A DNA stretch of 58,533 nt from Deltaproteobacteria bacterium (GTDB taxonomy: Bacteria > Desulfobacterota > Syntrophobacteria > BM002). Below are positions 1 to 58,533 of the stretch, in pieces. The stretch lies in the NCBI GenBank assembly GCA_019309045.1, contig JAFDGZ010000011.1:1-58533 (forward strand), read 5' to 3'. Made by a program: the position numbers and the translations under genes. The notes under the pieces were generated by a model. The model searched no databases and was not told the origin of the DNA. It saw only the letters and a list, made by a program, of their open reading frames with translations. Position 1 is the first letter of the stretch; each line of letters begins with the position of its first letter.

Positions 1-90
1 CAGCGCTGGCCAAACCAGTACTTTCGAGACCTTGGGCTCTTCTGCCTTGTTGATGCCCATAGGGATCTACTCCAGTCCTCACGAGGTTAA
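1..90 (+). CDS. Group II intron maturase/reverse transcriptase, C-terminal end (partial)
   Basis: Frame 1 is open from the first base to a TAA at 88-90 and encodes 29 residues beginning QRWPNQYFRDLGLF and ending LLQSSRG. A Trp-Pro-Asn...Phe...Leu-Gly-Leu pattern followed by a short basic tail resembles the extreme C-terminus of intron-encoded proteins that lack an endonuclease domain. The position directly before domain V is where a domain IV reading frame should end, and this supports the call more than the short peptide does. Catalytic residues cannot be assessed because the rest of the gene is outside the window. Confidence 0.65.
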   Translation, partial: QRWPNQYFRDLGLFCLVDAHRDLLQSSRG

Positions 91-102
91 CCGCCGACTG
101 GA

Positions 103-180
103 GAGCCGGATGCGAGAGATCCGCACGTCCGGTTCGGAGGGAGGGGTGGCGCAAACCAATGCGCCATCCCTACCCCTATC
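103..180 (+). ncRNA. Group II intron domains V and VI
   Basis: Positions 103-135 form the domain V hairpin. An 8-bp outer stem (GAGCCGGA with TCCGGTTC) is followed by the typical two-base bulge and an inner TGCG/CGCA stem closed by a GAGA-containing loop. Domain V carries the catalytic metal-binding triad of the ribozyme. Positions 137-180 form domain VI: a G-rich arm pairs with GCGCCATCCC, and an unpaired A in the CTACCCC stretch is the presumed branch point. The inner stem has one non-canonical A opposite C, so activity is uncertain. Confidence 0.8.
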
Positions 181-224
181 AAGGAACAATACAGGAAGAA
201 GTATTGCGACAATGGTGGCGTAAA

Positions 225-1289
225 ATGAAATTGCTGGTTACTGGAGGCGCCGGATTCATCGGCACAAATTTTATCCGTTACGTTCTTGAACAGAGGCCAA
301 ACTGGCGGATCGTCAACCTGGATGCCCTCACCTATGCAGGAAATCTTGGTAATTTTTCTGACCTGGGTCCAGAACAGGCTGCCAGACACAGCTTTGTCCA
401 TGGCAATATTCAGGACAGATCTCTTGTCCAACATGTGTTTACTGAGGAGAATCCCGAGGCAGTGGTTCACTTTGCCGCCGAATCTCATGTTGACCGCTCT
501 ATCATCGGTCCCGAAGCCTTTGTACAGACAAATGTTTTTGGCACGTTTTGTCTGTTGGAAGAAAGTTGCAAGTATTGGCAAGGCAAAGGAAGGCCTGGAG
601 ATTTTCGTTTCTTGCATATTTCCACTGATGAAGTCTATGGTAGTCTGGGCCCGAAGGGCTACTTTACTGAAACAACTCCCTATGACCCATCGAGCCCCTA
701 TTCAGCATCAAAAGCAGCTTCCGACCATTTTGTCAGGGCCTATTTCCGCACCTATGGTCTGCCTACCCTTATCACCAACTGCTCCAATAACTATGGCCCC
801 TATCAGTTTCCGGAAAAACTCATTCCTCTCATGATTCTCAATATGGTCGAGGAGAAGCCTCTGCCTATTTATGGCGACGGCAGAAATGTGCGCGACTGGC
901 TCTACGTGCTCGATCATGCCGAGGCCCTGCTGAAAGTGCTGGAAGAGGGAAGGCCGGGAGAGACCTATAACATAGGGGGTAGAGTTGAGCGGCAGAACAT
1001 TGAAATTGTTTATCATCTCTGCGATCTGCTTGATGCGAGATTGTCAAGATCGGGCGCCAAGTCGACCAGGAATTTGATTCGGTTTGTCTCGGACCGCCCT
1101 GGCCACGACCGGCGCTACGCCATCGATGCCAGCAAGATCAAGAAGGAGCTCAACTGGCTGCCGCGACACTCTTTTGATGAGGCCATAGCTAGCACTGTAG
1201 ACTGGTATCTTGCTCACCTTGATTGGGTCAACTCGGTGCGCACAGGAGAGTATCGCCAATGGGTGCAGCTCAATTACCAGGGGCGTTGA
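225..1289 (+). CDS. rfbB: dTDP-glucose 4,6-dehydratase
   Basis: Converts dTDP-glucose to dTDP-4-keto-6-deoxyglucose, the entry step to dTDP-rhamnose and other deoxysugars of surface polysaccharides; cytosolic and NAD-dependent. The 354-residue length fits the family. The N-terminal Rossmann motif GGAGFIG, the catalytic TDEVYG segment, the YSASKAASD motif (catalytic Tyr and Lys) and a downstream NNYGPYQFPEKLIP segment identify this extended short-chain dehydrogenase. I chose the ATG at 225 because the protein then begins MKLLVTGG as homologues do; an in-frame upstream start at 159 would run into the intron. No other dTDP-sugar gene lies within the window. The close upstream intron may have displaced the native promoter. 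Confidence 0.93.
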   Translation: MKLLVTGGAGFIGTNFIRYVLEQRPNWRIVNLDALTYAGNLGNFSDLGPEQAARHSFVHGNIQDRSLVQHVFTEENPEAVVHFAAESHVDRSIIGPEAFVQTNVFGTFCLLEESCKYWQGKGRPGDFRFLHISTDEVYGSLGPKGYFTETTPYDPSSPYSASKAASDHFVRAYFRTYGLPTLITNCSNNYGPYQFPEKLIPLMILNMVEEKPLPIYGDGRNVRDWLYVLDHAEALLKVLEEGRPGETYNIGGRVERQNIEIVYHLCDLLDARLSRSGAKSTRNLIRFVSDRPGHDRRYAIDASKIKKELNWLPRHSFDEAIASTVDWYLAHLDWVNSVRTGEYRQWVQLNYQGR

Positions 1290-1315
1290 CCTGGTTGGCA
1301 GCGGTAAAGGCTCTC

Positions 1316-2029
1316 TTACTCGTTGGCGTTACGGTAGAGCTGGTGTGCAATAATATAGTCATGCACCTTCTCGGGAACTAGATGACGAAAAGGTTTCCCT
1401 TCTCTGACATACTGCCGCACAAGAGAAGAGGAAATGTGGCTGATTGCCGCCGGTGTTCTCAGTTGATGGATTCTCTCGGCGCACCTCTGCAGGAGCTGCT
1501 CTTGAGGCAGGACCAGGGGCCCCTGGCGAGGAAAGACAAGCAGCTGAAATGATGAGAACATCTGCTCTAGAGCAGCTGCCGGGTCATGGTACGGCCACGA
1601 AAGAATTCTTTCTGCCGCATCGCGACCGGTAATAAAGAAAAACTCTGTCCCGGCTGGATAAACTTGTTTAAGCGCGCTGCAAATATCCAGAAAAAGGCCA
1701 TGGCTACAGAGGCCAATCGAAATGAAAGGGTATTCTTCCACAGCGAGACGCATCATTTCCAGCCGCTGCGGCAGGCTCGCCCCGAAGATGACCTTGTGGG
1801 GCGGTGTCTTTGATAATACCAGGAGCACTTCGTGCAGTTTGGCCTGGTCCCGTGCTGATTCTGACAATACCAGGTGGGCTCTGGTGATCGGGTTATAGCT
1901 GCCGCCGATTATCCCGAGGCGCCCTGCTCTTGTCCCGGGTGATATACCATGGACAGCCCGGACAGTGAAGTCAAGGATGGGGCTTGTTCTGCTCTTGTCA
2001 GGCGGGTTCACAGTTGAAGAATTCGTCAT
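1316..2029 (-). CDS. nadD: Nicotinate-nucleotide adenylyltransferase
   Basis: Joins nicotinate mononucleotide and ATP to give nicotinate adenine dinucleotide in NAD synthesis. The nucleotidyltransferase signature is present as GIIGGSYNPITRAHL (the usual H-x-G-H motif appears as T-R-A-H), with SKTPPHK downstream and a C-terminal ISSSLVR motif that binds the ATP phosphates. About 36 residues precede the first motif, longer than usual, so the true start may be the internal GTG eight codons in. The chosen ATG lies inside the end of cinA, a 32-bp overlap that suggests translational coupling. CinA proteins often carry NMN deamidase activity, which yields the substrate of this enzyme, so the pairing is metabolically coherent. 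Confidence 0.88.
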   Translation of the reverse strand: MTNSSTVNPPDKSRTSPILDFTVRAVHGISPGTRAGRLGIIGGSYNPITRAHLVLSESARDQAKLHEVLLVLSKTPPHKVIFGASLPQRLEMMRLAVEEYPFISIGLCSHGLFLDICSALKQVYPAGTEFFFITGRDAAERILSWPYHDPAAALEQMFSSFQLLVFPRQGPLVLPQEQLLQRCAERIHQLRTPAAISHISSSLVRQYVREGKPFRHLVPEKVHDYIIAHQLYRNANE

Positions 2030-3269
2030 CTATCATAGCTCTCCGCATCCAGTCGAGGCCCGTATAGGCAGCGAGGGTCTTGTTTTCTGATCGGCTACCA
2101 CTAAAACGGAATCGCTGCAGTCTAAATTTGTTCTTGTAGCTCAGAGCAATAAAAGTGGTACCCACAGGTACCCGGGAGCCGCCTGCCTCAGGTCCGGCGT
2201 AGCCTGTCACAGCCAGCATAATAGTTGCGTGGCTCTTTTGCCGCAGACCGTTTAGCATTGCTTCCGCTGTCTGGGCACTTACTGCACTGCAGCGGCAGAT
2301 GGTTTCTGCTGGCACCTGCAGACTGGTTATCTTGGCGCTGTCGCTGTAGGTGACCAGACTTTCCTCGAAATAGGCAGAACTTCCCGGCACATTGGTGAGA
2401 AGATGGCTGATGAGACCGCCCGTACAGGACTCGGCAAGGGCCACGGTTTCTCGTCGTTCACGTAGCAGCCGACCTACCACCTTTTCCATGGTTTCGTCAT
2501 CTTCTCCATAAAGGTGCAGCCCCAATTGCTGCCGTACTCTGGCCACGGCTCTTTGCAGAATTGCTTCTGCTTCGTTGTCGCTGGCTGCCTGGATGGTAAG
2601 TTGCAGAAGGACTTCAGGGAAGACAGGGAGCAATCCCAACTGCATGGCTGGATAGCGGCTGGAAAAATCAGCAAGGAGGTCATTTACTTGGGATTCTCTC
2701 AGACCAAATATCCGCAGGTGCCGCCACCTGTATACCTGCCGCAAGGGGAATGTGCTGCGCAACTTGGGCAGAACAAATTCTTTCATCATGTCGATCATTT
2801 CCTCTGGAACGCCCGGCAGGAAAAAAAGCGGCTTTGCCAGGTGGCGGAGATAGAAGCCGGCCCTTGGCCGCTGCAGGTCGATCCTTTGAGCTCCTTCGGG
2901 AAGGTCCGCCATTTTAGCAATCCTCGAGGTCATTTGCAGATTTTTTTCTTTTAAATGCTGCGACAGGACTTCCCATGAACATGGATCCCGACGAAGATTC
3001 AGCTGCAATGCCTTGGCCGCGGCAGGGACAGTGAGGTCGTCGTCTGTAGGGCCGAGTCCGCCGGTTATTATCACGAAGGAGGCCCTGGTCAATGCTTGCC
3101 TGATGGCGGCTACAATATCCTCTTGGTCGTCTCCTACAACTGTCACCCAGCGCAGAGGGAAATGTGCCGCCAGCAGTACCCTGCCTATATAGGCGGCGTT
3201 GGTATTGGTAACCAGGCCAGAAACAAGCTCATTGCCAATGGTAATCAATTCTCCTTGCATATGTCTCAT
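1998..3269 (-). CDS. cinA: CinA family protein (MoaB/MogA-like domain plus NMN amidohydrolase)
   Basis: Two-domain protein of 423 residues, the usual CinA length. The N-terminal half is the molybdopterin-binding-like domain (ITIGNELVSG and TGGLGPTDDD). The C-terminal half is the PncC-type nicotinamide-nucleotide amidase domain, recognised by AESCTGGLISHLLT and AVTGYAGPEAGGSRVPVGT. The amidase converts NMN to nicotinate mononucleotide; the N-terminal domain of some relatives hydrolyses ADP-ribose. An internal ATG three codons downstream is an equally good start. The reading frame overlaps nadD by 32 bp, and pgpA ends 26 bp upstream of it. The name refers to family membership; a competence role is not implied. 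Confidence 0.92.
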   Translation of the reverse strand: MRHMQGELITIGNELVSGLVTNTNAAYIGRVLLAAHFPLRWVTVVGDDQEDIVAAIRQALTRASFVIITGGLGPTDDDLTVPAAAKALQLNLRRDPCSWEVLSQHLKEKNLQMTSRIAKMADLPEGAQRIDLQRPRAGFYLRHLAKPLFFLPGVPEEMIDMMKEFVLPKLRSTFPLRQVYRWRHLRIFGLRESQVNDLLADFSSRYPAMQLGLLPVFPEVLLQLTIQAASDNEAEAILQRAVARVRQQLGLHLYGEDDETMEKVVGRLLRERRETVALAESCTGGLISHLLTNVPGSSAYFEESLVTYSDSAKITSLQVPAETICRCSAVSAQTAEAMLNGLRQKSHATIMLAVTGYAGPEAGGSRVPVGTTFIALSYKNKFRLQRFRFSGSRSENKTLAAYTGLDWMRRAMIDDEFFNCEPA

Positions 3270-3295
3270 TCTTGCTGTGCAGTGTTCGCTCTGCT

Positions 3296-3778
3296 CTATT
3301 GTGCTCCAGAAACAAGAGCAAGCACACCTCTGAGAGCCAGGTTGGCAAAAATGCCTGCAAGCACATCATCCAGAACCACAGCCAGTCCGCCGGTGAAACG
3401 TTTTTCCAGAAGGCGGATTGGTGGTGGTTTGATGATATCAAAGAATCGAAAGAAGATAAAACCGAGTGCCAGAGAAAAGAAGTCTAATGGCACAAAGAGC
3501 AATGTCACCAGAAAACCATAGATTTCATCTATTACAATCGCCCTTGCATCAGTGCGTTCAAAAAGAATTTCAGCTCTGCCAGCACAAAAGACCGCCAGGG
3601 GAAAGAACAGCAGCAATAGGACAAACTGGACACCGTCCCCTGTCTTGTGGGCCAGCAGCACCAGAGGGGTAGAGAACAAGGTTCCCCAAGTGCCGGGCAT
3701 GTACGGCAGAAAACCGGCAAAAAAACCAGAGGCCAGAAAAATTATCAGATCATTTTTGCGGGAACGAAGGTGGGACAC
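3296..3778 (-). CDS. pgpA: Phosphatidylglycerophosphatase A
   Basis: Removes the phosphate from phosphatidylglycerophosphate to give phosphatidylglycerol; inner-membrane enzyme. Family hallmarks are the N-terminal GFFAGFLPYMPGTWGTL segment, the acidic DEIYGFLVTLLF segment and FFRFFDIIKPPPI, followed by a GLAVVLDDVLAGIFANL membrane segment. I chose the GTG at 3778, which gives a 160-residue protein starting MSHLRSRKND, the normal PgpA length. The frame stays open upstream to a TTG at 3886, but the extra 36 residues do not resemble the family. The gene lies between larC and cinA on the same strand. The phospholipid acyltransferase plsB is in the same run, so lipid and cofactor genes are interleaved here. 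Confidence 0.9.
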   Translation of the reverse strand: MSHLRSRKNDLIIFLASGFFAGFLPYMPGTWGTLFSTPLVLLAHKTGDGVQFVLLLLFFPLAVFCAGRAEILFERTDARAIVIDEIYGFLVTLLFVPLDFFSLALGFIFFRFFDIIKPPPIRLLEKRFTGGLAVVLDDVLAGIFANLALRGVLALVSGAQ

Positions 3779-3906
3779 TGGCAGTCTGCCTTTCCGGTCT
3801 GGAGTTTCGACTTCGACCAGGTGCCCAGAGATAAAGGGCAGCCCTCTGCAGAAGACTCTCTCTCCGGCGATTACCTGCTCGGCCAAGGCATCAAGGCGAC
3901 GGTTGC

Positions 3907-5100
3907 TCAGTGAGGCTCTTCTTTTGCCAGTCGAGCTCTAGCGCGACACACGGCCTCGTCGTAAACCTGTAGCAGTGGAACCTGGTGGCGAGCAGCTGCT
4001 CGGCGACAGTCTTCATATTCAGGCGCCACTTTGGTGTAGCCTGCAGGATTCTCGGCAACTTTTACCGCAATACGCCCATAGGATGTGGCTACCCGTATGA
4101 TGCGTCTCGGCAGACTCAATCGCTCTACCCGGGAGAGGCGCACCCCTAGACTGCTGGTTTCATTGAGCAGGATGTCCACGAGAGCATGCTGCACTCCTGC
4201 CGGCGACAGGATCTGGAGGAGTTGACCCGGACGATTCTTCTTCATAAAGGTAGGCACCATACAGACGTCGAGCGCACCTGCCTCCAGGAGACGCGACATC
4301 AAGTAACTGTAGATTTCCGGGTTCATATCATCCACATTTGTCTCCAGGAGAAGGAGTGTTTCGCTGACAAGCGAGGATAACTCATGGCCCGTCACCAGTC
4401 TGAGCATGTTGGGAGGATGGTCTGCTGGATGTTTTCCCACGCCATAGCCTATACAATCGACAGCCATTTTGGGAAACCCACCAAAGCGGCAGCACAGGGT
4501 AGTAAGGATGGCTGCGCCGGTAGGGGTGACCAGCTCCCTGGCCTGGCTGCCATCATAGACCGGCACATTTTTCAACAATTCGAGAGTGGCAGGCGCTGGC
4601 AGCGGCAGTAGACCGTGGGTGCTCTGGATGCAGCCATGGCCTAGGGGTAAAGGCGATGAATAGCTGCGCTGAATATTCAAGAGCTCCATGCCAATGCAGG
4701 TGCCCACCACGTCCACGAGGGAATCCACCGCGCCAATTTCGTGAAAATGGACTTCGGCCAATTCCATGCCGTGCAATTTGGCCTCTGCTCTGGCGATGCG
4801 GCGCAGCACCTCAATGCTGGTTTCTTTTACCCAAGGTGACAGGGTGCTGGCGGCGATGAGTTGCTTGATTTCAGACCAGGAGCGTTGCTGAGCCGGTGCC
4901 TCTTGCGTTATCACCCTGACTCTGGTGCCAGTGATCTGTCCCCTCTTTTCACGTTTGCTTTCCAGATGATATGGTTCCAGCGGCAAGCGAGCCAGCTCTC
5001 GCCGGAGGACATCCAGGTCTAGACCAACGTCTATCAAGGCGCCGAGGATCATGTCGCCACTTATGCCGGAGAAACAGTCAAAGTAGGCTATTTGCGGCAT
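3907..5100 (-). CDS. larC: Nickel-pincer cofactor nickel-insertion protein LarC
   Basis: LarC inserts nickel into the pyridinium-3,5-bisthiocarboxylate mononucleotide to finish the NPN cofactor of lactate racemase and related enzymes, consuming CTP. The 397-residue protein starts MPQIAYFDCFSGISGDM, the family signature, and contains an ATNVDDMNPE-like segment (here ETNVDDMNPEIYSYL) and a C-terminal domain ending near EYEDCRRAA. In some lactobacilli larC is expressed through a programmed frameshift; here it is one continuous frame. A GGAG sits six bases before the ATG. No larA, larB or larE is visible in the window. NadD, two genes downstream, makes nicotinate adenine dinucleotide, the known starting substrate of NPN synthesis. 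Confidence 0.9.
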   Translation of the reverse strand: MPQIAYFDCFSGISGDMILGALIDVGLDLDVLRRELARLPLEPYHLESKREKRGQITGTRVRVITQEAPAQQRSWSEIKQLIAASTLSPWVKETSIEVLRRIARAEAKLHGMELAEVHFHEIGAVDSLVDVVGTCIGMELLNIQRSYSSPLPLGHGCIQSTHGLLPLPAPATLELLKNVPVYDGSQARELVTPTGAAILTTLCCRFGGFPKMAVDCIGYGVGKHPADHPPNMLRLVTGHELSSLVSETLLLLETNVDDMNPEIYSYLMSRLLEAGALDVCMVPTFMKKNRPGQLLQILSPAGVQHALVDILLNETSSLGVRLSRVERLSLPRRIIRVATSYGRIAVKVAENPAGYTKVAPEYEDCRRAAARHQVPLLQVYDEAVCRARARLAKEEPH

Positions 5101-5297
5101 GGGGTCTCCGGGTTACCTTCCCTCACAGATCAGTCCGAGGTGGCTTTGCCTGTTGTCTGGCTCGCAAGCGGTGCAAGGGGGCCTTTCACAAGTTTACAAT
5201 GGCCGGCAGAGATAATGGTGTATTCGTTCTCCGATTTGGCTGGCAAACTGCCGGAGGAAATGAAGCAGATGTCCGCCGCATTGATGAAATTCAACTC

Positions 5298-7973
5298 TTA
5301 CTGGAAGGTGAAGTGGGAGGTGCGCAAATAACGATCAATCATGCGGCTGTAGTATGATGATACTTCACGATCATCTGCCTCTTTGTAATACACTTGCCTC
5401 TTGCCGTCATTGACCTCTTCCCTTCTGACAATAGCACCTTTTTCGCAAAAGAACTTGAGCGCGTTTTCAAAGGTAATGCGAGAGATGCTCTCGAAGCGTT
5501 CAACAATTTCTTGTTTATAGAGTCTGGCAGCCAGGGAATTGATTTTTTTCTGAAATTCCTTTTCTGAATATGACTTCTTGCTGAGGTACTTGGTGCTCTT
5601 CAAGACGATCCAGTAGGCTTCGAAGTAGCTGCGCAGCAGACTGGCAAAGGAGGACAATGCCTTCAAGCCCCGATGGGAGATGCGATACCTTTGCTCGAGG
5701 TCGTCCACTGCGACTATGAATCCCTGCGATACGAAGTAGGACAGCAAATTGCCGATAGTTGCCGACAAATCCTCATCAGCGTTGAAGACGAACTCAAATT
5801 TGAAGAAGTCTCTGAAGAAGATAAAATCCTCCTCAAGACCTTTTACGTCGAATTCAAAGCTCTCTCTCGCCAGAATGGCAGTGGCAACATAAGCTGCAGG
5901 CAGGAGGAAGTGCATGATGTTGTTCTTGTAGTATTCGAGGCTCAGACGGCTGGAGTCATCCATGGTGTAGATGCGCTCCTCGTCGTCAGTTTCATCCTCG
6001 TCTGCCAGCAGTTCTATCCACTTGCTTTTTTCCATGAGAGCAAAGGTGTCTTGTACCGTTTTGTCCAGATCCTGCAAGGTATCTGCCATTTCAACGCCGC
6101 GATATCGCAAGAAGTCGTAGTAGAGACGAATGATGAGCTTTGCCTCGGCAACAGAAATTCCTTTCTTGGGGGTGGTGAGAAAGGCTGCAGCCACCAGAGC
6201 AAAGGGGGTTACAATGGAGGCCTCGTTAATGCTGTGAATAATCCGCCATCCCACGTCCCTGTACATGGCGTGGCGTTCCTTGGGCTTCATGGTGGCAAAA
6301 TCCAGTTGAAAGTGCTCCATGTAACTTTTCAAAGAAATTGGCGGCGCAAATTTCACGTAGACCTTGCCATAGCGTTTTTTCAGAAAACGGTGAGCCCGCA
6401 CCAGCTGGCCAAGATTTTCTTTTTCCTTGCTGCTTCCTTTGATCTCTTTCAGATAAGTTCCCTCTTCCAGCACCCTATCATAGCTGATTGCAGTGGGGAC
6501 AAATATGAGATCATCACAATAGCCCTCTTCTACCGCCTGGATGAGGATGGCTAGCAGGCCTAGTTTGGGCAGAACCAGTTTGCCCGTTCTACTCCTGCCG
6601 CCTTCGATAAAGAATTCAATATTGTAACCCTCCTGCACCAGGGTCTTTATGTAAGTGGAGAAGACTTCAGCATAGAACTTCTCACCGCGGAAGCTCCGTC
6701 TGATAAAAAAAGCACCCGACTTGCGAAATATTGGCCCGAGGGGCCAGAAAGCCAGGTTCTTGCCGGCAGCAACAAAGGGTATGGACAGATTGTGGCGGTA
6801 GAGCAGATAAGAGAGGATGAGATAGTCGATATGGCTCTTGTGGCATGGTATGTAAACGAGAGGAGCCCGTTGGGCTGCATGTTTGATGCGCCGCAGAGAT
6901 TCCACGTCTAGATCGATTCCATCAAAGATGGTATTCCACATCCAGGTGAGAAAGCGATCCCAGAGCTGCACATAGGTCAGATTGTAATCGGTGGCAATCT
7001 CCTGCAAATAGCCGTCAGCCTGCCGCCGGACTGCTTCAATGCTCTTTTTACTGGAACGGGCCCGCCGCTCCATAAACTTCTGCAACTGTTTGTTGTGCAG
7101 GATGATGTCTTTCATTTCCAGGCGGCTCTTCATCACCGGTCCCGTCACCACGCGGCGATGTCTGTCGAGCCGATCGATCAGTTCCCGTCTGAGGCGAAAG
7201 GCAAGATCCTCGTCTCCCTGGTTTTGTTCCTGTTCGTTGGCAAGCCACTCCTGCAAACTCAGAGGTTCTGCTACCTCCAGGACGTTGCGTTTATAGTTGC
7301 GAATAAAACCGACAACCTTGCGTAAACGGCCAGGCCTTTCCTTGTCACCGAAGAAGATGTCGATGAGATTTTTCTCTCTTCTCTCTGGGGCCTTGCCGTG
7401 GAATACGACGCTTGGCACCACAATGATGGGGAAGTCGAGCTGGCGCTGCTCAGCTATCAGCAACCGCAGGGGATCTTCCCTCTGAAAGGCAAACCGTCTG
7501 TAGTATCCTACCTTGCCCACCAGAAAAAGGACCAATGGTTCGCGCTGCCTCAGTTTGTCGCGGTAAAGGCCGGTCTTGTAAGGGTCTGGAAGATGGTGCT
7601 CCTTGAGGTAGTGCCGCAGGTATGAAGCGAGTAGCCGCAAAGAATCCCACACTGGCAGCCACAGGAGCAGGCGCATATCAAAAACTGTTCGTGGCGGACG
7701 CAAGCCAGCCTGAGCAAGCCTGCTGTTGAGGAAAAGGAAATCCAGTTGACTGCGGTGTTTGATGGCGTAGACCAGAACCCCTTGCTGTTCTAGGTCGGCA
7801 AGCAATCGTTGTTCGCTTTCCAGAAAAGATGCCCTGCGAAAAATTTTGTTGAGAAAGAAGCCAAATAGCGATGGGATGCTCGGCTTGAGCGTGTAGCCAA
7901 TGTCTTTCTGTGGCTTTGCCTGGGCTCCTGGGGGGCTGGGTGGGCGTCCTTGTGTGTTGTTGGGAAAGGTCAT
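5298..7973 (-). CDS. plsB: Glycerol-3-phosphate 1-O-acyltransferase
   Basis: Acylates sn-glycerol-3-phosphate at position 1, the first step of phospholipid synthesis, at the inner membrane. The four acyltransferase blocks occur in order: HKSHIDYLIL (HX4D catalytic pair), GAFFIRRS, FIEGGRSRTGK and FVPTAISYDR. The ATG at 7973 gives 891 residues, somewhat longer than the roughly 800 of the enterobacterial enzyme, with a proline-rich N-terminus. The frame continues upstream to a TTG at 8051, which I consider less likely; neither start has a clear ribosome-binding site. The gene is the last on this strand after the formate dehydrogenase and ferredoxin genes but is separated from them by 279 bp, so it probably has its own promoter. 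Confidence 0.92.
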   Translation of the reverse strand: MTFPNNTQGRPPSPPGAQAKPQKDIGYTLKPSIPSLFGFFLNKIFRRASFLESEQRLLADLEQQGVLVYAIKHRSQLDFLFLNSRLAQAGLRPPRTVFDMRLLLWLPVWDSLRLLASYLRHYLKEHHLPDPYKTGLYRDKLRQREPLVLFLVGKVGYYRRFAFQREDPLRLLIAEQRQLDFPIIVVPSVVFHGKAPERREKNLIDIFFGDKERPGRLRKVVGFIRNYKRNVLEVAEPLSLQEWLANEQEQNQGDEDLAFRLRRELIDRLDRHRRVVTGPVMKSRLEMKDIILHNKQLQKFMERRARSSKKSIEAVRRQADGYLQEIATDYNLTYVQLWDRFLTWMWNTIFDGIDLDVESLRRIKHAAQRAPLVYIPCHKSHIDYLILSYLLYRHNLSIPFVAAGKNLAFWPLGPIFRKSGAFFIRRSFRGEKFYAEVFSTYIKTLVQEGYNIEFFIEGGRSRTGKLVLPKLGLLAILIQAVEEGYCDDLIFVPTAISYDRVLEEGTYLKEIKGSSKEKENLGQLVRAHRFLKKRYGKVYVKFAPPISLKSYMEHFQLDFATMKPKERHAMYRDVGWRIIHSINEASIVTPFALVAAAFLTTPKKGISVAEAKLIIRLYYDFLRYRGVEMADTLQDLDKTVQDTFALMEKSKWIELLADEDETDDEERIYTMDDSSRLSLEYYKNNIMHFLLPAAYVATAILARESFEFDVKGLEEDFIFFRDFFKFEFVFNADEDLSATIGNLLSYFVSQGFIVAVDDLEQRYRISHRGLKALSSFASLLRSYFEAYWIVLKSTKYLSKKSYSEKEFQKKINSLAARLYKQEIVERFESISRITFENALKFFCEKGAIVRREEVNDGKRQVYYKEADDREVSSYYSRMIDRYLRTSHFTFQ

Positions 7974-8252
7974 ACAGTAAGCTTTATATATCAAGCGATT
8001 TGCTCTCAGTTTGCTTGAAGTAACCTTAGCAGATTTATCGAGGAAAACCAAACGGTTTTTGAGGAGAGAGCCCGCTTGCCAAAGACATGGCTTCAGGAGA
8101 ACGCTAGAAGGAGGAAAAGATTATTTCTTTGCAAGAAAACTTGGCAACTGGATATCATTTTGTTCGAGAAAGAGCAAATGACGTCCTTGGAGGGCGGAAG
8201 AGTATCTCATTTATCTGTGGACACCGCCGGATGGCACGGCCAACAGCCTGGA

Positions 8253-8450
8253 TCAGTCCTGCATAATGATGATGGCTTTGTTAGGACATTTATTAGCTGC
8301 TTCCAGGCATTTCTGTTCGAGATTACGGGGAATTTCACTCTTGATCACGTATGCTTTCTTGCTTCCTTCATGGAAGCGGAATATTTCTGGACACACCTTG
8401 ACACATATCCCTGCCACGTCACATCGTCTGGGGTCAACCATGGCCCTCAT
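8253..8450 (-). CDS. Small ferredoxin (single cluster)
   Basis: A 65-residue ferredoxin preceded by a perfect AGGAGG. Cys10, Cys16, Cys20, Cys48 and Cys55 match the layout of single-cluster archaeal-type ferredoxins (C-x2-D/C-x2-C-x3-CP...CP). The second ligand position is Ala13, in the sequence CDVAGICVKVCP. By analogy with other ferredoxins an Ala there favours a [3Fe-4S] cluster, with Cys20 and Cys48 free to form a disulphide. The gene follows fdhF by 76 bp on the same strand and is the last gene of the redox cluster. It is likely an electron carrier for the formate dehydrogenase; this is inferred from context. Confidence 0.85.
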   Translation of the reverse strand: MRAMVDPRRCDVAGICVKVCPEIFRFHEGSKKAYVIKSEIPRNLEQKCLEAANKCPNKAIIIMQD

Positions 8451-8526
8451 AGATCCTCCTGTAGCACCCTACAACTGCCACCTTTGTATTGTCCATTATC
8501 CTGCTGACAAGATTTTCCAAGGATAG

Positions 8527-10563
8527 TCAGGCGGCCTTTTCCACTTTGACTGCACACACCTTGTATTCAGGTATCTTGGCAATGGGATCATGAGCAGGAT
8601 TGGTGAGGATATTGGCGCAGGTCTCAGCAAAGTGGAATGGCAGGAATACCACCCCTTTTTCCACCCGTTCAGTGAGGGTTACCTTCGCCTCCAGCTGACC
8701 TCGCCGTGAGGCAACTCTCACTGGTTCGCCTTCCAGCACACCCAGTTGCCGGGCGTCAGCCGGATGCATCTCCAGTCTTGCTTCTGGTATTTCCGCATGC
8801 AGCGAAGGTGAAATTCGGGTCATGGTGCCCGTATGAAAATGGACATGAACCCGACCAGTGCTGAGCCAGAAAGGATATTCTCCGTCGATTTCTTCGGCCG
8901 GCGGCTGGTACTCAATAGCGTGAAAAAGGCCGAGGCCGCGAGCGAACTTGCCTTGATGCAAGAACTTGGTGCCTGGATGCTCCGTGTTCGGGCATGGCCA
9001 GGACAGCCCTTCTCCCTGCAAGCGCTCGTAGGTAATACCACCATAAGAGGGTGTGAGGCTGGCGATCTCCGCCATGATTGCCTCTGCATTGTCATAGCTC
9101 ATGGGATAGCCAAAACGCGTGGACAGCTCCTGGATGATTTCCCAGTCAGGTTTGGAATCTCCGAGTGGTTCTATAGCCTTGCGCACAAGCTGGACCCTTC
9201 TTTCTGTGTTGGTGAAGGTGCCATCCTTTTCAGCAAAGGAAGTTCCGGGAAGCACCACGTGAGCCAACTGTGCCGTCTCGGTGAGAAAAATGTCCTGCAC
9301 CACAAGGAGTTCAGCATTCTTCAGGGCCTTTTCCACATGACTGGCATCAGGGTCGCTCACCATGGGGTTTTCACCTATGGCATAGAGCGCTTTGACCGAG
9401 CCATCCGCAAGGCCGGCAAGTATGCCGGGGATGGTGAGTCCTATCTGGTCAGAGAGCTTGGCATTCCAGGCCTTTTCAAATTTGACTTGATTGTCGATGA
9501 CGTTTACTGCCTGGTAGCCTGGATAGACATTTGGCAGGCCACCCATATCGCAGGCGCCCTGAACATTGTTTTGCCCTCGCAAGGGGTTGACCCCGGTGGA
9601 CTCCTTGCCCACATTGCCAGTGAGCATCGCCAGATTAGCGAGAGACTTCACATTGTCTACCCCGGTGGTGTGCTGAGTGATGCCCATGCAGTAGACAATG
9701 GATGCCCGCTCGGCCTTGGCGTAAAATTCAGCGATTTTTTCAATATCTTCTGCAGACACCCCGGTAATTTTAGCCACTTTTTCCGGGGGATAACCCTGGA
9801 GGACTTTTTCAAACTCTGCGAAGTTTTCAGTGCGCTCGGCGATAAACTCCTGATCGTGCCAGCCTTTCTGGACAATGACATGCATAATGCCGTTGATCAG
9901 AGCCACATCAGTTCCCAGGTTGTGCCGGGCGTAAAGATCTGCTTTCAATGCCAGCTGGATCTTGCGCGGGTCAGCCACCACCAGCTTGGCTCCTTTGGCC
10001 TTGGCACGATAAATGCGTGTTGCCACCAGTGGATGTGAAGAGGTGGTGTTGGAGCCGATGACAAAAATGCAGTCGGCGTCCTCCAGTTCGCCGACGGAGT
10101 TGGTCATTGCTCCACTGCCGAAAGAGGCGGCAAGCCCTGCCACCGTAGAGGAGTGTCAGAGACGGGCGCAGTGGTCCACATTGTTGGTTCCCACTGCGGC
10201 ACGAGCGAATTTCTGAATAAGATAGTTCTCTTCGTTGGTCAGTTTGGCCGAAGCGAGAAAGGCGATGCTGTCACTGCCGTGAGATTCTTTGATTGCCTGC
10301 AGTCTGGAGGAGGTGTATTCGAGAGCTTCATCCCAGTCGGTTTCAACAAGCTCCCCGTTCTTGCGTATCAGCGGTTTTTTAAGTCTGGTGGGATGCTGGA
10401 TGAACTGGTGAATGTTCCAGCCCTTGACGCAGAGTTTTCCCTGATTCACGGGACTGGTCTTGGAAGGAATGGTGCCTATAATCTGGCCATCCAACACTTC
10501 CAGGTACAGACCGCAGCCGCAGCCGCAATAAGCACAGGTGGTGAGTACAGTGTGATAGTCCAT
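8527..10563 (-). CDS. fdhF: Formate dehydrogenase, catalytic subunit, selenocysteine-containing
   Basis: Molybdopterin or tungstopterin enzyme that oxidises formate to CO2, or runs in reverse. The gene is read through an in-frame TGA at 10156-10158, giving 678 residues with selenocysteine at position 136. The residues around it ([25 protein letters not shown]) are exactly those flanking the active-site Sec/Cys in formate dehydrogenases. The N-terminus has a [4Fe-4S] motif (CAYCGCGCGLYLE...CVKGW). The C-terminus is the molybdopterin-dinucleotide-binding domain (PEARLEMHPADARQLG). The start at 10563 has AAGGAG nine bases upstream. There is no signal peptide, so the enzyme is cytosolic. It follows apbE by 12 bp in the Rnf cluster. 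Confidence 0.93.
10126..10158 (-). promoter_or_regulatory. Selenocysteine codon and downstream bSECIS-like hairpin
   Basis: The in-frame TGA is at 10156-10158. Eleven bases downstream on the minus strand begins a hairpin (10126-10144): a seven-pair stem GGTGGCA/TGCCGCC with one G-U pair and a five-base loop GGGCT. The loop begins about 18 nt after the TGA, matching the geometry of the bacterial SECIS that SelB reads. The loop starts with GG, as in known elements. Read-through also requires selA, selB, selC and selD, which are not in this window. Confidence 0.75.
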
Positions 10564-10575
10564 GGTGGCGACTCC

Positions 10576-11619
10576 TTAAATTTGTTTCCACCCTGATGAT
10601 AGTATTTTGTGGTGATGCTTGTCAATAATGAGGCCTTCTGCTCCCGAGACGCGGGAGAGAAAAGAAGCTCCCCTCCTTGCTCCCATGACAAAGGCAGCAG
10701 TGGCCAGAGCATCAGCTGCCATGCCTGAAGAGGCTTTCACAGTGACACTGGCAACATTGTGCACTGGAGCACCTGAAGTAGGAGAGATGAGGTGGTGAAA
10801 CATTTTCTCGCGATCGAAGAAAACTTCATAGTTTCCGGAAGTGGCCACAGCACCGGAGTCGAGCCGGATTTCATCCAGGCATTTGTTGCGATGCCAGGGA
10901 TTTTGAATGGCGATCTTCCAGGGGTTCTTTTTGCCTTTGCCGCCGTGCACCACAATGTCTCCCCCGGCGTTGATGAGAGCATGCTGGATGCGATTTTTCT
11001 GCAGGACCTGCATGGCCTGGTCAATAATATATCCTTTGGCAATGCCGTCTAGAGTGACTCCCATGCCGGCTCTTTCAAAAGAGATTGCCTGTTTCTGCAT
11101 CCTGAGATGCGCACTGCCGATCCTGGTCTTTACCTCCAGGAGCGCCTCGGCAGTGGGAGGTGTTTGGCGAGTTCGGAAACTCTCTCGATAGAGATCCACA
11201 AGCGGTTTCACAGTGATGTCAAAGGCACCACCACTCAATTGGTAATAAAGAAGCGAGGCAGCGAATACGGTCATCACTTCAGGAGGAACGCCGCTGACAA
11301 CCCCGCTGTCGTTCAGACGTCCGATATAGGAGTTGTTCTGGAATCTGTTCATAAAGGCAGTGAGGCGATTGATTTCGGCGAAGCTTTCTTCGAGGGCCTC
11401 TTCTGCCTGTGCTGGAGATGGATGGAAGACGATCATGTTTACCACCGTTCCCATGGCCAGCCGGCTCTTGCTGACTTTGTGGAGGGAACGGTCAAATTTC
11501 ACTGCTTCCGAGGGTAGAGGAAAGTTCATGCTGAGGGCGGTGAGTCCCAGAGTGCCGCTGAGGGCGAGGAAGTGTCTGCGGCTGATGTGGTGTCTGCTCT
11601 CTGAAAAAGATTCTTTCAT
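10576..11619 (-). CDS. apbE: FAD:protein FMN transferase ApbE, Tat-exported
   Basis: Transfers FMN from FAD to a Thr or Ser of target proteins such as RnfG and RnfD on the outer face of the membrane. The N-terminus has a twin-arginine motif (SRRHFLAL) and a hydrophobic stretch. Family motifs include MGTVVNMIVF near the start of the mature protein, GGAFDITVKPL, GVTLDGIAKGYIIDQ and NAGGDIVVHG. I chose the ATG at 11619 (GAGGTGG a few bases upstream). Another ATG at 11634 overlaps the preceding stop as ATGA and is a fair alternative. RnfG upstream in this cluster carries a recognisable flavinylation motif, so it is the probable substrate. Confidence 0.92.
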   Translation of the reverse strand: MKESFSESRHHISRRHFLALSGTLGLTALSMNFPLPSEAVKFDRSLHKVSKSRLAMGTVVNMIVFHPSPAQAEEALEESFAEINRLTAFMNRFQNNSYIGRLNDSGVVSGVPPEVMTVFAASLLYYQLSGGAFDITVKPLVDLYRESFRTRQTPPTAEALLEVKTRIGSAHLRMQKQAISFERAGMGVTLDGIAKGYIIDQAMQVLQKNRIQHALINAGGDIVVHGGKGKKNPWKIAIQNPWHRNKCLDEIRLDSGAVATSGNYEVFFDREKMFHHLISPTSGAPVHNVASVTVKASSGMAADALATAAFVMGARRGASFLSRVSGAEGLIIDKHHHKILSSGWKQI

Positions 11620-11630
11620 TGCCTGCCACC

Positions 11631-12443
11631 TCATTCGTTTGCAATTGCTTTGTTGGTCTGCTCAGTGGCCAGAGCATGTGTTGCCGCTTTGGCCTCAGGT
11701 GTTTCAGCCTCCTGACCCATCACTTTTGCCACCAACTTGTAGAGACTCTTGAGCGGGATGTCAGCCGGACAGACTTCCTCACAGAGACCGCAGTAAATGC
11801 ACAAGGAACGTCCTACCATGTGAATGGCTCTGGTCATTAGAAAATTAGGATTGGCTGGCGGGATTTCGCCACGCGGGATGAGGGAGGCTTCCTCGAGAGT
11901 ACATTCGTCGCAGTAGCACACAGGACAGATGTTGCGGCAGCCGTAGCACTTGACGCAGCGGTCGAAGGTGTCGAACCATTCTTGCAGTTCTGCCAGGATG
12001 TCCACCCCGGTTGTGGCAGCTGCTTTGTCTCCTCCAAAAGGGAGTGCAGGTTCTCCAGCCACGGCAGCGTCCGGATACGGCTTCCAACAACCGTGTTTTT
12101 GGGCAAGTTCAGACGGACAGCAGAAACCCACCGGGATTACTCGGTCCCGGTGCAGTTTGCTGACTGCAAAGAGTTGCTGCAACCCCCTCTCGTCGCATCC
12201 TCTGACCAGCACGGCAAAGGTGTCGGTGGGGTATTTATGTGCAAGCTTCGTCAAGATCTTATCCAGGGGATAGCGACTGTCTCCTTGCTCCCGGTAGTCG
12301 GCTAGAGACAAACTATCAAGTTCTTCAGCCTTGGTGAAAAGATGGGGGCCTACGTGCGAGTCGTGTTCTCTCAAGGCAAGAAAGCCCTTGATTTTCCCCT
12401 CGGCAAACAGATTTGCTACATACTCTTTGATGGTGTCTTTCAT
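11631..12443 (-). CDS. Iron-sulfur protein with two cluster-binding regions, FrhB/FdhB-like
   Basis: A 270-residue soluble protein. Residues 77-110 (VLVRGCDERGLQQL...GFCCPSEL) resemble the N-terminal domain of F420-hydrogenase beta/FdhB-like proteins. A cysteine-rich segment (Cys163, 166, 169, 173, 176, 178, 181) and a classical CIYCGLCEEVCP motif (Cys215, 218, 221, 225) should bind at least two [4Fe-4S] clusters. It overlaps rseC by ATGA and apbE by up to 4 bp. Its place between Rnf and fdhF suggests that it carries electrons between the formate dehydrogenase and the Rnf complex. That role is inferred. No flavin motif is obvious, and I would not assign a specific enzyme name. Confidence 0.75.
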   Translation of the reverse strand: MKDTIKEYVANLFAEGKIKGFLALREHDSHVGPHLFTKAEELDSLSLADYREQGDSRYPLDKILTKLAHKYPTDTFAVLVRGCDERGLQQLFAVSKLHRDRVIPVGFCCPSELAQKHGCWKPYPDAAVAGEPALPFGGDKAAATTGVDILAELQEWFDTFDRCVKCYGCRNICPVCYCDECTLEEASLIPRGEIPPANPNFLMTRAIHMVGRSLCIYCGLCEEVCPADIPLKSLYKLVAKVMGQEAETPEAKAATHALATEQTNKAIANE

Positions 12444-12880
12444 CAGCTTTCCTTGATTAATCTGGTAATCTTGGGAATGGTTTCTCCAGTGTGCCCGAGT
12501 CTTCGGTCTTTTCTTTTCACTAGAAGAAAGGCGAGCCCGAAAAAAAGGGCTCCGCCCATGAAAGAGGACAGTTCCGAATCCATGTTTAGTTTTGGGGCTA
12601 GTTGTTGGCCTAAGGCGGCGCCAGTTATGAGGGCCAGGATGGGAAACATGTACACCAGAAAAGACAGTTTCACCAGAGACTGCTCTTGCAGAGTCAACAG
12701 TACCTGATCTCCTACCTTGGCATTGATTATATTGATGGCTTCAACTTCCATCTCTTTGCCGCCGCCGAGGACTTTGCAGGCGCCGTGCGAACTGCATGAT
12801 TCACACATGGTACTTCTCTTGGTGACCACCCAGGCTCTATTGCCCCTGGTTCTCTTGACTGTACCTTCTTCGTTCAACAC
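12443..12880 (-). CDS. rseC: RseC/MucC-like integral membrane protein
   Basis: A 145-residue protein of the RseC/MucC family. The N-terminal part has a Cys cluster (CESCSSHGAC) and a small beta-rich domain. Two membrane helices follow (residues about 73-92 and 104-122), then a basic tail. In gammaproteobacteria RseC is part of a system that reduces the SoxR [2Fe-2S] cluster together with Rsx (Rnf) proteins, so the Rnf link recurs here. The start is GTG at 12880. The stop overlaps the next start as ATGA. It probably helps assembly or redox maintenance of the Rnf complex; that is inferred from family association. Confidence 0.82.
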   Translation of the reverse strand: MLNEEGTVKRTRGNRAWVVTKRSTMCESCSSHGACKVLGGGKEMEVEAINIINAKVGDQVLLTLQEQSLVKLSFLVYMFPILALITGAALGQQLAPKLNMDSELSSFMGGALFFGLAFLLVKRKDRRLGHTGETIPKITRLIKES

Positions 12881-12892
12881 GATATTAGCAAC

Positions 12893-13351
12893 CTAAAAAT
12901 AGTCGGCAGGGTTGAATACCAGGGGAGCTGCTTCCTGGTCTAAAATTTCTGCTTCAGTAACCTGGCCGACAAACAGGGTATGGTCACCTATGTCTATGGT
13001 CTCAACCACGTTACAGTCTATGTATGCCAGAGCTTGGGGCAACAAAGGGAGGCCTGCTGCAGTGTGCTCGATATCTATTCCCTGGAATTTATCTACCTGC
13101 CGCCCGGTGGTAAAGCCGAAACGGGCTGCCAGGTCCACCTGATCTTGCCCCAGTACGTTAACGGCAAACTGACCGCTGCGGACAATCATGCCGTGGCATT
13201 TTCTCAAAGGGGCAATGGCGACACCAATAAGGGTTGGTTCATAAGAAAGTTGCGTGAGCCACGATCTGGTCACCCCATTGATCTGCCCATTGTCAGCAGT
13301 GGTGACGATGTATACCCCATTGGTAAGACACTTCATTACGATATTTCGCAT
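12893..13351 (-). CDS. Flavin reductase-like FMN-binding protein
   Basis: A 152-residue single-domain protein of the FMN-binding split-barrel flavin reductase family, recognised by NGVTRSWLTQLSYEPTLIGVAI and by the segment GQFAVNVLGQDQ. It probably binds FMN and moves electrons between NAD(P)H, or another donor, and free flavin or an Fe-S partner. AGGAG precedes the ATG. It lies between the rnfB fusion and rseC on the same strand, 12 bp from rseC, so it is co-transcribed with the Rnf genes. Many family members in anaerobes are part of redox operons with unknown partners, so the physiological acceptor is open. Confidence 0.8.
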   Translation of the reverse strand: MRNIVMKCLTNGVYIVTTADNGQINGVTRSWLTQLSYEPTLIGVAIAPLRKCHGMIVRSGQFAVNVLGQDQVDLAARFGFTTGRQVDKFQGIDIEHTAAGLPLLPQALAYIDCNVVETIDIGDHTLFVGQVTEAEILDQEAAPLVFNPADYF

Positions 13352-13483
13352 CTTCGCTCCTGCTCAGTACTCAGGGGATTTGCGCCTCCAGTTACTTTCC
13401 CCTCCTCCTCCGCTGCTTCCTGTGTGAGTAGAGAGTCGCCGCCAACTCCAATCAGGCGCCTGCCGAAGCCCGCCTCAGAGTCT

Positions 13484-15538
13484 TCAGTGGTACCTGCTGC
13501 GCAGGTAGCAGATGAGTCCGCAGTTCAGACATCTTGCCGCCTCTGTTAGTGCCATCTCTTCTGTGAGTCCCAACTCTATTTCCAGAGAAGGATCGACAAG
13601 TTCTTCAGCCGGACGTTCGGGCATTTTTTGGCGAGGTGCAGCTGGCTGCAATGCTACCAGACGGCTGACGTCCAGCACGTCTGTATCCGGCGTGATCATG
13701 TGTGGTGGTGGCAAAACCTCTTTGCCGGTGAGAAACAGATGCGTGGAGGCGGCTGCCCGCCGGCCAGCGCCAATTGCTTCCACCACCGAACGGTAATCGG
13801 TCACAGTGTCTACACTTGTGAAGACTTCCTGGCGGACAGGCCTCGGTACATGATGATACGGAGAAATGGTACGCCAGCGTATAGGCGAGCCCTCATCTTC
13901 GCCAGTTGGCACTCGGACAAATATCATCTCTGGCAGGCGACCAATGGCAGCGATGATGGTGTCTGCTGCTATGAGGCTCTCTTTTGAGCGTACAGGTCTT
14001 GCCGTGCCGTTTCCAGATGGAACCGTTGTCAGGGCGAGGTGTGTGAGCCGATTCTCCTCGCCCAGGAGCCTGGTAAGCGTGGTCTGGAAATGAAGGGACA
14101 CGGACTCTTCCGCCATTTTGGCAAGATCGCTGTCAGAAAGTCCCAATTGGGCCTGTGGTCGTTCGAAGATGATATCCACCGATTCGGCACCAATTCCTCT
14201 GCATTTGCGTGCCAGGTCCAGGGCCATTTCACCACCACCCACGATGACCACCCGCTTGCCGAGCTGAACCTGGGTACCCTGAGCCAGTGCGAGAGACAGG
14301 GGTAGCAGCAGATAGAGGCCAGGTACAGGCTGCTCCAGGCCTGAGTTGCGCATAAGAATGGCGTCCCAGCCTCCAGTGGCAAGTATTACCGCCTGGTAAT
14401 CCTGCTCGAGCAGCCCAGCAATAGTAAAATCACGACCGAGAACCTGGCCAGTTCGGGCTTCCACGCCAAGTTCGAGAATGCCATTTATATCCCAGTCTAT
14501 GACGTCCCGCGGCAGACGAGACTCTGCTATAGCCTTGCGCAGTAGTCCTCCCAGTTCCGGCATGGCCTCAAAGATAGTGGGTGAGTGCCCCAGACGAGCC
14601 AGGAAGCAGGCCGTGCTCAATCCCTCTGCTCCCCCTCCCACCACTGCCAGCCGCTTGCCAGTGTCTGGTGCTTTGAACAACTCGATCCTTTCGCCGCTCT
14701 GTCTCTCATGATCCGCCACGAATCGCTTCAAGTAGTTGATGGCAACTGGTTCATCATGAAGATTTCGACGACACTCGAATTCGCAAGGATGAGGGCAGAT
14801 CCGACCGCACACCATAGGAAGTGGATTACGTTCCTTGATGATTCTGAGCGCTTCTCTGTAGTTGCCGAGAGCTGTCTGGCGGATCTGTTCAGGTATGTTG
14901 ATTCCTGCCGGACAGGTTCGTTGACAGGGTGCAGTGCACTCATCAGTGGTGTACTCGCCGAGGATGCGATCGGTAACTGAGGTCAGGGCGATGATTCCTT
15001 TCGGACAGGTCCGCACACAAGTGCCACAGCCGGTGCAGAGGTGCTCGTCCACCACAGGAAGACCATCATCTCCCATGGACAGCGCTTCAAAGGGGCAGGC
15101 CTTGACGCATGAGCCCAGACCGATACAGCCTATGGGGCACTCCTTGGGACCGCCCGCCAGCAGTACGGCAGCCCGACAATCGTCTACCCCGTCGTAGATG
15201 TACTTGAGGTCTGCCTCTTGCACACTGTAGCGGCAGCCGATATGGGCAATCTGCGGCTCCCGTTCTTCCACTTCCACGCCAAGGATCTCTGCCACCCTGG
15301 CATGCACTTCAGGACCGCCTCCAACGCAACAATTAGGGGCCAGCTTTCCTAAGACGATGGCCTGGGCTGCCGCACTGCAGCCCGGCATGCCGCAGCCGCC
15401 ACAATTTGCACCAGGCAGGGCTTCTTCCAATTCTTCCACTTTGGGATCGATGTAGACGTAGAAAACTTTGGAGGCTATGGCTAAACCCACACCCGCCAGC
15501 AAGCCGAGCCCTCCTATTGCTAAACCTGCGGTAATCAT
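13484..15538 (-). CDS. rnfB: RnfB fused to a GltD/NfnB-like FAD/NAD(P)H oxidoreductase
   Basis: Continuous 684-residue reading frame. Residues 1-25 are the RnfB membrane anchor. The RnfB iron-sulfur domain follows (ALPGANCGGCGMPGCSAAAQ), then two ferredoxin motifs (CIGLGSCVKACPF and CTGCGTCVRTCPKG). From about residue 200 the protein is a GltD-type module: a four-Cys N-terminal helical domain (CTAPCQRTCPAG...CGRICPHPCEFECRR), an FAD-binding VVGGGAEGLS, an NAD(P)H-binding VVIVGGGEMALDLA, an ATGGWDA switch and a C-terminal CLNCGLICY. Ordinary RnfB ends after the ferredoxin motifs. This fusion adds a second flavin and pyridine nucleotide site to the complex. It follows rnfA by 26 bp. Confidence 0.92.
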   Translation of the reverse strand: MITAGLAIGGLGLLAGVGLAIASKVFYVYIDPKVEELEEALPGANCGGCGMPGCSAAAQAIVLGKLAPNCCVGGGPEVHARVAEILGVEVEEREPQIAHIGCRYSVQEADLKYIYDGVDDCRAAVLLAGGPKECPIGCIGLGSCVKACPFEALSMGDDGLPVVDEHLCTGCGTCVRTCPKGIIALTSVTDRILGEYTTDECTAPCQRTCPAGINIPEQIRQTALGNYREALRIIKERNPLPMVCGRICPHPCEFECRRNLHDEPVAINYLKRFVADHERQSGERIELFKAPDTGKRLAVVGGGAEGLSTACFLARLGHSPTIFEAMPELGGLLRKAIAESRLPRDVIDWDINGILELGVEARTGQVLGRDFTIAGLLEQDYQAVILATGGWDAILMRNSGLEQPVPGLYLLLPLSLALAQGTQVQLGKRVVIVGGGEMALDLARKCRGIGAESVDIIFERPQAQLGLSDSDLAKMAEESVSLHFQTTLTRLLGEENRLTHLALTTVPSGNGTARPVRSKESLIAADTIIAAIGRLPEMIFVRVPTGEDEGSPIRWRTISPYHHVPRPVRQEVFTSVDTVTDYRSVVEAIGAGRRAAASTHLFLTGKEVLPPPHMITPDTDVLDVSRLVALQPAAPRQKMPERPAEELVDPSLEIELGLTEEMALTEAARCLNCGLICYLRSRYH

Positions 15539-15564
15539 CCTTGCAACTCCTCAGTTGATAATTG

Positions 15565-16143
15565 TTATTTTACCAGGCCTGTAAAGCCGAGAAAAGCCAG
15601 GGAAAGAAGGCCCACAGTAATCATGGCAATGGGCATGCCGACGAATGGCCGGGGTATTCTGGCCATGGGATACCGCTCCCGCACGCTGGTGAGCAGGATC
15701 AAGGCCAAACTGTAACCCACAGATGAGGCAAAGGAGAAAACCACAGTCTTCATAAAGCTGAATTCCGACTGGATGTTGATGATGGCAATACCCAACACGG
15801 CACAGTTAGTAGTAATCAGCGGCAGATAGATACCGAGAGCCTTGTAGAGAGCCGGTACGGACTTTTGCAGAAACATCTCCACCAGCTGGACCAGGGCAGC
15901 AATTATGAGAATAAAGGCAATGGTTTGCAGGTACTCCAGGTTCAAAGGATCCAGGATAGCGTATTGCACTATCCAGGTGATCACTCCTGCAAGGGTTATG
16001 ACAAACACCACAGCCATACCCATGCCGGTGGCAGTGTCCATTCGTTGTGATACACCGAGAAAGGGGCAGTTGCCGAGATACCTCGCCAGAATAATGTTGT
16101 TTACCAGGATGGCACTTACAATCAGCAGTAAATAATCAGACAT
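15565..16143 (-). CDS. rnfA: Rnf complex subunit RnfA
   Basis: 192-residue integral membrane subunit of the ion-pumping Rnf complex, with six predicted helices. The start MSDYLLLIVSAILVNNIIL, the segment LGNCPFLGVS and the internal LITTNCAVLGIAI are characteristic of RnfA/RsxA, including the conserved Cys residues that hold the intramembrane [2Fe-2S] cluster with RnfE. The gene sits between rnfE (75 bp) and rnfB (26 bp). Nothing departs from a normal RnfA, which suggests the membrane core of the complex is functional. Confidence 0.95.
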   Translation of the reverse strand: MSDYLLLIVSAILVNNIILARYLGNCPFLGVSQRMDTATGMGMAVVFVITLAGVITWIVQYAILDPLNLEYLQTIAFILIIAALVQLVEMFLQKSVPALYKALGIYLPLITTNCAVLGIAIINIQSEFSFMKTVVFSFASSVGYSLALILLTSVRERYPMARIPRPFVGMPIAMITVGLLSLAFLGFTGLVK

Positions 16144-16217
16144 GACGGGCCACTCTCCTGTTCGAATGTTGGCGTCTATTCATGAACAACTGTAGCATGC
16201 GGAAGATGCTTCCAGGC

Positions 16218-16814
16218 TCACGCGTGTTTCTTGCGACTGACCAGATTCATCAAACCCAGCAAAGCTCCCAGACAGACAAAAGCGCCAGGAGCCTTTACCA
16301 TGAAGGCAAAGGGTTCGAAGCTGGCCCACATGATGTGGGCGCCAAAAATGGTGCCATTTCCCAGAATTTCACGAATACTTCCCAGCACCGTAAGAGAAAT
16401 GGTGAAGCCCAGACCGATGCCGAGACCGTCGGCAATAGAGTGGGCGACAGGGTTTTTGGAGGCGAATGCTTCTGCCCGGCCGAGGATGATGCAGTTGACG
16501 ACAATCAGCGGGATAAATATGCCGAGTATCTTGTAAAGGGGATAGAAATAGGCCTGCATCAGAAGTTCTACCATGACCACAAACGACGCTATCACTACAA
16601 TGTAAGCGGCAATCCTTACCTTGCTGGGAATAGCTTTACGCAGCAGGGAAATGAGCAAATTGGAAAACACCAGCACGAAGGTGGTGGCAAGCCCCATGCC
16701 CACACCATTCTTGGCTGCAGTGGTTACCGCCAGAGTAGGGCACAGACCGAGCACCAATCGAAAGGGTGGGATGTCTCGCCACAATCCTTTGGTGAATTCA
16801 TGGACTAGGCTCAT
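16218..16814 (-). CDS. rnfE: Rnf complex subunit RnfE
   Basis: 198-residue integral membrane subunit, paralogous to RnfA and inserted in the opposite topology. Recognisable segments are FRLVLGLCPTLAVTTAAKNGVGMG and LIVVNCIILGRAEAFASKN (quoted in short here: GLCPTLAVTTA and VNCIILGRAEAFA). These hold the conserved Cys of the intramembrane iron-sulfur cluster. The start ATG overlaps the end of rnfG by 4 bp, typical of this operon. Length and motifs are normal. Confidence 0.95.
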   Translation of the reverse strand: MSLVHEFTKGLWRDIPPFRLVLGLCPTLAVTTAAKNGVGMGLATTFVLVFSNLLISLLRKAIPSKVRIAAYIVVIASFVVMVELLMQAYFYPLYKILGIFIPLIVVNCIILGRAEAFASKNPVAHSIADGLGIGLGFTISLTVLGSIREILGNGTIFGAHIMWASFEPFAFMVKAPGAFVCLGALLGLMNLVSRKKHA

Positions 16815-17401
16815 GGTTTGAAGGCCTCCTTCTTGATTGCAGCAAATTCCTGCAGTGCTTTGTCTACGGCTGTGACCACACCCCTGCTAGAATAGCTGGC
16901 ACCGCTCACCGCATCCACCTGGCCGCCGTCTGCTGTGAGCTTTGCTGTTTGCAGATCCAGTCCAGCGAACTGTTCCGTGAATTGGGGCTCGGTGATGCGG
17001 GCTCCCAGGCCGGGAGTCTCGGAGTGACTCATTATGCTGATGCCGCTGAGTTTGGCGTTGGGGCCAACCCCTACCATAACCTCGATCATGTCGTGGTATC
17101 CTTTGGCTTTGGAGGCGTAAGCCACTCCCAGGACCTTGCCGCCTTTTTTAGCCGGGAAAACGGTTACCTTCAGAGGATGGCCTTCCTCGTCTTTGCCCAC
17201 TATTACCTCCAAGCGGTCCTGAATTGGATCGTTGTCGTAGTTGAAGCTACCCAAGACCGCTTTTATAGAAGGTTCCTGGACATACTTGAGGAGCTGGTAC
17301 TCTCTGGGAGCAACCGTGGCCTTGTTTACATAAGACAACACCACTCCGGAGGTGGTGCAGATTACCGTCAGAACCACAACCATTCTTACCAGATCACGCA
17401 A
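16811..17401 (-). CDS. rnfG: Rnf complex subunit RnfG (covalent FMN protein)
   Basis: 196-residue single-pass protein with one N-terminal membrane helix and an extracytoplasmic FMN-binding domain. The family motif SHSETPGLGARI is present. The flavinylation motif reads DAVSGASYSS (residues 163-172), so the acceptor is Ser169 rather than the more usual Thr. The start is TTG at 17401, chosen because MRDLVRMVVVLTVI matches other RnfG N-termini; the ATG six codons later is the alternative. The start overlaps the end of rnfD by 8 bp. ApbE from the same cluster is the expected flavin donor enzyme. Confidence 0.93.
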   Translation of the reverse strand: MRDLVRMVVVLTVICTTSGVVLSYVNKATVAPREYQLLKYVQEPSIKAVLGSFNYDNDPIQDRLEVIVGKDEEGHPLKVTVFPAKKGGKVLGVAYASKAKGYHDMIEVMVGVGPNAKLSGISIMSHSETPGLGARITEPQFTEQFAGLDLQTAKLTADGGQVDAVSGASYSSRGVVTAVDKALQEFAAIKKEAFKP

Positions 17402-18371
17402 CTTCTCTCACCCTCCCGTAGACTCGCGGCCGTAGCCGGTCTAACAGCGGCACGGCAGCATTCATGAAAAGTATGGCAAAGGCCACACCATCAACGTATC
17501 CACCCCAAAAGCGGATAATCATGGTGACCAAGCCGCACCCTATGCCAAAGACAATCATGCCTGGAGCAGTAACAGGTATGGTGCCTTTGTCTGTGGCAAG
17601 GAAAAAGGCCCCGAACACCAGCCAGCCACTGAGAAGATGAATGGTGGGATTGGCATATTGCTCAGGGTCTATCAGCCAGAAAATCAGGCCGAAAATCCAG
17701 GCGGAGGCAAGAAAGCTTACAGGTATATGCCAGGTTATAATGCCGCGCCACAAAAGGTAGACACCGCCAATGAGAGCAGCCACTATGCACACCGTACCTA
17801 TAGTTCCCGGCACATTACCAAGAAAGAGATCTCTCCAGGGGAGGTCCAGCAGAGCATCCACCCCGTCGATCCGCATCACCTCTAGAGGCGGATATTCAAT
17901 GTAGCCTCCGGCCTCCAACCAGAAGCGGGGTTCGGGCATGGCCCAGGTGGTCATTTGAGCGGCCCACGAAATTCTGACAATGGCCCATCCCACTAGGACC
18001 GCATTGAAGGGGTTGTTGCCCAATCCACCGAAAATCTGCCGGCCGAGGAGGACCGCAACAGCAGTTCCAACCACGGCAGTCCACCAGGGCAGTTCCGGTG
18101 AGCAGAGAAGGGCGAAAAGCAATCCCAGGAGCACACTGCTGCCGTTGGTCAAGGTAATTTTTCTTCCCATGATTCGCTCAGCGCCGGCCTCACAGACAAC
18201 CGCTGTGGCCACACAGATGACAATGAGCTTTACTGCTGCAAAGCCAAAGTAAAAGACGCCGGCAAGAGCAACAGGTATAAGAGCCAGCAGGGTGTGGTAC
18301 ATGATACTGGCGGTGGTCCTAGGATGTTGAATATGAGGGGCAACGGAAACCCGCAGCATTGGCTTATCCAT
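17394..18371 (-). CDS. rnfD: Rnf complex subunit RnfD, flavinylation motif absent
   Basis: 325-residue membrane subunit of the NqrB/RnfD family with about nine or ten helices. The N-terminus SVAPHIQHPRTTASIMYHTL, the segment FGGLGNNPFNAVLVGWA and the end FATDKGT-like motif (FLATDKGTIPVT) confirm the family. The loop between residues about 145 and 190, which in most RnfD holds an (S/T)xATPL motif with covalent FMN, here reads MRIDGVDALLDLPWRDLFLG with no such Thr. The following GS-x-GE motif is also altered to GTIG. So this RnfD appears not to be flavinylated at the usual site. It overlaps rnfC by 8 bp and rnfG by 8 bp. Confidence 0.93.
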   Translation of the reverse strand: MDKPMLRVSVAPHIQHPRTTASIMYHTLLALIPVALAGVFYFGFAAVKLIVICVATAVVCEAGAERIMGRKITLTNGSSVLLGLLFALLCSPELPWWTAVVGTAVAVLLGRQIFGGLGNNPFNAVLVGWAIVRISWAAQMTTWAMPEPRFWLEAGGYIEYPPLEVMRIDGVDALLDLPWRDLFLGNVPGTIGTVCIVAALIGGVYLLWRGIITWHIPVSFLASAWIFGLIFWLIDPEQYANPTIHLLSGWLVFGAFFLATDKGTIPVTAPGMIVFGIGCGLVTMIIRFWGGYVDGVAFAILFMNAAVPLLDRLRPRVYGRVREVA

Positions 18372-19722
18372 TTGCCTGTCCTCCCTCCCTCAGAGCTAGT
18401 TCTCGTTTCCCCAGCCGCAGCAGCTGCAGCAAAGGTCTCTTGGCCGGGCAGACGTAAGCACAGATTGCACATTCAATGCAATGAAACAGGTATTTTTCTG
18501 CTGCATCATCGAACATGCCATATTCACAGTATCTTGCCAGTTCATTGGGTAGCAGCCGCACAGGGCAATACCTATGACAGACGCCGCAGTTGATGCAGGA
18601 GTCGGTAGAGAAGCGGCTGACTTCCCCGGCTGTCTGCAGTATCAGCGTGTCGATTTCTTTTGTCAGCGGGATATCCAGACTGGAAAGAGCAAAGCCGGTC
18701 ATGGCACCGCCCGCGATCACCTTCGCAGGTTCTGCGGTAATACCCGGCAGGTAGTCGAGCAGCTCTTTGATAGGTGTACCCACTCTTACAGAAACATTTG
18801 TTATATGAGACAAGCCCCCACCGGAGATGCTCACCATTTTCTTTATCGGGGGTTTGCCTTTGGCTGCTTCTGCCAAATTTACCAGAGTGACCGCGTTGAC
18901 GACTGCGGCGCCCACATCTCGTTCTTCACCATCCGGCAGAGGGATTTCTCTACCAGTAAGTTGTTTGATCAATATGGGGGGGAGACCTAGAGGGTACTTG
19001 TCCTTGCCGTGGAAAAGTTCTACTCCGAGTTCAGTCAACCTGGTAGCCAGCGTGGGCTCCAGAGGACCATTGCCGGTAATTGCCAGGATGATTCTGGCAT
19101 CGCCCACCACCTTCTTCAGGAGCTGCAAACCGGCGAGCAGTTCGTTGCTGCGCAAATTGAGTACAGCCCTCCGCAAGGCCATGCCAGGCTCCGCATCAAT
19201 GGCGTTGACTATGAGGGTGTCCACTTCTTTGGCTGGGGGAATGCCTACCAGGAAAGTATATTCTTTTGTCGGGCTCGGCGCGGCAAATTTGGTATGGAGG
19301 GCAACAGCAGGTGGTCCGCTGTCCATCACACCCATCTCTTTAATGGCATCCAGTATTGCAGAGCGGTCAGTCTCCTGAGAAAGCTCAGGATAAGGTCTCT
19401 TTTCCTGCCAACCATCTTTGCCATCCGACTCGATAATTACTGAAAGGATTTCATCACCTTTCTCATTGGGCCATGGGCGGATGGCCGTCACCTTGCCGGA
19501 TATGGAGGCGTGCACTGGCGCAACCGTAAAGGCTGTGCTCCGGCCCACCAGCTGACCAACAGCTACCTGGTCGCCGACAGCCACTACTGGTTCGCAAAGG
19601 CTGCTGGCATCAGACCCCATGGGAAGTATGACCTTTTGGGGAGGTGGGGCTTCCTCTATGCCGGGGCTTGCTAGATTCGTTGCAGGAAGGAACACGCCGC
19701 GAAAAGATGTTTTCATACCCAT
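18364..19722 (-). CDS. rnfC: Rnf complex subunit RnfC with degenerate NADH/FMN site
   Basis: 452-residue peripheral subunit and first gene of the cluster. The N-terminal barrel-sandwich domain, the SLBB-like part and both cluster motifs (CINCGVCHRYCP and CIECAICAYVCPAKRP) are intact. The sites that bind NADH and FMN in other RnfC are altered. The glycine-rich GLGGAxFPTHVK loop reads SGPPAVALHTKF (residues 135-146). The NxAECEPY motif reads NAIDAEPGM (173-181), and YPxGGEKQL reads YPLGLPPIL (243-251). The protein therefore looks able to pass electrons through its clusters but not to bind NADH. AAAGGTAGG lies upstream of the ATG. Confidence 0.93.
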   Translation of the reverse strand: MGMKTSFRGVFLPATNLASPGIEEAPPPQKVILPMGSDASSLCEPVVAVGDQVAVGQLVGRSTAFTVAPVHASISGKVTAIRPWPNEKGDEILSVIIESDGKDGWQEKRPYPELSQETDRSAILDAIKEMGVMDSGPPAVALHTKFAAPSPTKEYTFLVGIPPAKEVDTLIVNAIDAEPGMALRRAVLNLRSNELLAGLQLLKKVVGDARIILAITGNGPLEPTLATRLTELGVELFHGKDKYPLGLPPILIKQLTGREIPLPDGEERDVGAAVVNAVTLVNLAEAAKGKPPIKKMVSISGGGLSHITNVSVRVGTPIKELLDYLPGITAEPAKVIAGGAMTGFALSSLDIPLTKEIDTLILQTAGEVSRFSTDSCINCGVCHRYCPVRLLPNELARYCEYGMFDDAAEKYLFHCIECAICAYVCPAKRPLLQLLRLGKRELALREGGQANG

Positions 19723-20107
19723 AGCCTACCTTTACAGGGATTCGAGCTATTATCCGGGAGTCACACTGTCCGGAGCATAGTACTGTAAACGACCTAAATG
19801 AAGTCTTGGCTCAGAGGAAAAGGAAATCAGCACCATTGCAGTGGCTTTACAGGGAAGATTGTTTAGTCAATGAAGGCAAATGTATTTAAATTCCAACAAA
19901 AATCCTAAAGCTGATCGTGTGAATACATTCTCAATCTTTTTACGTAGCATATATAAATCACACCCTCATTGCAGAGTCAAGAACATTTTTTCACGAGCAG
20001 CTCGGCAGCGGCTGACAGCATAAAAGGGCTGCAGCCAGCAAATTGAAAACACCTTCTGCTGGCACACAATTTGCGTCCACTTTGCCATCTAAGAGAGAGT
20101 CTTTGCG
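19723..20107. other. Divergent intergenic region between rnfC and the sensor kinase gene
   Basis: 385 bp with no gene. The right end holds a sigma-54 promoter for the kinase gene (annotated separately at 20060-20075). The middle (about 19850-19960) is AT-rich. An imperfect CRP/FNR-like palindrome, TGTGA-N6-TCTCA, lies at 19918-19933 with one mismatched half-site base. The rnfC promoter must lie in the left half, but I see no convincing -35/-10 pair. Confidence 0.6.
20060..20075 (+). promoter_or_regulatory. Sigma-54 (-24/-12) promoter
   Basis: TGGCACACAATTTGCG matches the sigma-54 consensus TGGCAC-N5-TTGC closely, with GG and GC separated by exactly 10 bp. Transcription should start near 20086, leaving a leader of about 22 nt before the ATG at 20108. 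It drives the kinase/NtrC-type regulator pair, which suggests positive autoregulation by the regulator at 22046-23425. Confidence 0.8.
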
Positions 20108-21925
20108 ATGCCGTTGGGTTTTTGTATGTCGGTGAGGACAAAAGGGGTGAAACAGTCTCCACATTCGAGGCATAGGTGTGCTTTCCACTTGCCACGGCTG
20201 CACAACATTCATATGCGGCTGGCGACCCAGGTTGTGGTGAGTCTCACTTTTTTGATGGCTGCAGCCATGCTGCTCATCGGGGCGGTAATGATAAAGATGA
20301 ATCAACGAGATCTGCTACAGGCCAAGGTGTCAGAAGCACGGCTCATTGGATATTTTCTGGGGGACATGCTTGCGGAGCAAAAGAGGCAGCAAGTAAGGGC
20401 TTCCTCTATGCGGCGGAACTATCCCGGATTGCCTGCTGCTCCCCAGTGCTGGCAACACTCCTGCTGGCAGATAACAGTCATTGATAGCAGTGGCAAGATC
20501 ATCCACTATGCAGGGGACATGAAAGGCGACTCACCTGCTCTAATCTCCAGGTTGAATCTTACCATGCGGCTGGGGGAGGAGCGCATTCTCTTTCCCCCCG
20601 CTCAATCGATTCTGCCGCTATTCTTCCCGGCAAAACTGGTGGTGGATCTGCCGCTGTTCCAGAATGGCAGGAGTATTGGCGCGGTCCATTTGGAAAATAA
20701 TTTGCAGCATGTCCGTGCCACTCTCTGGCGTTCCCAAAAGTTGATGCTTCTTTTTATTTTCCTGGACGGCCTGGTTTTTATAAGTTTTGGCAGCTTCATT
20801 TTTTCCAGGATGGTGGTGCGGCCGATAAAAGAACTGGTGAAAACTGCTGAAGTTTTTCAAGAAGGGGACAAACTGCCCGAGCCGCCCGCAGCAACGCGCA
20901 GCGAACTGGGCAAGCTTTCGCGGGCCCTGAACCGCCTGCTGGATCGTTTGGGCGAGAATCAGGAGCAGTTGCGCACTCACATTACTTCTCTGGAACAGGC
21001 TAATCTGGAGTTGCAGAGAGCCCAGAAAGAGATTCTCATGAGTGAGAAGATGGCTTCGGTCGGTCGTCTGGCTGCAGGCATTGCCCATGAGATCGGCAAC
21101 CCGATCGGCATAATACTCGGTTACCTGGAGCTGTTGCGCAGAGAGGATACAGATGAAGAAGAACGATTAGAGCTGCTGGAGCGGATGGCAAAAGAAATTC
21201 AACGCATCCATCAGATCATCAGGAGACTTCTGGACTTTTGTAGACCAGGTTCGACCGAGATGGGCTCTATTTCAGTACATGGAATTCTTCTGGAAACTCT
21301 GTCCATTGTGAAGCCGCAATTCAATACCCAGGGCATAGAGACAGTTGTAGACTTGCGGGCTTCCAAGGACATGGTGTTGGCCAATGCAGATCAACTCAAA
21401 CAGGTCTTTCTCAACCTGCTGGTAAATGCTGCAGACGCCATGGCGGAAACAGCAGCAAGAAAAGGTGGTCATCAACTGCGGCTCGAGACCCTGGACGTCA
21501 CAGGAGAGAACAGCTTGCGATCTGCCAGTGACAGCAAGCCGCTGCGGCGTCACACCGATCCTCCTTCAGCGGACTACCGACAGTTGCGGCAGCTGCACCG
21601 CACCAGGGCCACCGACTGGATCGAAGTGAGGATTTGCGATACTGGTGTCGGCATTGTCCAGGAGGATCTACAAAAGGTATTCGATCCCTTTTTCAGCACA
21701 AAAGAACCTGGCAAAGGAACGGGTTTGGGACTGTCAGTGAGTATGCAAATCGTGGAAGCCATAGGCGGACGGCTGCAGATGCAAAGTACATTTCAGAATG
21801 GTACTACCGTAATAGTCAGACTGCCTCTAGGCGGCAGTGAGAGGAAAGGGGATACACTGCATTGCGGTATTGCGGTCCATGGTTTGAAAGATGGCGTGCA
21901 GATTGAGCGGAGTAAGAATTGCTGA
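20108..21925 (+). CDS. Two-component sensor histidine kinase, NtrB/AtoS type
   Basis: Membrane sensor kinase of up to 605 residues. A first helix lies at residues about 37-62 and a second near 215-237, enclosing an extracytoplasmic sensing domain of about 150 residues. A HAMP linker, a coiled coil, the phospho-acceptor H-box (GRLAAGIAHEIGNPIGI), the N-box (NLLVNAADAM) and the G-boxes (DTGVGI, FFSTKEPGKGTGLGLS) follow. Between N-box and DTGVGI there are about 65 codons, more than usual, so there is a hydrophilic insertion there. The start at 20108 fits the sigma-54 transcript. An ATG at 20213 (MRLATQVVVSL) resembles homologues better at the N-terminus. The partner regulator follows 120 bp downstream. 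Confidence 0.9.
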   Translation: MPLGFCMSVRTKGVKQSPHSRHRCAFHLPRLHNIHMRLATQVVVSLTFLMAAAMLLIGAVMIKMNQRDLLQAKVSEARLIGYFLGDMLAEQKRQQVRASSMRRNYPGLPAAPQCWQHSCWQITVIDSSGKIIHYAGDMKGDSPALISRLNLTMRLGEERILFPPAQSILPLFFPAKLVVDLPLFQNGRSIGAVHLENNLQHVRATLWRSQKLMLLFIFLDGLVFISFGSFIFSRMVVRPIKELVKTAEVFQEGDKLPEPPAATRSELGKLSRALNRLLDRLGENQEQLRTHITSLEQANLELQRAQKEILMSEKMASVGRLAAGIAHEIGNPIGIILGYLELLRREDTDEEERLELLERMAKEIQRIHQIIRRLLDFCRPGSTEMGSISVHGILLETLSIVKPQFNTQGIETVVDLRASKDMVLANADQLKQVFLNLLVNAADAMAETAARKGGHQLRLETLDVTGENSLRSASDSKPLRRHTDPPSADYRQLRQLHRTRATDWIEVRICDTGVGIVQEDLQKVFDPFFSTKEPGKGTGLGLSVSMQIVEAIGGRLQMQSTFQNGTTVIVRLPLGGSERKGDTLHCGIAVHGLKDGVQIERSKNC

Positions 21926-22045
21926 GAAGCGAGGTATTGGGGCATTGCTGGAACACCCCTGTTGCAGGATCTGGGCTGCTGTATATGCCTGAGAAAATCC
22001 TGAATGATCATGGCTAAGCTTTGGCTAGCAGTCGAGGTATGAAAA

Positions 22046-23425
22046 TTGAGGCAGAAAAGAATTCTCATAATAGACGATGAGGAGAATATGCGTCACATGC
22101 TGACCGTGCTCCTCGAAAAGGAAGGGTATGCTGTTACCAGTGCGGCCAACGGCAAGGATGGCCTGGCAAAAGCTGAGACTACTGCTTTTGATGTTATTCT
22201 CTGCGACCTGAAAATGCCTGTTCTCGATGGCATGAGTTTTCTTAAAGAATTTCAACAAACTGGCATTGATTCGACCGTCATCATGATGTCCGCCTATGGT
22301 ACTCTTGACATGGCTCTGGAGGCGATGAAGCTGGGAGCCTACGATTACGTGTCCAAGCCGTTCAAGACAGATGAGGTGCTTCTCACCCTCAAGAAAGCAG
22401 AAGAACGGGAGCGGCTGCGTCGCGAAAATCAACGGCTGCAAAAGAGTGTAAAGGAGCGCTACAGTTTTGCTTGTATGATTGGCCGCAGTGCTGCCATGCA
22501 AGAGATCTTTGCAACAATTGAACGAATTGCCGCCTACAAAAGCACGGTCCTCATCACTGGCGAAAGTGGCACCGGCAAAGAATTGATTGCCAGGGCCATT
22601 CACTACAACTCGCCGCGAGCACGACAGCCACTGGTGACGGTGAATTGTGGTGCCATTCCTGAAACGCTACTGGAGAGTGAACTCTTTGGTCATTGTAAAG
22701 GGGCATTTACAGATGCTGCCAGCAATAAATTGGGGCTGTTCGCTGAAGCAGATGGCGGCTCTATCTTTCTCGACGAAATTGGTGAACTGCCTCTGGCCCT
22801 GCAGGTAAAACTTCTGAGAGTGTTGCAGGAAGGAGAGTTCAAAAGACTCGGTGATACCAGGACCATGAAGGTGGATACCAGAGTTATCGCAGCCACCACC
22901 AAGAACCTGGCCTTAGAGGTGAGTGAGGGCCGTTTTCGTGATGATCTCTACTACAGGATCAATGTGCTGCAAATTTGTGTACCGCCTCTGCGGGACCGGC
23001 GCCTGGACATTCCTCTGCTAGCGAACCACTTTATTGATAAGACAAGAGAACGGCTGGGATGTGAGGCAAGAGAGCTGAGTCCGCAGGTCATGCGGACCCT
23101 GCAGCAATACCCATGGCCCGGCAATGTGCGTGAACTGGAGAACGTCATTGAACGGGCCATGATTATGGCGCAAGGGAAAAGAATAGAAGTGGATGATTTG
23201 CCACCGGAAATAGTGAATTCCAAGGGCACTGAATTTCAGCCGCAAGAGGAGGCCGACCTGTCGATCAAGGCTGCCAGCCGATTGCTCGAAAAAAACCTCA
23301 TTCAACGGGCGCTGGAGAAAACGGGAGGCAATCGGACTCAGGCGGCGAGACTTCTGGAGATCAGCCACCCGGCCCTTCTTTACAAGATGAAGGCCTATGG
23401 TCTCGGTGATTCCCAAAGGGGATGA
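22046..23425 (+). CDS. NtrC-family sigma-54-dependent response regulator
   Basis: 459-residue regulator. The receiver domain has the acidic pair IIDDEEN, phospho-acceptor Asp in ILCDLKMPVLDG and the KPFKTDE loop. The AAA+ domain has Walker A GESGTGKE and Walker B IFLDEIGELP. The sigma-54-contacting loop is GAFTDA in place of GAFTGA. The C-terminus is a Fis-like helix-turn-helix (GGNRTQAARLLEIS). The start is TTG at 22046 with GAGG eight bases upstream; the ATG at 22039 is out of frame. It forms a pair with the preceding kinase. Targets are unknown; the sigma-54 promoter at 20060 and the pilus genes next door are candidates. Confidence 0.92.
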   Translation: MRQKRILIIDDEENMRHMLTVLLEKEGYAVTSAANGKDGLAKAETTAFDVILCDLKMPVLDGMSFLKEFQQTGIDSTVIMMSAYGTLDMALEAMKLGAYDYVSKPFKTDEVLLTLKKAEERERLRRENQRLQKSVKERYSFACMIGRSAAMQEIFATIERIAAYKSTVLITGESGTGKELIARAIHYNSPRARQPLVTVNCGAIPETLLESELFGHCKGAFTDAASNKLGLFAEADGGSIFLDEIGELPLALQVKLLRVLQEGEFKRLGDTRTMKVDTRVIAATTKNLALEVSEGRFRDDLYYRINVLQICVPPLRDRRLDIPLLANHFIDKTRERLGCEARELSPQVMRTLQQYPWPGNVRELENVIERAMIMAQGKRIEVDDLPPEIVNSKGTEFQPQEEADLSIKAASRLLEKNLIQRALEKTGGNRTQAARLLEISHPALLYKMKAYGLGDSQRG

Positions 23426-23515
23426 ATCGCTGCCACTTCTAGATGGGGCAGCTGGCTGGCAGGAGATCGGCGCAATGACAAAATTTTGCCATCAAGAGAA
23501 CGGGCAAGATAAGTG

Positions 23516-26500
23516 TCACGGTGAAAAGAGTTGCCGCCAGTAGTAGATGTGGACATCATTGGTGACGCTGGCTGGCAATGTCTTGCTCCCACCCTGCAGT
23601 CCCACCAGAACTGTTGGCGTATCCTGGAGCACAGCTATTGTTGCAGAGGATGGCATAGACTCTCCGATGACAACAGAGCGATCCTCTTTGGTGAGGTCAG
23701 AGTTGGACTCGTCAAAATTGATTACAGCTGCTCCGGTCCTGTAGTCTAGAGCATAGAGACGAGCCGTTCCCTTGTTGGGCTCCGCACAGGGGTCAGAAGG
23801 TGGAAACAGTGTGGGGTCGGGAGGCGTGTAGGTGGTGAAATAGACTCCGCCGTCATAAACAACCGGAGTTGAGACCATCTTTTCGCCCAGGTGTTCCAGG
23901 CGGATGTACCAACCTTTATTGTTGGGGTCGCTGAGTGTGGCCCTGATGCTTTCCTTCTGAGCTGCAGTGCCCACCTGGATAAGGTCCTGGGTCACATCGA
24001 GGAGCTGGGACAGGGTGATGGTGCTAAAGGTCCCGATAGGTTCCCAATAGTTTTTTATCACATAGAATCCATTGGTGTATGAGGTGTCCATAGGGTGGGC
24101 CCTGTCGCCGGTACCGATGAAGATGTACTCGCCGAAAACTTCTTCTGTGGCATCCGGGGCATGGAAAAACTTCTTTCCCAGTGTAAATGTCTGAGCGCCG
24201 ACCACCAGGGAGTCGGGCAGTTCGAAGAGCTTTCTCTTTTCCCAGTTGCCGTCGTAGTCGTCATCGCGAAAAGCAAAAAGGTGACCGCCAAGGTCTGCGG
24301 CATAAATCCGGTTCATGAAACCGTCGCCATTGCTGTCCACCCCAGTCAAATCCACAATAGCATGGGTCATCACCGGGGTGCCGCCTGCGTCTGTCCAGTT
24401 GCCGCCATTTATGTTGATAATGCTCACCTGGCCATCCGTAACTCTGACGGCAAATACAGCTTTGCCCACCGAGTCTGAGGAGGGAGGAGGTTCTGCATCC
24501 TCGCCGGGGTCATATCCCCCTGCCAGAAGAAATACCGTGTCTACTGGATTTCCTGCATTGCCGGTTTTTATGTCGTGGATCTCCGGTTTGCTCCATGACT
24601 GCCCGAGTCTTGCTGCTGGACCGTCAGCACTGCCGTCATTGTTGCCATCAAGTGCTTCGAGGTAGCTTGGACCGATCTTGTAGAGCCATGTTGGCGTTAG
24701 CGGATCAGTGATATCCAGGGCATAGTAGTGGTTTCCGCCTCTTCGCTCTCCAAAAATTATAATTTTCTGTCCAGCGTCTTGATAAACTACAGGTGAGGCA
24801 TCCACAAAATAGTCGTGGTTAGCGTCCAGGAGCATTTGCAGTCTGCTCAGTTGATTTGGAGGTACAAAACCCCAGGCTTCTGAACCGTTGGCATCATCGA
24901 AGCAGTGCAGCATGCCGTCGTTGCCGCCAGCAAAGATGTAGGAGTTAACTTCGGCTGGCTGGGCCAGGCCGTCGCCATTCAGGTCATTCCAGTAGTCCAC
25001 AATTGCAGGCTGAGAGTGGATGAAGTCTCCCAGGAGCCATTCTTTACCCACACCGTAGACCTCGTCCAGTACTGCCTGAACTCCAGCGGTGGGGTAGCCG
25101 AGAAGTTCGCTGGTGATCATGGGGTTTGTGCTGGACAGAGCGTTCTGGGGGGCAGTGAGATTGGTGTTGGGCAAGGCCGGAGCAGGCGGGTTTTCTATGT
25201 AGGTAATGAGGGTGCGGTTGGCAGCCCCCAGGGACTTGAGAACCTCGCCGGCCCCCCCCATGGCCACTTCAGGACCGTCGTAAGAAGAGGACCAGAAAGA
25301 CTGAGTGCCGTACATTATCTGGCCGTCTGCATCCAGGAGAGATTGATTGTTCTGGTCGAGGACTTGGCCGGCAGAAGAAATGGTGTATTTCTTTATGTTT
25401 CCGAGCCAGTTGCCACCAGCTGCCGTCTTGAAGAATCCCAGGTAGACTCTATTGCCGGCAAAGGCTCCCACTCCATGTGCGGCTGGGACTGCAGGGGCAA
25501 GAAAGACAGCATTGTTTCCCCGTGCAAAAGAGAGTTCATTGGCAGCTTTGATCTCAGAGAGCAGGTGGCGCAAGGCCATGTTCAGTGTGGCTGAATTGGT
25601 GGCGCTAAAATAGTCGCCTCCACCATTGGCTGCGGCATCTTTCAGAAGCTGACTATCATGGCGAAATCCTATGGTGTGGACTGTTATGGTCTGCTTTTCG
25701 AAGTCGCCCACAGTCCCGAGGCTGGAGTTGCAATCATTTTCGTGGAGATACTTGGCTACGTCGTCGAGATAATCGGAACCGTAGTCAGGGTAGCTGCCGG
25801 GGTCGTTGCCATCGGCGTCATAGTCTCCTATGGTGTCTCCATTGATGTAGGCACCGGTGGTGAGTTTGGTGTCGAGGTCATAGGTAGATTCACTGTCAGC
25901 TAGGATGATGATGTGGTTTTGCTGACAGCGGTGCTGAATGGGACTAGTATAGGTGGTGCCACTGTTGAACCAGCTCGCCATGCCGGCAAAGTAGAGGCCA
26001 GCCTCGGCAGCGGTTTCTGCCAGCGGAGTCCAGGTGGAAGCGGTCAAGGCGTTCATGTTGGCGATCAGGGTGCTCTTGTCTGTGCCACAGCCCCCCACCA
26101 GATATCCCCCCTGGCTGTAATTGAAGGCCATGAGCCCAAAGTTCACCTCAGGCGTGTTGTTGATGAGGTCTGCGAAGGCCTGCTTGGCAGCGTCCAACCG
26201 GGACTGAAAGGGACCGGCTTCATACGCTGCAAAGTTGAGATAATTTCCAGTACGAAGGAACTTGGTGTCAGAATTGTTGCTGCTGCAGGCAAAGTTAGCA
26301 GCAGCGTCCATGAGGGAGCCCCAGGCCTCACCGGCGTTGATGAGTTGATCTTTGATTTCGGGGCAGGAAATGTCATTGGTGCTGCTGGCAACAAGTTGCC
26401 AGGTGTCCCAGGATATTCGTTGATATACTGCATTGGTATTATATCCCGCGTTGGGATACAGTACACTTGGATCATACGAGGCGGATGGTACGTCAACCGT

Positions 26501-26647
26501 GCTCATGCTGGTGGAGTTGTCAAAAATGATAAGCACATTAGGATTTGGTGGGGCGGGCATGCTGGTGTACATGATGGTATCGTCTGCCAGAGTCAGCGTG
26601 GGAATACTGTATAGAAAAAGGGAGAGTATGATTAGCAGGCGTTTCAT
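23516..26647 (-). CDS. pilY1: PilY1-like type IV pilus tip-associated protein
   Basis: 1043-residue secreted protein. A signal peptide (MKRLLIILSLFLYSIPTLTLA) is followed by a von Willebrand A domain with a MIDAS-type DNSTSMS motif and many Asn and Gly residues. The C-terminal half is the PilY1 beta-propeller: IFAGGNDGMLHCFDD, WGFVPPNQLSRL, and GQSWSKPEI, with acidic calcium-binding loops (DLNGDGLAQPAEV). PilY1 proteins cap type IV pili and take part in adhesion and in retraction control. I chose the ATG at 26647 (AGGAG eight bases upstream). The frame extends 14 codons further without support. pilX lies 59 bp upstream on the same strand. Confidence 0.93.
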   Translation of the reverse strand: MKRLLIILSLFLYSIPTLTLADDTIMYTSMPAPPNPNVLIIFDNSTSMSTVDVPSASYDPSVLYPNAGYNTNAVYQRISWDTWQLVASSTNDISCPEIKDQLINAGEAWGSLMDAAANFACSSNNSDTKFLRTGNYLNFAAYEAGPFQSRLDAAKQAFADLINNTPEVNFGLMAFNYSQGGYLVGGCGTDKSTLIANMNALTASTWTPLAETAAEAGLYFAGMASWFNSGTTYTSPIQHRCQQNHIIILADSESTYDLDTKLTTGAYINGDTIGDYDADGNDPGSYPDYGSDYLDDVAKYLHENDCNSSLGTVGDFEKQTITVHTIGFRHDSQLLKDAAANGGGDYFSATNSATLNMALRHLLSEIKAANELSFARGNNAVFLAPAVPAAHGVGAFAGNRVYLGFFKTAAGGNWLGNIKKYTISSAGQVLDQNNQSLLDADGQIMYGTQSFWSSSYDGPEVAMGGAGEVLKSLGAANRTLITYIENPPAPALPNTNLTAPQNALSSTNPMITSELLGYPTAGVQAVLDEVYGVGKEWLLGDFIHSQPAIVDYWNDLNGDGLAQPAEVNSYIFAGGNDGMLHCFDDANGSEAWGFVPPNQLSRLQMLLDANHDYFVDASPVVYQDAGQKIIIFGERRGGNHYYALDITDPLTPTWLYKIGPSYLEALDGNNDGSADGPAARLGQSWSKPEIHDIKTGNAGNPVDTVFLLAGGYDPGEDAEPPPSSDSVGKAVFAVRVTDGQVSIININGGNWTDAGGTPVMTHAIVDLTGVDSNGDGFMNRIYAADLGGHLFAFRDDDYDGNWEKRKLFELPDSLVVGAQTFTLGKKFFHAPDATEEVFGEYIFIGTGDRAHPMDTSYTNGFYVIKNYWEPIGTFSTITLSQLLDVTQDLIQVGTAAQKESIRATLSDPNNKGWYIRLEHLGEKMVSTPVVYDGGVYFTTYTPPDPTLFPPSDPCAEPNKGTARLYALDYRTGAAVINFDESNSDLTKEDRSVVIGESMPSSATIAVLQDTPTVLVGLQGGSKTLPASVTNDVHIYYWRQLFSP

Positions 26648-26706
26648 GGCAGTTACTCCTCGACCGCTTCCCCGGAGTAGAGCAAGCAAGTGGGGCTGGC
26701 ACCTTG

Positions 26707-27237
26707 TCAGTACTTGTTGAATACCTTGTATAGTCCTGCCTGAATCCTGGTGTTTCCCGTGGATGAAGTCGCTGTGATGCCATAGCGTCGGGCCTCGAAA
26801 TGTTTCAAACTGAAGCCCGATCCCGGTGGAGAAGAAGAAATGTGTGGCTGCGAAGGCAGGTCGTTGGCCGCATTGCTCAGAGAACCTATGGGAGTGTTCG
26901 AACTTTCAATGCATCTCAGTTCCACAGTACCATCATTACTGCCGTCTCCGTCAAAATCCACTGCGCTGGTGTAATATGCTCCGGTTTCGCCCGCTGCGAG
27001 AAAAGATTCCGTCAACCAGGCAGTCCTGTCCTCGAGGGTAGCAACGAGCACTGACTCGGCGTCGTAAAACTGTCTGGCAAGCTGTTTTTCATTTTGAGCG
27101 ATCTTCATTTCTGTATCGGATGTATTGAGAGCTGCGATGCCAATGATAGAAATTGCCGCCAGCATCAGCAGAGCGAGCACCAGCACCATGCCCTTTTGTT
27201 CTCGCCAGAGACAACTTGTTTTGGAAAACACGATCAT
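26707..27237 (-). CDS. pilX: PilX-like minor pilin
   Basis: 176-residue protein with one hydrophobic N-terminal segment. After WREQKG comes MVLVLALLMLAAISIIGIAAL, then a helix ENEKQ-like stretch (MKIAQNEKQLARQFYDAES) typical of PilX: members lack the Glu at position 5 of the mature pilin. The rest is a small periplasmic domain with acidic DFDGDGSNDG. PilX supports pilus assembly and adhesion and interacts with the other minor pilins. The ATG overlaps the pilW stop as ATGA. Confidence 0.85.
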   Translation of the reverse strand: MIVFSKTSCLWREQKGMVLVLALLMLAAISIIGIAALNTSDTEMKIAQNEKQLARQFYDAESVLVATLEDRTAWLTESFLAAGETGAYYTSAVDFDGDGSNDGTVELRCIESSNTPIGSLSNAANDLPSQPHISSSPPGSGFSLKHFEARRYGITATSSTGNTRIQAGLYKVFNKY

Positions 27238-27884
27238 GCTGCCTGTCCTGACAAGTTGCGGCAGAGCACCCTCGTAGTGAAGGTCCTGTCGAACAACTTC
27301 CCCTTGGCGTCCTTATCCTGCACAGTCACAGCGATTTCGACGGCTTTGATGAGTTGCAGATCGTCACTTGCCACCGGGGTAGCAAGGCTATTGCCCTGAA
27401 TGTCGAGGTAACTGAAGTTGAGGCTGCTCACCTTGTCCAGCAAATTTTGAGTGGCTTCACTTGCCGTCCCCTGATAAAGAATGCGCTGCAAGGTATTGCC
27501 ATTCAAATGGTAGGTGATTTTTTCACTGTCCGTTTCGTCAATGGTACCATTTATGTTGAAATCTGCAGTGAACGTCACAGTGGTGTCCGCAGCCTGGAGT
27601 ACACCAGCAGATGCGGTGCCCAATGGGTCCAGTCCTGCCATGCGGATCTCCTGTACCATGAAATGCAGGCCAATGCGGGCCGCCTGCTGGGCGTCGGCAA
27701 TTCTATCCTGGGTGCGATAGGAGCGGTCAGCAGAAATAAACACACCATAGACAGACGACACCACCAGGGCCATGATGGCAAGAGCAAGCAGGATTTCCAG
27801 GACGGTGAAGCCCTTGTCGCCAGGAGGAGCGCTTGCATCTGCCCACAGGGCTGAATATGGCAAAGAGGCTCTTTTCCGGATCAT
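27234..27884 (-). CDS. pilW: PilW-like minor pilin/pseudopilin
   Basis: 216-residue pre-pilin. The type III signal cleavage site is KG-FTVLEILLALAIMALVV, with Glu at position 5 of the mature form. The periplasmic domain starts with QQAARIGLHFMVQEIRMAGLDPLG, a segment characteristic of PilW. It carries an acidic DFNINGTIDETDSE stretch similar to that in the other pilins of the cluster. PilW primes assembly of type IV pili together with PilV, PilX and FimT. The start overlaps the pilV stop by ATGA. The leader before the cleavage site is 24 residues, which is long. Confidence 0.9.
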   Translation of the reverse strand: MIRKRASLPYSALWADASAPPGDKGFTVLEILLALAIMALVVSSVYGVFISADRSYRTQDRIADAQQAARIGLHFMVQEIRMAGLDPLGTASAGVLQAADTTVTFTADFNINGTIDETDSEKITYHLNGNTLQRILYQGTASEATQNLLDKVSSLNFSYLDIQGNSLATPVASDDLQLIKAVEIAVTVQDKDAKGKLFDRTFTTRVLCRNLSGQAA

Positions 27885-28264
27885 TCTCCATTTCCGCGGG
27901 TGAGGGCACGCAGAACCACACTATGGGTTCGACCTGCTGCCGTCCAACTGACATTTACTTCCAACAAGCGTGTGCTTGCTGTGGGCCCCGGCCTCACAGT
28001 CCAGAAGCGGTCGAAACTGCCGCCAGCAGCCCCGGTTGCGTCCAGGCCGCTTTCACTGCCGTCTGTAAGGTCGGCCACATCTGCCACACTTTTCAGTTCT
28101 TCCAGCTTTGCCTGCGCCAGGTAGGTACAAACGGTAGTCTCATTGCTGAAGCTGTTTTCCTGGATGGCAGAGACTTGCATAGAAGCCACTGCCAGGATGC
28201 CAACGGCAAGAATGCTGACTGCCGTCAATACTTCCAGGAGAGTAAAACCACTCTTTGCAGACAC
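27881..28264 (-). CDS. pilV: PilV-like minor pilin/pseudopilin
   Basis: 127-residue pre-pilin. I chose GTG at 28264 because GAGG lies eight bases upstream and the protein then has a short typical leader, MSAKSG, before FTLLEVLTAVSILAVGIL. A TTG at 28306 overlapping the fimT stop is an alternative. The family segment AKLEELKSVADVADL follows the helix. The gene belongs to the minor-pilin operon that runs fimT, pilV, pilW, pilX, pilY1 and is translationally coupled on both sides. Confidence 0.88.
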   Translation of the reverse strand: MSAKSGFTLLEVLTAVSILAVGILAVASMQVSAIQENSFSNETTVCTYLAQAKLEELKSVADVADLTDGSESGLDATGAAGGSFDRFWTVRPGPTASTRLLEVNVSWTAAGRTHSVVLRALTRGNGE

Positions 28265-28302
28265 TGGCAGAACCTCGTGACTGGAGTCCAACGGTTGTCT
28301 GT

Positions 28303-28827
28303 TCAAGGGATAGTGATGCGCCCAACCACATCCACCTGTATGGTTTTGCTGTGGTTGAGGGTATTTCTCAATTCTATCCTACCTGAATCCAGAGGGCCAC
28401 CACTGCTGTCATAGGGAAGGCCGCGGCTGCCAAAGCCAAATCTGTCAGTCCCGTCGAAATTCACCGCAGCAATTGTCACCTGTGCAGGCAGGCTGACGAC
28501 CTTGAGGGTGGGTTCAGAGCCATCCTGCAGGCAATTCCCTGGGGTACCGCCACCCACCCCGTTGTCCGTAAAAATGGTGTAATTGTTTGCCAGGACGGAA
28601 AACTCCAGGGCTAAAGGGGTAGCCTTTCTGATGGCGAGCGACTTTGTCAATTGCATATCGGCCTTGATACCCCTTACTGCTTTACCCAGTTCCAGGTCTG
28701 GCAACCATTTTACGAAAGCAGACAGCGCCAAGGTCGCCAGCACCACAAAAATGGTGAGAACAGTGAGCAGTTCCACCACACTGAATCCTTGTCGACTGTG
28801 ATCCATCCAGGTTGTAGGGTCGTCCAT
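28303..28827 (-). CDS. fimT: FimT/GspH-like pseudopilin
   Basis: 174-residue pre-pilin with cleavage motif RQG-FSVVELLTVLTIFVVLATL and Glu at position 5. The GspH/FimT domain follows (helix with TKSLAIRKATPLALEF, then a beta-rich part ending in LRNTLNHSKTIQVDVVGRI). It is the first gene of the minor-pilin operon. The ATG at 28827 was chosen; an internal ATG at 28806 would give a seven-residue leader and is also possible. FimT has been linked to DNA binding and pilus assembly in other bacteria. Confidence 0.85.
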   Translation of the reverse strand: MDDPTTWMDHSRQGFSVVELLTVLTIFVVLATLALSAFVKWLPDLELGKAVRGIKADMQLTKSLAIRKATPLALEFSVLANNYTIFTDNGVGGGTPGNCLQDGSEPTLKVVSLPAQVTIAAVNFDGTDRFGFGSRGLPYDSSGGPLDSGRIELRNTLNHSKTIQVDVVGRITIP

Positions 28828-29310
28828 TCTCTGTTGACTCGATGTAGTATTTCACTGGCAGCAATCCTGCTCCTTCAGAAAAATTTATGCAACTACACCT
28901 AGTTACACTCTCTTGAGGAGGATCTGTCACCAAGTTCATATGTAAGAAATCCACAAATCATATGATGATGCTCTTGCCGAACACATTGACCTCACGTTGC
29001 TGAAAAAATAGAGCTATAAAAGCAGGGTGTATGCAGAATCGCCTTGCCACGCAAGACTGCAACAAAATACTACGGTAACCCATGAAAAGCCCCAAAAAGT
29101 TGCCTCGGATAAAAATAACACTATTCAGCCGAGCAATGCAAGTCTCACTCTAGAAATTACTCCATTTCTCAACAGCTTATCAGTGAAGATCGGTCCAGGA
29201 CAGTCAAGTTGTCCACCGTGGCTAGCCGCTTGCTCCTTCCATGGAGAGGCTCAGAACAGCGGTATTATAATTAGCAGATCACGTCAAAGAAGAGCTATTA
29301 TGAGATCTGT
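28828..29310. other. Intergenic region upstream of the minor-pilin operon
   Basis: 483 bp without a gene, AT-rich relative to its surroundings. A TATAAT-like hexamer reading on the minus strand lies at 29264-29269 and could be a -10 box for fimT, but the best -35 candidate is poorly spaced. I searched for a sigma-54 -24/-12 pair on the minus strand and found none with correct spacing. It may hold the promoter of the operon. Confidence 0.4.
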
Positions 29311-29895
29311 CTATTTGTGGAGCCATTGGCCATTTTCGTGTAGCCACAGCCGCACTGTGCCTGTTGAAAGGAGGCGTATGGCGAAGGTGCGCTGGCAGCG
29401 ATTGTGCAGATAGATGGTGCCGCTGCTGCAGGTGCCGTTGGGGTTGAACTTGATCCGGTTTTTGTTGAATGTCACACCATCCCCTTCGCCGGCATCAACT
29501 GAATTGTTGTTGAAATCACAACTGGGGCCTCCTTCAGCAGTTGGGAAAGCCCTGTAATGACATCCGGGATATGACTCGAGTGAAAAGACAAAATCCTCAG
29601 ACTCTGTCTCATCTTTGTGACCATTGCCGTTTCGGTCCTGCCACAGTATACAGACAGACGATTCAGGCTCCTCCCCCTTGGCTGCTGCAAAGTCGAGATA
29701 ATGGATCGAGCAGGTCCGAATGGTTTGCATGCGCGCTCTATGAATACTGCGGACCACACATCTGGCCGCGGCGCTGAGATAGTAATTGGGCAAGATGCGC
29801 TGTGCCCAGGGGACGGCGATGCAGGTCAGTATGCCCAACAAAGAGGCCGCCACCAGCAACTGGATCAGGGTCATGCCTCTGCAGCCAAATTTCAT
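29311..29895 (-). CDS. GspH/FimT-like pseudopilin with Gln at position 5
   Basis: 194-residue pre-pilin. The leader MKFGCRG is followed by MTLIQLLVAASLLGILTCIAVP, so the mature residue 5 is Gln where almost all type IV pilins and pseudopilins have Glu. A GspH-like domain follows (VRSIHRARMQTIRTCSIHYLDF, then FNPNGTCSSGTIYL). Several Cys pairs are present. The ATG at 29895 has AGGGG eight bases upstream. The open frame extends to 30084 without support. The gene is separated from the other pilin genes by 483 bp, so it may be a separate unit. Confidence 0.82.
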   Translation of the reverse strand: MKFGCRGMTLIQLLVAASLLGILTCIAVPWAQRILPNYYLSAAARCVVRSIHRARMQTIRTCSIHYLDFAAAKGEEPESSVCILWQDRNGNGHKDETESEDFVFSLESYPGCHYRAFPTAEGGPSCDFNNNSVDAGEGDGVTFNKNRIKFNPNGTCSSGTIYLHNRCQRTFAIRLLSTGTVRLWLHENGQWLHK

Positions 29896-30217
29896 CAGGT
29901 GCCCCTTTTGCAGATGATTGTTGGCTTGAGAGAGTTCAGGGAAGCAGGCTTGCCAGCCTGCCTCTGCCCCTTGGATGACAATGCCGAACCGGCGTGCGCC
30001 TGTCGGCTCTCGGCTGCAACCGCATAGGTGGCAGCAAGATATGGATTTCTGGGGGAAATATGGAACTGTTGGGCGCCCTACCAAAGCTACCGTTAATTCT
30101 ACCTGAAAAATAGTACGATTGCCAAGCTTGAAATGTGCCTTTTAATATGTCATGTAAAAACAAGATCACTCAGGCCAGGCCCGCCTTGGAAAGCGGCCGC
30201 TCCGAGGAAGGACTACT
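29896..30217. other. Intergenic region between the pseudopilin and recN
   Basis: 322 bp between two divergently transcribed genes. The promoters of both should lie here. I see no strong -35/-10 pair, structured RNA or repeat. GAGGAAGG just before 30218 is the recN ribosome-binding site. Confidence 0.4.
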
Positions 30218-31888
30218 GTGCTTGCCGAACTGCATATTCGCAACTTTGCCATTATTGATGAACTTACCGCCTCCTTCGATCCCGGGCTTACGGTAATTAC
30301 CGGGGAGACAGGAGCCGGAAAATCCATTTTGGTGAACGCCATCAACCTGGTGCTTGGCAGCCGTGGCTCTGCAGAGTTGATCCGCAGCGGCAGCCAGGAG
30401 GCCACAGTTGCTGCCCTGTTCAGTCGAGATCCTCAGGGATCTGCAGAGCTGCTGGTCAAGAGGACGCTCGCTAGCAGCGGCCGGAATCGTGTCTACATTA
30501 ATGGCGAACCAGCCACGGTTCAGATAATGGCGCAGCTTTGCCGCGGCCTGGTGAGCATTTCCGGGCAGCACGAACACCAGCTCTTTCTTGATCCTGCGGT
30601 GCAGCTGCAAATCCTTGATCACTACGGCGAGCTGACAGCTCAGAGGGAAAAATACAGTGGCAGTTTTGCTGCAGTGCAAGAGCTGAACAGTGAAATCAAA
30701 CGGCTGCGCAGGCGCGCCAGAGAACGTCAAGAAAAACAAGAACTTCACCGCTTTCAGCTGGATGAAATTGAAAAAGCCCAGGTGAAGGTGGATGAAGAAG
30801 TGAAGCTAGAAGAGGAACGCAAGCTGCTCCGCCACGCTGAAGAGCTTCGCCAGGGAGCTGCCGAGATCCACCGCATCCTCTACGCAGACCATGCGGCAGT
30901 GGTAGGACAGCTCAGTCTCTGTGATAAACTGCTGACAGAGTTGAGCCGTCTCGACAGCAATATGCAGTCTCTGGCCAAAATGGTGGAGGATAGCCGGTTC
31001 CAGCTGGAGGAGGTGGCCTTCAGCATGAGAGATTATGCAGAAAGAGTGTCCGCCGATCCAGAGCGGCTCCAGTGGGTTGAGGAACGGCTGCACACCATAA
31101 AAGGGCTGTTGCGCAAATATGGTGGTGACAGCCGGGCGCTGCTGGCTACAGCAGAAAGACTGAGAGAAGAACTGGAGACTGTGGCGAGCGACGAAGCCGA
31201 GATCGATGCCAAGGAAAAGCAACTCGAGCTGGCCAAGAAGCGCGCCCTGTCCGAGGCAGTCGATCTCTCCCGAGCACGCCGGCAAGTGAGCCACAAACTG
31301 GAGCAGGCTGTAGCAGAAAGTCTTGCCTGTCTTGATCTGCCGGGCTGCACTGTTCGTGTGGCCTTCGATCAGGACAGAGAGCTTGCCGGGCAGGGCATCA
31401 AGGTGGACGCTTATCTGCTCGACAGCAGCGGCATCGACAGAGTGGCCTTCTTGTTTTCTGCCAATCCTGGGGAAGAGTTGAGGCCGCTGGCCAGAGTTGC
31501 TTCCGGGGGTGAACTGTCACGAGTGGTGCTGGCACTCAAAGAGCTCCAGGCCAGGGAGGGATCTCAGGAAACCTTGATATTCGACGAGGTAGATGCCGGT
31601 ATCGGGGGGCGAACTGCTGAACTGGTGGGAAGACGACTCAAAGCGCTGTCAAAGAGCTATCAAGTAATATGCATCACTCACCTGCCCCAGATTGCCGCCT
31701 ACGGCGATCATCATTATGTTGTCCGCAAAGAAGCCCGCCAGGGACGGACTACCACCTCCATAGCCAGGGTGACCAATGAAGAAAGGCTGGCAGAGATAGC
31801 CAGGATGCTGGGAGGAGTGAAGGTTTCAGAGAAGACTCGAGCCCATGCCCGCGAAATGCTGGAGCAGGCTCGCAGGGCCCACACTTGA
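30218..31888 (+). CDS. recN: DNA repair protein RecN
   Basis: 556-residue SMC-like ATPase that acts in recombinational repair of double-strand breaks. The N-terminal head has Walker A (GETGAGKSILVNAI), the middle is a coiled coil (residues about 155-375 with long runs of Glu, Arg and Leu), and the C-terminal head has the ABC signature region (ASGGELSRVVLALK) and Walker B (TLIFDEVDAGIGG). The start codon is GTG, with GAGGAAGG seven bases upstream. Length matches the family. It is a single gene on this strand, followed convergently by acyP. Confidence 0.95.
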   Translation: MLAELHIRNFAIIDELTASFDPGLTVITGETGAGKSILVNAINLVLGSRGSAELIRSGSQEATVAALFSRDPQGSAELLVKRTLASSGRNRVYINGEPATVQIMAQLCRGLVSISGQHEHQLFLDPAVQLQILDHYGELTAQREKYSGSFAAVQELNSEIKRLRRRARERQEKQELHRFQLDEIEKAQVKVDEEVKLEEERKLLRHAEELRQGAAEIHRILYADHAAVVGQLSLCDKLLTELSRLDSNMQSLAKMVEDSRFQLEEVAFSMRDYAERVSADPERLQWVEERLHTIKGLLRKYGGDSRALLATAERLREELETVASDEAEIDAKEKQLELAKKRALSEAVDLSRARRQVSHKLEQAVAESLACLDLPGCTVRVAFDQDRELAGQGIKVDAYLLDSSGIDRVAFLFSANPGEELRPLARVASGGELSRVVLALKELQAREGSQETLIFDEVDAGIGGRTAELVGRRLKALSKSYQVICITHLPQIAAYGDHHYVVRKEARQGRTTTSIARVTNEERLAEIARMLGGVKVSEKTRAHAREMLEQARRAHT

Positions 31889-31926
31889 GGCTGGGGATGA
31901 TGGGACCGGATTGCCTCTGCTACTGT

Positions 31927-32208
31927 TCAGAAATACTTCACGGCAAAGTCGTCGAAATCTCCAGTGTATTCCTGCCAGTCAACTTTCACCGCAGTGACTT
32001 GCGACATGGGCGAGCCCCGATGGCACCAGCGAATCATCTCTTCCACGTCACTTTTTTCCCCTTCAAAAACCGCCTCGACTCTGCCGTCCGGGGTATTTCG
32101 CACCCAACCACGGATTCCTATTTCCTGGGCCGCCCGCTGGGTGTAGGCTCGGAAAAACACCCCCTGCACTCGCCCTGAGATGAAAACATGTGCTCTGGCT
32201 CTTGCCAT
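31927..32208 (-). CDS. acyP: Acylphosphatase
   Basis: 93-residue enzyme that hydrolyses acyl phosphates such as acetyl phosphate or 1,3-bisphosphoglycerate. The signature GRVQGVFFRAYTQ contains the phosphate-binding loop and catalytic Arg, and GWVRNTPDGRVE contains the catalytic Asn. GGGAGG lies directly upstream of the ATG. It lies 95 bp upstream of the end of ligA on the same strand. Family function is clear; the physiological substrate in bacteria is often uncertain. Confidence 0.93.
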   Translation of the reverse strand: MARARAHVFISGRVQGVFFRAYTQRAAQEIGIRGWVRNTPDGRVEAVFEGEKSDVEEMIRWCHRGSPMSQVTAVKVDWQEYTGDFDDFAVKYF

Positions 32209-32303
32209 TGAAACCTCCCCGGGACTGCTCTATCGCCAACAAGGCTGCAAGATGATTCCGTCAACCACAACAGACTCATTGGCGCCTCCATGGGATATTC
32301 TGA

Positions 32304-34361
<2,058 letters not shown>

Positions 34362-34396
34362 TCACAGAGTTGCAGACTTTTCTGTTGTCGCGGTGT

Positions 34397-35464
34397 TCAG
34401 ATTGAGCTCCCAGTTGCTGCTCGGATGAGACCGAAACAGCCCGAGAGCATCATATCACCGTGGGGAGCGGCGAAGTAATAGCCCAGGCCGTGGGCCAGGC
34501 TGCGCCTGGGCCCAGTTACCACTACGTGAGAAAAAGTGCTCATCTCCTTTGCCTCCGGAAGGAAAAGACAGCCGTGTCCCTGGTCAGCAAACACTTCTTC
34601 GTTGCCGAGCAGTCCCTGTCGAAACTTTTCCAGGTGCTCCCTCAATTTGTCCCGACTGAGACGGCCGGTGTGGTGTTCATAGATGCCGACCACCCTGTTT
34701 TTTGCCACCAGTGCTGCCACGGTATGCTGATTTCCCAGGTTCACCACCAGCACACCTGCATCCTGCCAGCTTGCGGCAAGAGGATCACATAAGGCTCCCA
34801 TTATGGCAGCAGCCCCGGTATCCATGAGCAAAGCTCCGGGAGCGTCCTGCTGCACAGCGCGCATACGTGTCAGGTAGTCAGGCGGTTCTTGGTAGGCGAG
34901 ATGCTCGAGCAAGCCGCCCCTTTGCAGAAAATCATGCCACTGGCGGAAACGAAAGAGGCGATTGCTTGCTTGTGGTGAGAAGCCGTGGTCCTGAACCGCC
35001 ACGGCAATGTTTTCAGGGAGCTTTTCCTCGAAAAGGGCCAGGGCCTTGGAGAGAGCGGCCCTGTCTACATCGCCCATGTGGACGGTGCAGCTCTTCCCGG
35101 GCGGTTCCTCTGTGAGAGTGATGCCAAGGTCTTTCACGTATTGCAGATTGTCGTGAATGGTGAGGGCGGCTCGTGGATTGGCATATACTTCCAAACCGGC
35201 AGCAAGGTGCTGCTGAATGGCTTGCACACACGCTCCACCTCCCATGAGATTGCCGCTGAGATACAGCGTCAGGCCTCGAGCAGTACAACGCTCGATACGT
35301 CGAGATACCACAACCGTAGGCGAGGGAAGAACCAGCTTGAAGCAGTTTTCCACAGGCTGATGCGGCCGCCACAACAAGATGTCCTGCGTCCCGCCGCCAA
35401 TGTCCATGGCTAGGACGCCAAGGTCTTGCTTTTCTCTATCTGCAAAGGGATGCGGGGCGCCCAT
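34397..35464 (-). CDS. DUF1786-like protein of actin/ASKHA fold
   Basis: 355-residue protein that I recognise as resembling the DUF1786 family, known mainly from archaea and some anaerobic bacteria and sometimes annotated as a pyruvate formate-lyase activator-like protein. The N-terminal ATP-binding phosphate 1 motif reads AMDIGGGTQDIL; a second nucleotide-binding-like segment is LVVNLGNQHTVAAL and a third VVTGPRRSLAHGLGYYF. These fit an actin/Hsp70/sugar-kinase fold. No transmembrane or metal motif is visible. I chose ATG at 35464 (AAAGGAC upstream); a TTG at 35488 is possible. Function is not known to me. It precedes ligA by 62 bp. Confidence 0.7.
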   Translation of the reverse strand: MGAPHPFADREKQDLGVLAMDIGGGTQDILLWRPHQPVENCFKLVLPSPTVVVSRRIERCTARGLTLYLSGNLMGGGACVQAIQQHLAAGLEVYANPRAALTIHDNLQYVKDLGITLTEEPPGKSCTVHMGDVDRAALSKALALFEEKLPENIAVAVQDHGFSPQASNRLFRFRQWHDFLQRGGLLEHLAYQEPPDYLTRMRAVQQDAPGALLMDTGAAAIMGALCDPLAASWQDAGVLVVNLGNQHTVAALVAKNRVVGIYEHHTGRLSRDKLREHLEKFRQGLLGNEEVFADQGHGCLFLPEAKEMSTFSHVVVTGPRRSLAHGLGYYFAAPHGDMMLSGCFGLIRAATGSSI

Positions 35465-35739
35465 GGCACAGAGGTCCTTTGCCGTCAATGTTTGAGCCCT
35501 ATTGCGTAGTACAAATTCTCCTGGCGGCGGCCCCAGGAGGTATCATGATATTTCCGTCGGATCTTGCCTGCATTTTGAGGCAGCAGCCAGTTTATGATGC
35601 CTGCCAAATGGTGTACAGGAGCCTCAGATGGACATTCTCATTATGCCTCAGGAAGCAGCTGAGAGCAACCGAGTCGGGATATGGGGATGCGGCCGTTGGC
35701 CAGGTGGTCAGCGCACTGCGAAGGCTGGGGCGAGACATG

Positions 35740-36498
35740 TCAGTCAGTCAGGTGCAGTTGGTCATAGAGATTGGCAGAGAATTCCAGAACAGTTTTGACT
35801 GCGAGGCCACAGGATCTCTTGAAGCTTGGCAGATCGAACCCAGGACGCCATTTCAAAGTGAAGAGTTCATCAGAGACCACCAGCAAACCCGTGAGTCTTA
35901 TTCCCCGGTAGCGGGCAATCCTCATGAGAGCAGACATTTCCATCTCAACAGCAATTGCGCCAGCAGCACCGTAAGTTGTCACCTTGCGGGCGGTTTCTCT
36001 ATAAAATGCGTCTGTGGTCCAAACTTGGCCGGTGTGGAGACGACTACCCTTATGAGCGCAAAAGTCGAGAAGCTTGGCGGTCAGATAGTGGTCCGGCTCG
36101 AACTTGTGGTCAGCACAGGGATAATGCAGGGAGGTGCCCTCTTCACTCAGGGCAGCTGTTGGCAGGAACCAGTCGCCGATCCGCACACTTTCCCGTAGAG
36201 AACCGCACCAACCCAGGACAACAATTGCCCTGCTGCCCAGGGCAATGAGATTTTCCAAGACCATTGCCGCTTGCGGTGCGCCCAGAACAGGTCCGGCCAC
36301 AGTAATTAGCCTGGAATCAAAGGTCACTTCAAGGATGCGAGAATTTGCAAGTTTGCGGCCGCTTCCTTTGACTGCATGCCCCCGTTGTAAAATTCTGCTC
36401 AGGTCCGCTTCGCTGGCTGCCATTAGTGCAATCGGTGCGGTCGCTCTTTGTTGGCTGCCTCGTGCTACTTTAATTATCGCTCTATCATCGATGAACAT
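35740..36498 (-). CDS. Nucleoside phosphorylase family protein (uridine phosphorylase-like)
   Basis: 252-residue enzyme of the PNP/UDP phosphorylase family, which splits nucleosides with phosphate into base and ribose-1-phosphate. The signs are the GSRAIVVLGWCGSL core strand and glycine-rich phosphate site, the VKTYGAAGA-like segment (VTTYGAAGAIAVEMEMSAL), where the Glu-Met-Glu motif binds the ribose. Substrate cannot be assigned. The ATG at 36498 was chosen; an upstream GTG at 36567 would add 23 residues without family support. The gene is transcribed toward DUF1786, 275 bp away. Confidence 0.8.
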   Translation of the reverse strand: MFIDDRAIIKVARGSQQRATAPIALMAASEADLSRILQRGHAVKGSGRKLANSRILEVTFDSRLITVAGPVLGAPQAAMVLENLIALGSRAIVVLGWCGSLRESVRIGDWFLPTAALSEEGTSLHYPCADHKFEPDHYLTAKLLDFCAHKGSRLHTGQVWTTDAFYRETARKVTTYGAAGAIAVEMEMSALMRIARYRGIRLTGLLVVSDELFTLKWRPGFDLPSFKRSCGLAVKTVLEFSANLYDQLHLTD

Positions 36499-36641
36499 GA
36501 CCCGGAAACACAAAAGCGAAGACAACGGACCGCATCTCCACGACCGGTTCTCTTCGCTCAGGCGCACACACCAGAGGTGAACGCCGGGAAGTCGCCCTAT
36601 TCAAGGCTTTCGCCCAGAGTTGACCAACTGTGCCGAAACAC

Positions 36642-36914
36642 TTATTTTACTGCTTCCTTGAGTTTGCTCCCTGCCTTGAACTTTACAACCTTGGTAGCCT
36701 TTATCTTGATTTTCTTGCCGGTTTGGGGATTTCTTCCTTCTCTAGCGGCTCTCTTGGCCACGCTGAAGGTGCCAAAGCCGACGAGGGTTACCTTGTCTCC
36801 CTTGCGCAGAGCGCCGCTGACGCCCTCGAGAAAGCCTGCTAGAGCCTTCTCTGCCGCAGCTTTGGTGATCCCCGCACTATCCGCCATTTTTGCAACCAGA
36901 TCTGCCTTTGTCAT
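36642..36914 (-). CDS. hup: HU-family DNA-binding protein
   Basis: 90-residue histone-like protein that bends and compacts DNA. The start MTKADLVAKMADSAGITKAAAEKAL, the GFGTFSVAKRAAREGRNPQTG arm and the C-terminal KVVKFKAGSKLKEAV are typical. I quote only short segments: GTFSVAKRAAREGRNPQTG. GGAGGAG precedes the ATG. A strong sigma-70-type promoter lies about 120 bp upstream (see 37034-37061), giving a long leader. Such proteins may be HU or IHF alpha/beta-like; the sequence fits HU. Confidence 0.93.
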   Translation of the reverse strand: MTKADLVAKMADSAGITKAAAEKALAGFLEGVSGALRKGDKVTLVGFGTFSVAKRAAREGRNPQTGKKIKIKATKVVKFKAGSKLKEAVK

Positions 36915-37033
36915 ACACTCCTCCTTCTCCTAAGATCATGAAATTGTTACCGACCCCTAATTCCCAGATCTGTAAACCCGCTTTGCACGCAGCAAGGCGC
37001 GGGGTGCCCCTCTAATAGTGCATGAATAGTGGC

Positions 37034-37061
37034 ATTATACATAAGTTGATTTCAATCGCAA
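37034..37061 (-). promoter_or_regulatory. Sigma-70-type promoter for hup
   Basis: On the minus strand a TATAAT hexamer (37034-37039) lies 16 bp downstream of TTGCGA (37056-37061). Transcription would start near 37027, giving a leader of about 110 nt before the HU ATG. The -10 box is a perfect match and the -35 keeps TTG, with 3 of 6 bases non-consensus. Confidence 0.65.
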
Positions 37062-37214
37062 GAAAATATTGTAAAAAAGAGTGCTGAATCACTGGAGAGC
37101 AAAGACAGCGCTGCAGGACACACAAGGCTGGCTAATCTAAAAGGTAATAATATAAATTAGTTGAGATCTCTTATCAGCCCGGGAGATTGTCCAGGCTCAG
37201 AGGATTACCAGGGG

Positions 37215-37802
37215 TTATATTTCCATCTTTGGCCTGATGTTCATGGAAATGCCATTTCGCTCGAGGAAAATCTTGAGGATGCGGGCGGTGGCTCCCCAGA
37301 TTAGGTAATCGCCGTAGTTTACGAAGTATGCTTCGAAGGAGCTGTTGTTCACCTGAAAGGTGCGGAGGCTCCAATGGCTGCTGTCGGAGAGAAACTCCAG
37401 AGGTATCAGCAGGATTTCTGAAACCTCGAGCTGGTTGAGTTGGAAAGGGTAAGGGTATGGGATGTGCCCCACAAAACTGTAGACCAGGAAACCTGAAGTC
37501 ACGGTGGATATTGGTTCGAGGGCGCCGAGGATTTTCACATCTCTAGGATGCAGCCCTATTTCTTCGTGCGCTTCGCGAAGAGCAGTAGTCTGCAGGTCCT
37601 TGTCGCTGCGGTCCCGCACTCCGCCCGGAAAGGAAATCTGCCCTTTGTGCGATTTGACGTTACGAGTTCTCTTGGTAAGGAGAAAGTGCAGTTCCTTGTC
37701 CTTGAACAGCAGAGGACAGAGTACTGCGGCGGGCCTCAGGGCACCTTGCTCAAGATGGGTGTCGCTGGCAGCCAAAAGATTGGCGCGAATTTTCTCCAAC
37801 AT
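37215..37802 (-). CDS. NUDIX hydrolase, probable CoA pyrophosphatase
   Basis: 195-residue hydrolase of the NudL/YeaB group, which cleaves coenzyme A to 3',5'-ADP and 4'-phosphopantetheine. The group signature LLTKRTRNVKSHKGQISFPGG precedes a Nudix box (GGVRDRSD then REAHEEIGL). The catalytic REAHEEIG is intact. I chose ATG at 37802 because GGAG lies about nine bases upstream; another ATG at 37844 adds 14 residues. It is a single gene on this strand with HU further along. Confidence 0.85.
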   Translation of the reverse strand: MLEKIRANLLAASDTHLEQGALRPAAVLCPLLFKDKELHFLLTKRTRNVKSHKGQISFPGGVRDRSDKDLQTTALREAHEEIGLHPRDVKILGALEPISTVTSGFLVYSFVGHIPYPYPFQLNQLEVSEILLIPLEFLSDSSHWSLRTFQVNNSSFEAYFVNYGDYLIWGATARILKIFLERNGISMNIRPKMEI

Positions 37803-38026
37803 TTTTGTAGACTCCACGGCAAAGCATTGTAAACCAAGGTGCATTTCCAGGCAACCGGCTCAGACGGGAAAGAGGCCTCGTCGTTGACACCCATGAGGCT
37901 GCATGCTACATAGACGCAAATGTCTGAAGCTGGAGCTCGAGGAGAACAGATGCATAAAAGATGCTCTCTGGCGGCTCATGGCAATTACCCGCGGGCACGT
38001 AATGTAGACAGACCGGAGCAGCAGCA

Positions 38027-38872
38027 ATGAAGAAACGATTGATAATCGTCTGCGGCATTCTTGCCGTTGTTGCTCTGAGCAAGATTTCTCCCTGTTGGGG
38101 CTACCTCCTCCCTGCTGAACAGCTTATCCAGTTCGTCTCGGAACGTACTGCCAAGGTTCGCAATTTCAGGCTGGACGTGGTGGTGGAAAGTGCTGCTGCT
38201 GAGTCGGCCCCCATAATGGTAAAAAAGCAGGCGATTGTCTACGCCTCGAGACCAGGATTCCTGCGTGAACAAACAGTTGGCGGCGAAACAGCGGTGACCA
38301 CTTTGATGAACAGTGGCTTGAGATTGTCTGCTGTGGACGGCTACCTGTTGCGAGAACAGCCCCGCCATGAGGAGCTTATCCTATCTTCTATTCTGCTTGC
38401 TGATTCGCCGCAAACCTTGCAACGTCTGCTCGAGAGCGAGGGAGTAGACTTGGGCCAGGTGCACTTGGCCAGAATGGGCAACAGAGTGGCCTATGTGATA
38501 GGCGGCTCTCCCAGAAACTCTGATATACCGCAGTTCTGGTGTGACAAGGAGTCTTTTTGGCCACTCAGGCTAGTGGGTGTAAGATATGGAGATCAGGCGA
38601 CCGATCTGGTGGACGTGCGTTTTCTTGCCTACCGGCAGATCAATCCGGAGATCTGGATGCCGTCCATTATTGAAATCTATCGCCAAGGTCGTCTCACAAA
38701 GAAGCTCGTAGTTACAGCTACGGCGGTCAATGTCAAATTTCCTGCCAGGACCTTTGATCTGGAAGCATTTGCAGCTAAATACCCTCCTTTACCACCTCCA
38801 TCAGTGCCCCCGGAGCAGTCCGGACAGGGGCTTGATCAGATGCGGCGCTATCTTGAAAAGAAGTACGAGTAA
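38027..38872 (+). CDS. Secreted protein, LolA-like fold suspected
   Basis: 281-residue exported protein with an N-terminal signal peptide (MKKRLIIVCGILAVVALS) and no later membrane segment. The body (AEQLIQFVSERTAKVRNFRLDVVVES at the start of the mature part; IWMPSIIEIYRQGRLTKKLVV later) has the beta-strand pattern and helix-strand layout of LolA/outer-membrane lipoprotein-sorting proteins. That assignment comes from pattern only. The C-terminus is proline-rich. Start ATG at 38027 follows GCAGCA with no strong ribosome-binding site. The next gene, priA, starts about 180 bp further on and is probably unrelated. Confidence 0.6.
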   Translation: MKKRLIIVCGILAVVALSKISPCWGYLLPAEQLIQFVSERTAKVRNFRLDVVVESAAAESAPIMVKKQAIVYASRPGFLREQTVGGETAVTTLMNSGLRLSAVDGYLLREQPRHEELILSSILLADSPQTLQRLLESEGVDLGQVHLARMGNRVAYVIGGSPRNSDIPQFWCDKESFWPLRLVGVRYGDQATDLVDVRFLAYRQINPEIWMPSIIEIYRQGRLTKKLVVTATAVNVKFPARTFDLEAFAAKYPPLPPPSVPPEQSGQGLDQMRRYLEKKYE

Positions 38873-39051
38873 GGGGTGGTACTTTGACAAAAACATCGCC
38901 GTCCCGGCGACTGTAATCCCGCAGTCCAGGTATGGGATGCCATGATTCTGCAGGGTAATTCTGACGGCATGCCGGCCTGTGAAACATTGGCCGAATTATT
39001 TTTGCGCCTGAGCCTCGGACTTGCTCTGTCTGTGTCCTGAGGGTGTTGCTA

Positions 39052-41496
39052 GTGGAACAACTATTTGTCGAGGTTGCCGTAGTATTACCGGTACAACAGA
39101 CATTCTATTACCGGGTGCCGCCCGAACTTGGCGCCCTGGTGGCTGTGGGCAAGCAGGTGCTGGTGCCTTTCGGCCGTCGCCGTCTCACTGGCTATATTGT
39201 TGGCATGGTTGAGGAGTTTGCAGATGGCGCTGGGACTGCAGTCCGGGATGTAATCCAGGTGAGCTCGGATCACTCCTATTTTTCCTTGTCTCATATTGCC
39301 TTTCTCAAATGGCTCAGCAGTTATTACCTCCATCCCTTGGGACAGGTGCTCCAGAGTGCGCTACCCTGGGGACTGGTAAGCAGCAGCCGCCGCACTGCCC
39401 ACATCAGTGAAGTTGGTCTGTCACTGTTGGCAAACGGCAGGGGGAGCCAAAAAGAAGCAAGAGTGCTTTCTCTGGTGCAACAAACTCCCGGACTTACTCT
39501 TCAGCAAATACAAAGACGGCTGCCGGGGGAATCCACCTCCAGCATCTGCAGAATACTCGCAGAAAAAGGTTTGCTGGTCTGGGACGACCAACTTCGAGCA
39601 CCTGCCATAAAGCAGAGAACACTCAAGGTGGTACGACTGCAGAGAGAGGCGACTCCTGCGCTGAAAGCCGAGCTGAGCCCTCAGGGAAAAAAGGTTCTAT
39701 CTCTACTTGAGCATGGACCCTGCTTCCTCAAAGAGCTCAGGAGGCAGGTGAAAACCATTGACTACTGGGTGGCAAGGCTTGGCAAAATGGGACTGGTGGC
39801 GGTGGAGGACAGAGAAGTCTACAGGGTACCAGCTGGAGCCGCTTTCAAGAAGGATTTTCGCCCTCCGAGGCTCACTGCCTGCCAGCAGCGGGCTGTGGCG
39901 GAGATTACCAGGGCCATGCAATCCCGCAAGTTTGCCAGATTTCTGCTCCATGGGGTAACTGGCAGCGGCAAGACTGAAGTTTATCTCACGGCTGCAGGAC
40001 AAGCTCTCGAAATGGGACGGCAAGCCTTGGTACTGGTGCCAGAGATTGCTTTGACCAGCCAGATGGAAAACCTGTTGCGCAGTCGGTTCCAGTCGAAAGT
40101 GGCCATTCTGCACAGTGGACTGGGCAGCGGTGAGAGGCGGGATGAATGGCTGCGAGTTTTGCGAGGAGAGGCCGAGGTAGTTGTGGGGGCGCGCTCAGCT
40201 GTTTTTGCTCCTTTACAGAAATTGGGGCTCATAGTGGTGGACGAAGAGCATGACGGCTCCTACAAGCAAGAGAAGGGATTTCGGTACCATGCTCGCGATG
40301 CAGCAGTGATGCGAGCCAAGATGGCGGATGCAGTGATTGTCATGGGCTCTGCAACTCCGGCACTTTCCTCCTACTACAATGCCCTGCAAGGAAAGTTTCA
40401 ATTGCTTCGCTTGCCCCAGCGCATCGATAAGCGGCCGCTGCCGCATATTACCATACTGGATATGCGACAGCAGCATGGGAATCGGTTGCTTGCCAGACCG
40501 CTTTATGAGGCCCTCGGTGAGACTCTATCTCAGGGAAAACAGGCCCTCCTTCTGGTAAACCGGAGGGGATATGCTCCTATTCTGCTTTGCCGTGGCTGTG
40601 GCCACGTGCTTGGCTGTCGGAACTGTGAGGTGAGCCTGACCTGGCACAAAAGAGACGGCCTTGTCCGCTGCCACCTGTGTGGCCTCCACATGGAAGTACC
40701 CGGCAGCTGCCCCTCTTGCAGCCTCAAAGGCCTCAAGCCGCTGGGGTTCGGGACGCAGCAACTGGAAGCCGAGGTCAAGAGGCTGTTTCCAGAAGCACGC
40801 GTTGCCCGGATGGACAGGGACACTACTCGCTCCAGAAAGGCGTACAGTCAGGTGCTCGGCGATCTCTACCGAGGAGATATTGACATAATGGTGGGGACCC
40901 AGATGATTGCCAAGGGGCACGATTTTCCCAATATTGTGTTGGTCGGGGTGGTGGCTGCTGATATTGCTCTCAAATGGCCGGATTTTCGGGCTGCGGAGAC
41001 CACTTTTCAACTCATGACCCAGGTGGCTGGCCGGGCTGGCCGGGGTGATACCCCTGGACGAGTGTTTGTCCAGACCTACAATCCCGGACACTACAGCATT
41101 TATTTTGCTCGGAGCCACGACTATGCGGGCTTTTTCGAGGCTGAACTGGAGTACCGTCGGCAACTGGGCTACCCACCTTTCCGGCGACTTGTTCTGCTGC
41201 ATTTCCGAGGGAATGTGGAGGATAAGACGAGGAAACAGGCTGAACGTATTGCTGCTTACTGCAGGGAATTAAAGGAGATGGCGCCGCAAAAATTTGCTGA
41301 GTTGGAAATTTTGGGACCGGTTCCCGCTCCGGTGGCAAGAGTAAAAGGAAAATATCGCTATCAGCTTCTTATCAAGGCAAAGAGCGTTTCAGTTCTAAGT
41401 CAGTTCACCCACAAAGTAGTATCCTGCGGTGAGAGGACCTTGAGAAGAAGCGGCGTGTCGTTGCAAGTGGACGTGGACCCGCAATCTGTGGTGTAA
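39052..41496 (+). CDS. priA: Primosomal replication helicase PriA
   Basis: 814-residue replication-restart helicase that loads the replisome at stalled forks. The 3'-DNA-binding domain is at the N-terminus (PFGRRRLTGYIVG). Helicase Walker A is GVTGSGKTEVYL, Walker B VVDEEHDGSYKQ. The zinc region has CRGCGHVLGCRNC and CHLCGLHMEVPGSCPSC. Motifs V and VI follow (GTQMIAKGHDFPNI, QVAGRAGRG). I chose GTG at 39052 because GAGGG lies eight bases upstream; GTG at 39043 is possible. The last gene in the run ends 15 bp before the end of the convergent TSUP gene. Confidence 0.95.
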   Translation: MEQLFVEVAVVLPVQQTFYYRVPPELGALVAVGKQVLVPFGRRRLTGYIVGMVEEFADGAGTAVRDVIQVSSDHSYFSLSHIAFLKWLSSYYLHPLGQVLQSALPWGLVSSSRRTAHISEVGLSLLANGRGSQKEARVLSLVQQTPGLTLQQIQRRLPGESTSSICRILAEKGLLVWDDQLRAPAIKQRTLKVVRLQREATPALKAELSPQGKKVLSLLEHGPCFLKELRRQVKTIDYWVARLGKMGLVAVEDREVYRVPAGAAFKKDFRPPRLTACQQRAVAEITRAMQSRKFARFLLHGVTGSGKTEVYLTAAGQALEMGRQALVLVPEIALTSQMENLLRSRFQSKVAILHSGLGSGERRDEWLRVLRGEAEVVVGARSAVFAPLQKLGLIVVDEEHDGSYKQEKGFRYHARDAAVMRAKMADAVIVMGSATPALSSYYNALQGKFQLLRLPQRIDKRPLPHITILDMRQQHGNRLLARPLYEALGETLSQGKQALLLVNRRGYAPILLCRGCGHVLGCRNCEVSLTWHKRDGLVRCHLCGLHMEVPGSCPSCSLKGLKPLGFGTQQLEAEVKRLFPEARVARMDRDTTRSRKAYSQVLGDLYRGDIDIMVGTQMIAKGHDFPNIVLVGVVAADIALKWPDFRAAETTFQLMTQVAGRAGRGDTPGRVFVQTYNPGHYSIYFARSHDYAGFFEAELEYRRQLGYPPFRRLVLLHFRGNVEDKTRKQAERIAAYCRELKEMAPQKFAELEILGPVPAPVARVKGKYRYQLLIKAKSVSVLSQFTHKVVSCGERTLRRSGVSLQVDVDPQSVV

Positions 41497-41511
41497 GAAG
41501 GCCATCTCTAA

Positions 41512-41868
41512 TCATTTTTGCAAGAAGAGATAAAGTGCCAGGCCAACGAGTATACCGGCGAAAATCTTGCGAAAATGAGGGGTGGATACCGACTCCAGGA
41601 GTCGAGGACCGATCTGAGCTCCTACAACGCCGCCTATGCCCAGACAGAGGCCTGCCTTGAAATCCACATTTGCCAGCTTCTGGTGAGCAATGAGAGCGGA
41701 AGCGGATATGATGATTATGGCAGCAAAAGAGGTTCCTACTGTTTTTTGAGCTGAATATCCCATAAAGAGTAGCAGCGGCACCATGAGAAAGCCCCCGCCG
41801 AGACCTGAAAAAGAAGCACCTATGCCCACCAGTACACCGAAAAGTGTCAACAACAGCATGTGCGTCAT
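41512..41868 (-). CDS. Half-length TSUP (TauE/SafE) family transporter
   Basis: 118-residue integral membrane protein with about four helices. The TSUP signature GIGASFSGLGGGFLMVPLLLF is near the N-terminus, and GLCLGIGGVVGAQIGPRLL lies in the third helix region. Full-length TSUP sulfite/sulfonate exporters are about 250 residues with two such halves. This is a single half with a good ribosome-binding site (AGGAG) and a proper stop, so it may act as a dimer. No second half is encoded nearby. Substrate unknown. Confidence 0.78.
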   Translation of the reverse strand: MTHMLLLTLFGVLVGIGASFSGLGGGFLMVPLLLFMGYSAQKTVGTSFAAIIIISASALIAHQKLANVDFKAGLCLGIGGVVGAQIGPRLLESVSTPHFRKIFAGILVGLALYLFLQK

Positions 41869-42273
41869 AAAGCCACTCCTCTCTTGTGCTGCGTTCTACT
41901 GCAAAACCGGTTTACCTCGAGCGTACCATGAAAATTATCTAGCGTCACCGGCACATTGCTGATGATATTCACCAGAAGAGATAGGGTCGGAGGCTATCCC
42001 CTCACCGGGCGGCTGCAAGCGGCGATTTCATGCCTCCTTGAAATTTATCGGTGACAACGGTCTACTCTTTGAAAGTAGACAGGCAGAAGCTCTTGGAGTT
42101 ATCATGGATCGAAATGGTCAACGATGCCAGCCAATTTTGTCTGCCCGGGAGGCAGCGCTCTTATAGTCCAATGCCGTCTTGGCAGACTTCCTGTCGAGCC
42201 GGGCGGCCAGGTTGGCTTCAAGGCCTCGAGTAAAAGGGGCTGATCCAGGGTATGAATGTTAAAGGGGGCAGCA
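41869..42273. other. Intergenic region upstream of the Lut genes
   Basis: 405 bp with no recognised gene, although short reading frames exist by chance. It holds a perfect 7-bp inverted repeat (42060-42080). The AAGGGGG at 42262-42268 is the ribosome-binding site of lutC. I see no clear -35/-10 pair. Confidence 0.4.
42060..42080. promoter_or_regulatory. Inverted repeat, possible operator upstream of lutC
   Basis: GTCTACT (42060-42066) and AGTAGAC (42074-42080) form a perfect 7-bp inverted repeat with a 7-base spacer. No T-run follows it, so it does not look like a terminator. Its place about 195 bp upstream of lutC is compatible with a regulator site. This is only a pattern. Confidence 0.3.
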
Positions 42274-42816
42274 GTGAATCTCAGCACTCTTTTCACGGAA
42301 GCGGCAGGGGCTGTTCAGGCAATTGTCAAGGAGTTGCAGACATTCTCCGCAGCACTGCACTATGCCGTGGATCTTACCATTGCCCAGGGAGGCCGTACTC
42401 TGGCGGCGCCAGGACTGCCTGCCGGAGACAAAGAGCAATTGCGGAAGCTCTGTGAGAAGCAGCAACTCACCATGTTGGACAGGGATCTCAGGCAGCAGGG
42501 TGAAGGATTTCATACAGGGTTTACTGTGGCTGATTGGGGTATTGCCGAGACGGGCACTGTGGTGCTGGATTCGAGCAGCGAGGACTTGCGGCTCGCCAGC
42601 ATGCTCTGTGAAACGCATGTTGCGGTGGTTGCCAGCAGGCGGTTGCTTGCCAATACGCAGGCTCTCGAAGAGGAAGTCAACCAGCTGCTGGCAAAAGGAC
42701 CTCGCTACCTGGCCTTCATCACAGGTGCCAGCCGCACCGCAGATATCGAAAGAGTGCTCACCATAGGTGTGCACGGGCCCAAAGAACTGCACGTCTTGCT
42801 TCTGCAGGAGATCTAA
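42274..42816 (+). CDS. lutC: LUD-domain protein LutC-like
   Basis: 180-residue protein of the LutC/YkgG (LUD domain) family, one of three parts of the L-lactate oxidation complex. Family motifs are FTVADWGIAETGTVVLDSSS (short segment: DWGIAETGTVVLDSS) and ITGASRTADIERVLTIGVHGP. I chose GTG at 42274, five bases after AAGGGGG; the upstream ATG at 42256 is an alternative. The next gene, a LutB-LutA fusion, starts 4 bp downstream, so the two are co-translated. Confidence 0.88.
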   Translation: MNLSTLFTEAAGAVQAIVKELQTFSAALHYAVDLTIAQGGRTLAAPGLPAGDKEQLRKLCEKQQLTMLDRDLRQQGEGFHTGFTVADWGIAETGTVVLDSSSEDLRLASMLCETHVAVVASRRLLANTQALEEEVNQLLAKGPRYLAFITGASRTADIERVLTIGVHGPKELHVLLLQEI

Positions 42817-42820
42817 CAGC

Positions 42821-44974
42821 ATGAGTGGCAGCAAGGATGACCGGAAAGAGTATAGATACAGGCTGGGCAGAGCACTGCAAGATTCCTTCTTGCGCCAGAG
42901 CCTGGAAAATTTTGCTCTAGCGTATCCAGAAAGCAGGAGGCAAGCGTTCGCAGGCCTCGATTTCCAGGAACTGGTCGACGACATTGCCGCCAGGAAAACG
43001 GCGGCAATGTCTCAGCTGGAGCAATTGTATCAGAGCTTCAAGAAGAATGCCGAGTCAGTGGGAGCCGTGGTCCACCTGGCAACAACAGCGGAGGAGGCAA
43101 ATGAGATTATTGCTGAAATCGGCCGCTCCAGAGGAGTCCGCAAAATTGTCAAGTCCAAATCCATGACAGCCGAGGAGACCTTCCTCAACAAGCACCTGGA
43201 AAAAGAAGGCTTCCAAGTTACTGAAACGGACCTGGGTGAGTGGATAATCCAGCTGCGCGGCGAGGGTCCGTCGCACATGGTGATGCCCGCCATCCATCTG
43301 TCACGGCAGCAGGTGGCAGAACTTTTTGCCGAGGTCAGTGGAGAGGTGCAGGATCCTGATGATATTCAGGCCCTGGTGCAGGTGGCCCGCAAACACCTGC
43401 GCCGGGCGTTTCTGCAGGCAGATATGGGCATCAGCGGCGCCAATTTTGCTATTGCTGACAGCGGCGCCATTGGCATCATTACCAACGAAGGCAACGGCCG
43501 CATGGTGACCACCATGCCAAAGACGCACGTGGTCCTCCTAGGTTTGGACAAGCTGGTACCCGATCTGTCCACGGCACTGCGCCTGCTTGCTGTTTTGCCC
43601 CGCAACGCCACCGGCCAGAAGATCACCTCCTATGTCACCTGGATTAGCGGCGCGGTTGCCCACGGCTGTACTGGGGCAGAGCGCAAAGACTTCCACATTG
43701 TCTTTCTCGACAACGGCAGGCTGTCCCTCGCCCGAGATCCAGTGTTTTCAGAAGCGTTGCGTTGCGTGCGCTGCGGCGCCTGCGCCAATGTCTGTCCCAT
43801 CTATCGGCTGGTGGGGGGCCACAATTATGGTCATGTCTACATCGGTGCCATCGGCCTCGTCTTTACTCTTTTCTTTCATGGGCGAGACAATGCCAGAGTG
43901 CTGCTGGGAAACTGTTTGAACTGCCAGGCCTGCAAAGAGATATGTGCCGCTGGCATCGACCTGCCGCGGTTGATTACTGAAGCGAAGCGGTTCACCCTGG
44001 AAGACCAAGGCAAACCTGTGGCAAACAGGCTGCTGGCAACTGTGCTTGGCAACCGCAAGCTGTTTCATTTCTTGCTGCGGCAGGCCTCGCTCCTGCAAAA
44101 ACCTCTCACCGAGGCCGGCTACCTCCGTCATCTTCCCCTCTTTTTCAGCAGAGAGCATCGCTTCAGGCGTCTTCCCGCACTGGCCAGTACTCCACTGAGG
44201 GACAGCTGGTCGCGCCTTGCCACACCTCCAGCAGAACCGCGGCTCAAAGTGGCCCTTTTTGGCGGCTGCCTGGTGGATTTTGTCTACCCAGAGCAAGGAA
44301 GGGCCCTGGTGCGGCTGCTGGCAGCATATGACGTGCAGCTGGATTATCCTCCCGACCAGACCTGCTGCGGTTTGCCTGCCATGATGCTGGGGGAGAAGGC
44401 CACAGCCCGTCAGGTTGCCAGGCAGAATGTTGCAGCTCTGAACTCGGACGCCTACGATTATATCCTCACCATTTGTGCCTCTTGTGGCTCACATCTCAAA
44501 CGACAGATGCCGCTCCTTCTCAGTGAAGACAGGGATGTTGCCGCTGCGGCCCGCTCATGTGCTGCTAAGGTCATAGATTTCAGTTCATTCATGGTGCGGG
44601 TGCTCGAGATCGACAGGGAGAAGTTTCCTGGCAGGAAGCGTAAAGTAGCCTATCATGCGCCCTGTCATCTCTGTCGTGGTCTGCGGGTGGTCCAGGAACC
44701 CCGGCAACTGTTGCACAAGGCGGGATTGCAATACGTTGCCTCAGAGGATGAGGATATGTGTTGTGGCTTCGCTGGTTCCTATTCAATTGACTTTCCGGAG
44801 ATTTCTGCAGAAATCCTGCAAAGGAAATTGACTCACTTGCAGGCCAGCGGAGCAGAAATGGTGGTGACTGACTGTCCAGGATGTGTATTGCAGCTTCGCG
44901 GTGGCCTGCAAGTGAGAAACAGCAATATGAAAGTGCGCCACATGGTGGAGGCAGTGGCTGAGGAACTCATCTAG
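42821..44974 (+). CDS. lutB: LutB-LutA fusion, lactate oxidation iron-sulfur protein
   Basis: 717-residue protein combining two proteins that are separate in most bacteria. The N-terminal half is LutB: LUD domain with ISGANFAIADSGAIGIITNE, then two [4Fe-4S] motifs (CVRCGACANVCPIYRL and CLNCQACKEICAAGIDLP). The C-terminal part is LutA: two CCG domains (GGCLVDFVYPEQGRAL...CCGLPAMML, ICASCGSHLK; then YHAPCHLCRGL...CCGFAGSYS, VTDCPGCVLQL). LutABC oxidises L-lactate to pyruvate in a cytosolic complex. The ATG at 42821 follows AGGAG. Separate enzymatic quinone or electron acceptor is not encoded nearby. Confidence 0.9.
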   Translation: MSGSKDDRKEYRYRLGRALQDSFLRQSLENFALAYPESRRQAFAGLDFQELVDDIAARKTAAMSQLEQLYQSFKKNAESVGAVVHLATTAEEANEIIAEIGRSRGVRKIVKSKSMTAEETFLNKHLEKEGFQVTETDLGEWIIQLRGEGPSHMVMPAIHLSRQQVAELFAEVSGEVQDPDDIQALVQVARKHLRRAFLQADMGISGANFAIADSGAIGIITNEGNGRMVTTMPKTHVVLLGLDKLVPDLSTALRLLAVLPRNATGQKITSYVTWISGAVAHGCTGAERKDFHIVFLDNGRLSLARDPVFSEALRCVRCGACANVCPIYRLVGGHNYGHVYIGAIGLVFTLFFHGRDNARVLLGNCLNCQACKEICAAGIDLPRLITEAKRFTLEDQGKPVANRLLATVLGNRKLFHFLLRQASLLQKPLTEAGYLRHLPLFFSREHRFRRLPALASTPLRDSWSRLATPPAEPRLKVALFGGCLVDFVYPEQGRALVRLLAAYDVQLDYPPDQTCCGLPAMMLGEKATARQVARQNVAALNSDAYDYILTICASCGSHLKRQMPLLLSEDRDVAAAARSCAAKVIDFSSFMVRVLEIDREKFPGRKRKVAYHAPCHLCRGLRVVQEPRQLLHKAGLQYVASEDEDMCCGFAGSYSIDFPEISAEILQRKLTHLQASGAEMVVTDCPGCVLQLRGGLQVRNSNMKVRHMVEAVAEELI

Positions 44975-45179
44975 CACGGCTGCAGAAAGAGTTGGGCTCG
45001 GAAGGCGTGCTGCGCCAGCTGCCCGGGACTTGAATGCCGAGCATTTTCCAAAAATACCTCCAAGGGTTGCAGAGCCGAGGCAGGCCGTCTGCCGGTTCTG
45101 CTTCCAGGTGTTGGGATAGTGTCTCCTGCCGCCGGACAGCAGGGGCCACGGATGCCCGCCAGTGTGGCTGCGGCATTAT

Positions 45180-46571
45180 TCAGGAATCAGCTGAGCCAAG
45201 TGAAGCGGCGAGTTCGAAAAAGAGTGCGGCAGCTGAGCGGATGCCGCTCTGAAAGTCTGCAACAGAGAAGCGCTCGTTGGGTGAATGGGCGCCGTCATCT
45301 GGACGTCCCCAGCCAAGAAGCAGTATATCTTCACACGCCAGTATCTTGTGAAAGAGCCCCACAATGGGAATTGAACCCCCTTCCCGAATGAAAAGAGGGG
45401 CTCTGGAGAAACCCTGTTCAATGGCTCTTTTGGCGGCCTGCACTGCCGGGCGATCGCGGGAGACCAGCACAGGGTCGGAGCCGTGAAGTTCTTCTATTTT
45501 CACCTCGACCCCGGCTGGGGCAAGTGACGCCACGAAGTCCTTGAAGAGAGCATTTATGGTTTCAGCACGCTGATTCGGCACCAGACGCATGCTCACTTTG
45601 GCCCCAGCCCTGGCAGGAATGATGGTCTTGGCACCTTCGCCGCTGAAGCCGCCCCAGATGCCGTTCACGTCCAATGTGGGCCGGCCTGCCTTGCGCTCTA
45701 CCACAGTATAGCCATCCTCGCCGGCGAAACAGTGCACTCCCAGGTAGTCGAGCATAGCCTTTTCATCGAAGGGCAGCTCTCTCATTTCCTGACGCTCCCA
45801 TTCTGCCAATGGCAGGACCTCGTCATAAAAGCCAGGAATGGCTATGCTGCCGTCTGGTCTCTTGAGCTGCGCCACGAGGTGACAGAGGACCTGAATGGGG
45901 TTTGCCACCACGCCGCCATAGCTGCCGGAGTGAAGATCGAAACGGGGTCCCTGGACGTCTATCTGCAGATAGCACAATCCCCTGAGGGCGTAGGTGATGG
46001 CCGGCATGCCAGGGGCAAACTGAGAACCGTCAGAGATGGCAATGGCGTCAGGTGTCAATTCCAGCCGGTGATCAGAGAGAACATTGGCCAGGTGAGGGCT
46101 GCCGATCTCTTCTTCTCCTTCGAGCAGGAACTTGGTATTGAGGGGAAGTTCGCCCCTGGTGCGCAGTATGGCATCCACTGCCTTGAGATAGGTGAAATGC
46201 TGTCCCTTGTTGTCAGTGGCGCCCCGAGCATAGACGAAGCCCTGATGCAAACTGGGCTCGAAAGGTGCAGTAATCCACTCGTCCAATGGATCAGCAGGCT
46301 GGACATCGTAGTGGCCGTAAATGAGCAGGGTGGGCAGAGATGGGTCCACCAGACGTTCCCCGTAGACCACAGGGTGTCCTGCAGTTTCAATAAGGCGCAC
46401 CTCGTGTTCGAGGTGCTCGAGCTGTTCTGAGAGCCACCTGGCAGCTCTGTGGATATCAGCAGCATGCTCTGGATCAGTGCTTACGCTGGGAATGCGTAAA
46501 AACTCCAGAAGCTCGTCGAGGTAGGCAGTATGTCTGGCCTCGACAAAGGCAAAAATGTCTTGATAATCCAT
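45180..46571 (-). CDS. M20-family metallopeptidase/dipeptidase
   Basis: 463-residue zinc exopeptidase. Metal ligands lie in IYGHYDVQPADPLDEW and GATDNKGQ; the catalytic Glu pair is LEGEEEIGSP; HSGSYGGVVANP belongs to the dimerisation domain. These match the cytosolic dipeptidase subgroup. ATG at 46571 has AAGGAG eight bases upstream, and the longer open frame to 46649 has no support. It is a single gene, convergent with the Lut operon. Confidence 0.9.
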   Translation of the reverse strand: MDYQDIFAFVEARHTAYLDELLEFLRIPSVSTDPEHAADIHRAARWLSEQLEHLEHEVRLIETAGHPVVYGERLVDPSLPTLLIYGHYDVQPADPLDEWITAPFEPSLHQGFVYARGATDNKGQHFTYLKAVDAILRTRGELPLNTKFLLEGEEEIGSPHLANVLSDHRLELTPDAIAISDGSQFAPGMPAITYALRGLCYLQIDVQGPRFDLHSGSYGGVVANPIQVLCHLVAQLKRPDGSIAIPGFYDEVLPLAEWERQEMRELPFDEKAMLDYLGVHCFAGEDGYTVVERKAGRPTLDVNGIWGGFSGEGAKTIIPARAGAKVSMRLVPNQRAETINALFKDFVASLAPAGVEVKIEELHGSDPVLVSRDRPAVQAAKRAIEQGFSRAPLFIREGGSIPIVGLFHKILACEDILLLGWGRPDDGAHSPNERFSVADFQSGIRSAAALFFELAASLGSADS

Positions 46572-46990
46572 AGAATAACTCCTTCGGCATTGAGAGAAGT
46601 TCGTCCTGCTCTGTGGCAGGTTTCTTCGATCTTCGAGGCACAGGTTCATGCCGTCAGTACGCCTGGCTTGACTGCCCCAGGATAACCATACGGCAAAATG
46701 AGGATGATGCCTACGATTTTTCTTGACCAGGAGTATTTCGAGATGTTAGCAGAACACACTCTACTGACTGGCATCTTTGACAAAGCGCAGCTAGACTGGG
46801 GCCTCTGCCGGCATGAGGTTAGCAGCAGGCTCAGGCAGCCGGGTGCTGGCAACTGTTGAGTCAGCTTTGCTGATGAGCACTCTTGTGCTCCCTTATACAG
46901 GGAAGCCGGTGCTGTATGTGCTCTTGCACTAATAATGGCTCTGTTCTAGTGGCGCTCTGAGTCGGCTCCATACGAGTAAGAAAGCTGTCC
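46572..46990. other. Intergenic region between peptidase and MFS transporter
   Basis: 419 bp between two divergent genes. It contains a small perfect palindrome GAGCAC-TCTT-GTGCTC (46875-46890), otherwise nothing I can identify. Promoters of both genes should lie here. Confidence 0.4.
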
Positions 46991-48151
46991 ATGTCCGCAC
47001 TAACCTGGGTCGTCATTCTTTTCAGTCGGATGGTCCTCAACCTGGGGGTCAGGGTCACCTACCCCTTCTTGCCGGAAATCGCTCGCGGCCTGGACATTCC
47101 TTTTCATCAAGCCGGACTGCTGGTTGCGGGCCGTCATGTGGCAGGGCTTACAGCAGTGTTGTGGGGCATGCTCGGAGAACGGCGCGGCTATGTCTCCGGC
47201 ATGCAGACAGGTCTACTGTTGCTGGTTGTCGGCAGTGCCATAGTGTGGTGGAACAACAGTTTCGTTATCGTGCTTGGCGGCTTTTTGCTGCTCGGCCTGG
47301 CCAAGACAGCCTACGATCCCAATGTGCAGGCCTTCGTCAGTGAAAGAGTCCCTTATTCCAGGAGGGCCCGAGCCCTTGGCATCCTGGAGTCGGCCTGGTC
47401 TGGCAGCTGGTTTCTTGGCATTCCTCTGTGCGGTATTCTCATTGCCCACCTGGGCTGGCATGGGCCCTTTGCCTTCCTTTGTATAGCATCTTTGCTTGCT
47501 GTGGCAGGCACCAGAAAAAGTCAACAGCTGACAAACAGCACGTCCTCTAGCAGTTCTTTGCAGCCTGAGGGGGGCGCGGAAGAGGAGAATTCCACTGTTC
47601 GAGAGGTCTATGCCCTAGTTGTTCTAGGGGTAAGTCTTTTCATGGTCTTTGCCAATGAGAATATGGTGATTGTTTATGGGGCCTGGCTGGAACAAACTTT
47701 TCACATGGAGGTGGAGAAACTCGGGTTCTTTTCCATTTTGGTGGGCCTGGCTGAACTGGCGGGTGAGTGCACCGTAGTATTCTTTGTGGACCGCATAGGA
47801 AAGAAGAGAGCCATATTGATTGGCCTTGCTCTTACGGGCTGCAGCTACATCCTGCTGCCGTTTTGCCAGGGCTCCGTGAAGTTGGCTCTGACGGCCCTGG
47901 TGCTGCTCTTCTATTTTTTTGAATTCACTATTGTGTCAATTTTTCCTTATGTGTCCGAACTGGTGCCCTCTAGACGCGGCAGCTGGCTGGCGTACAACTA
48001 CAGCCTCATGGTGGTCGGTAGATTGGCAGGCTCCATGGTTGGCCCCTACCTGTGGGATCTTACTCAGAATATCTCTTATCTGGCCGTCATCTCCGTGGCA
48101 GCGCAGGTTCTAGCGATTGCGCTGCTGTTGGCAGCCCGCAGAAGGCGTTGA
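46991..48151 (+). CDS. Major facilitator superfamily transporter
   Basis: 386-residue membrane protein with 12 predicted helices in two six-helix halves. The loop after helix 2 has the MFS motif GMLGERRGYVSG. A hydrophilic, Ser-rich central loop (residues about 176-203) separates the halves. It is a small-molecule exporter by general similarity to drug or metabolite transporters; substrate unknown. It stands alone, convergent with pyrE. Confidence 0.85.
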   Translation: MSALTWVVILFSRMVLNLGVRVTYPFLPEIARGLDIPFHQAGLLVAGRHVAGLTAVLWGMLGERRGYVSGMQTGLLLLVVGSAIVWWNNSFVIVLGGFLLLGLAKTAYDPNVQAFVSERVPYSRRARALGILESAWSGSWFLGIPLCGILIAHLGWHGPFAFLCIASLLAVAGTRKSQQLTNSTSSSSSLQPEGGAEEENSTVREVYALVVLGVSLFMVFANENMVIVYGAWLEQTFHMEVEKLGFFSILVGLAELAGECTVVFFVDRIGKKRAILIGLALTGCSYILLPFCQGSVKLALTALVLLFYFFEFTIVSIFPYVSELVPSRRGSWLAYNYSLMVVGRLAGSMVGPYLWDLTQNISYLAVISVAAQVLAIALLLAARRRR

Positions 48152-48320
48152 CATGCGGCTGGATCTTCTCCTGGAAGTGGTGAGTATCGGGCTGAAAAAA
48201 TTATTGGTCCTGATCCTCGCATCGGGAGGACCGCAACGCTGATTTCCTTGTGAGACGGGCCCTTCCCTGGACCTTGCAGCTGGTCGGTTGATTTGCTGCG
48301 CGAAACTGTTCCGAGACACG

Positions 48321-48896
48321 TTAGCTTTCCCCCCTCTGTTGTTGTTGCCGCAGGGCCATGACCTCGGAACGTGTTATCAGCGCTTCCACATCAGGGCAGT
48401 ATCTTTCTATGTTTTGTCTACCGTTCATCTCCTCCCGGTCTACCAGGACAACGACCTTTGCCACCTGGAGCGACACCTGCTGCATGGCCTCGATTGCCTT
48501 TATAGTGGAGCCGCCGGTGGTGATGACATCGTCCACTACCACCACCCTGTCGGCTGCAGTGAATTCTCCTTCCACTGTGGCAGGAATTCCATGATCCTTT
48601 TTCTCTTTGCGGACGATGAGTTCTCTGATGGGCTTGCCCTCCAGCTGTGAGATGAGGGATACCGCCCCGGAGATGGGCACCGCTCCGAGTTCCAAACCTC
48701 CTATGGCGGAGACGTCCAGGTGCTTGATTTTGGCGAAGATTAAACGCCCGATGAGTTCTTTTCCTTCTGGATGGAGCATGGTGGGCTTGCAGTTGAAGTA
48801 AAAATTGCTCGTACCACCTGAGACCAGTTTGAAAATTGGCTCTGGGGCATATTTGAACGATTTCTCCAGTATGATCTCCAGCAATCTTTTTTTCAT
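48321..48896 (-). CDS. pyrE: Orotate phosphoribosyltransferase
   Basis: 191-residue enzyme of de novo pyrimidine synthesis that joins orotate and PRPP to give OMP. Family motifs: FKLVSGGTSNFYFNCKPTML (substrate), IGGLELGAVPI, KEKKDHG and the PRPP-binding VVVVDDVITTGGST. I chose the ATG at 48896 (AAAGGA upstream); further upstream ATG codons exist at 48932 and 48971. It is divergent from pyrF, the next step of the pathway, with 333 bp between. Confidence 0.95.
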   Translation of the reverse strand: MKKRLLEIILEKSFKYAPEPIFKLVSGGTSNFYFNCKPTMLHPEGKELIGRLIFAKIKHLDVSAIGGLELGAVPISGAVSLISQLEGKPIRELIVRKEKKDHGIPATVEGEFTAADRVVVVDDVITTGGSTIKAIEAMQQVSLQVAKVVVLVDREEMNGRQNIERYCPDVEALITRSEVMALRQQQQRGES

Positions 48897-49229
48897 CCTG
48901 CCAGTATTCCTTTCAAGAGGGAATAGTGTCATTGTTGCTGCGCTTTCCAGATAATTGCCTTCGGGGTGCATACTTCAGGACTGTACCGCATTTGCGCGCT
49001 CGTTTCTGCAGAGATTATCTGCTTCTCCGTGGTGTCAAAATAGTATAGAGGATTGCTGCCTGATGCAACCCTGTTTCTCTGGTGGCAGCCTCGGGAAGGG
49101 ACATGGAAAATGGTACCCCGACAGGTCTGCTCTCGGGATGGCCATTGTTTTCCCACTTGACCACACGTCCTGCTAGCAGGTATAGGCATAGCCATAAACG
49201 GCTGCAACTTTCTGAGGAGAAGTGCTTTC
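48897..49229. other. Divergent intergenic region pyrE-pyrF
   Basis: 333 bp separating the last two genes of UMP synthesis, so shared regulation is possible. I see no conserved riboswitch or attenuator and no strong promoter pair. GAGGAGAAG just before 49230 is the pyrF ribosome-binding site. Confidence 0.4.
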
Positions 49230-49958
49230 ATGGAAGCAAAGGACCGACTAATATTTCCTCTTGATGTTTCGACCAGTGACCAGGCTTTGCAGCTGGTTTC
49301 CTTGCTGGATCAACATGTGGGTGTCTTCAAGATAGGCCTGGAGCTTTTTGTGGCTAATGGGCCAAAGATCGTGGAACAGATCGCCGAGGCAACTGCTGCC
49401 GGGATCTTTCTTGATCTCAAGCTTCATGATATCCCCGCAACGGTTCAGGGAGCCATCCAGCATGCATGCCGCCTGAAGGGCGTAAACTTTATTACAGTCC
49501 ATTGTGTCCCCAAGCTCATGGAGGCGGCGGTGAGTGCGGCCTCTGCCCGGGTAAAGATTCTGGCGGTCACCGTTCTCACCAGTCTCGACACATCTGATCT
49601 GCTGGCCCTTGGCATACGGCAGGACTTGGCGGCAGAGCCAGTGCGCCTGGTGGTGCAAAAGGCTGCTATGGCCAGAGAGGCTGGCTGCGCCGGCGTGGTC
49701 TGCGCAGGACATGAGGCTGCTGCAGTGAAAGGAAATTTTGCAGATGATTTGCTGGTGATTACCCCCGGAATCCGTCCCAGCTGGCTCGGCAAAGTAGATG
49801 ATGACCAGAAGCGGGTGGTAACGGCCTTGCAGGCAATCAGGAACGGTGCTGATTATATAGTGGTGGGCCGCCCTATTCGCATGGCTGCAGATCCAGTGAG
49901 AGCGGCAGCGCGAGTGGTGCGAGAGATCGAGCAGGGTCTGAGCCCGGATGTGCCATGA
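49230..49958 (+). CDS. pyrF: Orotidine 5'-phosphate decarboxylase
   Basis: 242-residue enzyme that converts OMP to UMP. The catalytic segment LDLKLHDIPATVQGA carries the Asp-x-Lys-x-x-Asp residues, and the C-terminal phosphate-binding GADYIVVGRPI is typical. AGGAG precedes the ATG by nine bases. The neighbouring tadA starts 87 bp downstream on the same strand. Length is typical. Confidence 0.96.
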   Translation: MEAKDRLIFPLDVSTSDQALQLVSLLDQHVGVFKIGLELFVANGPKIVEQIAEATAAGIFLDLKLHDIPATVQGAIQHACRLKGVNFITVHCVPKLMEAAVSAASARVKILAVTVLTSLDTSDLLALGIRQDLAAEPVRLVVQKAAMAREAGCAGVVCAGHEAAAVKGNFADDLLVITPGIRPSWLGKVDDDQKRVVTALQAIRNGADYIVVGRPIRMAADPVRAAARVVREIEQGLSPDVP

Positions 49959-50045
49959 TTTCCGCTTTGACCGGGCATCAACCATGGTGGTAGGGTTTGC
50001 TCTTGCCGGGTCATCTGCCCGGCCTATGGGGGGAGACGAAGAGCG

Positions 50046-50516
50046 GTGCACAAACACGAAGAATACATGGCAGAAGCCATTGCCGAAGCAAGAAAAGGCC
50101 TTGCGGCGGGTGAAGTGCCGGTAGGAGCGGTGGTGCTCAGCGCGGAGGGCCGACTGGTGGCTCGAGCTCATAATCAACCTATTGGTCTGCTTGACCCGAG
50201 TGCTCATGCCGAGATTCTGGTTCTGCGGAGGGCCTCACAGCAGCTGGGAAACTACAGGCTGCCGGGTTGTACGCTCTATGTAACCCTGGAGCCGTGCGTC
50301 ATGTGCGCTGGAGCCCTGATTCTGGCAAGGTCGGCCTGCATAGTCTATGGGGCAGCCGACTCCAGAGGTGGAGCACTGGAGTCGGTGTACCAGATAGGCA
50401 GCGACGGTCTACTCAACCACCGCTTGCAAATAATCTCTGGGGTAATGGCAGAAGAGAGCCGGGCGCTGCTGCAGGATTTTTTCCGCTGCCGACGAAAAGG
50501 AGGTTTCGAACTATAA
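50046..50516 (+). CDS. tadA: tRNA adenosine-34 deaminase TadA
   Basis: 156-residue zinc enzyme that converts A34 to inosine in tRNA-Arg(ACG). The zinc site is SAHAEILVLRRA (His and catalytic Glu) plus LEPCVMCAGALI. Start is GTG at 50046; an ATG seven codons later is an alternative. Two tRNA genes follow directly (50562 and 50782), though they are tRNA-Ser and not its substrate. Length is normal. Confidence 0.93.
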   Translation: MHKHEEYMAEAIAEARKGLAAGEVPVGAVVLSAEGRLVARAHNQPIGLLDPSAHAEILVLRRASQQLGNYRLPGCTLYVTLEPCVMCAGALILARSACIVYGAADSRGGALESVYQIGSDGLLNHRLQIISGVMAEESRALLQDFFRCRRKGGFEL

Positions 50517-50561
50517 AGAGTTTTGCTACAATCACTGTGGACTATCTGGGACAATTTCGGT

Positions 50562-50657
50562 GGAGAGGTACCGAAGTGGTCGTAACGGGGTCGACTCGAA
50601 ATCGACTTGTCCGGTGAAGAGCCGGGCACGTGGGTTCGAATCCCACCCTCTCCGCCA
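50562..50657 (+). tRNA. tRNA-Ser (anticodon CGA)
   Basis: 96-nt tRNA with acceptor stem GGAGAGG/CCTCTCC, an encoded CCA and a long variable arm as expected for tRNA-Ser. The anticodon loop CTCGAAA gives anticodon CGA, reading UCG. The T-arm GTGGGTTCGAATCCCAC is regular. Confidence 0.95.
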
Positions 50658-50781
50658 GCCACATAAAACTTTGACGATACACGGCAAACAGGCAAGAGGA
50701 GAACAGGCGCTGTCAACAATAGAGAAGTTTGTGGAGGGAAATGAGCTGAATTCTGCCAGGCACCAGATGTAAGCTTTCAGC

Positions 50782-50875
50782 GGAGAGATGCCCGAGTTGG
50801 CCGAAGGGGCACGACTGGAAATCGTGTGTTCCGCCACAAGCGGAACCGTGGGTTCGAATCCCACTCTCTCCGCCA
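50782..50875 (+). tRNA. tRNA-Ser (anticodon GGA)
   Basis: 94-nt tRNA with acceptor stem GGAGAGA/TCTCTCC and encoded CCA. The anticodon loop CTGGAAA gives anticodon GGA, reading UCC and UCU. A long variable arm and regular T-arm confirm tRNA-Ser. It lies 124 bp after the first tRNA-Ser. Confidence 0.95.
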
Positions 50876-51075
50876 TTTCTTTTCCTCTTTTTTGTTATTC
50901 TTCCTTGTAGTCCAGGAGGGCTAAATAGTCTTGGTGGCGGAATGGTCTTGCCTGGAAGCGCATCATTGAGACGAGGCTGGCACAGGTAACATTGGTGTCC
51001 ACCTTCTCCGGTGAGGCGGGGTGTGGCCAGAAATAATACAGGCTGTCTGGCCACTGCTAGTGAGGCGATTTTCCT

Positions 51076-52731
51076 ATGAGCTATCTTGTGCTTGCTCGCA
51101 AGTGGAGACCGCAGCGTTTCGAGGAGGTCATCGGTCAACCGCATGTGGTGCAGACTCTGCAGAATGCAATAGCGGGCCGCATGATCGCCCACGCCTATCT
51201 GTTCACTGGCGTTAGAGGGGTAGGCAAAACATCCGTGGCCCGCATCCTTGCCAAAGCGTTGAATTGCAGAAAAGGTCCCTCGCCTACCCCATGCAACGAG
51301 TGTGAAGTTTGCAAGGAGATCACCGCGGGGGAATCCCTGGATGTGCTCGAGATCGACGGTGCCTCCAACAGGGGGATCGAGGAAATCCGTGAGTTGAGGG
51401 AAAATATCAAATTCTTGCCGGCAAGGAGCCCTTACAAGATATATATTATTGATGAAGTTCATATGCTTACTGGGCCAGCGTTCAATGCCCTTCTCAAGAC
51501 CCTGGAAGAACCGCCCGCGCACGTGATTTTCATTTTTGCCACCACTGAGCCCCACAGGATTCCAATAACTATCCTAAGTCGATGTCAGCGCTTTGATTTT
51601 CGGCGCATTGCCTTGGCTGACATGATGGCACACTTGCGCCATATCCTCAAAGAGGAAGAGGTCGAGATCAGTGAAAACAGCCTGCGCATTCTTGCCCAGC
51701 AGGCGGACGGCAGTCTGCGTGATGCGCAAAGCCTTCTGGAACAGTTGATTGCCTTTTCCGGAAAAGAGATAAGCGATTCTGCTCTGCTTGAAGTACTAGG
51801 CATTATTGACCGACAGGCCCTGGAAGATACGGCCACTGCCCTGATTCACGGGGATGCTGCCCACTGCCTGGGCATTATTGACCAGCTCTACCGGTACGGC
51901 CATGATCTACGCCGGTTCTGCCAGGAACTCGCCGGTTACTTCCGCCACATGCTGGTGACAAAAATGAGCCAGCAGCCTGAAAAACTGGTAGACCTGACCC
52001 CGGACGAAATGTCTGTCGTGCAGAAGCAGGCGGAGAAAGTCAATATAGTAACCCTGCAGCAGTTTCTCCATTTCCTCATGCGGACCGAAGAAGATATCAG
52101 AAAAGCAGCAGACCCCCGGTTGGTCCTGGAGATGGCTCTACTCCGGCTGGTGCAACTGCCTCAAGTCATGGACATCAATAAACTGATCACCAGGATGGAG
52201 CTGTTGGAAAAGCGACTGTCCAGGGAAGGCGGGGAGCCCAGCGGCACGAAAGGGCAGCGGAAACAAGCGCCCCATTCGCCGGCTGGATCCAGCACAGAGC
52301 GTCCCGCAAAAGTCGATGCACTGCATGAAGGGGAAGGACCCCGAGTCGACTGGCACCATTTTCTTGAACATGTTCGACAGCAGAGACCTTCCCTGGCGGC
52401 ACATCTTCAGCGTGTGCAAGTGAGCGAGCCGGAGCCGAATAATCTGGTGCTGGATTTTGGCGGCCATCATTTTGACTACGAAATGGTGAGTGACAGTGAA
52501 AACCTTGCCTTACTGCGCAGTCTGGTCCAGGATCTGTACGGCAGGAATGTGAGAATCACTCTCAAAGAGGAAAGCCAGGAGGTGAGAAGGAGCGGCAGAG
52601 CTCAAACAGACTTGCAGCGCCAGCTGCATCGACAAGCACTCAAACATCCACTGGTACTGGAGGCCCTCGAGGTGTTTGGCGGTGAGATTGTCGAGGTGCG
52701 CACTGATGCTGATATAGTGAAGTCCGGCTAG
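51076..52731 (+). CDS. dnaX: DNA polymerase III subunits gamma/tau
   Basis: 551-residue clamp-loader ATPase. Walker A GVRGVGKTSVARILA, zinc-binding Cys residues (CRKGPSPTPCNECEVC), Walker B IIDEVHMLTG, and sensor 1 with SRC motif (ILSRCQRFDFR) are in place. C-terminal domains follow, with a hydrophilic linker around residue 390. No clear slippery heptamer for gamma-form frameshifting was found. The gene begins 200 bp after the tRNA-Ser and heads the dnaX-ybaB-recR run. Confidence 0.95.
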   Translation: MSYLVLARKWRPQRFEEVIGQPHVVQTLQNAIAGRMIAHAYLFTGVRGVGKTSVARILAKALNCRKGPSPTPCNECEVCKEITAGESLDVLEIDGASNRGIEEIRELRENIKFLPARSPYKIYIIDEVHMLTGPAFNALLKTLEEPPAHVIFIFATTEPHRIPITILSRCQRFDFRRIALADMMAHLRHILKEEEVEISENSLRILAQQADGSLRDAQSLLEQLIAFSGKEISDSALLEVLGIIDRQALEDTATALIHGDAAHCLGIIDQLYRYGHDLRRFCQELAGYFRHMLVTKMSQQPEKLVDLTPDEMSVVQKQAEKVNIVTLQQFLHFLMRTEEDIRKAADPRLVLEMALLRLVQLPQVMDINKLITRMELLEKRLSREGGEPSGTKGQRKQAPHSPAGSSTERPAKVDALHEGEGPRVDWHHFLEHVRQQRPSLAAHLQRVQVSEPEPNNLVLDFGGHHFDYEMVSDSENLALLRSLVQDLYGRNVRITLKEESQEVRRSGRAQTDLQRQLHRQALKHPLVLEALEVFGGEIVEVRTDADIVKSG

Positions 52732-52850
52732 GTGTGGTGGGTTTTGTTGAAATAGGTGGAACGATGTGGGGCCCAGTGGGTGTGGGCGCAGGGTGTTCAC
52801 CGACTGTGAAGTCTGAAGAGCGGTAGCAACAACAAGAGAGGAGGATCTCC

Positions 52851-53183
52851 ATGGCGAAAGGTTTTGGAGATATGATGCGGCAGGCCAAGCTTCTGCAGGA
52901 CAAGATTGCCAAGATGCAGGAAGAGCTCGGAGAAAGGGTTGTCGAGAGTTCTGTGGGCGGCGGCATGGTCATTGCCAGGGCAAACGGCCGTCAAGAACTG
53001 CTATCCATCTCCCTGGAACCTGAGGTGGTGGACCCTGATGACATCGATATGCTGCAGGACCTCATTGTGGCAGCGGTGAATGATGTAATGAAAAAGGCCC
53101 AGGAAATGGTTGCCGAGGAAATGAGCAAACTCACCGGGGGTTTGAAGATTCCCGGTGGTCTAAAGATTCCCGGGTTGTTCTAG
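52851..53183 (+). CDS. ybaB: YbaB/EbfC family nucleoid-associated protein
   Basis: 110-residue DNA-binding protein, dimeric in its family. It starts MAKGFGDMMRQAKLLQDKIAKMQEEL, a coiled-coil helix, and ends with a short IPGGLKIPG repeat. It is placed between dnaX and recR as in most bacteria. GAGGAGG precedes the ATG. Confidence 0.95.
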   Translation: MAKGFGDMMRQAKLLQDKIAKMQEELGERVVESSVGGGMVIARANGRQELLSISLEPEVVDPDDIDMLQDLIVAAVNDVMKKAQEMVAEEMSKLTGGLKIPGGLKIPGLF

Positions 53184-53282
53184 CTTGCGGCAGCTTTATG
53201 AAAAATACTTGTCCGGGGCAAATGACAAGCCTGGCATAGAAGCTGCTTATAAAATTCATACACCGAGTCAAAGGATTTTCTT

Positions 53283-53885
53283 ATGGTAGCTTACCCACCA
53301 GCTCTGAGACGCCTCATCACTCATCTGGCAAAACTGCCTGGAATAGGTGAAAAAACAGCCACTCGCCTGGCCCTTTATTTGTTTCGGGCGCCGGGAGAGC
53401 TGGCACAGGAGCTGGCAGCAAGCATAGTGGAGGTGAAGAAAGAAATTGGCTTCTGTTCCCGCTGCTTCAACCTGGCAGACGAGGATCCTTGCCTCATTTG
53501 CCGAGACGCCAACCGGGATACCGGGATTCTCTGTGTGGTAGAAGAGGTGGGCGATCTTCTGGCACTGGAAACAGCGGGTGTATTCAAGGGCCGCTATCAT
53601 GTGCTTCAGGGGGTGTTGGCGCCTCTTGATGGTGTGGGGCCCGAAGACTTGCGAATCAAGGAGCTTCTGGAACGGCTGGGCAGGGAAAGGGTCGAGGAGG
53701 TAATTCTGGCGCTCAATCCCAGCACCGAAGGTGAGGCCACCGCAGCCTATCTGGCCAAACTTCTTGCAGACAGAGGTATACGAGTGAGCCGCATCGCTCA
53801 GGGCATCCCTATGGGCGGCGATCTCAAGTACAGCGACGCCGTCACTTTACAAAGGGCCCTGGAGGGGAGGCGGCAGACCTACTAG
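53283..53885 (+). CDS. recR: Recombination mediator protein RecR
   Basis: 200-residue protein of the RecFOR pathway that loads RecA at gaps. The N-terminal helix-hairpin-helix (LPGIGEKTATRLAL), a four-Cys zinc finger (CSRCFNLADEDPCLIC), the TOPRIM domain (LCVVEEVGDLLALE, then ILALNPSTEGEATAAYLA) are in place. Start ATG at 53283. It follows ybaB by 99 bp. Confidence 0.96.
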   Translation: MVAYPPALRRLITHLAKLPGIGEKTATRLALYLFRAPGELAQELAASIVEVKKEIGFCSRCFNLADEDPCLICRDANRDTGILCVVEEVGDLLALETAGVFKGRYHVLQGVLAPLDGVGPEDLRIKELLERLGRERVEEVILALNPSTEGEATAAYLAKLLADRGIRVSRIAQGIPMGGDLKYSDAVTLQRALEGRRQTY

Positions 53886-54031
53886 ATACCGGCAACTCCC
53901 TTGACTCCTGCGCTCTATAAAGATATAGATGCTATGGTAATTCCAGCGGCTCTGGCAATTGTTCCAGATCACACTCTCACCTTCCGCCGACAGCAGTGGA
54001 ATTCTACGGTTGCTGGGCAGGTGCCAACAGG

Positions 54032-54589
54032 ATGACAAAAATGATCGAGATACGTTTCCATGGACGGGGTGGACAAGGCGCAGTGACCTCGGCTGAACTG
54101 ACTGCTCTGGCAGCCATCGAGCATGGCAAGCATGCCCAGGCTTTTCCGAGTTTCGGTCCTGAACGTAGAGGCGCACCAGTAATGGCATTTGTTCGGGTCA
54201 GCGATGAGACGATCCGCAGTCGGGAGAAAATTTATGAACCTGATATAGTGGTGGTTCTGGACCCTAGCCTGCTCACCATCGTAGACGTGGCCGCTGGTCT
54301 GAAGCAAGAAGGCATAGTGGTGCTGAACACCACAAAAAGTGCCGCAGAAATCAGGGAAGCATCGGGGATAACAGCAAGGCTGGCGTTGGTGGATGCTACC
54401 CGTATAGCGGTGGAGAGTATGGGAATTCCCATCACCAATACCACCATGCTTGGCGCCATGTTGAAGGCCACGGGATTGATGCCTGTGGAGGCCCTGGAAG
54501 GGCCGCTCAAGGAGCGCTTCGGCCGCATTGCGGCAAAAAATCTTGTGGCCCTTCAGCGGGCATTCGAAGAAACAGTTGTCGAGGAGTGA
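54032..54589 (+). CDS. porC: Pyruvate:ferredoxin oxidoreductase, gamma subunit
   Basis: 185-residue gamma subunit. The [25 protein letters not shown] start and the segment [20 protein letters not shown] are characteristic of the 2-oxoacid:ferredoxin oxidoreductase gamma family. ATG at 54032 follows AGGTG at a good distance. The order is gamma, delta, alpha, beta. The set converts pyruvate and CoA to acetyl-CoA, CO2 and reduced ferredoxin. Confidence 0.92.
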
Positions 54590-54592
54590 GCG

Positions 54593-54886
54593 GTGGCCAA
54601 AGAGACTGGCATGGTGAGCTGGAAAGAGCTGGAGCTCGGGTGCACGATTGTGGAACCAGGAAGCTCCAGCAAGTTGAAGACTGGAGATTGGCGGTCGCAG
54701 CGGCCGGTTACTGACTATGAGAAATGTGTAAAGTGCGGCATGTGCTATATTTTTTGTCCTGATATGGTGTACAAACCAAATAAGATGGGATTTTTTCAAG
54801 CTGACTACTATTATTGCAAAGGATGTGGGATTTGTGCCAGGGAGTGTCCAGCTGAGGCTATAACTATGGTGGAGGAGAAAGTCTAG
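54593..54886 (+). CDS. porD: Pyruvate:ferredoxin oxidoreductase, delta subunit (2[4Fe-4S])
   Basis: 97-residue subunit with two [4Fe-4S] motifs: CVKCGMCYIFCPD and CKGCGICARECPAEAI. It passes electrons from the beta subunit to ferredoxin. GTG start with GAGGAG six bases upstream. It is 3 bp after the gamma gene and 2 bp before alpha. Confidence 0.95.
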   Translation: MAKETGMVSWKELELGCTIVEPGSSSKLKTGDWRSQRPVTDYEKCVKCGMCYIFCPDMVYKPNKMGFFQADYYYCKGCGICARECPAEAITMVEEKV

Positions 54887-54888
54887 CC

Positions 54889-56064
54889 ATGGCAAAACGA
54901 ATCGGCATAGAGGTGTCGCTGGCAGTCAGTGAAGCGGTGAAGCTGGCGGATGTAGATGTGATTGCCGCCTATCCCATTACGCCCCAGACTCATATTGTCG
55001 AACATCTCTCTGAGCTAGTGGCTGACGGTGAGCTGGACGCAGAGTTCATACCAGTTGAATCCGAACACTCAGCCATGAGCACCTGCTGCGGTTCGGCGGC
55101 TGCCGGGGCCCGCACCTTTACGGCCACCAGCTCCCAGGGGCTGGCGCTCATGCTGGAGATTTGTTACATCGCCCCGGCCCTGCGACTGCCCATTGTCATG
55201 GCAGTGGCAAACCGGTCGCTCTCGGCACCAATAAGTATCTGGAATGACCACAGTGATCTGATGGCCAGTAGAGACACCGGCTGGATTCAAACCGTGGCTG
55301 AAAACGGTCAGGAGGCTTTTGATCTCATCCTGCACGCCTTTCGGGTTGCGGAAGATCATCGGGTCTTGTTGCCGGTCATCGTTAATATGGACGGCTTTAC
55401 TCTGACTCATGTGATCGAACCCATCGAGATCCTTAGCCAGGAAGAAGTTGCCCGCTACTTGCCCCCATACAGCGCCAGGATGCGACTGGATACCGCCAAA
55501 CCGGTGACCATGGGACCAGTTGGTGTGCCGGAAGTCTACACCGAGGCCAAAAAGGCTCAGGACGAAGCACTCAAGGCTGCCAGGCCGGTGATACTGGAAG
55601 CCTGGGAAGAATTCGGCAAGCATTTTGGCCGCTACTACAAGCCAGTTGAAACTTATTGCACGGAAGGGGCTGAGACACTGTTGATTACCATGGGAAGCAT
55701 CGGCGAGACTGCCATGAGTGCAGTGGATGCCATGCGCAGTCAGGGGAAAAAGGTGGGTCTGGTGCGCTTGCGCCTGTGGCGCCCCTTTCCTTTTACGGAA
55801 TTCCTGGAGGCGGTCAAGGGAGTGAAATACCTGGCAGTGGTGGACCGGGCCCTGGGTCTCAACGGTGCGGGAGGTCCTCTGGCCACGGAAATAAAGGCAG
55901 CTCTTTACGACGAGGAAGAACGTCCCTATATCTGGAACTATGTGGCTGGACTCGCGGGCCGTGATGTGACAGTGGAAAATTTCGTTGAGATGGCTGATGG
56001 AGTGGAGGCTGCTGCCGCAGACAATCTAAAGTCCGACTATACCATCATCAATGTGAGGGAGTGA
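54889..56064 (+). CDS. porA: Pyruvate:ferredoxin oxidoreductase, alpha subunit
   Basis: 391-residue subunit. It starts [40 protein letters not shown] and [21 protein letters not shown] are alpha-subunit hallmarks (pyrimidine-binding and Glu-containing regions for TPP activation). Substrate class is pyruvate-like, since the pattern matches the pyruvate branch of the family. Confidence 0.94.
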
Positions 56065-57044
56065 TGAGCAGTGCAACCGAACAGCTGAAAAAATTCAAGA
56101 CGTTCAGCCCCAAGAAGCTGCCCCTCGAGGAACCACTGGCGCCTGGACACCGTGCCTGCCAGGGGTGCGGTGAGGTTCTGGCCCTGCGCCAGGTGATGAA
56201 AGCACTGGGAAATGAAGTGATCGTGGTGAGTGCCACAGGTTGCATGGAGATCATTTCCTCTGCCTATCCACAGAGCGCCTGGCGAGTGCCCTGGCTGCAC
56301 GTGGCCTTTGAAAATGCAGCAGCAGTGGCCAGCGGTGTGGAGTCGGCCTATAAAGTAATGGTGCGCAAGGGCAAGATTCCCAAAAAGAAGGTTACTTTTC
56401 TGGCCATAGCCGGAGACGGCGGCACTGCAGATATCGGTCTCCAGTCTCTATCCGGAGCGCTGGAGCGCGGCCATGACTTCATCTACGTGTGCCTTGACAA
56501 CGAGGCTTACATGAATACCGGTATCCAGCGTTCCAGCTCTACCCCATATGGGGCAATGACCACCACCTCGCCGCCCGGCAAGAAAAGCATTGGCCAACAC
56601 ACCTGGAAGAAGAACATGGCTGCCATTGCCGCAGCCCATGACATACCGTACGTGGCCACAGCTTCACCAGCATACTATGTAGATCTCATGAACAAAGTGA
56701 AGAAGGCGTCCCTCATCGAGGGACCCGCATACCTGCACATATTTTCTCCCTGTCCCACTGGCTGGCGCTGCGCCCCTCACGACTCCATTCAGACGGCGCG
56801 CCTGGTGGTGCAGACGCGAATTTTCCCACTTTATGAGGTGATTGAAGGCCGCTGGAAACTGTCGCGCAAAATCTCGAAGCCAAAGCCGGTGAGCAAATAC
56901 CTGAAGCTGCAGCAGCGCTTCCGGCACCTGACGGAAAAGGACATAGCCTTCATTCAGGCCAGGGTGGACAAGGAGTATGAAGAATTGCTCGCCAGGTGCG
57001 GCCTGCAGGAAGGAAAGGAAGTACCCGGCAAAATTGGCACTTGA
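56064..57044 (+). CDS. porB: Pyruvate:ferredoxin oxidoreductase, beta subunit
   Basis: 326-residue TPP-binding subunit. Cys-rich cluster site [45 protein letters not shown], and TPP diphosphate site [13 protein letters not shown] with [11 protein letters not shown] are in place. The start ATG overlaps the porA stop as TGATG; a GTG one codon earlier is possible. It ends 55 bp before the tRNA-Asn gene. Confidence 0.95.
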
Positions 57045-57099
57045 CATAAACAAGCCACTTCGATAAACAGACTCAGTCTGAACAACATGAAACATGTGA

Positions 57100-57175
57100 T
57101 CCCCGGTAGCTCAGTTGGTAGAGCGGGTGGCTGTTAACCACTTAGTCGGCGGTTCGAGTCCGTCCCGGGGAGCCA
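57100..57175 (+). tRNA. tRNA-Asn (anticodon GTT)
   Basis: 76-nt tRNA. Acceptor stem TCCCCGG/CCGGGGA, encoded CCA at 57173-57175, anticodon loop CTGTTAA with anticodon GTT. All arms are regular. Its 3' end lies two bases before the stop codon of the recombinase gene, so it may be the integration target. Confidence 0.96.
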
Positions 57176-57177
57176 AA

Positions 57178-58533
57178 TTACGAACCAAGGGAGGGTGGTT
57201 TACACGCAAAGCCGTAGATATTGATAGTGATTCCACTGTCTTGGACTATAATATCGCGGATAATGCGTTGCAGGTATTCGGCCCTTTCCTTGGGGAGAAA
57301 AGTCTCAAATAAATGAGAGAAGTCCTTGAGGGCTTCAAGGACAATCTCGGCATTTACTTGAGAGGGCGAGTTGGCTATCAGCATAGCCAGTTCGCCTTTT
57401 CTATTAGTTAGTTCTGCTTGCTCGGCTTGCAGTTGCTCAACCTTTTTCTTAAAGAGAGTGACCACGTTGCCGCCGCCTTGGCCGACCGCTTCTAAAAAAT
57501 TGTCAATCTCTTTCTGTATGGCCTTAATCCTTTTGTCAATTTGTTTGATTTCCTCTTCATAGGGACGGGTGGCTTGGGCTAGATTGAGGTTGACCTGTTG
57601 GACTATGTTGGCAAACAGGTCCTCTTGGGCCGATATTTCTTTGAGCTTGTCTACCACTTGGGCCTCGAGCCGGTCCGCGTTGGTATAGCCCACCGGGCAG
57701 TCTGTTTGGGGATAATTCTGCTTGTGCAGGCACCGGTAGTAATAGACATAGCCGGCTCGGCCTTTGACGTAATAGGGCGTCAGGGCGCAGTCATGATGGC
57801 CGCATCTGACCAGCCCTCGCAGGAGGAAAACCCGATCAGTCTTTCTCTTGGCGTGCAGTCTCTGTCTGGTCTTCTTGTTTAAGGCGAAAAACAGGTCTGG
57901 CTGGATGATGGGTTCATGGATGCCGTCGTAATACTGGCCGCTTTCCACTATTTTTCCGGCATAAACTGGATTAGACAGAATAATGTCAACGCTTTTTTTC
58001 TGCCAGGGTTTTCCGGCCCGGTTGGTTAGTCCTTGTAAGTTTAATTCGCGGTGCACCAAGGCCAAGGATTTGGTCTGGGCGTATTTTTCAAACATGAATT
58101 TAACCACGCGCGCTTCCTCTGAGTTGACGACAAGCCGTTTATTTTGATTGGTGTATCCGTATGGCACTGAGCCGCCGTTCCAGAGGCCCTTTTGGGCTCT
58201 GGCCAGTCTTTTTTCTCGGGTGCGGTCAGCTATCATGTCGCGCTCAAACTGGGCAAAGTCTATCAGGATATTCCGGAGCAGCCGGCCGGCCGGCGTGGAG
58301 GTGTCTATGCCTTGAGTGACGGATACGAGATCCACGTTATGGTCTTCCAAGGTCTTTAGAATCCGGTGAAAGTCCCGGACTGACCTGGAAATTCGGTCCA
58401 GCCTGATGGTGACCACCACGTCGATTGCGCCGGAACACGCGTCTGACAGCATTTCCTGGAGTTTGGGCCGCTTGAATTTGTCGCCGCTTTCAGCCGGATC
58501 TTCATAGATTTTTACCAGTTCCCAGCCGTCTTG
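57178..58533 (-). CDS. Large serine recombinase (partial, N-terminus beyond the window)
   Basis: 451 residues visible; the frame stays open to the last base, so the true start and catalytic Ser are outside. Visible parts: the later half of the resolvase domain (TIRLDRISRSVRDFHRIL; DTSTPAGRLLRNILIDFAQFERD), the recombinase DNA-binding domain (GSVPYGYTNQNKRL, then LSNPVYAGKIVESG), a zinc ribbon (LRGLVRCGHHDCALTPYYV, then CLHKQN...DCPVGYTN) and a long coiled coil (EEIKQIDKRIKAIQKEI). These enzymes integrate or excise phages and integrative elements. The 3' end abuts tRNA-Asn. Confidence 0.92.
   Translation of the reverse strand, partial: QDGWELVKIYEDPAESGDKFKRPKLQEMLSDACSGAIDVVVTIRLDRISRSVRDFHRILKTLEDHNVDLVSVTQGIDTSTPAGRLLRNILIDFAQFERDMIADRTREKRLARAQKGLWNGGSVPYGYTNQNKRLVVNSEEARVVKFMFEKYAQTKSLALVHRELNLQGLTNRAGKPWQKKSVDIILSNPVYAGKIVESGQYYDGIHEPIIQPDLFFALNKKTRQRLHAKRKTDRVFLLRGLVRCGHHDCALTPYYVKGRAGYVYYYRCLHKQNYPQTDCPVGYTNADRLEAQVVDKLKEISAQEDLFANIVQQVNLNLAQATRPYEEEIKQIDKRIKAIQKEIDNFLEAVGQGGGNVVTLFKKKVEQLQAEQAELTNRKGELAMLIANSPSQVNAEIVLEALKDFSHLFETFLPKERAEYLQRIIRDIIVQDSGITINIYGFACKPPSLGS

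Follow-up and report, generated by a model that had tools for sequence, protein, structure and literature searches.

The window, as we call the whole 58.5-kb stretch of DNA that was analysed, carries on its minus strand a compact gene cluster in the order rnfC, rnfD, rnfG, rnfE, rnfA, rnfB fused to a GltD-like module (RnfB::GltD), a flavin-reductase-like gene, an RseC-like gene, an FdhB-like gene, apbE and fdhA (Table 1), with intergenic spacings of −8 to +132 bp from rnfC through to fdhA. All six Rnf subunits are encoded; RnfB is present, and no gene for an NqrF (FNR-type) subunit was found in the operon. The same genome contains dsrA, and the host is a sulfite/sulfate-reducing bacterium. Two accessory features vary among the loci compared. 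In the RnfG flavinylation motif, Ser replaces the FMN-bearing Thr; close relatives whose motif is readable have SGAT, and the operon includes apbE. The flavin-reductase-like ORF begins with an apparent response-regulator receiver domain in loci L001 (16484-17374), L005 (11014-11904) and L006 (16419-17309), and consists of the flavin-reductase part only, without the receiver-like start, in the window and L003.

Table 1 Features of the rnf and formate dehydrogenase gene cluster (positions in the window)
Feature	Position	Strand	Description
rnfC	18364..19722	−	452 aa; FMN/NADH site degenerate, both [4Fe-4S] motifs intact
rnfD	17394..18371	−	325 aa; lacks the covalent-FMN threonine (A. woodii T156; reads EYPPL); retains riboflavin ligands N123 and D249
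rnfG	16811..17401	−	196 aa; flavinylation motif SGAS (relatives SGAT)
rnfE	16218..16814	−	198 aa; both cluster cysteines present
rnfA	15565..16143	−	192 aa; both cluster cysteines present
rnfB fused to GltD/NfnL-like module	13484..15538	−	684 aa; retains [4Fe-4S] cysteines and FAD residues; altered at the NAD(P)H site
Flavin-reductase-like protein	12893..13351	−	152 aa; PF01613
RseC-like membrane protein	12443..12880	−	PF04246
FdhB-like beta subunit	11631..12443	−	270 aa; dicluster; shorter than F420-dependent FdhB
ApbE flavin transferase	10576..11634	−	PF02424
fdhA, formate dehydrogenase alpha	8527..10563	−	Selenocysteine U136 (in-frame TGA); TIGR01591, 880 bits
SECIS_3 at the fdhA TGA	10103..10161	−	E = 1.8e-9, under the Rfam gathering score

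The rnfC gene is exactly the open reading frame named by the first-pass annotation, and its product scores 292 bits against TIGR01945 in a profile search (curated cut-off 245.95). The best solved structures are 9eri_C, 7zc6_C and 8ahx_C, and the alignment to them, which spans the full length, agrees with the motifs as first read. Motif 1 is GVMDSGPPAVALHTKF where solved RnfCs have GIVGLGGATFPTHVKL, motif 2 is NAIDAEPGM versus NGAECEPYL, and motif 3 is YPLGLPPILI versus YPQGAEKQLI; the canonical forms GxGGAxFP, N..ECEPY and YP.G.EKQ are matched at 2/7, 3/6 and 3/6, respectively, and none is present. PF01512 remains recognisable in the NADH domain, with its motifs eroded. Both CxxCxxCxxxC motifs are intact, as had been noted earlier, and all eight cluster cysteines are in place.

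To quantify the erosion, conserved columns were defined as those at least 95% identical in 23 standard RnfCs. The window RnfC keeps 11/24 motif columns (p = 0.04 versus all other conserved columns). Elsewhere in the NuoF-like domain it keeps 16/28, and its Fe-S and N-terminal domains keep 13/14 and 6/7, respectively. The reported loss of the FMN/NADH site is thus partial: it holds for the glycine loop GxGGA and the E-K-Q clamp of motif 3, which are replaced throughout the window's RnfC family and kept by standard loci, but motif 2 is the least damaged of the three, and its NAIDAEPG resembles NADEMEPG (NADExEPG) in NuoF of the same genome. The three changes had been counted as independent; since the motifs build a single site within one domain and changed jointly in a single lineage, they are not separate events. 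Judged from these residues, the NAD+ site is very probably gone or changed. The gene itself is under purifying selection, with dN/dS of 0.10-0.19 among close relatives, the window RnfC being slightly more changed than theirs, and a genome-wide search found no second RnfC. An AlphaFold2 model reached a pLDDT of 60, too low to judge the pocket; Foldseek placed RnfC of A. woodii and C. tetanomorphum on top with low TM-scores (0.40 and 0.39), and the model indicates an RnfC fold while saying nothing about the pocket.

A TIGR01945 search covered 56 genomes from the class and 395 from the phylum, with about 100 loci inspected. RnfC motif scores were bimodal, with 20 standard RnfCs in Rnf loci at 16-19 of 19 and degenerate ones at ≤10. 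Degenerate RnfC is common to all close relatives of the window and is not peculiar to this one locus. Occurrence of the same sequence in related species, an outcome that the first-pass annotation had listed as refuting its reading, was thus observed, and the change is clade-wide. The proposed check for co-occurrence with fused RnfB gave a clear count, with degenerate RnfC at 32/32 loci that combine a fused RnfB with rnfC, and fused RnfB at 0/20 standard RnfC loci. In a tree built on RnfD+G+E+A, leaving out RnfC and RnfB, the degenerate loci nevertheless form one clade of 44 (SH-aLRT 100), a second group excepted, and this clade also takes in complexes with ordinary short RnfB. RnfC degeneracy thus appears on this tree as one clade plus one small second origin, and because this amounts to 2-3 events, the co-occurrence mostly reflects shared history; an independent-pairs test of fusion versus degeneracy had just 2-3 pairs and no power. 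Nor is fusion required for the loss in RnfC, since 15 loci combine an unfused RnfB with a degenerate RnfC. Either RnfC changed without fusion, or the fusion may later have been lost, the tree being unable to separate gain from loss.

Several loci showed peculiarities of their own. The second group (L080, L083, L087, L114, L116 and L118) has a degenerate RnfC with the glycine loop deleted and EFEP in motif 2, keeps the FMN motif of RnfD, and has GEAB before C-D where the order is readable. In L103, L105 and L106, which belong to a degenerate, unfused group, rnfE is apparently split or shortened (ORFs of 92-113 aa), and in L129 rnfD is split over two ORFs. At L002 (from about 12400) and L007 (from about 13050), in two chromosome-level MAGs, runs of unknown bases interrupt the rnf operon within or after rnfD/rnfG, probably through masking or misassembly.

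A further change concerns RnfD, whose covalent FMN sits on T156 in A. woodii (PMC11889175) and on T153 in C. tetanomorphum (PMC9588780). The corresponding motif, [DN]xx[ST]xATP, is kept in standard loci (one with a split rnfD) and gone at most degenerate loci, all fused ones included. RnfD of the clade of 44 is without the covalent-FMN threonine, and the window RnfD combines its absence with retained riboflavin ligands (Table 1).

The phylum sample contained some 60 full-length RnfB::GltD proteins, and an alignment of 60 of them resolved two classes. The canonical class (n = 27) has an intact NADP site (GGGNTAxD, YRR and EMPA) in 27/27. In the altered class (n = 33), to which the window belongs, the NADP-site residues vary widely, but 33/33 retain the C-terminal G-R, the glycines and the acidic residue for FAD, and the six cluster cysteines of GltD that were examined. 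In the RnfB tree each class is a clade of its own, with L191 as the single misfit. The window RnfB retains neither the N nor the T, nor the first R of YRR, nor EMPA, and the YRR site is graded within its family, from YRRS in L005 through HRRS in L001 to FERP in the window. The Rossmann GxGxxA pattern persists, and with it some dinucleotide binding is possible. The nearest proteins to the GltD-like module are of the NfnA/StnA type, which use NADP(H). RnfB::GltD also occurs alone, without rnfC and rnfD, in 13/27 canonical and 15/33 altered cases, some of them on short contigs. Examples lacking rnfC or rnfD are L169, L172, L178, L181, L185, L189, L192, L197 and L203, some of them beside formate dehydrogenase or NuoF-like genes.

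In the stretches read, fdhA accompanies altered fusions in 14/33 cases and canonical fusions in 0/27 (Fisher p = 8.7e-5, in a test that ignores relatedness), and its presence near fused RnfB changes eight times on the RnfB tree. For the other 19/33 altered fusions, some of which lie on short contigs, the sequence read contains no fdhA. Five of the 14 fdhA-bearing altered fusions are at loci without rnfC/rnfD. L169 and L172, with RnfBs that rank among those closest to the window's, carry RnfB::GltD-FdhB-FdhA and no further rnf gene, which argues that formate dehydrogenase goes with RnfB. The first-pass annotation had offered formate dehydrogenase as a donor to RnfC; this partner gains support from fdhAB in the operon and from its recurrence among altered fusions, but these neighbourhoods point to docking of FdhAB on RnfB and not on RnfC.

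The window encodes both parts by which we recognised FdhAB, an FdhA with a Sec/Cys active site (here Sec) and a dicluster FdhB. The FdhB-like protein most closely resembles the F420-linked formate dehydrogenase beta subunit (9t1s_M, 8rvu_E, 7bkb_E), the match being good over the dicluster part only, while the F420 part does not match. Across the phylum, FdhB-like proteins without Rnf nearby have HdrA directly upstream at 18/19 loci, the 19th lying near a contig start. The window's genome itself has a second FdhB-like gene behind HdrA (G000:C14; L233, 6143-7051), so a single genome contains both kinds of FdhB partner. From this gene context, FdhAB appears to couple to FAD/Fe-S flavoproteins, with RnfB::GltD replacing HdrA in the window's lineage. 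The GltD-like module is not specific to formate, since at least one altered fusion, the orphan of L185, adjoins a NuoF-like protein instead, a case that suggests an interchangeable input to RnfB::GltD.

How might such a complex work? We read the encoded complex as an Rnf2 (Tol2-type) ion pump in a variant linked to formate, a model to which we give a probability of roughly 0.45. The pump would probably exchange electrons with formate rather than NAD(P)H, because the NADPH site of RnfB is also worn away and genes for a formate-oxidising enzyme lie in the same operon. The FAD/Fe-S module of RnfB is the most likely docking site for FdhAB and would exchange electrons with it, RnfB::GltD standing where HdrA stands for the FdhAB pair elsewhere. 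Electrons would then pass from the ferredoxin domains of RnfB to the RnfA/E cluster, to RnfG, and on to RnfD and RnfC, or in reverse, coupled to Na+ or H+ transport, and the RnfC clusters would meet a cytoplasmic partner other than NAD+. The fuller proposal, an Rnf without any NAD(P)H site that acts as a redox-driven Na+/H+ pump with formate entering via FdhAB on RnfB and another partner on RnfC, is somewhat more tentative still.

The main rival is an exit of electrons at RnfG to a periplasmic multihaem cytochrome encoded elsewhere, as proposed for Methanosarcina, with RnfC as a relic or scaffold. It draws on the 4-8 haem cytochrome gene directly upstream of rnfC in many clade members, on the lost FMN anchor of RnfD, and on the Rnf of M. 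acetivorans, which does not use NAD(P) and whose RnfC retains two clusters (PMC4023990, where an RnfC without NAD use is discussed). However, no ORF with at least two CxxCH motifs was found in the 58.5-kb window, none lies beside rnfC in the window's relatives, and the cysteines of RnfC are conserved, as are the riboflavin ligands of RnfD, which leaves this exit a doubtful though serious contender. We find it harder to believe that RnfC still binds FMN and NAD(H) through a diverged, working pocket: the kept motif columns, the NuoF-like motif 2 and the RnfC fold would allow it, yet the residues replaced family-wide are those that standard loci keep.

Equally improbable is a move of the pyridine-nucleotide site from RnfC to RnfB, with the GltD-like module oxidising or forming NAD(P)H, as NqrF does in NQR. 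The first-pass annotation had raised this idea upon seeing a second pyridine-nucleotide module on RnfB, and the C-terminal GltD/NfnL-like module is indeed there, nearest to NfnA/StnA-type proteins and with a sister class of 27 intact NADP sites; NAD+-binding sites have also been noted on the large RnfB of the Tol2 type (PMC5109826). In the window, however, the NAD(P)H residues of RnfB are scrambled while its FAD/Fe-S residues are kept, so a simple replacement was rejected there; relatives vary at the same residues, and the RnfC site is also lost in unfused members. For the canonical class of fusions, such a move is possible. Decay of the locus, with RnfC losing its function, might explain the slightly more changed window RnfC and the SGAS of RnfG, but it is contradicted by an intact, tightly spaced operon, and the dN/dS values together with invariant cysteines rule it out for rnfC, leaving this reading a negligible chance.

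In outline, the complex is not new: it is the Rnf2/Tol2-type already described for Desulfobacteraceae (PMC5109826, PMC11887813). For D. toluolica Tol2 and for rnf2 of D. multivorans, a large RnfB (about 700 aa) carrying NAD+-binding sites was reported together with an RnfC without the NADH domain, and the acceptor for the Tol2-type Rnf was posed as unknown (PMC5109826); the variant is named Rnf2 and counted as a core complex of Desulfobacteraceae in PMC11887813. Rnf2 is reported to be formed constitutively and is drawn as a link between ferredoxin and NAD(H). The window shares with this type all six subunits and the large RnfB with a C-terminal flavoprotein module; its RnfC, with an NADH domain that is recognisable but eroded in its motifs, probably resembles the Tol2-type RnfC in having no proper NADH site. 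It differs in the altered NAD(P)H site of its RnfB, in having no cytochrome gene, unlike the D. multivorans cluster, and in carrying fdhAB in the operon. With canonical Rnf (A. woodii, C. tetanomorphum, A. vinelandii) it has in common the six subunits, the Fe-S cysteines of RnfA, RnfE and RnfC and the riboflavin ligands of RnfD, but it is without the RnfC FMN/NADH motifs and the RnfD FMN threonine, and its RnfB is fused. Na+-NQR offers a parallel in NqrA, an RnfC counterpart without an FMN/NADH site, and in a flavoprotein input module beside the core, whereas the window has no NqrF and instead has RnfB Fe-S domains and RnfC clusters. Hdr-Fdh complexes, in which HdrA goes with FdhAB, show the same FdhB-FdhA gene pair adjoining a FAD/Fe-S flavoprotein, which in the window is the membrane-anchored RnfB::GltD and not HdrA. 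The open-licence literature searched yielded no mention of the RnfD change, of two classes of RnfB or of an rnf operon with formate dehydrogenase genes; the two clades of fused RnfB, with the window's lacking the NADPH site, are new here.

Desulfobacteraceae are important in marine carbon and sulfur cycling. In the clade described here, the RnfC NADH residues and the RnfD FMN anchor are lost, as is the NADPH site in about half of the fused RnfBs. The long-noted question of the true reaction partner of Rnf2 becomes directly testable, with formate as a concrete candidate. If the formate-linked reading is true, the window would be one case of a family with swappable inputs, and RnfB::GltD would be the membrane-anchored counterpart of HdrA.
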